Positions 1-34,543 of a DNA stretch of 34,543 bases are shown here, one piece after another. The position numbers were made by a program, and so were the translations under genes. Positions within the stretch are counted from its first letter, which is position 1. Each line of letters opens with the position of its first letter. Location of the stretch: positions 1-34,543 of the forward strand of contig JANXYQ010000058.1 in NCBI GenBank assembly GCA_025355995.1, in the 5' to 3' direction. Under the pieces are notes generated by a model. It made no database searches, was not told the origin of the DNA, and worked only from the letters and a program-made list of their open reading frames with translations. The DNA is from Spirochaetaceae bacterium (GTDB taxonomy: Bacteria > Spirochaetota > Spirochaetia > Treponematales > Rectinemataceae).

Positions 1-1150
1 TGCCGTTGGGCAGGGCGTCGGGGTCCTTGGCGTCGGCGACGAAAGCGGTGAAGCTGCGCCTCGTCCTGTCCATCCTCGCCACCCCGCCGCCGTTCGTACC
101 CACCCAGAGCTCGCCCGACGCGTCTTGCAGCATCGAGTAGACCACGTCGTTGGGCAGGACCCCGATGGCCTGCGAGTTCTTGTACTCCTCGACGGTCTTC
201 GCCGCGAAGTCGAGGATGAAGAGGCCGCCGCCCCAGGTCCCCGCGCGGATCACGCCGCGCTCCTGGGCGTTCACGACGTAGATCCTGTTGTCGGGCAAGG
301 GGTACAGATCGTAGCTGCCGTCGCGCGGGGAAAACCGCACGAGCCCGGTGCCCCAGGCGCCGAGCCATAGATAGCCATCGGGATCCTGGGCGATGCTTTG
401 GATCGAGGAGGACGGCGGCAGGCTCGAGGCCTTGCCCGCGGGCGCCGCGAGGTTGTCGAAGCGGTCCTTCTCGTAGTCGTAGAGCGCGAAGCCGCCGCCG
501 GTCGTGCCTACCCAGAGCCGCCCCTCCTTGTCCTTGAAGAGGGCGCGGATCGTGTTGTCCGGGATCGATCCCGGGTCGCCCCCGTCGTGGTAATAGCGCT
601 TGAAGGTCCCCGTCCTCTCGTCGAGCCTATTTAGGCCGTTGAGCGTCCCGACCCAGAGCGAGCCTCGGGCGTCGCGGGCTATCGCGATGATGAGGTCGTT
701 GGAGAGGGAGTCGTCCTTGGAGGCGGAGTACCTGAAGTGCGTGAAGCGCTCGGTCGCGGTATCGAACCTGTTCAGGCCGTTGTAGGTGCCGATCCACAGC
801 GCGTCGCCCTTGTCGAAGAAGATGGTCTGGAGCTGGTCGCTGGAGATCGTGCTCTCGTCGAAGGGCTCGTTGGTGAAGGACTTGAAGCCCGAGCCGTCGT
901 AGCGGGCGAGGCCGCCCTGGGTCGCCATCCAGATGAAGCCCTTCGAGTCCTGCAGGATTCCCGAGACCGAGGAGTTGACCAGCCCGTCCCTGATCGAGAG
1001 CACCGCGAAGGCGGCCTTTTCGCCGGCGCGCAGGGTAAGGCTTTTGGCCTGCGCCTCGAGCGAGGCGGGCGCGAGCAGCGCGAGGGCCGCCAGGCAGAGA
1101 AAGGCTCCCGGCCTCGCCCGATTCCCTCTACCGTATGTCCGATTCCTCAA
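1..1150 (-). CDS. Two-component regulator propeller-domain sensor, N-terminal part (cut by left edge)
   Basis: The minus frame is open from about 1183 to the window edge, so the C-terminus is missing. It opens with a signal peptide (basic start, then a run like AFLCLAALALLAPASLEAQA). Repeated propeller blades follow, each of the Reg_prop type: a 'gi.qDskGfiWmaTqgGLaRYDG' pattern, then IGTYNGLNRFD, WVGTLNGLNRLD, WVGTTGGGFALYD and WVGTNGGGVARMD. Such periplasmic propellers normally precede a Y_Y_Y domain, a membrane segment and a cytoplasmic output (histidine kinase, GGDEF or PP2C), none of which is visible here. I chose TTG at 1150 because GGAGGG lies five bases upstream and the signal peptide then has normal length. 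An in-frame GTG at 1183 is the alternative. It lies downstream of, and parallel to, another sensor gene (2151-3776) but is separated from it by a terminator. Family assignment is firm; ligand and output are unknown. Confidence 0.85.
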   Translation of the reverse strand, partial: MRNRTYGRGNRARPGAFLCLAALALLAPASLEAQAKSLTLRAGEKAAFAVLSIRDGLVNSSVSGILQDSKGFIWMATQGGLARYDGSGFKSFTNEPFDESTISSDQLQTIFFDKGDALWIGTYNGLNRFDTATERFTHFRYSASKDDSLSNDLIIAIARDARGSLWVGTLNGLNRLDERTGTFKRYYHDGGDPGSIPDNTIRALFKDKEGRLWVGTTGGGFALYDYEKDRFDNLAAPAGKASSLPPSSSIQSIAQDPDGYLWLGAWGTGLVRFSPRDGSYDLYPLPDNRIYVVNAQERGVIRAGTWGGGLFILDFAAKTVEEYKNSQAIGVLPNDVVYSMLQDASGELWVGTNGGGVARMDRTRRSFTAFVADAKDPDALPNG

Positions 1151-1204
1151 CCATTCCCTCCGGGCGCTCGCGTTTCGCGACACTAAAAGAATCGATTAAG
1201 AGAG

Positions 1205-1265
1205 GAAAAAAAGCAAACCGCGGGCGCTGGCGATATCCATCGCCTGCGACTTCCGTCGCCCGCGG
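1205..1265 (-). terminator. Rho-independent terminator after the LEA-like lipoprotein gene
   Basis: On the minus strand a 9-bp stem CCGCGGGCG / CGCCCGCGG (1257-1265 with 1218-1226) encloses a second small hairpin (GGCGAT / ATCGCC) and is followed by TTTGC and a run of T (A-run 1205-1212 on the plus strand). It sits 26 bases after the stop of the lipoprotein gene at 1291 and before the propeller sensor, so the two sensor units are probably transcribed separately. Confidence 0.8.
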
Positions 1266-1290
1266 CATCCGTTGCGAGTCTTTTTTATCG

Positions 1291-2154
1291 TTATCGGTCC
1301 ACCGCACAGCTGCCCTCCCTGTCGAAGCGTACCGCGAAGGACGGGAGGAAGGCGAGGCCCGTCGCGATCCGGGCCTCGCCCGCGAGCCGGTAGCGTACGA
1401 CTCGAAGGTTCGCCACGAGGTCGAAGAGCCTCCGGTCCATGTCCGCGAAGTTCATCTCGAACTCGAGGCCGCGCTCGGCCTTGCCCTTCGCCGGGACGGT
1501 CAGGGGCGAGGCGCTGCCGCCATCGGCCCAGAGCCTGCCCTCGCCGTAGAAGCCGTAGTCGAAGGAGTCGAGCTCGAGGGGGAATTCGTTCGGGTTCTCT
1601 ATTTCGAGGCCGAGCCTGAGGTTGGTCGTCACGAGGAGGTCGCGCTCGATCTTGATCGACGTTATGCGAAACTTTGGATCGCGGACCAGGGGGAAGGCTC
1701 CCGACGCCTCGGCCTCGAGCTCGAGGGGGGTGCCGTCGGACGCCCGCATCCTGGCGAGGGCGGTCAGTCTCCACGGGGCGGAGGAGGGGCCGCCGTCGCC
1801 GGCGATCGCCTCGCCGAGATCGGCGACTTCGACGCCGATCTCGGAGCGGATCGCCGCCTCGCCCCCGCCGGCTATCGCCTGCGCCGCGCGCGAGCTCGAC
1901 CTCGCGGGCCGGCCGTCCCCCGCATAGAGGGCGTAGTCGGCGCCCTCCATCGTAATCGCGGCGGTCCCGCGGTTGCCGACCCTCAGCGTGAAGGCGAGGA
2001 TTGCCCGTCTCTGGTCGAGGAGCAGGGGCGCCTCGACCTCTATGCTCGCGACGGGCGGGGGCTCGGCCGGAGCCGGGGAAGCCCTCTTCGTCGCACAGCC
2101 GGAGAGGAGGGAGAGGACCGAGAGGAGGATCGCGCAGCCAGCCTTCGCGTTCAT
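1291..2154 (-). CDS. Lipoprotein with LEA14-like (WHy) domain
   Basis: 287 aa. The N-terminus MNAKAGCAILLSVLSLLSGC is a lipoprotein signal with lipobox LSGC, so the protein should be lipid-anchored to a membrane. The rest resembles LEA14/WHy domains, which are beta-sandwich modules of unknown biochemical role in bacteria. Two copies seem present: an N-terminal one around residues 40-120 ('LAFTLRVGNRGTAAITMEG') and a clearer C-terminal one around 170-270 ('LRLGLEIENPNEFPLELDS', then a 'VPAKGKAE' strand). The start ATG overlaps the stop of the upstream histidine kinase (ATGA, 2151-2154), so translation is probably coupled. That pairing suggests the lipoprotein works with or near the sensor at the cell envelope, but this is inference. 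The substrate or partner is unknown. Confidence 0.8.
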   Translation of the reverse strand: MNAKAGCAILLSVLSLLSGCATKRASPAPAEPPPVASIEVEAPLLLDQRRAILAFTLRVGNRGTAAITMEGADYALYAGDGRPARSSSRAAQAIAGGGEAAIRSEIGVEVADLGEAIAGDGGPSSAPWRLTALARMRASDGTPLELEAEASGAFPLVRDPKFRITSIKIERDLLVTTNLRLGLEIENPNEFPLELDSFDYGFYGEGRLWADGGSASPLTVPAKGKAERGLEFEMNFADMDRRLFDLVANLRVVRYRLAGEARIATGLAFLPSFAVRFDREGSCAVDR

Positions 2155-3776
2155 ACGGCGCGAGCCTCGAAGGGGCCCGCGCGCTCGCGCGAGCCTACGG
2201 GCACGCGCGTTGACCAGTTGCGCGCGGGTATCGTGACGAGGACCCGGGCACCTCCTCCCGGACTCCGCGAAAGCTCGGCCCCGCCCTCCAGCTGGGAGGC
2301 GAGGGCGAGGACCAGCCGCAGTCCGAGCCCGGGCGCCGAGCGCGGATCGAAGGCTCGGGGGAAGCCGGGGCCCGCGTCGCCGGCCTCGATCTCCCCGGAA
2401 CCGTCCTCGCGCGTCTCCACGCGAAGCGAGGCCCGAAGGCTGCCGTCGGCGCCCTTCCCGTGACGGTAGGCGTTCGCCAGGAGCTCGTAGGCGATCAGGC
2501 TGAAGGGCGTGGCGGCGGCGGCGGCGATCGATCGCCCCCTCAGGTCGATGCTGATCCCGAAGCCCGGATCGCCGGCCCCGCCGCCCGAGGCGAGGCGGGC
2601 GACGATGGACGAGACGAGGGATTCCACCGAGGCCTGGCCTATCCCGGCGCTGTCGAAGAGCTCCTCCTCGGCCTGCGAGATCGCGAAGACCTTTTCGCGG
2701 AGCTCCCTGAGGAGTCTTTCCGAGGACTCGTCCCTCCCGTCGGACAGGAGCCCCATGAGGCTCAAGACCAGCTGCAAGTTGTTCTTGACGCGGTGGGAGA
2801 GCTCGTGCACGAGGAGCTCCTTCTCGCCCAGGCCCCGCTCGAGCTCGCCCTTCGCCCGATCCAGCCGCTCGAGGGCGCTGCGCGTCTCCTCGACCGAGTG
2901 GCGGAGGGCGCGCGACCTCCGCGCGAGGGCGACGACGATCGCGACGAGGACGGACGCGAGGCCCGCGAGCAGGATCGACGCCCAGAGCGGGGTCTGGAAT
3001 ACCCGGCGGAGCGGGACCGCGTAGGCTGCGAGTATCCGCCTTAGGCGCCCGGGCTCGAGCTCTCGCAGCTCGGAGATGCCCTTGTCCATCTCCCTCGCCA
3101 GGGCCAGGCCCTGGGAGGAGTCGCGGGGAGAGGCGAAGCGGAGCTCGATGGGATTGTAGATGACCGGCGTCGCCTCGATGGGCAGGTCCGCCTCCCAGAT
3201 GATGCCCAGGGAGTTGCTCCCGGCCGCGGCGTCGACCTCGCCCCGGCCCAGGGCGTGGAAGAGGGAGGTATAATCGGGGAAGAAACGGTAAACCGGCTTG
3301 AGGCCGAAGGCGGAGGCGAGGCCGCGGAGCGAGCCCGGCCCCGAGAACCAGTAGTCGTTCTCGAGGGCTCCGACCCTCTTGCCGTCCAGGTCCATCATGC
3401 TCCTGATGGGACCGCCGCGACGGGCGTATACCACCCCCCAATCGGTCATGACGGATTCCTCGGTGAAGACCGCGAAGGCCTCGCGCTCCGGCGTGCGGAC
3501 GATCGCGGGGACGAAATCGACCCTGTTCGTCTTGAGCCTGTCTATCAGGCCGTCCCACGTGTCGTAGACGAAGGAGACCTCCCAGCCGCGCCTCTCGGCG
3601 ATCGCTTTGGCGACGTCGATGAAAATGCCCCGGGGCTTGCTCGAGTCGTCTCGCCAGCAGGAGGGCTTCGCGTCGTAGTAGCCGATCAGCATCGTGCGGC
3701 CCGAGCCTATTTGTCCCGAGACGTGTAGGACCGAGGCGGCGGCGAGGGCGAAGGCTAGCAGACGGCGCTGAAACAT
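2151..3776 (-). CDS. Sensor histidine kinase with periplasmic solute-binding (SBP_bac_3-type) domain
   Basis: 541 aa from ATG 3776. It has a signal peptide (1-21, LLAFALAAASVLHVSGQ), then a bacterial family-3 solute-binding fold (about 28-255; 'GIFIDVAKAIAERRGW', 'VDFVPAIVRTPEREAF'). One membrane helix follows (about 265-290), then a coiled linker, a HisKA_2-type phosphoacceptor box (LSHRVKNNLQ, His about 328) and an HATPase_c domain (N box ELLANAYRH about 431-439, DAGPGF, GLGLRLV). It should sense a small molecule in the periplasm and autophosphorylate. No cognate regulator is adjacent; kinases of this class often use receiver-only partners, such as the one at 12646-13011, but nothing here links them. 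I prefer 3776 to in-frame ATGs at 3788 and 3881 because a TTGAAG/TATGCT promoter predicts transcription starting one base upstream of 3776. The next gene overlaps by 4 bases. Confidence 0.88.
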   Translation of the reverse strand: MFQRRLLAFALAAASVLHVSGQIGSGRTMLIGYYDAKPSCWRDDSSKPRGIFIDVAKAIAERRGWEVSFVYDTWDGLIDRLKTNRVDFVPAIVRTPEREAFAVFTEESVMTDWGVVYARRGGPIRSMMDLDGKRVGALENDYWFSGPGSLRGLASAFGLKPVYRFFPDYTSLFHALGRGEVDAAAGSNSLGIIWEADLPIEATPVIYNPIELRFASPRDSSQGLALAREMDKGISELRELEPGRLRRILAAYAVPLRRVFQTPLWASILLAGLASVLVAIVVALARRSRALRHSVEETRSALERLDRAKGELERGLGEKELLVHELSHRVKNNLQLVLSLMGLLSDGRDESSERLLRELREKVFAISQAEEELFDSAGIGQASVESLVSSIVARLASGGGAGDPGFGISIDLRGRSIAAAAATPFSLIAYELLANAYRHGKGADGSLRASLRVETREDGSGEIEAGDAGPGFPRAFDPRSAPGLGLRLVLALASQLEGGAELSRSPGGGARVLVTIPARNWSTRVPVGSRERAGPFEARAV

Positions 3777-3783
3777 CCGCCTA

Positions 3784-3812
3784 AGCATAGACACAGGCGG
3801 CGAGTCCTTCAA
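3784..3812 (-). promoter_or_regulatory. Promoter of the sensor kinase (leaderless type)
   Basis: Reading the minus strand, TTGAAG (3812-3807), a 17-base spacer and TATGCT (3789-3784) place the transcription start at about 3777, one base before ATG 3776. No Shine-Dalgarno site fits this start well, in keeping with a leaderless mRNA. Predicted by eye only. Confidence 0.5.
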
Positions 3813-3829
3813 GGGAGCGAGGGGTAATG

Positions 3830-3857
3830 TTGACAAGCGGAATATATTATCTACTAT
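3830..3857 (+). promoter_or_regulatory. Promoter of the FAD oxidoreductase pseudogene
   Basis: TTGACA (3830-3835), a 16-base spacer and TACTAT (3852-3857) lie in an AT-rich stretch. Transcription would start near 3864, and the Shine-Dalgarno GGAGG at 3869-3873 is seven bases before ATG 3881. It is back to back with the sensor-kinase promoter, so 3777-3880 is a divergent control region. Confidence 0.65.
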
Positions 3858-3880
3858 TGCCACGATACGGAGGCCGAACA

Positions 3881-5495
3881 ATGAAGCGCGATGTCGTGAT
3901 CGTATGCGGGGGCATGGCCGGGCTCACCGTCGCTGCGTTCCTGTGCAAGGCGGGACTCGGCGTCACCCTGCTCGAGAAGGAACGGAGGCTGGGCGGCCTC
4001 GTCAACTCCTTCGAGCGGGGGGGGCTTCGTCTTCGACGGCGGCATCAGGGCCATCGAGAATTCGGGCATAGTCCGGCCCATGCTCCGGCAGTTGGGGATA
4101 GAGCTCGACTTCCTTGATAGCCCCGTCTCGATAGGCTTGGGCGGAGACGTGGTAAAGCTGTCGTCGAAGGACAGCCTGCAGGAGTACCAGGGCCTCCTCG
4201 ATCTTCATTTCTCCGACCTGAAAAAGGACATCGCGGGCATCGTCGGCGAGATCGGGAAGGTCATGGGGTACATGGAGGTGCTCTACGGCATCGACAAACC
4301 CCTCTTCCTCGACGTGATGGCCCATCCAAAGTACGTCTTCGGGACCATCCTGCCCTGGATGCTCAAGTACCTGCGGAAAATGCCCAAGATCGCGAGGCTG
4401 GGCCTGCCCGTGGAGGACTATCTCGCCGCCTTTTCCGGCAAGCGCGCCTTGATAGACATCGTAGCCCAGCATTTCTTCAAGAGGACGCCGACCTTTTTCG
4501 CGCTGAGCTATTTCAGCCTCTACCTGGACTATAGGTATCCGAGGGGAGGCACGGGCTCGCTGCCGGGCAAGCTCGCGGAATTCATCCGGGCTCGCGGAGG
4601 CGAGATTCTCCCGGGAGTCGAGGCCGCCACGGTCCTGCCCGGGGAGAGGAAGGTCGTCGATTCCGCCGGGGTCGAGCGCGAGTACGGCAAGCTGCTCTGG
4701 GCCGCCGACGCCAAGGCCCTCTATCGGAGACTCGACCTCGGATCCATGGGCGAGGGCCGCGCCGCGAGGAGGATCCGCGCCAGGGCCGGCGTTCTCGAGG
4801 GCAAGAGCGGGGGAGACTCGGTCTTCAGCGTCTACCTGTCTCTGGACCTGGCTCCCGGGTATTTCGCGCGCATAGCCAGCGCGCATTTTTTCTATACGCC
4901 GTCCACGGCGGGGCTCTCCTCGCTAGGGCCGCGGCCGCCGGCTAGCGACAAGGCCGCGATGCTCGCGTGGCTAACGCGCTTCTTCGAGCTGAATACCTTC
5001 GAGATTTCCTGCCCCGCCCTCCGCGACCCCTCCCTGGCGCCACCGGGAAAGACGGGCCTTATCGTGAGCACCCTCATGGACCATTCGCTCGCGAAGGCCG
5101 TCGACGAGAGCGGATGGTACGAGGAATTCCGGGCCGCCTGCTCGAAGAGCGTCGTGTCGACCTTGGACGCATCGATCTTCCCCGGCTTCGCCGCCGTCCT
5201 GGGCGCCTTCGACTCGACGCCGCTGACCCTCGAGAAGGCCACGGGCAACTCCGAGGGCGCGATCACGGGCTGGGCCTTCACGAACGACCCGGTACCGGCC
5301 GTCAGCTCGATGCCGCGGGTCGCGCGCTCGGTCCTCACGCCGATACCGGACGTGCTTCAGGCGGGGCAGTGGTCCTACAGCCCCTCGGGCCTGCCCATCT
5401 CCCGGTCGAGGACCCTTTCGGCGGGCGCCTCCTCCATCGTGAGGTGGAAGTACCCGCCCGAGACCCCTGTCAGCTCCGGCGAGGCTGCGAGGTAG
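3881..5495 (+). pseudogene. FAD-dependent oxidoreductase (phytoene desaturase/CrtI-like family), frameshifted at a G8 tract
   Basis: The first frame (from 3881) gives a Rossmann FAD-binding start, MKRDVVIVCGGMAGLT...LLEKERRLGG, then loses homology at eight G (4017-4024). Removing one G restores FERGGFVFDGGIRAIENSG and joins the frame continuing to 5495, for a product of about 537 aa. Typical family features follow, including the late 'TNDPVP' and 'QAGQWSYSPSGLPIS' segments near the C-terminus. The first Gly of GxGxxG is Cys. After SGLPIS the expected tail (a short helix that closes the FAD site) is replaced by unrelated sequence that is the antisense of the neighbouring SDR 3' end. Members oxidise or isomerise polyenes or other lipids with FAD; the substrate is unknown here. 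The promoter and Shine-Dalgarno site look intact, so this is either recent decay, a phase-variable gene, or a sequencing slip at the G run. Confidence 0.75.
4017..4024 (+). repeat. Homopolymeric G8 tract causing the frameshift
   Basis: Eight consecutive G fall at codons 46-48 of the FAD oxidoreductase. Seven G (or ten) would keep the gene open. Poly-G tracts of this length can slip, and G-tract phase variation is documented in Treponema pallidum, but whether this one varies cannot be seen from one sequence. Confidence 0.6.
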
Positions 5496-6268
5496 TACAG
5501 GGCCTCGCCCGCTATGGCGGGATCCCTCAGGAAGGGCCAGACGATCGTATGGAGGAAGAGGCGGTACAGAGGGCCGTTGTTGCTGCCTATGTTCGTCCTA
5601 AGGTCGCCGGGATGCACGGCGTTGATCGTGACGCCCCTGCCTTCATGGCGCCTGGCGAACTCCCTCACGGTCAGCAGCTGCGCGGTCTTGGCGGCCCCGT
5701 AGCTCCGCAATCCCGTATAATGCCGCTTCTTCCAGTCGAGGTCGCCTAGGTCCAGGCCGCCGAAGCGATGCCCCTCGGAGTTGACCTGGATCACGCGGGA
5801 GGGCGCGCTCCGCTCGAGCCTCCCCAGGAGGAGGCTCGTGAAGAGGAAGGGGGCGAGGTGGTCTACGCAGAACACGAGTTCGAAGCCCTGCCTGCTTTCC
5901 CTGCGCGTGGTCGAGTGGAGGCCGGCGCTGTTGACGAGGACGTCGATGCGGGGCTGCCGCTCGAGGACCTCGGCCGCGGCTCGCCGCACTTCCGCGAGGT
6001 CGCTGAAATCGGCCTCGACTATATCGCCCCGCGCCGACGCGAGGAGCGGCAGCTCGGAGCAGAGCCGCTCGGCCTTGGCGCGGTCGCGGCAGACCATGAC
6101 CACGCGCGCGCCTCCCGCCGCGAGCCGCAGGGAGGCCTGGAGGTCCACTCCGGAGGTCGAGCCCGTCACGACGCAGACCCTGCCCTCCATCGACTCGGTG
6201 CTGGACTTCTGCCTCGTCTTCCTGTTCTCGAGGAATTTGAGCTGGTCGGGCAATTCGCGCTTGGCCAT
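5375..6268 (-). CDS. Short-chain dehydrogenase/reductase (SDR), possibly C-terminally truncated
   Basis: 297 aa. It has an SDR Rossmann fold starting near residue 30 (VCVVTGSTSG), an NAG-type motif (LVNSAG), a catalytic Ser region (VIQVNSEGHRFG) and a Tyr/Lys pair in SYGAAKTAQLL, followed by 'INAVHPGDLRTNIG'. It resembles retinol-dehydrogenase-like SDRs that reduce or oxidise hydrophobic alcohols or ketones with NAD(P). Oddities: the third Gly of TGxxxGxG is Asp (TGSTSGVD), and the C-terminus ends abruptly after VLDREMG where relatives continue with a short helix. That end lies exactly where the convergent FAD gene also loses homology. A GAAAGGA site precedes ATG 6268, 17 bases after the NTF2-like pseudogene. 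Probably one operon with the aldo/keto reductase. It may be functional or may be decaying with its neighbours. Confidence 0.8.
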   Translation of the reverse strand: MAKRELPDQLKFLENRKTRQKSSTESMEGRVCVVTGSTSGVDLQASLRLAAGGARVVMVCRDRAKAERLCSELPLLASARGDIVEADFSDLAEVRRAAAEVLERQPRIDVLVNSAGLHSTTRRESRQGFELVFCVDHLAPFLFTSLLLGRLERSAPSRVIQVNSEGHRFGGLDLGDLDWKKRHYTGLRSYGAAKTAQLLTVREFARRHEGRGVTINAVHPGDLRTNIGSNNGPLYRLFLHTIVWPFLRDPAIAGEALYYLAASPELTGVSGGYFHLTMEEAPAERVLDREMGRPEGL

Positions 6269-6285
6269 ATTTTTCCTTTCGAGCC

Positions 6286-6735
6286 TCAGCCGAAGAATTT
6301 TCTCATGAACCTTCGATAGGGTTTCTTAAACCAGGGTATGCCGTTGAATATGTCGCCCCAAAGGTCATAGTAGTCGCGCTGGCCGACAATCCTCCCGTCC
6401 TCGTGGAGGATGAGGGCGGTGGCGCCGTAGATGGGCGTGCTCGGAGACCTCCGGAAGATCATCGTCATCGTCCACTGGAGGAAAATGACGTTGGAGTCCT
6501 GGGCTGCGGCGTGGATATCCATCCACAGCTCCTCGCAGCGCTTCGTGAGCCGCTCGCAGAGTGCGACGAACTCCTCGAGCCCCTCGAGCCTCTGTATCGA
6601 GTCCTGGAAAACGACGTTCGGATGATAATAGGGATAGATGTGGGACCAGTCGGGCTTGCCTTGCGTATTTTAGGTCCTCGACCACAGCTCCCGGACCGTC
6701 TCGAGGCTCATCCTCGGGTCTTCCGCGTCAGGCAT
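6286..6735 (-). pseudogene. NTF2/SnoaL-like family gene with an in-frame TAA
   Basis: From ATG 6735 the frame reads MPDAEDPRMSLETVRELWSR-T and then hits TAA at 6672-6670 (codon 22). After the stop the same frame continues without any shift: NTQGKPDWSHIYPYYHPN, VVFQDSIQRLEG, ..., WTMTMIFRRSPSTPIYG, ..., QRDYYDLWGDIFNG, ending KPYRRFMRKFFG. This is a complete NTF2-like (SnoaL-type cone fold) protein of 149 codons apart from the stop. The mutated codon is probably TAT or TAC, since relatives carry Tyr there as I recall. Such proteins are small steroid- or lipid-binding or isomerising enzymes. ATG overlaps the end of the aldo/keto reductase by 8 bases, so it was translated from the same mRNA. Restart at an internal ATG (6522) would give only a 78-aa fragment. 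Confidence 0.8.
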
Positions 6736-7624
6736 TGGCCGCCTCCGGCGAGGGGTAGCGGAAAATCGGCGCGATTCCCCTCGCCGACCCGAGGAGGGAC
6801 CTCTGCTCCTCCTCGTCCATCGGCTCGAATTCGCAGGCGAGGTCGAGGGCCATCGCGAACAGGCGCTCGTCGCCCGGGGGGATCGCCGCGCTTATCGGCT
6901 GCGAGAGCGTGTAGTATAAAGACGCTCGCGCCGCCTCGCGGTCGTCGACCGGGCGGTACCAGCACTTGGGATAGGACTTTTCCTCTCCCTCGGCCCAGGG
7001 CGTGTGCGCCAGCGACTTGAGGGCCAGGCGGGCTATGCCGCGCCTCTTCGCCTCCGAGAGCACCTGCGGCCCGAAGTCGCCGTTCGCGGCGCAGACGTAG
7101 TTGATCGGGAAAAGGATCGAGTCGAGGGGGAAAGCCTCCATCAGCGCGAGGGCCGCCTCGACGCTGTGGCAGGAGGCGCCGAGGTAGCGCGCCTCGCCCG
7201 ACTCCTTTGCGGCGAGGAAAGTCTCGCCGGCGCCGCCGGGGGAGCAGATCCTCCTCACGTCCTCCAGGCTCGCGACGGCGTGGAACTGGTAGAGGTCGAA
7301 ACGGTCGGTGAAGGCCCTCGCCAGCGAGCGCTCGAGCTCGGCGCGCGCTCCCTGCGCGTCGCGCGCGCCTGTCTTGCAGGCCAGGAAGGCGCCCTCGCGC
7401 CTGCCCCTCAAGGCCTTGCCCAGCTTGATCTCGGCCTCGCCATCGAAATAGCTCGGCGCCACGTCGAAGTAATTGACGCCGCGGTCGATCGCGCGCGCCA
7501 CGCTCCGGTCCGCCTCGGACTGCTCCTGCCCGCAGACGACGATGCCCCCGAAGCCGAGGATCGAGAGTTCGATGCCGTCCCTGTACTCCCTGCGCGCGAT
7601 AATCCCGCCGGACGAACTTTTCAT
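6728..7624 (-). CDS. Aldo/keto reductase
   Basis: 298 aa, the usual AKR length. It is an NAD(P)H-dependent TIM-barrel oxidoreductase of the cytoplasm. Visible features: LGFGGIVVCGQE near the start; the tetrad in YFDVAPSYFD (Asp and Tyr), FLACKTGARD (Lys) and LYQFHAVAS (His); and the later strand 'KRRGIARLALKSLAHTPWAEG', typical of the family with a 'YYTLSQPISAAIPPG' cofactor segment. All four catalytic residues are present, so the gene looks intact. It is the first gene of a minus-strand run with the NTF2-like pseudogene (8-base overlap) and the SDR. A TATACT -10 box near 7652-7647 and a GGGGGC site before ATG 7624 suggest a promoter here, divergent from the arginase gene. Substrate unknown. 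Confidence 0.9.
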   Translation of the reverse strand: MKSSSGGIIARREYRDGIELSILGFGGIVVCGQEQSEADRSVARAIDRGVNYFDVAPSYFDGEAEIKLGKALRGRREGAFLACKTGARDAQGARAELERSLARAFTDRFDLYQFHAVASLEDVRRICSPGGAGETFLAAKESGEARYLGASCHSVEAALALMEAFPLDSILFPINYVCAANGDFGPQVLSEAKRRGIARLALKSLAHTPWAEGEEKSYPKCWYRPVDDREAARASLYYTLSQPISAAIPPGDERLFAMALDLACEFEPMDEEEQRSLLGSARGIAPIFRYPSPEAANA

Positions 7625-7671
7625 GGCTGCCCCCAGGTACCTAGTATAGCCATAGGCGGATTCCGGAGGCT

Positions 7672-8493
7672 ATGCTTTCGCGCGTGGAGAAGGATAGGCT
7701 GAACCTCTATTTCCCCCTGTGCATCGACGGCGGCCTCGGCCCGGAGCTGCAAAAGGGCGCCATCGCCCTCAGGGACTACCTGCGGCCTCGCTGCGCCTTC
7801 TCGGAGCCGGCCGAGGACGCGATATGCGATCCCGCAATAGCGCGCGGCGTCGTCGGCTACGAGGCTATCCGCCGAAGGCTCGCCGACGCGCGCTCGACGC
7901 TGGCCGGGCTGGGTTCCGAGCGGGTCTTCGCCGCGGGCGGCGGCTGCGGGATAGAGGTGGCTATCGTGGGCCACCTCCTGCGAGCCCGCCCCGGTCTCAG
8001 GGTGCTGTGGTTCGACGCCCACGGCGACCTCAACACGCCCGAGTCCTCGCCGAGCGGCCATTTCCACGGCATGCCCCTGCGCTTCCTCCTCGAGCCGGGA
8101 CTGGACCAGGCGATCTCCGCCGGCGCGCCCGCCCTGGATCCCGCCGGCCTGCGCCTCGTCGGGACCCGCGACCTGGACCCGCCCGAGGAGGCCTATATAG
8201 CCGCGAGGCGCATCCGAACTTTCGGCCCTGCCCGGGCGGCCGAAGCCGCGGCCGGCTGGGAAGGCGGTCCCGTCTACGTCCACTTCGACCTGGACGCCCT
8301 CGATCCCCGCGAGTACCCCAACGTCAAATGCCCCGTCCCCGCCGGGATATCCATCGCCGCGGCCGCCGAGATGATAGGCGGCCTGGCCCGCTCGCGCGCC
8401 CTCGTCGGCATGAGCATCGTCGAGAACGTCGCGACGGACGGGGCGACGCTCGCGCGGCTCGAGCCGCTCTTCGAGCTGGCCCTCGGCCTGTGA
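7672..8493 (+). CDS. Arginase/agmatinase-family protein
   Basis: 273 aa. Ureohydrolase fold: WFDAHGDLN (Asp115, His117, Asp119) and VHFDLDALDP (Asp206, Asp208) supply five of the six usual binuclear-Mn ligands. The GGDHS motif of arginases is GGGCG here, with Cys92 at the position of the first metal-binding His. A 'GGDCG' variant occurs in an uncharacterised arginase-like group as I recall, so this is probably a subfamily trait, while the Asp-to-Gly change is unusual. Expected to hydrolyse an amidine or guanidino compound in the cytoplasm; the substrate cannot be told. GGAGG (7665-7669) is only two bases before ATG 7672, so GTG at 7684 is an alternative start. Two stem-loops follow the stop. 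Confidence 0.8.
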   Translation: MLSRVEKDRLNLYFPLCIDGGLGPELQKGAIALRDYLRPRCAFSEPAEDAICDPAIARGVVGYEAIRRRLADARSTLAGLGSERVFAAGGGCGIEVAIVGHLLRARPGLRVLWFDAHGDLNTPESSPSGHFHGMPLRFLLEPGLDQAISAGAPALDPAGLRLVGTRDLDPPEEAYIAARRIRTFGPARAAEAAAGWEGGPVYVHFDLDALDPREYPNVKCPVPAGISIAAAAEMIGGLARSRALVGMSIVENVATDGATLARLEPLFELALGL

Positions 8494-8505
8494 TTCGCGC
8501 GCGGA

Positions 8506-8530
8506 TCCATACCTCGAAGCCCTGTATGGA
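8506..8530 (+). repeat. Stem-loop after the arginase gene
   Basis: TCCATAC (8506-8512) pairs with GTATGGA (8524-8530) across an 11-base loop, starting 13 bases after the stop. It has no T-run, so it is an mRNA 3'-end hairpin or weak terminator at most. Confidence 0.45.
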
Positions 8531-8554
8531 CCCGCCTACAATCCATTCCTCCCA

Positions 8555-8589
8555 GAACGAACGATACCTCGCGGCTGCGAGGTTCGTTC
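8555..8589 (+). repeat. Long inverted repeat upstream of the asn leader promoter
   Basis: The arms are GAACGAA...CCTCGC (8555-8561 and 8567-8572) and GCGAGG-TTCGTTC (8577-8589) around loop GGCT. The 13 paired bases are broken only by a five-base bulge (CGATA). It ends nine bases before the -35 box of the leader promoter. It could terminate the arginase transcript (no T-run) or act as an operator; nothing decides between them. Confidence 0.5.
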
Positions 8590-8597
8590 ATCCCCGG

Positions 8598-8626
8598 TTG
8601 ACGTCCGGCTCGCGCCGGTGTATTCC
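8598..8626 (+). promoter_or_regulatory. Promoter of the asn leader/asnS unit
   Basis: TTGACG (8598-8603), a 17-base spacer and TATTCC (8621-8626) predict a transcription start at about 8633, which is the A of the leader ATG. The -35 box is good and the -10 box weak. If correct, the leader peptide is translated from a leaderless mRNA. Confidence 0.5.
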
Positions 8627-8632
8627 TCTCGT

Positions 8633-8713
8633 ATGCGACTGATCGCCGGCGCCAATAATAATGCCTCCGCCAACAATGCGGCCCGTACGGGGCAGCGGGG
8701 GAATGACGCGTAG
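8633..8713 (+). CDS. Asn-rich leader peptide of asnS (attenuation control)
   Basis: A 26-codon frame ending in TAG 8711-8713. Asn occupies residues 8-10 (AAT AAT AAT), 14-15 (AAC AAT) and 24 (AAT). Six Asn in 26 is far above normal, and AAT is otherwise uncommon in this GC-rich window, where AAC is preferred. The frame starts at the predicted transcription start, ends 25 bases before a strong Rho-independent terminator, and asnS begins 98 bases after the stop. This is the classic layout of ribosome-mediated attenuation (as in the pheST or his leaders of enterobacteria): scarce Asn-tRNA would stall ribosomes on the Asn codons and favour read-through into asnS. A GGGGC at 8690-8694 can pair with GCCCC of the terminator 5' arm as one possible antiterminator contact. 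There is no clear Shine-Dalgarno site; GTG 8618 is an in-frame alternative. Confidence 0.75.
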   Translation: MRLIAGANNNASANNAARTGQRGNDA

Positions 8714-8738
8714 GCGAACCGAAAGACGGCTCGACCAG

Positions 8739-8765
8739 GGCGCCCCTCCGGGGGCGCCTTTTTTT
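8739..8765 (+). terminator. Attenuator terminator before asnS
   Basis: GGCGCCCC (8739-8746), loop TCCG and GGGGCGCC (8751-8758) make an eight-bp GC stem followed at once by seven T (8759-8765). It lies between the Asn-rich leader and asnS, 45 bases before the asnS start, so it can only serve asnS as a conditional stop. Confidence 0.88.
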
Positions 8766-8810
8766 ATCTCATCCGAGCGATCGGGCGCGGCGACGCACCA
8801 AGGGGGAGAC

Positions 8811-10097
8811 ATGTACGCACAGGCCAAGGATCTGAGATCGCTCGTGGGAAGCGAGGTGGAGATGCGTGGATGGATAGCCTCGAAGAGGGCCTCGGGCGGG
8901 GTCGCCTTCTTGACCCTGCGCGACGGTTCGGGTTTCGCGCAACTCGTCTGCGAGCGCGGCGTCCTGCCTGAGCCTGAGTTCGAGGCCGCCAAAATGGCCT
9001 TCGTCGAGACCCCGGCCCTGGTCGCGGGCAGGGTCGCGCTGCCGGAGGGGAGGGACCGGCCCGAGCTGAAGGCGAGCTCCATCCGCCTCCTGCCCTCGGA
9101 GCAGGGCTTCCCCATCGGGAGGAAGGAGCACGGCCCCGAGTTCCTGATGGACCAACGGCACCTCTGGCTGCGCTCGCCGCGCCAGGCCGCCTGCCTCCGC
9201 ATACGCAGCTCCCTCGAGTTCGCCTGCGCCGAATTTCTCCATCGCGAGGGCTTCCACCGCTTCGACTCCCCGCTGATCACGCCCACCGCCTGCGAGGGGA
9301 CGACCGAGCTCTTCGAACTCGACTATTTCGGCTCCCCCGCCTACCTCTCCCAGAGCGGCCAGCTCTACGCCGAGGCGGGCATCGCCGCCCTCGGCAAGGT
9401 CTACACCCTCGGGCCCTGTTTCCGGGCCGAAGCCTCGAACACCAGGCGGCACCTCACCGAGTTCTGGGGCGTCGAGCCCGAGATGGCCTGGGTGGGTGCG
9501 GAGGAGAACATCGCCTTCCAGGAGCGCTTCATCAGGGCCGTCCTCGCGAAGGTCGCCGACGAGGCCGCCGAGGACCTGGCCTTCGTCGGCAGGGACCCGG
9601 CCGCCCTGCGCTTCGACGCTCGGCCCTTCCCCGTCATGCTCTACGACGAGGCCCTGGCCATGCTGGGCCGCTCGGGAAGGGAGCTCGCCTGGGGCGAGGA
9701 CCTCGGGGTCGAGGACGAGGAGGAGCTGACGAAATCCTTCGACAGGCCCTTCTTCATCTACAAGTACCCGGTGGCCTGCCGCGCCTTCTACATCGAGCCC
9801 GATCCCGCGGATCCGAGGCTGGCGCTCTCTAGCGATTGCCTCATGCACGGCGGCTTCGGCGAGGTCATCACCGGAGGCCAGCGCGCCTCGGACTGCGCCT
9901 TCCTTCGGGGCAGGATCGAGGAGCACGGCCTCAGGCTCGCCGATTTCGAATGGTACCTCGACCTCAGGCGCTTCGGCTCGGTGCTGCACTCGGGCTTCGG
10001 CATGGGCATAGAGCGCATGCTGCGCTGGATCTGCGGCATCCATCACATACGCGAGGCCATCCCCTTCGCGCGGACGCCCAGCCGCTGCCGCCCCTAG
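8811..10097 (+). CDS. asnS: Asparaginyl-tRNA synthetase
   Basis: 428 aa, within the usual bacterial range. It charges tRNA-Asn with asparagine in the cytoplasm. An N-terminal OB-fold anticodon-binding domain occupies about 1-95 (MRGWIASKRASGG, 'FLTLRDGSG'). The class II catalytic core follows: motif 1 around 'GFHRFDSPLITPTACEG' (147-163), motif 2 FRAEASNTRRHLTEFW (204-219) and motif 3 GFGMGIERM near 396-404. The AsnRS rather than AspRS assignment rests on the short length without the bacterial AspRS insertion domain, and is supported by the Asn-rich leader. AGGGGGAG precedes ATG 8811. The open frame extends upstream to 8661, but that part overlaps the leader and terminator and is not coding. 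It overlaps the convergent gene at 10094 by four bases. Regulation is by the upstream attenuator. Confidence 0.93.
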   Translation: MYAQAKDLRSLVGSEVEMRGWIASKRASGGVAFLTLRDGSGFAQLVCERGVLPEPEFEAAKMAFVETPALVAGRVALPEGRDRPELKASSIRLLPSEQGFPIGRKEHGPEFLMDQRHLWLRSPRQAACLRIRSSLEFACAEFLHREGFHRFDSPLITPTACEGTTELFELDYFGSPAYLSQSGQLYAEAGIAALGKVYTLGPCFRAEASNTRRHLTEFWGVEPEMAWVGAEENIAFQERFIRAVLAKVADEAAEDLAFVGRDPAALRFDARPFPVMLYDEALAMLGRSGRELAWGEDLGVEDEEELTKSFDRPFFIYKYPVACRAFYIEPDPADPRLALSSDCLMHGGFGEVITGGQRASDCAFLRGRIEEHGLRLADFEWYLDLRRFGSVLHSGFGMGIERMLRWICGIHHIREAIPFARTPSRCRP

Positions 10098-10741
10098 TAC
10101 CTCATCCTGAAGCCCATCATCCCGGGACCGAGCAGGGGCTTGAGCTCGACCTTGCCCGACTCGATCCCGGCCCGGGCCTCGTCGAGGGCGTTCTTCGCGG
10201 ACCATACCCGCCAGACCATGTCCAGGGCCATGCCGCCGGCCATGGCCGCCATCGAAGGCAGGTAGTCTTGGAGGCTGATGCCCTCCCAGCTCGCCTTGAT
10301 CGTCGAGAAGGGAGAGGTGTAATAATTGAGCTGGTCGAATTTCAGCCGCGAGGGTAGGAGGAGATACCAGGCTGCCGCCGTTCCCGCTATGGTGGCCACG
10401 TGGGCTGCCGCGAAGAGGCCGCCGTCCAGGCCGTCGCCGTTCTTGAGCTGGCCGCGTCCCGGGAACCTCATGGACGCGCCCATGGACGAGCGTATCCACG
10501 CGTCCTTGCGAGCCGCGATGGCCAGCCTCTCGGCCCAGGCTTCCACCTCGGTCCCGGTCAGTTCGCCGAGGCTCTTGCCCGCGAACTCGGCCTTGAGCGC
10601 GTCGATTTCGGCGCTCTCGTACTGGTTCAGGAAAGTATGGCGGGAGGGGCCCGGCCCTTGGCGGGCGCCCATCATCGGCTGCGCGAATGCCGCGGCGGAA
10701 AGAAGCATGGCGACGGCCGCGAGGATCGGAAAACGTTTCAT
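10094..10741 (-). CDS. Secreted or membrane-associated protein of unknown function
   Basis: 215 aa, not recognised. The start at ATG 10741 is supported by GGAGG seven bases upstream and by a clean signal peptide (MKRFPILAAVAMLLSAAAFA, cut before QPM). The mature part has an alpha-helical N-terminal section rich in acidic and basic residues (about 35-90, 'YESAEIDALKAEFAGKSLGE'). A hydrophobic segment 'FAAAHVATIAGTAAAWYLLLP' (about 115-137) may span the membrane, and a second, less hydrophobic stretch near 165-185 (YLPSMAAMAGGMALDMVWRV) follows. The gene is convergent with asnS (four-base overlap) and divergent from the nitroreductase. No enzymatic motif is visible. Confidence 0.75.
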   Translation of the reverse strand: MKRFPILAAVAMLLSAAAFAQPMMGARQGPGPSRHTFLNQYESAEIDALKAEFAGKSLGELTGTEVEAWAERLAIAARKDAWIRSSMGASMRFPGRGQLKNGDGLDGGLFAAAHVATIAGTAAAWYLLLPSRLKFDQLNYYTSPFSTIKASWEGISLQDYLPSMAAMAGGMALDMVWRVWSAKNALDEARAGIESGKVELKPLLGPGMMGFRMRY

Positions 10742-10809
10742 GTAGGCCTCCGTTCTAGAATATACTGGTTTTGATTCGCCTCGTGGCGAGGCAAAGGCGG
10801 GCTGAGGGC
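10742..10809. promoter_or_regulatory. Divergent control region with hairpin
   Basis: This 68-base gap separates the secreted-protein gene (minus) from the nitroreductase (plus). It holds TATACT (10761-10766), a plausible plus-strand -10 box, and a perfect inverted repeat GCCTCG-TGG-CGAGGC (10778-10792) that could be an operator. GAGGG just before ATG 10810 is the nitroreductase ribosome-binding site. No convincing -35 box was found on either strand. Confidence 0.4.
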
Positions 10810-11301
10810 ATGGACGCGATTGAGGCAATTCATCGGAGAACGAGCGTACGGAAGTACCTGGATCGAGAGATACCGCGGGAGACCCTGGAGGAACTCGCAG
10901 ACTGCGCCCGGTTCGCGCCGAGCGGCTACAACAAGCAGCCCTGGGTTTTCGTGGTCGTGACGGAGAGGGCCCTCCTGCGGGAAATAGGCGCGACGGCGAA
11001 GTACGGCCGATTCATCGCGGAGGCCGGAGCCTGCGTCGCCATCGCCTCGTCCGCGAGCGAGACGATGATCGAGGACGCCTGCGCCGCCGCGGAGAACATC
11101 ATCGTCGCCGCGTGCTCGCGCGGGATCGGCAGCTGCTGGGTCAATTCCTTCCGCCAGCGGCACTCGAGGGCCGTCGAGTCCCTGCTCCGCTTCCCCTCGG
11201 GATACAAGCTCTCCGTCCTCCTCTCGCTGGGCTATCCCGCGGAGGATGAGCGTCGACCCAAGAAGGCCCTGGCCGAGGTCCTGCGCTGGAACGGTTTCTA
11301 G
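10810..11301 (+). CDS. Nitroreductase-family FMN oxidoreductase
   Basis: 163 aa, on the short side for the family. It is a flavoprotein reducing nitro compounds, quinones or similar acceptors with NAD(P)H, normally as a cytoplasmic dimer. The N-terminal FMN-binding run RRTSVRKYLDREIPRETLEE and the 'FAPSGYNKQPWVFVVV' segment are diagnostic, followed by 'AAENIIVAACSRGIGSCWV' (FMN contact helix and loop) and a C-terminal 'SVLLSLGYPAEDERRPKKAL'. The frame is open further upstream (to 10771), but ATG 10810 has GAGGG before it and begins exactly at the family's usual N-terminus. It stands alone between divergent and convergent neighbours. Physiological substrate unknown. Confidence 0.88.
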   Translation: MDAIEAIHRRTSVRKYLDREIPRETLEELADCARFAPSGYNKQPWVFVVVTERALLREIGATAKYGRFIAEAGACVAIASSASETMIEDACAAAENIIVAACSRGIGSCWVNSFRQRHSRAVESLLRFPSGYKLSVLLSLGYPAEDERRPKKALAEVLRWNGF

Positions 11302-11317
11302 GCCCGGTGCCCGCCGC

Positions 11318-12592
11318 TCACTTCCGGCGAATTTCGGAAAAACCGCAGTAGGGGATCAAGGCCTCGGGCATCTTGATGCTCCCGTCGGCCTGCTGGAAAT
11401 TCTCGATGACCGCGATGAGGCCCCGGCTGCAGGCGATGGCGGTGCCGTTGAGCATGTGGACGAACTTGTTCTTGCCGTCCTCGTCCTTGTAGCGGACATT
11501 GAGGCGGCGGGCCTGGAAATCGGTGCAGTTGGAGGTCGAGGTTACCTCTCCCCAGTCTCCGCCGTTACGGCCGGGCATCCAGGCCTCGAGGTCCCACTTG
11601 CGGTAGGCGGGGGCGCCGAGGTCGCCGGTACAGGTGTCGACGACGCGGAAGGGGATGCCCAGGCCCGCGAAGATCTCCTCCTCGACGAGGCGGAGCTCCT
11701 CGTGGATGCGGTCGGAGTCCTCGGGCAGGCAATAGATGAACATCTCGACCTTGGTGAACTGGTGGACGCGGTAGAGGCCCTTGGAGAACTGGCCCGCCGC
11801 CCCCGCCTCGCGGCGGAAGCAGTGGGAGAGGCCGGCGAGCCTGAGGGGCAGGTCCTTCTTGTCGAGGACGCTGCCGGCGTAGTAGCCGCCGAGGGTTATC
11901 TCGGCCGTGCCGATGAGGCAGGTCCCTTCGCCCTCGACGCTGTAGATGTTGGACTCCGCGCCGCGGGGATTGAAGCCTATGCCCTCGAGGATCTCGGTCT
12001 TGGCGACGTCCGGCGTGGTGAAGAGGGTGAAGCCCTTCTTCATGAGGATATCGAGCGCATAACGCACCAGGGCGAGCTCGAGGAGGACTACCTGGTTCTT
12101 GAGGTAGTAGAACTTGGTGCCGGAGACGCGGGTGGCGGCGTCGAAGTCGATGATGTCGAGCTCCTGCCCCAGCTGGACGTGGTCCTTGGGCTCGAAGGCG
12201 AACTTCGTGGGCTCGCCCACGCGCTTGACCTCGGTGTTGTCCTTGTCTTCCTTGCCGATGGGGGCGTCGGGATGCGCCATGTTGGGGAGCTTGCGCGCCT
12301 CCTCGAGCAGGCGCGCCTCCGTCTCCTCGACGGCCCTCTCGAGCGCCGCTATCGTCTCCTTGAGGGCCTTGCCCTCGGCGATGAGCTTGTCGCGGATCGC
12401 GGCCTCGATCTTGCCCTTCATGGCCGCCGCGTTCTCGTTGCGCTTCTTGCGCTCTTCCTCGAGGCGGGTCAAGACCTCGTTGCGCTTGTCGTAGAGCGTA
12501 GCGACGAGGTCGGCGTCCGCCTTCATGAAGCGGTCGGCGATGTTCTTCCTGATGGCCCCGAGGTTGTCCTTGACGAATTTATGGTCGAGCAT
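11318..12592 (-). CDS. serS: Seryl-tRNA synthetase
   Basis: 424 aa, standard length. It charges tRNA-Ser (and tRNA-Sec, where present) with serine. The N-terminal long antiparallel coiled coil that binds tRNA spans about residues 28-105 (rich in Glu, Lys and Arg; 'LTRLEEERKKRNENAAAMKG'). The class II core follows with the Ser-binding IGTAEITL, motif 2 'CFRREAGAAG...GLYRVHQFTKVEMF' and motif 3 'NGTAIACSRGLIAVIENFQQ'. The end 'IKMPEALIPYCGF' is typical. Start ATG 12592 matches the family N-terminus (MLDHKFVKDN). No Shine-Dalgarno site is visible; instead a -10 box lies nine bases upstream, predicting a leaderless mRNA. No leader peptide or T-box was seen, in contrast to asnS. Confidence 0.96.
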   Translation of the reverse strand: MLDHKFVKDNLGAIRKNIADRFMKADADLVATLYDKRNEVLTRLEEERKKRNENAAAMKGKIEAAIRDKLIAEGKALKETIAALERAVEETEARLLEEARKLPNMAHPDAPIGKEDKDNTEVKRVGEPTKFAFEPKDHVQLGQELDIIDFDAATRVSGTKFYYLKNQVVLLELALVRYALDILMKKGFTLFTTPDVAKTEILEGIGFNPRGAESNIYSVEGEGTCLIGTAEITLGGYYAGSVLDKKDLPLRLAGLSHCFRREAGAAGQFSKGLYRVHQFTKVEMFIYCLPEDSDRIHEELRLVEEEIFAGLGIPFRVVDTCTGDLGAPAYRKWDLEAWMPGRNGGDWGEVTSTSNCTDFQARRLNVRYKDEDGKNKFVHMLNGTAIACSRGLIAVIENFQQADGSIKMPEALIPYCGFSEIRRK

Positions 12593-12601
12593 GGTGCGGG
12601 C

Positions 12602-12630
12602 ATGATACCCGCGCGCGAAGGGCGCGGCAA
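12602..12630 (-). promoter_or_regulatory. serS promoter (leaderless type)
   Basis: On the minus strand TTGCCG (12630-12625), a 17-base spacer and TATCAT (12607-12602) predict a start near 12595, three bases before the serS ATG. The same TATCAT box recurs at the mtgA and dinG promoters. Confidence 0.6.
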
Positions 12631-12645
12631 GGAGTCGCGTCGGCC

Positions 12646-13011
12646 CTAAGCGGCTCCGAAGGGAATCACCGCGTCGAGGCTGTTAACGTTGAAGGGCTTG
12701 GAGACGATGCCGATGTGGGGGATATCGGTCGTGCGCTTCCGCAGCTCGTCGCCCGGGAAACCGGTCATGAAGACGATGGCCACATCGCGCCGGGCCAGGA
12801 TCTCCCGCGCGGCGTCGATGCCGTCGAGGGGTCCGCCGAGCATTATGTCCATGAGGATCATGTCGGGCTCTTCGTCTATGCAGCGAGCGACCGCGTCCTC
12901 GCCCGTCGCAGCGGGCACGAGCACTTCGTAGCCCTTTTTGGCGAGGTAGGACTTGAGGTACATGGCGGTGATAGCCTCGTCCTCGACTATGAAAGCCTTA
13001 AGGCTGCCCAA
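12646..13011 (-). CDS. Single-domain response regulator (receiver only)
   Basis: 121 aa, a lone REC domain with no output domain. Acidic pair in FIVEDEA near the N-terminus, phospho-acceptor Asp in MILMDIMLGG, switch Thr in VFMTGFPG, and Lys in IVSKPF; all key residues are present. Such proteins act as phosphate carriers or by protein contact, for example with HisKA_2-type kinases like the one at 2151-3776, but no link is visible. The start is TTG 13011, supported by GAGGAG six bases upstream and by the exact start of the receiver fold (GSLKAFIVEDE). Its own promoter lies at 13031-13059. serS follows downstream on the same strand but has its own promoter. Confidence 0.88.
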   Translation of the reverse strand: MGSLKAFIVEDEAITAMYLKSYLAKKGYEVLVPAATGEDAVARCIDEEPDMILMDIMLGGPLDGIDAAREILARRDVAIVFMTGFPGDELRKRTTDIPHIGIVSKPFNVNSLDAVIPFGAA

Positions 13012-13030
13012 TCGGTGCTCCTCGCTTCGA

Positions 13031-13059
13031 AGTGTAGTTGCGCGAAAGCCTGTCTACAA
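13031..13059 (-). promoter_or_regulatory. Promoter of the response regulator
   Basis: On the minus strand TTGTAG (13059-13054), a 17-base spacer and TACACT (13036-13031). Transcription would start near 13024, leaving room for the GAGGAG ribosome-binding site before TTG 13011. Confidence 0.55.
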
Positions 13060-13367
13060 GGTTATACGTGAGGCTAGGTGCGCCACAGATAAAAATAGTG
13101 CACCAAGTGCCGCATTGCCCGATTTCTTGAAAACGATCTGGTATTGAGTATTTCAATCTATTTATTGACTCTATTATGCGGTAGATAGCATAAAAACGCT
13201 AAAGATAGAAAAACATGTCTTGTATTGATCAAATATACCGATTGATGTATTATTTCGCCTGTGGATGAAAACGATAGGCTAACAATGAGCATCGTGTATG
13301 TCCAAAGGCCATCCTCTCATCCCAGGCAGGGTTTTTCCTGTCGACTTTTTCCGGAGGTTTTTTCACT
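13060..13367. other. AT-rich intergenic region with palindromes
   Basis: No credible coding frame. From about 13070 to 13290 the sequence is clearly more AT-rich than the rest of the window. It contains TTATGC / GCATAA (13174-13179 and 13188-13193, 8-base loop) sitting inside a possible second promoter (TTGACT 13165-13170, GCATAA 13188-13193), plus TCAAT / ATTGA and TTGATCAA palindromes. These look like regulator-binding sites for the downstream lipoprotein gene. A small RNA cannot be excluded. Confidence 0.45.
13225..13253 (+). promoter_or_regulatory. Promoter of the small lipoprotein gene
   Basis: TTGATC (13225-13230), a 17-base spacer and TATTAT (13248-13253) inside the AT-rich region. 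The predicted start near 13260 gives a 5' UTR of about 108 bases before ATG 13368, the longest in the window, with Shine-Dalgarno GGAGG at the end. Confidence 0.65.
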
Positions 13368-13922
13368 ATGAGCTACCTCAAAGTCCTTCTTCCCGCCGTT
13401 GCGCTCTCCCTCGTGTTCGCTTCCTGCGCCGCCAAGCTTCCTCAGGCTGAGGTCGACGCCGCGAACGCCGCCTTCGCCGAAACCAAGACTGCGCAGGCCG
13501 AGGTCCTGGCAGCCGATTCCTTTAAGGCCGCGAGCGACGCGAACGACGCTCTCCAGGCCAACCTGAACGCCAAGGATTACGGAAAGACCAAGGCTCTCGC
13601 GAAGACCCTCGCCGACGCCTCCGCGAAGGCCAAGGCTGACGCCGTGACCGGCCTCGAGGCCGCCAAGGCCGATTCCGCCCAGCTCGTGACCGATATCGGC
13701 GCCGAGCTCCCCTCCCTCCAGAAGCTCTATGCCAAGGCCGTCTCCAAAAAAGCGAAGGTGGACCTCAAGGCGATGAAGGCCGGCCTCGCCGCAGCTCCCA
13801 AGAGCTACGCCGACGCCAAGGCTCTCACCGACATCGTCGCCTCCAAGACCCAACTCGCGTCTCTCAAGGCTAGCCTCGATGGCTACAAGACCGCCCTCGA
13901 GGCCGTTGGTATAAAGGAGTAA
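13368..13922 (+). CDS. Small helical lipoprotein of unknown function
   Basis: 184 aa. Lipoprotein signal MSYLKVLLPAVALSLVFASC with lipobox FASC, so lipid-anchored. The mature part is almost entirely Ala/Lys/Asp/Glu-rich helix ('AEVDAANAAFAETKTAQAEV', 'AKTLADASAKAKADAVTGLE'), predicted to form a helical bundle or coiled coil, like spirochaetal lipoproteins of the DUF4398 kind (tentative). GGAGG stands ten bases before ATG. It is a single-gene unit with its own strong-looking promoter and terminator. The uniform C-ending codons and AAG for Lys, with this promoter, suggest high expression. A structural or envelope role is plausible but unproven. Confidence 0.82.
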   Translation: MSYLKVLLPAVALSLVFASCAAKLPQAEVDAANAAFAETKTAQAEVLAADSFKAASDANDALQANLNAKDYGKTKALAKTLADASAKAKADAVTGLEAAKADSAQLVTDIGAELPSLQKLYAKAVSKKAKVDLKAMKAGLAAAPKSYADAKALTDIVASKTQLASLKASLDGYKTALEAVGIKE

Positions 13923-13955
13923 AATCCGGACTTCGGTCAGGTTTTCTGCGAATCT

Positions 13956-13982
13956 GCCGCCCTTCGGGGCGGCTTATTTTTT
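13956..13982 (+). terminator. Rho-independent terminator of the lipoprotein gene
   Basis: GCCGCCC (13956-13962), tetraloop TTCG, GGGCGGC (13967-13973), then TTATTTTTT. It lies 34 bases after the stop. Confidence 0.92.
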
Positions 13983-14007
13983 CCCTAAACAGGTAAGATG
14001 ACACTAA

Positions 14008-14019
14008 AATACCAGTATT
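14008..14019 (+). promoter_or_regulatory. Possible operator upstream of the LacI-type gene
   Basis: AATAC-CA-GTATT is an inverted repeat 23 bases before the -35 box of the LacI-type regulator promoter, in an AT-rich stretch. Its position fits an autoregulatory site, but LacI operators usually have a central CG, absent here, so the call is weak. Confidence 0.3.
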
Positions 14020-14041
14020 ATGAAATGAAATAAAACAAAAA

Positions 14042-14070
14042 TTGACACCCTGGCTAGATCATAGGATAAT
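14042..14070 (+). promoter_or_regulatory. Promoter of the rhamnogalacturonan operon
   Basis: TTGACA (14042-14047), exactly 17 bases, then GATAAT (14065-14070): the best sigma-70-type match in the window. The start is predicted near 14077, and GGAGAG (14078-14083) precedes ATG 14089 by five bases. Confidence 0.8.
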
Positions 14071-14088
14071 CCGACTCGGAGAGCATGA

Positions 14089-15087
14089 ATGGCGACTATA
14101 GACGACGTGGTGCGAGCATCGGGGATTTCGCGCAGCACTGTCTTCCGCTTCCTCAACGGAAGCCAGATCAGGCCCGCCGCGCGCGAGGCCATTCAAGGCG
14201 CGATGCGCGAGCTCAATTATTTCTTCGATCCCCGCGGAAGCCGCAGCGACATAGCCCTCGTGGTCTCAATCAAAGAGGATTTCGAGGGCGTAACGGTCTT
14301 CGGGGATATGGTCGCCGGCATCATGAGCAGGGCCGCCAGCCTCGGCCTCGCCGTCAAGCTCCATTCCGGTCAGGGCCCCCTCCTCGGCGAGGCGCAGAGG
14401 CTCCAGGCGGGCAAGAGGCGCGCGGGCGTCGTGTTCATCGGCAAGAGCGAGAGCGAGGAGGAGGCGGAATCCGCCGAGCTCGTAGCCTCCGGGATACCCC
14501 ACGTCTTCATCAACCGCGTCTTCGACGACCCGGGCAGGAGCTTCGTGTCCATCGACCAGCGGCGCGCCGCCCGCGAGGCGGTCGAGTACCTCCTGTCGCT
14601 CGGTTACGGCGACGTCGGCACCTGGGGCTGCCCCGCCGAATTCAGGGTCGACAGGGAGAAGATGGCGGGCTACCGGGAGGCCTTCGCCGCCCGGGGGCTG
14701 GCCCCCTCGGCCTCCTGCTTCGCGCGGGACGCCGACGGCGAGCTCGAGGCCGTCGCGCGCCGCCTCCTCGACGCGGGCTCCTTCCCGAGGGCCTGGCTCG
14801 GCCTCTCGGACATGCACCTCATGAGGCTCATCGCGGTGCTCCGGGAGCGCGGCCTCGAGGTGCCTCGCGACGTCGCCGTGGTCGGCATGGACGACCAGGA
14901 GACTTCCAAGTTCTTCTCGCCGCCGCTCAGCACGGTGAGGATTCCCTTCAGGCAGGCGGGGGCCTCGGCCGTGGACATCCTCCTCGACCTGATCGAGAAC
15001 CCCGCCGAGAGGTCGATACACATGTACTTGAAGCACGAGCTCGTCGTCCGCGAATCCTGCGGCGGGAGGACGGCCTCCCATGGATGA
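14089..15087 (+). CDS. LacI-family transcriptional regulator
   Basis: 332 aa. N-terminal helix-turn-helix and hinge (residues 2-50; TIDDVVRASGISRSTVFRFL, then 'AIQGAMRELNYF'), followed by a periplasmic-binding-protein-like sugar-sensing domain ('VVSIKEDFEGVTVFGDMVAG', 'VAVVGMDDQETSKFFSPPLS', 'TVRIPFRQAGASAVDILLDL'). The hinge region is short and the usual post-hinge 'GLI/GVI' strand is 'IALVVS'. First gene of the operon, overlapping the GH105 gene by eight bases, so it should respond to a rhamnogalacturonan-derived sugar and control its own operon. Whether it represses or activates cannot be told. ATG 14089 is preferred over an out-of-frame ATG at 14085. Confidence 0.92.
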   Translation: MATIDDVVRASGISRSTVFRFLNGSQIRPAAREAIQGAMRELNYFFDPRGSRSDIALVVSIKEDFEGVTVFGDMVAGIMSRAASLGLAVKLHSGQGPLLGEAQRLQAGKRRAGVVFIGKSESEEEAESAELVASGIPHVFINRVFDDPGRSFVSIDQRRAAREAVEYLLSLGYGDVGTWGCPAEFRVDREKMAGYREAFAARGLAPSASCFARDADGELEAVARRLLDAGSFPRAWLGLSDMHLMRLIAVLRERGLEVPRDVAVVGMDDQETSKFFSPPLSTVRIPFRQAGASAVDILLDLIENPAERSIHMYLKHELVVRESCGGRTASHG

Positions 15088-16096
15088 GAGCGGGATCCGC
15101 TCACTCATCGGCCTCGTCGTCGACCGGACGATGCGCCTGGACTTCTCCTGGGACTGGCCGGGCGGGGTGGCCCTCTACGGCGTCGCCCGCGCCTGGGAAG
15201 CGACGGGCGAGGAGCGCTACCTCGCCGCGATCAAGGCCTGGGTGGACGAGTATCTCGAGGTAGGGCTGCCTCCCTTCAACGTCAACGTCTGCGCCATGGG
15301 GCACTGCCTCATCACGCTGCACGAGGCTACGGGCGAGGACCGCTATATGGAGCTCGCCCTGCGCAAGGCCGCGTATATCGAGAAGGAGGCGCTCCGCTTC
15401 GGCGAAAGCGTGCTCCAGCATACGGTGTCGTCCAAGAACGATTTCCCGGGCCAGGCCTGGGCGGATACCCTCTTCATGGCGGCGTACTTCCTCCTGCGCA
15501 TGGGCCTCAAGGCCGGCAACAAGGCTTGGGTCGACGACGCCCTCGCCCAATATTATTGGCACGAGGAGCTCCTCCAGGATCCGATCACAAATCTCTACTA
15601 CCACGGCTACGACGACTCGAGGAAGGATCACATGTCGGGGATATTCTGGGCGCGCGCGAACGCCTGGGCCGCCTACACGATGGCCCGCGCCCTCGAGCTC
15701 ACCGACTATCTATACCCGATGCACATGCAGATCGACGGATCCCTCCGCGACCAGCTCGCGGCCCTCGCGAGGCTCCAGGCGCCCGAGGGGCTTTGGCATA
15801 CGGTGCTGGACGACGGCTCCTCCTACTGCGAGACCTCGGCCTCGGCGGGGATAGCGGCAGCCATCGCGCTCCGGGGCTATCCCCTGCACCGCAAGCGCCT
15901 CGAGCGCGCGGCGGCGGGCATCGCCGCGAATATCTCCGCCGACGGGTCGGTGCTGAGCGTTTCCGGAGGGACGGCGGTGATGCCGGACGTCGAGGCGTAC
16001 CGGCGAATACCGAGGAAGCGGGTCCAGGGCTGGGGCCAGGGCCTCGCCCTCGCTTTCCTCTCGGCGCTTCTGCTATCGGGACGCAAGGAGGCCTAG
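15080..16096 (+). CDS. GH105 unsaturated rhamnogalacturonyl hydrolase (YteR/YesR type)
   Basis: 338 aa, usual family size, an (alpha/alpha)6 barrel. It removes the 4,5-unsaturated galacturonyl residue left by rhamnogalacturonan lyases from the non-reducing end of oligosaccharides, by hydrating the double bond. The catalytic Asp should be Asp129 in QAWADTLFMAAYF, matching Asp143 of B. subtilis YteR. 'HGYDDSRKDHMSGIFWARANAWA' and 'CETSASAGIAAAIA' are typical active-site segments. No signal peptide, so it acts in the cytoplasm on imported oligosaccharides, consistent with the downstream importer. The start ATG 15080 overlaps the regulator gene by eight bases. AAGGAGG at its end serves the next gene. 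Confidence 0.9.
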   Translation: MDESGIRSLIGLVVDRTMRLDFSWDWPGGVALYGVARAWEATGEERYLAAIKAWVDEYLEVGLPPFNVNVCAMGHCLITLHEATGEDRYMELALRKAAYIEKEALRFGESVLQHTVSSKNDFPGQAWADTLFMAAYFLLRMGLKAGNKAWVDDALAQYYWHEELLQDPITNLYYHGYDDSRKDHMSGIFWARANAWAAYTMARALELTDYLYPMHMQIDGSLRDQLAALARLQAPEGLWHTVLDDGSSYCETSASAGIAAAIALRGYPLHRKRLERAAAGIAANISADGSVLSVSGGTAVMPDVEAYRRIPRKRVQGWGQGLALAFLSALLLSGRKEA

Positions 16097-16098
16097 CG

Positions 16099-16992
16099 AT
16101 GGTAAAGAGGCGATCGGTAGGCCAGCTCTACGCCCTCATCGCCCTCCCTCTCCTCATCCTCCTCCTCTTCTGCTACGTCCCCATGCTCGGCGTCCTCATA
16201 TCCTTCCAGGACTACAGCATCTTCAAGGGCTTTTTCCATTCCAGGTGGGTGGGCCTCGCGGTCTTCGAGGAGATATTCCGCAACAAGTCCTTCTGGAACG
16301 CCCTGCGCAACACGCTGTCGCTCAACGCGCTCAACCTCGTCCTCGGCTTCCCCGCGCCGATCGCCCTCGCCCTCCTCCTCAACGAAGTGCGCTCCAGGCC
16401 CTTCAAGAGGCTCCTGCAGAGCACCCTCTACCTCCCCCACTTCCTCTCCTGGGCCATCATCGGCTCCATGGCGCTCCAGCTCCTCGGGGACCACACGGGC
16501 ATCGTCAACGCCCTCATCGAGAGGGCGGGCGGCACGATCATCCCCTTCCTCTCGAACAAGTGGGCCTGGCTATTCACCTACCAAGGCGTTTGGATCTGGC
16601 AGAGCGCGGGCTGGGGCACCATCCTCTACCTCGCCGCGATGACGGGGATCAATCCCGAGCTCTTCGAGGCCGCCGAGGTCGACGGGGCGGGGCGGTGGCG
16701 CAAGATGTGGAGCATCACCCTTCCCGGGATCGCGCCCACGATGATCATCCTCCTGGTGCTCCAGATCGGCCGGGCGGTGAACATCGGCTTCGAGCAGCCT
16801 TATATGCTCGGGAACGACCTCGTGCAGAACTTCTCCGAGGTGATCAGCACCTACGTCTACCAGGTGGGCATCAAGTCCGCCCGCTTCAACGTGGGCACGG
16901 CGGTCGGCCTGTTCCAATCCGTCGTGGGACTCGTCCTCCTCCTCGGGGCGAACGCGATTTCGAAGCGGAGCGGCGGGGAGGGCATATGGTAA
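16099..16992 (+). CDS. Carbohydrate ABC transporter permease, LplB type
   Basis: 297 aa, integral membrane protein with about six helices. N-terminal MVKRRSVGQLYALIALPLLI, a long loop 'LISFQDYSIFKGF', and the permease EAA motif 'ELFEAAEVDGAGRWRKMWSITLPG', which docks the ATPase. It closely resembles LplB/YteP-type subunits that import oligosaccharides such as those from rhamnogalacturonan or alginate. AAGGAGG (16085-16091) lies seven bases before ATG 16099; three bases separate it from the GH105 stop. It overlaps the second permease by seven bases and should form a heterodimer with it. No ATPase gene follows in the operon. Confidence 0.93.
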   Translation: MVKRRSVGQLYALIALPLLILLLFCYVPMLGVLISFQDYSIFKGFFHSRWVGLAVFEEIFRNKSFWNALRNTLSLNALNLVLGFPAPIALALLLNEVRSRPFKRLLQSTLYLPHFLSWAIIGSMALQLLGDHTGIVNALIERAGGTIIPFLSNKWAWLFTYQGVWIWQSAGWGTILYLAAMTGINPELFEAAEVDGAGRWRKMWSITLPGIAPTMIILLVLQIGRAVNIGFEQPYMLGNDLVQNFSEVISTYVYQVGIKSARFNVGTAVGLFQSVVGLVLLLGANAISKRSGGEGIW

Positions 16993-17867
16993 TCGGATCG
17001 CGCGTACGCGGAAAGGCCGAGGCCGTATTGATCGCGCTGGCCCTCTCGCTCGTCGCTGCCGCCTGCCTCGTCCCGGTCGCCTACGAGCTCTCGCTATCCT
17101 TGAGCTCCAACACCGCGGTCCTGTCCCGCAGGGTGGGACTCATCCCCGTCGAGCCCACGCTCAACTCCTACCGCGAGATCCTGAAGGACGGCTCGGTCAT
17201 GCGGGCCTTGGGCTTCAGCGCGTGGCTCACGACCGTGTTCACCGCGGTGGCCATGGCGCTCACGACCGCCCTGGCCTATCCCCTCACGCGTCCCGAGCTC
17301 AAGGGCCGCGGCCTCATCATGACCCTCATCGTGGTCACGATGTACTTCTCGGGGGGAATCCTCCCGCTGTACATACTCGTCAAGTCCCTCGGCCTCATGA
17401 ATACGATGTGGGCCCTCATCCTCCCCCTCGCCATCAGCCCCTTCAACGTGATCATCATGCGCACCTCGATCGCGGGCATCCCCGAGTCCCTGACCGAGTC
17501 GGCCCTCATGGACGGGGCCTCGTACTTCACCATCCTCAGGCGCATCATCCTGCCGCTCTCGCTGCCGATCATCGCCACCTTGAGCCTCTTCTACGCGGTC
17601 GGGCGCTGGAACACCTTCCAGGACGCCCTCTTCTACATTACCAAGACGACCATGTACACCCTTCAGCTCAAGCTCAGCTACATAGTCATGAACAATACCC
17701 AGCCCGAGATCTTCATGTCCGAGGGCGCGGAGTCCCGGCTCTCGGTCGTGCCGGCCGCGCTGACGGCCGCCACGGTCATGGTCGCCACCTTGCCGATCCT
17801 CTGCGTCTACCCCTGGCTGCAGCGCTATTTCATCAAGGGCGTCATGGTGGGCTCCATCAAGGAATAG
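16986..17867 (+). CDS. Carbohydrate ABC transporter permease, YtcP type
   Basis: 293 aa, about six membrane helices. N-terminal 'AVLIALALSLVAAACLVPVA', the segment 'MYFSGGILPLYILVKSLGL', typical of YtcP/AraQ-like subunits, the EAA motif 'ESLTESALMDGASYFTILRR', and a C-terminal 'PWLQRYFIKGVMVGSIKE', almost diagnostic for the YtcP group. It is the partner of the upstream LplB-type permease. ATG 16986 overlaps that gene by seven bases, so translation is coupled. A small stem-loop follows before the binding-protein gene. Confidence 0.94.
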   Translation: MVIGSRVRGKAEAVLIALALSLVAAACLVPVAYELSLSLSSNTAVLSRRVGLIPVEPTLNSYREILKDGSVMRALGFSAWLTTVFTAVAMALTTALAYPLTRPELKGRGLIMTLIVVTMYFSGGILPLYILVKSLGLMNTMWALILPLAISPFNVIIMRTSIAGIPESLTESALMDGASYFTILRRIILPLSLPIIATLSLFYAVGRWNTFQDALFYITKTTMYTLQLKLSYIVMNNTQPEIFMSEGAESRLSVVPAALTAATVMVATLPILCVYPWLQRYFIKGVMVGSIKE

Positions 17868-17887
17868 AAACCCCGTCGAGAGGGTTT
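17868..17887 (+). repeat. Stem-loop between permease and binding-protein genes
   Basis: AAACCC (17868-17873) and GGGTTT (17882-17887) pair across eight bases immediately after the permease stop. Such intercistronic hairpins can protect or separate mRNA segments so that the binding protein is made in excess; here that is inference. Confidence 0.4.
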
Positions 17888-17916
17888 TCGATATCGATGA
17901 GAAGAAGGAGACTGGC

Positions 17917-19446
17917 ATGAAAAGATTGGCATTGGCTCTCGTCGCGCTCGCCGTCGTCTCGATGGCCTTCGCGGCTCCGCAGAGGACTCTGAAGCTCGAG
18001 ATCTTCGATCGAGGGAACCTCCAGCCGGGGGTGCTCGAGAACGGCCCGCCCGCCCAGTGGATCCAGAAGGCCTTCGGCGATCCCAACAACGTCAAGATCG
18101 AGTGGGTCCTGGTGCCCCGTCCCAAGGAAGTCGAGAAGCTCAACCTCATGATGGCCGCGGGCGACGCCCCCGACCTCTGCTTCACCTACGACGCGGTCCT
18201 CGTCGCCAACTACGCGAACCAGGGCGGCCTCGCCGACCTGACGAAGCTCATGACATCCTCCGGCTCCACCCTCGCGTCCTTCGTGGGCAAGGAAGCCCTC
18301 GACTACGGCGTCTTCGACGGGAAGCAGTACGCGGTCCCCGGCAAGCGCCAGCTCCTGGGGATCTCCGGCACCTGGATCCGCAAGGACTGGCTGGACAAGC
18401 TCGGCCTCCCCGTGCCCAAGACCCGCGACGAGTGGCTCAAGGCGGTGCGCCTCTTCAAGGAGAAGGATCCCGGCAAGGTCGGCGCTAACCTGGTGCCCGT
18501 CGGGGACGCGGGCCTCAATATCAACCTGGCCTATTCCTTCTACAAGCCGAGCGCCGAGCGCGAGCGCTCCGGGTGGATCGGGCCGTCGAGCACCAGGCCC
18601 AACCACGACATGGGCATAGCCGGCGTCAAGGAGGGCCTCAAGTTCGCCAACATGCTCAACGCCGAGGGCCTCCTGCCCAAGGACTGGGCCCTCTGGCCGA
18701 AGAACGACATGCTCAACCTCCAGGGCCTCGTCTCCAACGGATACGTCGGCACGATAACGAACAATCTCGCCTATCCCTGGTTCTACAACCTGATGCCGGC
18801 CATCCAGAAGAACGCCCCGGACTGCGTATGGGCGCCCTGCGACCCCTTCACGAACTCCGAGGGCAAGGCGCCCAAGTACATCTACAGCCCCATCGGCATC
18901 TTCAACTTCGTGCCCGCCTCCTCGAAGAACGCCGACCTCGTCGTCAAGTACCTCAATTGGATGGCCGACCTCAAGAACATGACCAAGATCATGTTCGGCG
19001 ACGCCGGCGTCCATTACGACCTCGACGCGAACGGCCTCATCATCCCCCGCAAGCTCACGGGCGACCAGGTCTGGGAGGCGGGGAACATCCTCGACCGCAC
19101 GATCATCCTCAACGGCCGGCCCTACGACTCGATCGACAAGGCGATCATGGCCCAGACCGCCGCCTGGGTGGACGCCAAGTATCCCGCGAAGGCCTTCATC
19201 GACCACTACAAGATGGTGCAGAAGGACGGCGTGCCGCCCGTCCGCATCGCCAACCCGCCCGATACCCTCGCCAAGCAGGGCACCCAGCTGATGGACAAGG
19301 CCGAAGAGATGATGAAGCAGCTCATCATGGCGAAACCCGCCGAGTTCGACGCCATGTTCGACTCCCTACTCAAGGAGTGGTTGGACATGGGCGGCAGGCA
19401 GGTCAAGGCCGACATGCTCGCCCAGTACGACAAGGAGCACAAGTAA
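17917..19446 (+). CDS. Extracellular solute-binding protein, LplA type
   Basis: 509 aa. Signal peptide MKRLALALVALAVVSMAFA, apparently cleaved before APQ; there is no lipobox Cys, so it should be a free periplasmic protein, unlike Gram-positive LplA lipoproteins. The binding-protein fold shows 'KLNLMMAAGDAPDLCFTYD', 'GISGTWIRKDWLDKLGLPVP' (common to this group), 'FNFVPASSKNADLVVKYLNW' and a late 'MVQKDGVPPVRIANPP'. It captures the oligosaccharide for the two permeases upstream. AAGGAG precedes ATG 17917. Ligand specificity, probably an unsaturated rhamnogalacturonan oligosaccharide, is inferred from the GH105 and acetylesterase neighbours. Confidence 0.92.
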   Translation: MKRLALALVALAVVSMAFAAPQRTLKLEIFDRGNLQPGVLENGPPAQWIQKAFGDPNNVKIEWVLVPRPKEVEKLNLMMAAGDAPDLCFTYDAVLVANYANQGGLADLTKLMTSSGSTLASFVGKEALDYGVFDGKQYAVPGKRQLLGISGTWIRKDWLDKLGLPVPKTRDEWLKAVRLFKEKDPGKVGANLVPVGDAGLNINLAYSFYKPSAERERSGWIGPSSTRPNHDMGIAGVKEGLKFANMLNAEGLLPKDWALWPKNDMLNLQGLVSNGYVGTITNNLAYPWFYNLMPAIQKNAPDCVWAPCDPFTNSEGKAPKYIYSPIGIFNFVPASSKNADLVVKYLNWMADLKNMTKIMFGDAGVHYDLDANGLIIPRKLTGDQVWEAGNILDRTIILNGRPYDSIDKAIMAQTAAWVDAKYPAKAFIDHYKMVQKDGVPPVRIANPPDTLAKQGTQLMDKAEEMMKQLIMAKPAEFDAMFDSLLKEWLDMGGRQVKADMLAQYDKEHK

Positions 19447-19455
19447 TAGCGGCCT

Positions 19456-19472
19456 GGGCGCGCCAAGCGCCC
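19456..19472 (+). repeat. Intercistronic stem-loop after the binding-protein gene
   Basis: GGGCGC (19456-19461) pairs with GCGCCC (19467-19472) over loop GCCAA, eight bases after the stop. No T-run follows, so it is more likely a transcript-stabilising or partial-attenuation hairpin than a full terminator. The rest of the 97-base gap is GC-rich with no other clear feature. Confidence 0.5.
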
Positions 19473-19543
19473 GCGGCCCGGGGTGGCGGCCCGGGGCGGG
19501 GAAGGACCCCGTCGCGGGTCGCCGCCGGTTTTCGGAGGCGGGA

Positions 19544-20566
19544 ATGAGATCGTTCGAGGCCGAGCTGCCCGAGGGCAACTATCGCGCGACCCTGACCCTC
19601 GGCGGCCCCTCCTCCACGACAGTTTGGGCCGAGACCCGCCGCCTCATGCTCGAGGAGCTGCCCCTGGGCCCGGGGGAAACCCTGCGCCGCGCCATCGCGC
19701 TCAACGTGAGGAGTCACCGCCTCGCGCCGCCGCCGCCCAACGCCCCGGGCGGGCGGGAGGTCGTCCTGAACGAAGGGGAGAGGGGCTCCCCAGACTGGGA
19801 CGGAAAGCTCAGCCTCGGCTTCGAGGGCTCGGCGCCGTCGGTCCTCGACGTGGAGCTGCAGGCGGCGCCCGAGCTGCCGACCCTCTATCTCGCCGGCGAC
19901 TCGACCGTGGCCGACCAGGCCGCGGCGCCCTACGCGAGCTGGGGGCAGATCCTCCCGCGATTCCTCGGTCCCGAGATCGCGGTGGCCAACCACGCCGAGT
20001 CCGGGGAGACCCTCAAGTCCTTCATCTCCTCCTTGAGGCTAGCCAAGGTCCTCGAGCGGATGCGCGGGGGCGACTACTTCCTCATCCAGTTCGGGCACAA
20101 CGACCAGAAGCGCGAGTGGCCCCAGACCTACGCCGACGCGAGCGGCAGCTTCAAGGCCTACCTCCGGGCCTATATCGCCGAGGCTAGGCTGCGCGACGCG
20201 ACGCCCATTCTCGCCACGCCGCCCCAGCGGCGCAGGTTCGGCCCCGACGGCAGGGTGGAAAACACGCACGGCCCCTACCCGGACGCCGTCCGCGAGCTCG
20301 CGGTCGAGGAGGGCCTCGTCCTCGTCGACCTCGATGCCGCGAGCCGAGCCCTCTACGAGGCCCTGGGCCCGGAGAGCTCGCGCCGCGCCTTCGCGGTCGC
20401 CGGCGACGAGACCCATCACGGCCTCTACGGCGCCAAGGAGCTGGCCAAGTGCGTCGCCCTCGCCCTGCGAGGCTCGGCACTCCCCCTGGCGGCCTGGGTC
20501 TCCCCCGATCTCGGCCCCTACGACCCCTCGCGGCCGGGCGCGCACGGGCCTGTATTGTCGAATTGA
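19544..20566 (+). CDS. GDSL/SGNH rhamnogalacturonan acetylesterase-like (CE12)
   Basis: 340 aa. The N-terminal 110 residues look like a beta-sandwich ('[20 protein letters not shown]', '[14 protein letters not shown]') seen in front of some CE12 esterases. The SGNH hydrolase follows: [12 protein letters not shown] (Ser120), [12 protein letters not shown] (Gly154), IQFGHNDQK (Asn186) and a C-terminal Asp/His pair in [11 protein letters not shown]. It removes acetyl groups from rhamnogalacturonan fragments. No signal peptide is visible, so it probably deacetylates imported oligosaccharides in the cytoplasm so that GH105 can act. GGAGG is five bases before ATG 19544. Last gene of the operon; the next unit has its own promoter overlapping its 3' end. 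Confidence 0.88.
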
Positions 20567-20582
20567 GCTTCTTTCGTATACC
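20555..20582 (+). promoter_or_regulatory. Promoter of the small-ORF/prfA operon (leaderless type)
   Basis: TTGTCG (20555-20560), a 16-base spacer and TATACC (20577-20582) predict a start near 20589, two bases before ATG 20591. The -35 box lies within the last codons of the esterase gene. Confidence 0.5.
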
Positions 20583-20590
20583 ATACTCGC

Positions 20591-20764
20591 ATGAGGCTAG
20601 AGATAAATTCCCGCGGCAACGGAGCCTGTCCCCTTTGCTCGGCGAGCGGCGACTGCCGCATCCAGCGCATGCTCGCCGCCGGAGTCGTCGAGGCGGGCGC
20701 CGCGACCGAGATGGAGATCGTGGTCTACTCCTGCCCCTACTTCTCCGAGAGGGAAGGATCTTGA
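20591..20764 (+). CDS. Small four-cysteine protein upstream of prfA
   Basis: 57 aa, not recognised. Cys at positions 13, 16, 22 and 48 ([15 protein letters not shown], then VVYSCPYF) could bind a metal in a zinc-ribbon-like way. The gene is likely real for three reasons. A promoter is positioned exactly for ATG 20591. The product has ordinary amphipathic composition. Its TGA overlaps the TTG start of prfA (TTGA, 20761-20764), a coupling typical of true genes. It may help control or assist release-factor synthesis, or be an unrelated passenger; nothing in the sequence decides. Confidence 0.6.
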
Positions 20765-21828
20765 TAGACAAGTTGAACGCCATATCCGCGAGGCTCCGCG
20801 CCCTCGACGACGAGGTCGCCGACCCCGGCCTGGCCAGGGACGCCGCGCGCTACCGCGAGGCGATGCGCGAGCGTTCACGCCTCGGCGTCGTGGACGGCCT
20901 CTACGCCGAGTACAAGTCCGTGATCGGCTCCCTCGAGGGCGCCAAGTCCCTCGCCAAGGAAGAGGGCGACCCGGAGATGCGCGATCTCGCCCGCGAGGAG
21001 GCGAAGGAGCTCGAGGCGCGCCGCGTGGCCCTCGAGGCGAGGCTCCAGGACCTCATCGCCCCGCGCGACGTGTTGGCCGACAAGCCCGCCATCGTCGAGA
21101 TACGCGCGGGGACCGGCGGCGACGAGGCCGCCCTCTTCGCCTCGGACCTCTTCCGCATGTACTCGCGCTTCGCGGAGAAGAAGGGCTGGAAGATCGAGGT
21201 CATGGAAGGCTCGCTCACCGAGCTCGGCGGGATGCGCGAGATCGTCTTCTCGGTGACGGGCGACGCCGTATACGAGTGCATGCGCTGGGAATCGGGCGTG
21301 CACCGGGTCCAGCGCGTGCCCGCTACGGAGGGCTCGGGCCGCATACACACGAGCGCGGTCACCGTCGCCGTCCTCCCCGAGATGGAGGAGACCGAGGTGG
21401 AGATCCGCGACCAGGACATCAGGATGGACATGATGCGCTCGTCCGGCCCGGGAGGCCAGAGCGTCAATACGACCGACTCCGCCGTCCGCCTCACGCATAT
21501 CCCCACCGGCCTCGTCGTGCACTGCCAGGACGAGAAGAGCCAGCTCAAGAACAAGGCCAAGGCCATGCGCATCCTCCGCGCCAGGCTCTTCGAGCTCGAG
21601 GACTCCAAGCGCCAGGCCGAGCGCGCCGCCGAGCGCAAGAGCATGGTCGGCTCCGGCGATCGCTCCGAGCGCATCCGCACCTACAACTACCCACAGAACC
21701 GCATCACCGACCATCGCATCAACCTCACGCTCTACAAGCTCGAGCTGGCTATGGAAGGGGACATCGACGAACTCGTCGACGCCCTCGTGCGCGCCGCCAG
21801 GGAGGCGGATATGAAGGCCCAGACATGA
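20761..21828 (+). CDS. prfA: Peptide chain release factor 1
   Basis: 355 aa, standard RF1 length. It terminates translation at UAA and UAG in the ribosome. The anticodon-like tripeptide is PAT (187-189, in [18 protein letters not shown]), which marks RF1, not RF2 (SPF). The peptidyl-tRNA hydrolysis motif GGQ is at 231-233 in [19 protein letters not shown]. Domain 1 is the helical N-terminus with '[20 protein letters not shown]' at the junction. The start is TTG 20761, overlapping the small Cys ORF stop; the frame is open upstream but the RF1 N-terminus (MIDKL) begins here and GAGAGGGAAGGA precedes it. ATGA overlap with prmC, which methylates this GGQ glutamine. Confidence 0.96.
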
Positions 21829-22766
21829 CCGCGAGGGAAGCGCTTCGGGAAGGAGCGGCCGCCCTCGCGGGGACGGAGACGCCTTTCCTGGACGCCTCCC
21901 TCCTCCTGGCGCGCGCCCTCGGGATCGACCGGACCCGCCTCCTCGCCTCCGGTCCGGACGAGGTCCCCGTGGGCGCGCTTTCCGCCTACCGCGAGAGCCT
22001 CGGCTCGCGCTCGCGCGGGCTTCCCGTCGCCTACATCGTAGGCTACAAGGAATTCTGGGGCAGGCGCTTCTCCGTCGATACGCGCGTACTCATCCCCCGC
22101 CCCGACACCGAGACCCTCGTCGAGGCGGCCTTGAAGTTAGGCGATATCATCTTGCGCGAGCATTTGGACGCATGCGAACCCGTTTTGCGGCCTGATGATT
22201 CGCAGAAGGAATCGCACTCGCTTCCTTCTGCTCGTGAACCCGCTTTGCGGGTTCACGAGTGCTGCACGGGCTCGGGCTGCGTCGCGATAAGCGTCGCGGC
22301 GGATCGGCCCGAGTGGGAAGTGTCGGCCTCGGACCTGTCGGAAGGCGCCCTCGAAGTGGCCCGGGCGAATGCGGCGTCGCACATCGCGCCTACCCGGGCC
22401 GGCGGCCCGATAGCCTTCGCGAGGAGCGACCTCCTGGGCTCCGTCCCCGCCGGCCTCGACCTCGTCCTCGCCAACCCGCCCTACGTGGGCGCCGCGGAGG
22501 CGAAGGCCCTCCTCGGGCGCGGATGGCGCGAGCCGAGCCTGGCCCTCGACGGGGGCCAGGACGGCCTGGACCTGGTCAGGCGCCTCGTGGGCGAGGCGGC
22601 CGCCGCCCTCGTCCCCGGCGGCGCCCTCCTCGTCGAGGCCGACCCGTCCCAGGCCGAGGCCGTGGCCGTGCTGTTTCGCGCATCGCGCCTCTCAGGCATC
22701 GAGGCCTTTCCCGACCTCGCCGGTCGGGCGCGCGTCACTTGTGGGAGGAAAGCGTGGACGACCTGA
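21825..22766 (+). CDS. prmC: Release factor glutamine methyltransferase with in-frame palindromic insert
   Basis: 313 aa against about 280 for typical members. It N5-methylates the Gln of the release-factor GGQ motif using S-adenosylmethionine. The N-terminal helical domain (1-85) ends in '[20 protein letters not shown]', then [11 protein letters not shown] (90-100), the SAM motif [11 protein letters not shown] (146-156) and the catalytic NPPY (217-220). Between residues 106 and 144 lies an extra stretch that relatives lack or keep much shorter, encoded by three consecutive hairpins (22173-22259). All motifs on both sides remain in frame, so the protein is probably active. Start ATG 21825 overlaps the prfA stop (ATGA); the gene overlaps rel by 13 bases. 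Confidence 0.93.
22173..22259 (+). repeat. Block of three palindromes inside prmC
   Basis: Three adjacent inverted repeats. First, TGCGAA / TTCGCA (22173-22178 and 22199-22204), with an inner CCG / CGG. Second, GCAGAAGGAA / TTCCTTCTGC (22202-22211 and 22222-22231, 10 bp). Third, CTCGTGAACCCGC / GCGGGTTCACGAG (22231-22243 and 22247-22259, 13 bp perfect, loop TTT). The first and third share a near-identical GAACCCG(T/C)TTTGCGG core. The block is less GC-rich than its surroundings and is translated in frame, like the palindromic elements known from Rickettsia genes. Confidence 0.75.
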
Positions 22767-24955
22767 AAACCGGCTTCCTCGCCCGCTCCGGCGAGGCCTA
22801 CGGCGATGCCGACGCGCGCCGCATAATCGACGCCCTCTCCTGGACGGAGGAGCGGCATTCGGGGCGGCTGAGGGCCTCCGGAGAAGGCGCGTGGATGCAC
22901 GACCTCCGGGTGGCGGACACCCTCCTGGGCCTGGGGCTCGACGCCGACTCCGTGATAGCCGGCCTCCTCCACGACGCACTCGACGGCTCCTTCCCCGTGG
23001 GGGGAGCGCCGGAGGAGGGCGAGCTGGAGGAGGGCGATACGGGGGCCGATGCCGCCGCCGCTCCCTCGCCCGCGCGCAAGAAGGCGAAGGGGGCCTCGGC
23101 GGAGAAGGTCAGGGCGGAGGCCGCAGCGTCCCGCCGCGCGACCCTCGTCTCCCTCATCGGCTCCCGCTTCGGAGAGAGCGTCGCCCTACTCGTCGAGGAC
23201 ACCTCCCGCCTCGCCGCCCTGCGCGCGAAGAACAAGACCGTCCACGCGGCGGAGACCATACGCAAGATGCTGTTCGCCATGGCGAGGGACATCCGCGTCA
23301 TCATAATCAAGCTGTCGGACAAGCTGGACAGCATGAGGACCCTTCGGTACCTGAGCGAGGAGAGGCAGAAGGAGATCTCCGCGGAGTGCCTCGACATCTA
23401 CGCTCCCCTCGCGGACCGGCTCGGCATCAGCTGGATGAAGGACGAGCTCGAGGACCTTTCCCTCAAGGCCCTGAACAGGGAGGCCTTCGACCAGATCAAG
23501 GACATCGTAGCGGCGAAGAAGGGGGAGCGCGAGTCCTTCCTTAAGCAGGTGGAGGACGAGATACGTGCGGCCGCCTCCGTCGAGGGCATCGCGGTCGAGG
23601 CCTCGGCCCGCGCCAAGCATTTCTACTCGATCTACCAGAAGATGCGCAAGAAGGCCAAGGGCGCCGAGGAGCTCTTCGACCTCCTGGGCCTCCGCCTCAT
23701 CTGCGAGAGCGAGAACGAGTGCTACGCCGTGCTCGGCATGGTCCACCGCCTCTGGAAGCCGATGGACGGCCGCTTCAAGGACTACATCGCGATGCCGAAG
23801 GCCAACGGATACCGGAGCCTCCACACGACCGTGATGTGCTACGAGGGCCGCCTCCTCGAGGTGCAGATCCGGACGCGGGAGATGCACCGCGTCGCCGAGT
23901 ACGGCGTCGCCTCCCACTGGCTGTACAAGAAGGGCGCTTCCGCCGAGGCCCCCCGCCCCGAGGACCTGCCCATCGTAAACAGGCTCAAGGAGTGGGGCGA
24001 TTTCGTCTCCCAGGGCGCGGTCTACCTCGAGGAGATCAAGCGCGAGCTCCTCAAGGACTCGATCTTCGTCTTCACTCCCAAGGGCGACGTCATCGAGCTT
24101 CCCGCCGGCTCGACGCCGCTCGATTTCGCCTTCGCCATCCACACCGACGTCGGCATCCACTGCCTCGGGGCCAAGTCGGACGGGCAGATCGTACCCCTCG
24201 ACGCGGAGCTCGTGAACACCCAGGTCGTGGAGATCCTCACCTCGCCGACGGCCAAGCCCAACATGAACTGGCTGCGCATCGCGCGCACGAGCAAGGCCAA
24301 GGCGAAGATCCGCGCCTGGCTCGTCCAGGACGGCGAGGTCCTCGCGATCGACCGGAATATCGTCGCCGGCCACCGCGGCGCGCCCGTCAAGCCCGGCCCG
24401 CCCCAGAGGCCGCCGTCCGGTGGCCGGATGACCGAGGTCGCCAAGGGCTCGGGCTCCCAGAAGGGCGCGATAGAATACCGCGCCGTCGAGCCCGGCGAGG
24501 CCGTGCGGAACGACCGCGCCGGCGTTTCGATCGGGGACGCGAAGAATATGATGATCCGCATAGCCGGCTGCTGCCATCCCGTCACGGGCGACGAGATAGT
24601 CGGCTTCGTCTCGAGGGGCAGGGGCATCATCGTGCATCGCGCCGATTGCCGATCGGTCCGCGCGATAGCCGACTTCGCCGAGCGCCGCATCGACGTGAGC
24701 TGGGAGGAATCGGCGGCCTTCGTCACCGCGCGCTTCCGCATAACCGCGACCAAGAGCCCCGACCTCTTCGCCGAAATCGAGAACGCCGTGCGCAAATTCA
24801 AGGGCAGGCTCCGCGAGGGCCGCCTGGGCGAGCGGGGCGACGGTACCCTCGCGGGCTCCTTCACGATGGAGGTCGAGTCCAAGGAGGACGTCAAACGCGC
24901 CGTCAAGGCCCTCCGCGCGGTCCCGTCGATCACCGCCCTGGAAGAGGACGACTAA
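22754..24955 (+). CDS. Bifunctional-type (p)ppGpp synthetase/hydrolase (Rel/SpoT family)
   Basis: 733 aa. The HD hydrolase domain (about 25-200) keeps metal-ligand His49, His73-Asp74 and Asp189 (KLSDKLDSMRT). The catalytic HDxxED reads HDALDG, and a 45-residue low-complexity insert rich in Ala, Glu and Lys follows (about 80-128). The synthetase domain (about 280-395) has AKHFYSIYQKM and RFKDYIAMPKANGYRSLHTT; RFKD is the signature of bifunctional enzymes as against EFDD of RelA. Then a TGS domain ('VFTPKGDVIELPAGSTPLDF'), a Cys-rich segment (GCCHPVTGDEIVGFVSRGRG) and a C-terminal ACT domain. It makes and probably degrades the stringent-response alarmone. GTG 22754 is preferred: GGGAGG lies five bases upstream. 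Last gene of the prfA operon. Confidence 0.93.
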   Translation: MDDLKTGFLARSGEAYGDADARRIIDALSWTEERHSGRLRASGEGAWMHDLRVADTLLGLGLDADSVIAGLLHDALDGSFPVGGAPEEGELEEGDTGADAAAAPSPARKKAKGASAEKVRAEAAASRRATLVSLIGSRFGESVALLVEDTSRLAALRAKNKTVHAAETIRKMLFAMARDIRVIIIKLSDKLDSMRTLRYLSEERQKEISAECLDIYAPLADRLGISWMKDELEDLSLKALNREAFDQIKDIVAAKKGERESFLKQVEDEIRAAASVEGIAVEASARAKHFYSIYQKMRKKAKGAEELFDLLGLRLICESENECYAVLGMVHRLWKPMDGRFKDYIAMPKANGYRSLHTTVMCYEGRLLEVQIRTREMHRVAEYGVASHWLYKKGASAEAPRPEDLPIVNRLKEWGDFVSQGAVYLEEIKRELLKDSIFVFTPKGDVIELPAGSTPLDFAFAIHTDVGIHCLGAKSDGQIVPLDAELVNTQVVEILTSPTAKPNMNWLRIARTSKAKAKIRAWLVQDGEVLAIDRNIVAGHRGAPVKPGPPQRPPSGGRMTEVAKGSGSQKGAIEYRAVEPGEAVRNDRAGVSIGDAKNMMIRIAGCCHPVTGDEIVGFVSRGRGIIVHRADCRSVRAIADFAERRIDVSWEESAAFVTARFRITATKSPDLFAEIENAVRKFKGRLREGRLGERGDGTLAGSFTMEVESKEDVKRAVKALRAVPSITALEEDD

Positions 24956-24977
24956 GGGCCCGCGCCCGACGCTTCGC

Positions 24978-26558
24978 TCAGAGCACGAAGGCCGAGAGTG
25001 GCAGGCCGAGCACCAGCTCGGGATCGCCTAACGCGACCCAGGCGGAGGGCCCGTCCAGGAGCCTCTGCCTCGCGACCCGGACCACGTCCTCCGCCTTCAC
25101 CGCGCGGATGCGCCCGGCGACCCTGAAGAGGGCGGTGCCGTCGCCGCCCGCGGCCAAGTCGCGCGCGATGCGCGCGGCCATGCCCTCGGCGGACGCGCCC
25201 TTCGAGTACGAGGCCGTGATCGCCCTCGCCTTGTAGGCCTCGAGGCTGCGCGCCACCGGTCCCATCCCGCCGCCGGGATCGCTCGAGTCCAGGCAGAGCC
25301 CGGCCGCGAGGTCGCGGATGGCCGCGTCGACGGCCGCCTTGGCGGCGGCGGGATCGCCGGTCTTGTAGACCGTCAGGGAAGCGGAGGGCGCGGCCGCGTA
25401 GGACAGCCTCGTCCATGCCCCGTAGGCAAGGCCCCTCTCGCCGCGCAGGCGCTCCAACAGGAGGTCGTCGAGCATGGCGAGGGCCACGGTCATCGCGGCC
25501 GCGTCGGGCGAGAGCTGGTCGGGCGCGCCGAATTCCCCGCGGATCACCGCGGAGCCGGGCGTGGCGGAGAGCGACAGCGCCTTGAACCAGGGCCGGATGG
25601 GGAGGGGAGGGGGGGCGGCGGGCCGCTCGGCACGCCGCCGGAGGGAGCCGAAGGCCGCCGCGAGCCTCCCCGCGAGCTCCCTCGGGTCGGCGTCGCAGAC
25701 GACCACGACCGAAAGGCGCTCGGCGCCGAAGCGGCCGGACCAATAGCGCATGACGCCTTCGCGGGTGGCGGAGGCTAGCGAAGCGGCGGTGCCGCGAGGC
25801 GGGAGGCCGTAGGGATGGCCCTTGTAGAGCCCGGCGCGGAGCTCGGCGGCCGCGCGGAGCAGGGGATCGCCCGATTCCCTGCGCTCCGCCACGCGCGCCT
25901 CGCGCAACGCCCGGTCGAAGTCCTCCTGGGAGAAGGCCGGGGCCGCCAGGGCGCGCGCGACGAGCTCGAGGAGGCCGGGCAGGGCCCCGGCGGGGCTGAC
26001 CAGCTCGAGCGCGACGTCGTCGTAGTCCTCGAGCTTGAGCTCGATCGACCCGCCTGCCTCGAAGGCGGCGAGGGCGACGGCGCCCGAGGCCGAGCCCGCG
26101 GGGCTGCACGCGGCCGCGGACAGGGCGAGCGCGTCGAGTCCGGCTTCTTGCGGGCGGGCAGCGCCGTCGCGGGCGAGCAGTATCCGCGCCGCCGCCGTCT
26201 TCCTGCCGGACTGCCGCTTGACCGCCAGCGTGGCGCCGTTGGGCAAGGTTTCGCTGAAGTAGTCGGCTAGGGCGGCATCCAGGTAGTCGACGCGCTCCTT
26301 GGCCGGCCGGACCTTGGGCTCCTCGACGATGGCTTCGGGGGGAGCCTGCCGGGAAACGGGCGGCGCGGCGGCGGGCGCGGGGGAGGAGGGCGGCGCGCCG
26401 TCGGGAATCGCGGGCGCGCCGGCCGCGGCCCCGGGGGCGGGCCGAGGGACGGAGGGCCGCGACGCGCAGGATTGAAGCGCGGTGGCGGCCGCGAGGACAA
26501 TCGCCAAAAAGCTGGCGGCCAACTTGTCGGCGAAGCCGCGCCTCGCCCCCTCGCTCAT
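24978..26558 (-). CDS. M16-family peptidase-like lipoprotein (no zinc motif)
   Basis: 526 aa. Lipoprotein signal with lipobox ALQSC (about residues 15-30), then a long Pro/Ala-rich linker (about 35-80), then two M16 halves: 'DYFSETLPNGATLAVKRQSG' and the C-terminal 'LLLERLRGERGLAYGAWTRL', the typical R/Y substrate-gripping loop of M16 C-domains. The HxxEH zinc motif is absent: the matching stretch reads 'ARPQEAGLDALAL'. It is thus the non-catalytic partner of a heterodimeric M16 protease, as in processing-peptidase pairs, with the catalytic half encoded just upstream. ATG 26558 overlaps that gene's TGA (ATGA); GTG 26567 is an alternative. Its 3' end faces rel with a 22-base gap. Confidence 0.85.
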   Translation of the reverse strand: MSEGARRGFADKLAASFLAIVLAAATALQSCASRPSVPRPAPGAAAGAPAIPDGAPPSSPAPAAAPPVSRQAPPEAIVEEPKVRPAKERVDYLDAALADYFSETLPNGATLAVKRQSGRKTAAARILLARDGAARPQEAGLDALALSAAACSPAGSASGAVALAAFEAGGSIELKLEDYDDVALELVSPAGALPGLLELVARALAAPAFSQEDFDRALREARVAERRESGDPLLRAAAELRAGLYKGHPYGLPPRGTAASLASATREGVMRYWSGRFGAERLSVVVVCDADPRELAGRLAAAFGSLRRRAERPAAPPPLPIRPWFKALSLSATPGSAVIRGEFGAPDQLSPDAAAMTVALAMLDDLLLERLRGERGLAYGAWTRLSYAAAPSASLTVYKTGDPAAAKAAVDAAIRDLAAGLCLDSSDPGGGMGPVARSLEAYKARAITASYSKGASAEGMAARIARDLAAGGDGTALFRVAGRIRAVKAEDVVRVARQRLLDGPSAWVALGDPELVLGLPLSAFVL

Positions 26559-28015
26559 TTTTGCCACCAGAAGGCGTTGGAGGCGCTCACCGTCTCGAAG
26601 CCGGCGGACGAGAAGGAGCGCTTCTCCCTGTCCACGTCGGCGGGGTTCATCCGAAGCGCCACTACTTCCAGGTTACGCATTATGTAGGTATCCAGGAAGG
26701 CCGAGACTTCCTTCGCTCCCGTCTTGGCGAGGGCGGCCGGATAGAGCGCGTAGTAGTCCACCGAGGCCGCCGCCCACCAGAAGGCTAGTGTCTCGATCAT
26801 GCCCTCGGCGGTGTCGGTCGCCATGGCCCGGTAGTCGAGGAGTCGTTTCCGCGCGGCCTCGTACTCGGCGGCGGAAAAATAACCGAGGTCGGCTTTCATC
26901 GAGGTGATCTCGAAGCCCCGCTCCCTCTCCTTGAAGGCCCTCGCCCTGTCCACCGCCGGGGCGGCGGGGTCGACGACGAAATACGAGGAGATCGAGATCC
27001 ATCCGCCGTCGCGTTGGCTGACGTAGCTCGCGACGATGCTGTCCTTTCCTCCGAGCTTGGGCACGTTGGCTGCGAGAGCGGTTTTGAAGCGGCCCTCGGG
27101 CGGGGAGACCAGGGCGCTCCAGAGGTCGGCGGCGTAGCTCGAGGCGGGGTCGTAGCCGAGGTCCGGCCCGCGATAGCGCGTCTCGACCCTGCCTATGCCC
27201 TCGGGCATGGAGGGGTCCGGATAGACGACCCACGTGGGCCGGGGCACGCCCGGCCGCGGGTTGGGGGGCGGCGCCTTGGCCCAAGGGTCGGGCGCCGTCG
27301 CCCAGGATCCGAAGGCGGCCGTCGCCGCGACCCTGACTTCCTCGGGGTCGACGTCCCCGCCGACGAAGACGGCGGCGTTGGAGGGGACGAACCAGGTCGA
27401 GGCGAGGGCCCGAAGCGCGGCGACGGTCGCCCCGCGCACCGCCTTCTCGCTTCCGGCCGGATCCCTCCTCCACGGGTACTTCGCGAAGAGCCGCTTGTCG
27501 AGCGCCGACTCGTAGATCGAGTCGGGGTCGGCGGCGCGGCCCCGTATCTCCTGGACGACCACGTCCTTCTCGGCCTCGAGTGCCGTCTCGTCCATGGAGG
27601 GCGCCGCGAGGACGTCGGCCCAGAAGGCGAGGGCGGCGGACAGCTCCGAGGAGGGAAGGGTGATCCAGTAATCGACGCGCTCGGCTCCCGTGCCTCCGTT
27701 CCACTCGGAGACGCCGAGCGAGGCGAGGGCGGCCTTCACTCCGGCCGTCCCGGGGTGCGAGGCCGTGCCCCGGAACAGCATGTGCTCGTAGAGGTGGAAG
27801 AGGCCGGCGGTTTCGGGGCCCTGCGAGATGGCGCCCGCCTTGAAGGCTACCTGGACTCGGACTAGGGGCACGGCGGCGTCGCGATAGGCGTAGACTTCGA
27901 GGCCATTGGGGAGCTTGTAGCGAAACAGCCCCTGTATCCCGGCGACTTCCTCGGCGCCGAGGGCGAGGGACGCGGAGGCGAGTATCAATAGAGCGAAGGC
28001 TAGGAGCTTCTTCAT
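26555..28015 (-). CDS. M16-family zinc metallopeptidase, exported
   Basis: 486 aa. Signal peptide MKKLLAFALLILASASLALG. The peptidase N-domain begins with FRYKLPNGLEVYAYRDAAVP and has the inverted zinc motif HLYEH (in 'AGLFHLYEHMLFRGTASHPG'), with the distal Glu ligand in 'ALEAEKDVVVQEIRGR'. A C-domain follows. It should degrade or process peptides in the periplasm, together with the non-catalytic lipoprotein encoded next. Start ATG 28015 fits the signal peptide and has AAAGG upstream; the frame is open to 28051 but that part is the promoter region. A TTGACA promoter at 28051-28079 drives both genes, divergent from mtgA. Confidence 0.92.
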   Translation of the reverse strand: MKKLLAFALLILASASLALGAEEVAGIQGLFRYKLPNGLEVYAYRDAAVPLVRVQVAFKAGAISQGPETAGLFHLYEHMLFRGTASHPGTAGVKAALASLGVSEWNGGTGAERVDYWITLPSSELSAALAFWADVLAAPSMDETALEAEKDVVVQEIRGRAADPDSIYESALDKRLFAKYPWRRDPAGSEKAVRGATVAALRALASTWFVPSNAAVFVGGDVDPEEVRVAATAAFGSWATAPDPWAKAPPPNPRPGVPRPTWVVYPDPSMPEGIGRVETRYRGPDLGYDPASSYAADLWSALVSPPEGRFKTALAANVPKLGGKDSIVASYVSQRDGGWISISSYFVVDPAAPAVDRARAFKERERGFEITSMKADLGYFSAAEYEAARKRLLDYRAMATDTAEGMIETLAFWWAAASVDYYALYPAALAKTGAKEVSAFLDTYIMRNLEVVALRMNPADVDREKRSFSSAGFETVSASNAFWWQK

Positions 28016-28050
28016 GTATGCCTTTCCCGAGGGGCTCGTATGCGTTTGCA

Positions 28051-28079
28051 AGAGTAGCCATAGGTCACCGCCATGTCAA
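28051..28079 (-). promoter_or_regulatory. Promoter of the M16 peptidase pair
   Basis: On the minus strand TTGACA (28079-28074), 17 bases, then TACTCT (28056-28051). It leaves a UTR of about 30 bases with AAAGG before ATG 28015, i.e. a conventional translated leader. Confidence 0.6.
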
Positions 28080-28084
28080 CGTTC

Positions 28085-28114
28085 TTGCGGCCGGCGAGCG
28101 CCCCGTGCTATCAT
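28085..28114 (+). promoter_or_regulatory. mtgA promoter (leaderless type)
   Basis: TTGCGG (28085-28090), 18 bases, then TATCAT (28109-28114); start predicted near 28121, four bases before ATG 28125. It is nearly the same as the dinG promoter (TTGCCA-18-TATCAT). It is divergent from and interleaved with the M16 promoter: the -35 boxes are only six bases apart. Confidence 0.55.
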
Positions 28115-28124
28115 GGCGCAGCAC

Positions 28125-29090
28125 ATGCATCCCCTACAATACAAGCGCGCGTTTTCTCGGCGTCCCGACCGCAGCCTCGGCTGGGCCGCCTTGGAGTCGA
28201 AGCAGGCGGCGTCCCTCGCGAGCGAGCTCGCGGAGCCTTCCTCCTCCGCCCGCCAGGCCCTGCCCTCCGCCCTCCTGCCCTTCCCGCCGCTCGCGCGCCG
28301 ACGGCGCTCCGTCCTCGATGTCCTCAAGGGCCTCCTCGTCTGGATAGTGACCGTCCAGCTCTGCTACCTCATGGCGACGGCGATACTGATAACGATCTAC
28401 CGAAGCGTCGATCCGCCGGCGACCGTGCTGATGGCCTATCGAAAATGGCGATTCGGCTGGGCCATCCAGGCCCCGCGGCCCATCTCGCTCAGGAAGGTGC
28501 CGCGCTACGTCCGCTCGATGCTCATCTCCGTCGAGGACGGCAAGTTCTACGAACATCACGGCCTCGACTTCGAGGCCTTCGCCCGCGCCCACGAGATAAA
28601 CAAGCGCCTGGGCAAGCCCCTTTACGGGGGCAGCACTCTCACGATGCAGGTAGCCCGCACCCTCTTCCTCGTGCCCGAGAAGAGCTACATACGAAAATAC
28701 CTCGAGGTCCTCACGGCCCTCGAGCTCGAGGCCCTCCTCCCTAAGGACCGGATACTCGAGCTCTATTTCGGCTACGCGGAGTGGGGGAAGGGGCTCTTCG
28801 GCATCGAGTCGGCAGCGCGAAGGTGGTACGGCCGCGGGGTCGCGGGCCTCTCGCGCGAGGAAGCCGCGAGCCTCATCGCCCTGCTCTCGTCGCCGGTCAA
28901 GTACGGTCCCGAGACGCAATACAAGAACGGGATATTGCGGGAGCGCTACCGTTACCTGATCGGGCGTTTCGTCGCCCCCGCGGAGGCTCCCGCCGCCGCG
29001 CCGCCGCCGTCGATAGAGCCGGGCTCCGAATCGCCCGGCGACGTGACGCCCGAAACCCCCGATGCCTCCGCGCAGAAGGGCAAGGGCTAG
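28125..29090 (+). CDS. mtgA: Monofunctional peptidoglycan glycosyltransferase (GT51)
   Basis: 321 aa. It polymerises lipid II into glycan strands at the outer face of the inner membrane. A basic cytoplasmic N-terminus is followed by one membrane helix (about 70-95, 'GLLVWIVTVQLCYLMATAIL'), then the GT51 domain with catalytic Glu in SVEDGKFYEHHGLDFEAF, the second motif GGSTLTMQVARTLFL, and 'RILELYFGYAEWGKGLFGIE', 'SREEAASLIALLSSPVKYGP'. No transpeptidase domain is present, so it is the MtgA type and not a class A PBP. The tail (last 45 residues) is Pro/Ala/Glu-rich and disordered. ATG 28125 is chosen from the promoter; ATG 28113 overlaps the -10 box, and the longer open frame to 28014 lies in promoter sequence. 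Confidence 0.9.
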   Translation: MHPLQYKRAFSRRPDRSLGWAALESKQAASLASELAEPSSSARQALPSALLPFPPLARRRRSVLDVLKGLLVWIVTVQLCYLMATAILITIYRSVDPPATVLMAYRKWRFGWAIQAPRPISLRKVPRYVRSMLISVEDGKFYEHHGLDFEAFARAHEINKRLGKPLYGGSTLTMQVARTLFLVPEKSYIRKYLEVLTALELEALLPKDRILELYFGYAEWGKGLFGIESAARRWYGRGVAGLSREEAASLIALLSSPVKYGPETQYKNGILRERYRYLIGRFVAPAEAPAAAPPPSIEPGSESPGDVTPETPDASAQKGKG

Positions 29091-29114
29091 CTATCCTCTC
29101 TAGCGTATCCTCGA

Positions 29115-29148
29115 CGCGAAGGCGCCTAGGACTTAACGCGCCTTCGCG
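29115..29148. terminator. Convergent hairpin between mtgA and the UPF0178 gene
   Basis: CGCGAAGGCGC (29115-29125) pairs perfectly with GCGCCTTCGCG (29138-29148), 11 bp, loop of 12. It overlaps the last codons of the UPF0178 gene on the minus strand and lies 24 bases after the mtgA stop. There is no T-run on either side, so it may block or end converging transcripts imperfectly. Confidence 0.5.
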
Positions 29149-29639
29149 AGTTCTCTGTCCAGCGCGTCCGCGAAGGCCTTGAGCTCCCGCGCTCCCCAGC
29201 TCGAGCGGCGCGGCGACTCCGGGGCGAGGCCGAGGGCACGCAGCCCTAAGGCGCCGTCGCGGAGCGAGCGGCGCTCCCGCGCGTTCTCCGCCGTGAAGAC
29301 CTCGCCGCGGTCGTTCAAGACCCTCAGGCCCTTCTCGGCCAGGCGCTCGGCCAGGGGCAGGTCCCTCGTGACGGCGAGGTCGCCCGGCTCCGACTTCTCG
29401 ACGAGGACGTCGTCGGCCGATCCCTCGCGAGGCTTGGCGGCTTCGCTTTCTTTTGAGACGTCTATCGCCTCTACGCCCGGGCCGAGGTCCAGGGGAGGCA
29501 TGCGCGCGGCCACGAAGACCGCGCGGTAGCGGCTGGGCCGCCCGGCTTCCGCGGCGGCTCGGGCCTCGCCATTGGCGCGCCGGCAAAGCAGCCGCCTGAG
29601 CTCGACCTGCAGGCTGTCCCCGTCCGCCCAGATAATCAC
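29133..29639 (-). CDS. UPF0178 (YaiI/YqxD, DUF188) family protein
   Basis: 168 aa, typical length. A PIN-like fold protein of unknown function, suspected to be a nuclease. N-terminal acidic motif VIIWADGDSLQ in place of the more common 'DADACPV', so the usual Cys-Pro is lost. The conserved 'GDLAVTRDLPLAERLAEKGL' with two Asp and 'VLNDRGEVFTAENARERRSL' are intact. The central loop (about residues 28-60) is variable. The start GTG 29639 overlaps the manA stop (GTGA, 29636-29639), so it is translationally coupled to manA; no functional connection is known. It ends in a long hairpin shared with mtgA. Confidence 0.88.
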   Translation of the reverse strand: MIIWADGDSLQVELRRLLCRRANGEARAAAEAGRPSRYRAVFVAARMPPLDLGPGVEAIDVSKESEAAKPREGSADDVLVEKSEPGDLAVTRDLPLAERLAEKGLRVLNDRGEVFTAENARERRSLRDGALGLRALGLAPESPRRSSWGARELKAFADALDRELAKAR

Positions 29640-30865
29640 GGAATCACGGGCACCGAGGCGCGAAAGACCCGGGTATCGGCTCCGGCCTTCAGTTCGTAGT
29701 CGCAGGCGCCCGCCTCCGCGAAGGCGGACTCTCCCCGCCCGAGGGAGAGGGGGGGCTCGCCCGGGCAGGCGATCTCGACCCTTCCCGAGGCGCAGAGCAG
29801 GATCTCCGGTCCCCTCGACCTCCTTCGATAGGCGCGCCCGGGCCCGACCGAAATGCGCGAGATCTCGAAGTCGGGGACGAAGGTCGGATAGGCCTCCTCG
29901 CAGGGCGCGACGAGGGATGGCCGCACCGGCGGGATCCTCTCGGGGTTGAAGCTCAAGACCGATACGAGCTCGGGCAGGTCCACGAATTTGCGGGTGAGGG
30001 CCCCCCTGATGACATTGTCCGAGTTGGCCATGATCTCCAGGCAGGTGCCGGTCAGGTGGGCGTGGAGCTCGCCCGGCGCGATGAAGGTCGCCTCGCCGGG
30101 CTCGAGGACCACGTGGTTGAGCAGTAGGGGGATGATGGCCCCGACGTCGCCGGGGAAGATGTCCATGAGGCGGAGCACCCAGCGGAGGCTGCCCTCCCGG
30201 CCCTCGGGCGCCTCGCCCGAGTCGAGCGCGTCGGCGATCCTTTTCGAGGCGGTCGACAGCAGGCCCGCGCGCGCCTGTTCGTCCGCGGATATGAGGCTGT
30301 AGAAGAATACCGACAGCTCCACCCGGCTGGGGTCGCGCTCGAGGCGGTCCAGGGCGCGCTCGAATTCGCCCGGCGCGACGAGCCGCATGTTCTCGAGGAT
30401 CTCGGCGACGGGCCTGAAGCCGCAGATGAGCTCGAAGTGTGTGAGGGCGACCGCCATCTCCGGCTTGTGGTTCGGGTCGCGGTAGTTCCGCTCGCTCGCG
30501 TCCACGGGGATGCCGCCCAGGTCCTCGCGCTCGTAGCCGAGCTGGGCCTTGCGCTTGCTGGGGTGTGCCTGTATCGAGAGGGGCGTCCCCGCGGACAGCA
30601 CCTTGAAGAGGAAGGGCAGGGTGCGGCCGAGCTCGTCGACGACCTTGGCGCACAGGGTCTCCGCGGGGGAGCGACGCACGAGCTCGTCGAGTCCCATGCG
30701 CTCGCCTCCCACGACTACCGTCGAGGGCGCGCTGGGATGGGCGCCCATCCAGATCTCGGCCAGGGGGCCGCCGCCGGGATTGGGGATTCCGAGGGTTTCG
30801 CTGATCCCGTCGACGCTGCCCCAGGCGTAGCGCTGGACGGGGTTCTCGAGGCGGTAGATTCGCAT
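29636..30865 (-). CDS. manA: Mannose-6-phosphate isomerase, type I
   Basis: 409 aa. It interconverts mannose-6-phosphate and fructose-6-phosphate, feeding mannose into glycolysis or supplying mannose for glycans. It is a zinc cupin enzyme: N-terminal 'RLENPVQRYAWGSVDGI', AEIWMGAHPSAPS, the zinc ligands in SIQAHPSKRKAQLGYE (Gln, His) and NHKPEMAVAL (Glu), and a later His in APGELHAHLTG. The C-terminal cupin ends 'VFRASVPVIP'. Two adjacent ATGs (30868, 30865): the promoter predicts transcription starting exactly at 30865, so I prefer the second. Overlaps the UPF0178 gene by four bases. Transcribed separately from dinG, whose stop lies 46 bases upstream. Confidence 0.92.
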   Translation of the reverse strand: MRIYRLENPVQRYAWGSVDGISETLGIPNPGGGPLAEIWMGAHPSAPSTVVVGGERMGLDELVRRSPAETLCAKVVDELGRTLPFLFKVLSAGTPLSIQAHPSKRKAQLGYEREDLGGIPVDASERNYRDPNHKPEMAVALTHFELICGFRPVAEILENMRLVAPGEFERALDRLERDPSRVELSVFFYSLISADEQARAGLLSTASKRIADALDSGEAPEGREGSLRWVLRLMDIFPGDVGAIIPLLLNHVVLEPGEATFIAPGELHAHLTGTCLEIMANSDNVIRGALTRKFVDLPELVSVLSFNPERIPPVRPSLVAPCEEAYPTFVPDFEISRISVGPGRAYRRRSRGPEILLCASGRVEIACPGEPPLSLGRGESAFAEAGACDYELKAGADTRVFRASVPVIP

Positions 30866-30871
30866 CATCGG

Positions 30872-30900
30872 AGTCTACACGGAATGCCGCGCCGCCGCAA
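30872..30900 (-). promoter_or_regulatory. manA promoter (leaderless type)
   Basis: On the minus strand TTGCGG (30900-30895), 17 bases, then TAGACT (30877-30872), predicting the start at 30865, the A of the second ATG. There is no Shine-Dalgarno site upstream. Confidence 0.5.
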
Positions 30901-30911
30901 TCCGAGCGGTC

Positions 30912-33404
30912 TCACCAGTCGTAGAGGAAGCGCGCCACTTCTTTCGCGATCGTATCGAGGCCCTCGGCCACCAGGCGGCATTCCGGCAGGCTCTGGATGA
31001 AGAGCTCGCCGTAGCGCTTGGTCGCCAGCCGCGAGTCCAGGATGACGACGACGCCCCTGTCTTCGGAATGGCGGATGAGGCGGCCGAAGCCCTGCTTGAG
31101 CCGAATTACGGCCTCGGGCAGGGAAATCTCCATGAAGGCGTTGCCGCCCTTCTTCTCCACCGCCTCGCTGCGGGCGAGCTGTACCGGGTCGGTCGGGACG
31201 CGGAAGGGCAGCTTGCAGATGACCACCAGTTGCAGGGTCTCCCCGGGCGCGTCGACTCCCTCCCAGAAGGAGTCGGTGGCGAAGAGGACCGAGGACAGGT
31301 CGGCCTTGAATGCGTCCATGAGCTTGGACCGCTCGTCCTCGCCCTGGCGCAGGAGGGCGATGCCGAGCTCCGCCATCTTCGGCTTCGCGGCCTCGAAGGC
31401 GCTCTTCATCGCGTCGTAGGACGTGAAGAGCACGAGGGCGTGGCCTTTCGACGCCTCGAGGAGCTTGGGAATGGCGGCGTCGACGTAGGGACCGTAGCCC
31501 GGCGTCGTGGGGCCGGGCGCTCCCGTGTCGACCGCCAGCAGGGCGTTGGTCCTGAAGGGGAAGGGCGAGGGATAGACCGCCGTCTCGACCGTCGCGGCGG
31601 AGCGGAGGAGGCCCACTCGGGCCTTCCAGAAATCGAAGCTTTCCCCGACGGAGAGGGTGGCCGAGGTGCAGACGACCGAGCGGAATTTCGTGAAGACCGC
31701 CTCGTCCATGAGCCCGGTAATGTCGAGGGGCGTCTCGGTGTAGCGGATGAAGGTCTCGCCCTGGCCGGTCTTGCCCTTCTCCATCCAGAAGACCGTCTCC
31801 GGCGAATCGCCGTAGTCCTTGAACTTGGCGCAGAACGAGGCGGTCTCGCCGAGCCAGCGCAGGTAGATCCGCGCCTCGTAGACCGCCCGCTCCTGGCCGA
31901 GGTCCTCGGGGCCGTCCGACGAGGCCGCGTCCAGGGCGTCGCTCAGCGCCTGGGCGCAGGCGATGAGCTTGCGCTCGAGGGCCGCCATCGGCGAGAGCAG
32001 GCAGTCCTTGAGCTCGGGAGTGACCTCGGTGAGCCGGTAGCTCCGCTCCGCCTTTCGCCCGGCGCCCCCGGCCGCCGCGGAGGCGTCGAAGAGGCGGGCC
32101 GCCCGGAGGTCGAGCTCGTCCATCGCGCGCCGCGCCTCGGCTATCGCGTCCGGAAGCTTCTCGAGGGCGTCGGCGGGGAAGCCGCGCAGCGCGAGGAGCC
32201 GCGGGATCAGCCCGAAGGCCCGACCGCCCTTGCGGCGCGTTAGGCGCGAGAGGCGCTTGTTGACCGAGAAGCGCGTCAGCTCGGAGGAGAAGAAGGCGGT
32301 CGCGCTCGACTCCACCGCGTGCGCCTCGTCGAGGATGAGGGCCCTGAAGGCGGGGAGCACGGCCGTGGCCTCGTAGCCGGCGCCGCCCATGCGCGCCGAG
32401 AGGTCGGCGAAGAGGAGGTGGTGGTTCGCCACGACCACGTGGGCGTCGGCCGCCTCGCGCCTGGCCCTCAGCACGAAGCAGCCCTCCCTGTCCGAGCAGC
32501 GCAGGCCCAGGCAGGCGTCCGACTCCGAGCAGACCCGCGACCAGAGCTGCTCCTCCGGGTAGAACGAGAGGTCGGCGCGGTCCCCCGTCGCGGTAGTGCC
32601 GGCCCAGCCCTCGATCCGGCGCAGGGGGTGCTCAACGGTCGCGCCAGAAGCGGCGAAGAGGCCCTCCTCGTCCAGGGCCTCGCGGAGCCTCGTGCGGCAG
32701 AGGTAGTTGCCGCGCCCCTTGACGAGCACAGCCTTGGTCTTCTTCTTGAAGAGCTTCTGGACTACCGGGATGTCCTTGTCCACGAGCTGCTTCTGGAGGT
32801 TGATCGTCGCCGTGGATATTACGACGCGCTCCTCGTTCTTGATGGCCCACGCGAAGGCGGGCACGAGGTAGGCGAAGGACTTGCCGACTCCCGTGCCCGC
32901 CTCGGCGGCCAGCACCCCGCCCTGGTTGAAGGCCGAAGTTACGTCGCGGGTCAGGCGAATTTGGCTTTTGCGCGGCTCGTAGCCGTCGATGAGGAGCGAG
33001 AGCTTGCCGCCCTCCTCGAGTACGCCCGAGATCTCGTCCTCGTCGAGGTCGACGTAGGGCTTGCGCCTCGCGGGCTCCGCCACGACGTGGACGCGGTCGA
33101 CGGCGTTGTTCACGATGTAGGAGCCCACCCCGTTGGCGCCGGCCTCAGCGGAGACGCCGACGTCGGCCTCGCTCGGCCTCAGGGTCCCCGAGGGATGGTT
33201 GTGCACGATGACGTCCCCGCGCTCGAGGTAGGCCGCGAGGGCGGCGACCGAGGACTTGGTGCCGCGGGCGACGATGAGGACCTCCGCGATGCGGCCGTCC
33301 TCGCCCAAGCGGCAGGCGGCGAAGACCTCGCCGCCGCCGTTCTCGGCTATCTCCGCGCGGAGGGCCTCGGCGGCTTCGCCCGTGAAGCGTTCGGATGCGT
33401 CCAT
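30912..33404 (-). CDS. DinG-type (XPD-like) DNA helicase with N-terminal RadC/JAB domain
   Basis: 830 aa. Residues 1-115 form a RadC-like JAB/MPN domain with a full metal motif: VIVHNHPSGTLRPSEADVG (His68, His70, Ser72, Asp81). The rest is a superfamily 2 helicase of the DinG/XPD type: Walker A AEAGTGVGKSFAYLVP (Lys175); a Cys-rich segment for an Fe-S cluster ('NYLCRTRLREAL', then 'RVCSESDACLGLRCSDREGC'); DEAH box ILDEAHAVES; VCTSATLSVG; FATDSFWEGVDAPG; and motif VI QGFGRLIRHSEDRG. Such helicases unwind forked or R-loop DNA 5'-3' in repair. Some DinG proteins carry an exonuclease at this end; here it is a JAB domain. ATG 33404 starts the JAB domain and sits three bases after the predicted transcript start. 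jetD ends 151 bases upstream. Confidence 0.9.
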   Translation of the reverse strand: MDASERFTGEAAEALRAEIAENGGGEVFAACRLGEDGRIAEVLIVARGTKSSVAALAAYLERGDVIVHNHPSGTLRPSEADVGVSAEAGANGVGSYIVNNAVDRVHVVAEPARRKPYVDLDEDEISGVLEEGGKLSLLIDGYEPRKSQIRLTRDVTSAFNQGGVLAAEAGTGVGKSFAYLVPAFAWAIKNEERVVISTATINLQKQLVDKDIPVVQKLFKKKTKAVLVKGRGNYLCRTRLREALDEEGLFAASGATVEHPLRRIEGWAGTTATGDRADLSFYPEEQLWSRVCSESDACLGLRCSDREGCFVLRARREAADAHVVVANHHLLFADLSARMGGAGYEATAVLPAFRALILDEAHAVESSATAFFSSELTRFSVNKRLSRLTRRKGGRAFGLIPRLLALRGFPADALEKLPDAIAEARRAMDELDLRAARLFDASAAAGGAGRKAERSYRLTEVTPELKDCLLSPMAALERKLIACAQALSDALDAASSDGPEDLGQERAVYEARIYLRWLGETASFCAKFKDYGDSPETVFWMEKGKTGQGETFIRYTETPLDITGLMDEAVFTKFRSVVCTSATLSVGESFDFWKARVGLLRSAATVETAVYPSPFPFRTNALLAVDTGAPGPTTPGYGPYVDAAIPKLLEASKGHALVLFTSYDAMKSAFEAAKPKMAELGIALLRQGEDERSKLMDAFKADLSSVLFATDSFWEGVDAPGETLQLVVICKLPFRVPTDPVQLARSEAVEKKGGNAFMEISLPEAVIRLKQGFGRLIRHSEDRGVVVILDSRLATKRYGELFIQSLPECRLVAEGLDTIAKEVARFLYDW

Positions 33405-33413
33405 AGGTGCGCT

Positions 33414-33443
33414 ATGATAGCGGCCTCCGCGGCGCGATGGCAA
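33414..33443 (-). promoter_or_regulatory. dinG-like gene promoter (leaderless type)
   Basis: On the minus strand TTGCCA (33443-33438), 18 bases, then TATCAT (33419-33414), start predicted near 33407, three bases before ATG 33404. The rest of the gap up to jetD (33444-33555) shows nothing recognisable. Confidence 0.6.
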
Positions 33444-33555
33444 GGTGGCCTGGGGTATGGAACGTCAATTTCCGGTGTGGTTCTCAGTGCCTTGGGGGCT
33501 AACCGGTCATGTGCCGTACGGGGAAGGCGGCGAGCCGGGCGTGCGCAAGGCCGAT

Positions 33556-34543
33556 TCATGCGCGCCGCCGGAGCGCCGCTTCGATCCAGGAAAAGCTCAC
33601 TCGTTCCTGTTCGAGCCGGAGCGCCGGCGCAAGGCGATCGCAGCGAAGCTCGTCATAGAGCGCGGCTTCTTCGGCTTTGAGCCGCGGAAGCTCGGCGCGG
33701 GTCCGGCTCGAATCGCTCGTCCAGAGATCGCGGTGTGCGAGGAGGGTTTCGCGGTCCATGAGGAAGGAATCGGCATCGGGAAATGTGGCCCTGAATTGGT
33801 CGAGTATCGCGAAGCCGTGGCTGTCGAGGTCGCCCCAGTAGCGGAGGCGCGAGCTCCGGAGCCAGGCTGCGGAGGCGAGGTGGGCGAAGCCGTAACCGGC
33901 GCCGAGGACGATGGCGGCGCCGACGCGCGCAGGAAAGGCGAGGTAGTTGATTTCATTTTCAGTAATAAAGACCTCGGCGAAGGGCGATAGGCCTTCCTGG
34001 AAAAGGCGGGCGAAGTCCTCGGCGCGCAGGCTGAGTTCGCCCACCGTGGAAAGGCTCGCGGCTCCGAGTGCGAGGCCGGGATCGAGACTTCTGAATCGCA
34101 CCAGGGCTGGCTTGTCGCGCAAACCGTAGCGCTGAGAAAAATTCGCGGTTCCCCGCGCGCTTTCGTCGATGGCTCCGGGGTAGAGGGCGGGATCGAGTAC
34201 GAGATCGAGGAGCTCGGCCAGTAGTCCGCGGCGCGATTCGACGAATTTGCTGTGGACGCCCGGCGCGTCGATCTGTCTGGCATAGCGGCCGGAGCGGAGA
34301 TGGCCGCGAAACCAGGCCAGGGTGCCGAGGAGGGCCGGCCACTCCTCACGCCGTTCGAGGACCTCGTGGGGGCGGCGGAGGAGCCAGGGCCCGAGGGCCG
34401 GGAATGCGGCCTCGATCGTGCCTGCCAATTCTCGAAGCAGAGCAGCCTCGCGCTTCTTCCCGATGAAGGCTACCGCGTCGTCGACATCCGCGAAGATGGC
34501 GGCCACGGGGACGCGGTTGCTCCCGAGCTGGCGATGTTCGAGC
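33556..34543 (-). CDS. jetD: Wadjet anti-plasmid system nuclease subunit JetD (N-terminus beyond right edge)
   Basis: At least 329 codons; the frame is still open at the window edge and begins with LEHRQLGSNRVPVAAIFAD, which matches the interior of JetD N-terminal (DUF3322) domains, so an apparent GTG at 34506 is not the start. 'RYARQIDAPGVHSKFVESRR' and 'GLLAELLDLVLDP' are characteristic. The C-terminal DUF2220/TOPRIM-like part carries ENEINYLAFP (metal-binding Glu), YWGDLDSHGFAILDQFR (two Asp) and the closing RLEQERVSFSWIEAAL. JetD cuts circular DNA that the JetA-B-C SMC complex has trapped. jetABC precede jetD in known operons and would lie to the right on the minus strand. All visible catalytic residues are intact. 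It is the last gene of its unit; dinG follows with its own promoter. Confidence 0.9.
   Translation of the reverse strand, partial: LEHRQLGSNRVPVAAIFADVDDAVAFIGKKREAALLRELAGTIEAAFPALGPWLLRRPHEVLERREEWPALLGTLAWFRGHLRSGRYARQIDAPGVHSKFVESRRGLLAELLDLVLDPALYPGAIDESARGTANFSQRYGLRDKPALVRFRSLDPGLALGAASLSTVGELSLRAEDFARLFQEGLSPFAEVFITENEINYLAFPARVGAAIVLGAGYGFAHLASAAWLRSSRLRYWGDLDSHGFAILDQFRATFPDADSFLMDRETLLAHRDLWTSDSSRTRAELPRLKAEEAALYDELRCDRLAPALRLEQERVSFSWIEAALRRRA

Follow-up and report, generated by a model that had tools for sequence, protein, structure and literature searches.

What controls a gene for asparaginyl-tRNA synthetase (AsnRS) that is preceded by a short asparagine-rich reading frame and a terminator? 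This question is raised by a 34,543 nt stretch of DNA from a Spirochaetaceae bacterium (GCA_025355995.1, contig JANXYQ010000058.1, positions 1-34,543, forward strand; hereafter the window), for which attenuation of the synthetase gene by a ribosome translating the short frame had been predicted.

The gene downstream of the leader encodes a second AsnRS

The gene asnS2 (8811-10097, plus strand) encodes a second, Thermus-type AsnRS of 428 amino acids. Its product passed the cut-offs of both NCBIfam AsnRS equivalogs (PRK03932: 449 bits, cut-off 414; TIGR00457: 378.5 bits, cut-off 342.6) and retains class II motifs 2 and 3 (FRAE..RH and GFGMGIER). The nearest PDB match was the 438-aa AsnRS 5zg8 (E 2.8e-128), which we take to be the T. 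thermophilus enzyme. A canonical, longer AsnRS is encoded on contig C126 of the same genome and is 41% identical to the asnS2 product over the matched part. Since the second-type enzyme is present in only three of 30 genomes of the source spirochaete family, asnS2 is regarded as an accessory gene. We suggest that this spare AsnRS acts as an emergency enzyme that is turned on when the supply of Asn-tRNA breaks down, for instance upon inhibition of the housekeeping AsnRS. Within 500 nt upstream of the canonical asnS of the source genome and of five relatives no Asn-rich frame was found, and no such leader-terminator arrangement was seen there. The end of asnS2 overlaps by 4 nt with a convergent 244-aa frame on the minus strand (10094-10828), for which neither Pfam nor NCBIfam gave a match.

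An Asn-rich leader frame and an intrinsic terminator precede asnS2

The leader frame (MRLIAGANNNASANNAARTGQRGNDA, followed by a stop codon) lies at 8633-8713 on the plus strand and comprises 26 codons, six of which encode Asn: three consecutive AAT codons at 8654-8662, AAC AAT at 8672-8677 and a sixth Asn codon, AAT, at 8702-8704. Among the short frames of the window (10-40 aa, n=249) the next best contains four Asn. When the window was subjected to dinucleotide shuffling, a six-Asn short frame occurred in none of 60 shuffles, and the mean count of frames with at least five Asn was 0.017. The scarcity of AAT that had been pointed out for the window is borne out by the neighboring genes, as asnS2 contains no AAT and two AAC codons and the upstream arginase gene no AAT and four AAC codons.

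The frame is followed on the same strand by an intrinsic terminator (8737-8765) with an 8-bp GC stem (GGCGCCCC/GGGGCGCC, 8739-8746/8751-8758), the loop TCCG and a run of seven T (8759-8765). A consensus scan of 8400-8900 detected this terminator and no second one, with 0.3 expected in shuffles. The Shine-Dalgarno-like sequence AAGGGGGAG of asnS2 is located at 8800-8808 (plus strand). The 26-codon frame with five AAT among its six Asn codons, the GC hairpin with its seven T and the gene start at 8811 were thus all found as the original prediction had described them.

Because asnS of Firmicutes is, as a matter of general knowledge, often under T-box control, we considered that a T-box or another RNA element might sense uncharged tRNA-Asn directly, the frame being incidental. 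However, Rfam yielded no match up to an E-value of 1 in 8480-8830, and in ten related loci only tRNAs were matched. A T-box riboswitch, for which stem I, a specifier loop and the T-box sequence would have been required, was rejected on this basis. The leader RNA in front of asnS2 moreover measures only about 130 nt, most of it occupied by the Asn frame, and the only conserved parts are this frame, its stop codon and the terminator. Direct sensing of the tRNA is in our view highly improbable, and sensing by a ribosome that translates the frame is preferred.

The arrangement is conserved in the second-AsnRS clade

The second-AsnRS clade has six known members, namely the window, L031 (genome G017), L032 (genome G015), L033 (GWB1_60_80), L034 and the distant L113, and the clade received an SH-aLRT support of 100%. 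In each of the six, five of which lie outside the source genome, the gene is preceded by a short Asn-rich frame and then a terminator. Loss of the Asn-rich frame from relatives that keep the terminator would have refuted the original prediction; both elements were kept throughout. Three of the six (L031, L033 and L034) harbor two modules in tandem, with a separate Asn frame and terminator in each, as exemplified by the L031 leaders MRMIHLGADNKGLDNNAPANGGRRVVA and MIHARRPYHPLSLFAVNNTNSNNPRPA, each ending in a stop codon. Near the inner Asn run of L033 a good in-frame ATG is missing, and this run may be broken or initiated at a rare codon. The leader sequences of the clade differ (e.g. MDFRGSVATLNNRLANNSTPRGCRRGA, MQRTVHDKYAILNNNGSPNNGC and MILKTDSNITNFFNYNNHQVMRGPVY) and, outside the Asn runs, barely permit alignment, whereas the enzymes share about 59-72% identity with the AsnRS2 of the window; it is therefore the arrangement that selection kept. 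The more distant Thermus-type AsnRS genes of other spirochaete families (L114-L125) showed no such leader. When 119 relatives were searched with a pattern for additional leaders with Asn runs, matches were no more frequent than with the reversed control; the gap of the pattern, fixed at 6 nt, was too narrow.

These comparisons bear on the possibility that the terminator merely ends the transcript of the arginase gene, which lies on the same strand and ends at 8493, 240 nt upstream, and that the Asn-rich frame arose by chance. Against this speak the recurrence of an Asn frame before the terminator in all six members of the clade and once more in the inner modules of the tandem loci, the promoter-like site located between the arginase gene and the leader (see below), and the failure of shuffled sequences to reach a six-Asn frame. 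Mainly by the recurring frame of the relatives, a chance origin is refuted to the extent that we consider it scarcely tenable, and the frame and terminator are further treated as parts of one attenuator.

Asn-rich leaders are found before AsnA-like and tRNA-Asn genes

When the leaderless sites of three genomes were scanned for short frames with terminators, an AsnA-like locus was reached on contig C612 of G017 (L273, 1900-2480, minus strand), where the gene is preceded by two Asn-rich leaders in tandem, both with terminators. The best family of its product is asparagine synthetase A, albeit below the cut-off (113 versus 309 bits), and its match to archaeal AsnA (structure 3p8t) is weak. In G032 and G012, homologues are also preceded by an Asn-rich frame and a terminator (L276, MTKRALRQANLLNSNPTAAAAGPEPRA; L277, MKLHIGSLNNRLNNNPDRMAGSEPCMQS; both with a stop codon), which brings the number of related genomes with this arrangement to three.

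In Patescibacteria, an Asn leader and a terminator are followed by a tRNA-Asn(GTT) gene and then by asnS (L037, 2240-2500; L038, L039 and L148), the leaders being MSYQKHNNNNNDNNRFMDR, MRYKRNNNNNNNNRVTTR, each with a stop codon, and similar ones. The label Patescibacteria was assigned to L039 and extends to the others by membership of the same order. A promoter-like site for asnS is located behind the tRNA-Asn gene in these loci; as asnS thus seems to own a promoter, the immediate target of the leader is the tRNA-Asn gene. On the tree the leader trait needs at least three changes (starred branches); L149, which was misframed, was excluded from this reading. With asnS2, the AsnA-like gene and tRNA-Asn plus asnS as targets, all target types are asparagine genes. 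From sequence alone and without expression data, it would appear that the device controls genes beyond asnS2, forming a putative asparagine regulon.

A leaderless short frame of another kind (MSTRDLRSSILIHGRRSTGA.. or MISFDLRSYLLVNERRTTGA..) with a strong terminator was observed before a gene for a ribosome-protection-type ABC-F ATPase (L178 on G017:C147 and L274/L252 on G015:C100), which has the appearance of a spirochaetal attenuator that responds to antibiotics.

The mRNA of the leader is probably leaderless

A promoter-like site was identified at 8598-8626 (plus strand), with a -35 box TTGACG (8598-8603), a 17-nt spacer and a -10 box TATTCC (8621-8626). Only TCTCGT separates the -10 box from the leader ATG at 8633, so that the box ends 6 nt upstream of the start codon. 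According to the earlier claim, this promoter places the transcript start on the leader ATG. TATTCC is a weak match, and the consensus scan of 8400-8900 did not list the site, but the relatives show a better -10 box at the same place with the same spacing to the leader ATG, for which reason the promoter of the window was accepted. The start itself remains inferred.

In most first modules 6 nt (in a few 7-9 nt) separate the end of the -10-like box from the leader ATG, whereas Shine-Dalgarno sites are present at the inner modules of L031, L034 and the AsnA-like gene (AAGGAAG, AAGGAGGA and AAGGAGG). From these features it is inferred that translation of the leader probably proceeds on a leaderless mRNA in the first module and in the usual way in the second. 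The pattern TTGAC..TANNNT..ATG matched 46, 32 and 44 times in G000, G017 and G015, the reversed pattern 0, 1 and 0 times; going by this count, leaderless mRNAs seem to be common in the source spirochaete family.

Two further observations were made around such starts. An inverted repeat without a T run (GAACGA...ACCTCGC/GCGAGGT..TCGTTC, 8554-8594) is located just upstream of the -35 box and may serve as an operator or mark a T-less end of the transcript from the arginase gene. In the Patescibacteria loci L327, L328 and L331, very short leaderless frames were seen 100-200 nt before a putative rpoB, the resemblance of which is by N-terminal sequence only.

Antiterminator pairing is predicted in most modules

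For RNA folding, the ribosome was placed at the first Asn pair, covering 15 nt from the codon start, and the RNA was folded up to the 5' arm of the terminator. This stall point was used uniformly; the last Asn codon was unsuitable since the sixth Asn of the window lies near the stop codon. With the ribosome stalled, most of the terminator 5' arm is predicted to pair upstream in most modules, with the end of the leader frame and often overlapping the stop codon (e.g. CCGGUCUGA:UCAGACCGG in module 2 of L034 and GGACCGGU:ACCGGUCC in the Patescibacteria locus L037). With the ribosome modelled at the stop codon, the antiterminator stretch is covered and few pairs are left in most modules. The antiterminator pairing exceeded that of dinucleotide shuffles (p<0.05) in 10 of 17 modules. 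The combined p-value for the 13 non-Patescibacteria modules was 1.3e-6, which is generous, as related sequences were treated as independent. In module 1, region 2 and the 5' and 3' arms of the terminator co-vary (C/G/C in L031, U/A/U in L032). Of the four AsnA-like modules, the two in G017 were without a clear antiterminator and a third (G032) was weak.

In the window, the fold of the RNA free of the stalled ribosome contains a candidate 1:2 hairpin inside the leader frame (GCGGCCCGUACGGGGCAGC, 8678-8696, plus strand), which is a prediction only. A candidate antiterminator strand (CGGGGCAGCG, 8688-8697, plus strand) would pair with the terminator 5' arm GGCGCCCCU (8739-8747) at -14.2 kcal/mol. 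This pairing is no better than in shuffles of the GC-rich sequence (p 0.69), nor does the fold of the whole leader surpass that of shuffles (z -0.9). Antiterminator and terminator folds that exclude each other, which had been suggested as a check on attenuation, are hence clear in most relatives but weak in the window, where the antiterminator rests on the relatives and the alternative pairing is inferred.

The missing statistical support in the window leaves room for control of asnS2 by translation-dependent Rho action, by mRNA processing or by a small peptide acting in trans. Action in trans is at odds with peptides that are not conserved outside the Asn runs; further, a strong intrinsic terminator is never lacking, and its distance from the stop codon is kept at about 21-37 nt across modules. 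We consider these routes unlikely, if a little less so than the other alternatives, and retain attenuation at the terminator as the preferred reading.

Proposed mechanism of asnS2 control

According to the model, transcription by RNA polymerase would begin at or near the A of the leader ATG, and the leaderless leader would at once be engaged by a translating 70S ribosome. With plentiful Asn-tRNA, the ribosome would pass the NNN..NN stretch, reach the stop codon and cover the antiterminator strand, so that the terminator at 8737-8765 could form and asnS2 would remain untranscribed. If Asn-tRNA is short, the ribosome would stall on the Asn codons; the RNA between these codons and the terminator would then be available for pairing with the terminator 5' arm, and with this arm sequestered the polymerase would read into asnS2 and more AsnRS would be made.

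We hold with high confidence that asnS2 is subject to asparagine-specific, ribosome-mediated transcription attenuation, as was originally predicted. The prediction gains its support from the frame and terminator kept in the whole clade, while stalling and read-through are still inferred in the absence of transcript, ribosome-profiling or starvation data. Tandem Asn codons, an intervening terminator, a downstream gene for the same amino acid and an arrangement conserved despite sequence change are features of the trp, his and pheST kind, and by mechanism the system is very probably a trp/his-type attenuator with asparagine as its specificity. Beyond what had been predicted, the gene is a spare AsnRS, its leader is probably leaderless, the attenuator is doubled in some relatives, and Asn leaders also precede AsnA-like and tRNA-Asn genes.

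Comparison with known attenuators

No asparagine-specific leader attenuator was found in Rfam 15, and neither the window nor any of ten related loci was matched by its His, Leu, Thr, Trp and Phe leaders. In a literature search that left most subscription journals outside its coverage, we found no asparagine attenuator, no leader-peptide attenuators in spirochaetes or the Candidate Phyla Radiation, and nothing joining leader peptide, attenuation and asparaginyl-tRNA synthetase; an earlier description is possible. Attenuators with amino-acid leaders are known for a handful of amino acids, in Proteobacteria, Actinobacteria and some Firmicutes.

The closest parallel is the pheST attenuator of enterobacteria, in which a Phe-rich leader precedes phenylalanyl-tRNA synthetase. 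Both systems share a leader with codons for the amino acid loaded by the downstream synthetase, a terminator in between and a proposed stall-dependent antitermination, whereas asnS2 differs in its amino acid, its accessory enzyme, the probably leaderless start, the tandem attenuators of some relatives and its occurrence in Spirochaetota. In Bacillus subtilis thrZ, a second ThrRS is encoded behind tandem T-boxes. As is proposed for asnS2, a spare synthetase is induced here when its charged tRNA runs short, and several terminators follow one another, as in some relatives of the window; but the T-box reads the tRNA directly, while the sensor of asnS2 would be a translated leader and a T-box is absent.

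Leader peptide attenuators were predicted in Streptomyces before trpS2 and leuS (PMC1262725), which are likewise tRNA synthetase genes, trpS2 being also a second enzyme copy; they concern other amino acids and another phylum, and asparagine is not mentioned in that study. His attenuators have been described in Firmicutes (PMC9413887). The ilvBNC attenuator of Corynebacterium glutamicum, whose leader is treated as a leaderless mRNA, resembles that proposed for asnS2 in this respect and in its terminator and antiterminator, but it is a single attenuator of a biosynthetic operon for branched-chain amino acids (PMC11857589).

Set against these systems, we think it reasonably likely, with less assurance than for asnS2 itself, that Asn-specific leader attenuation is an unrecognised class that was gained at least twice, in Spirochaetota and Patescibacteria, with leaderless leaders and serial attenuators before AsnRS2 and AsnA-like genes and a position directly before tRNA-Asn in Patescibacteria. 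If so, leaderless translation in these phyla would be fast enough to be coupled to termination, and a tRNA gene truly under leader-peptide control in Patescibacteria would provide direct feedback on decoding capacity, since the Asn-rich peptide would then govern how much there is of the tRNA needed to decode it. The existence of asparagine attenuators in these two phyla would extend both the amino acids and the phyla in which attenuators of this kind are known.
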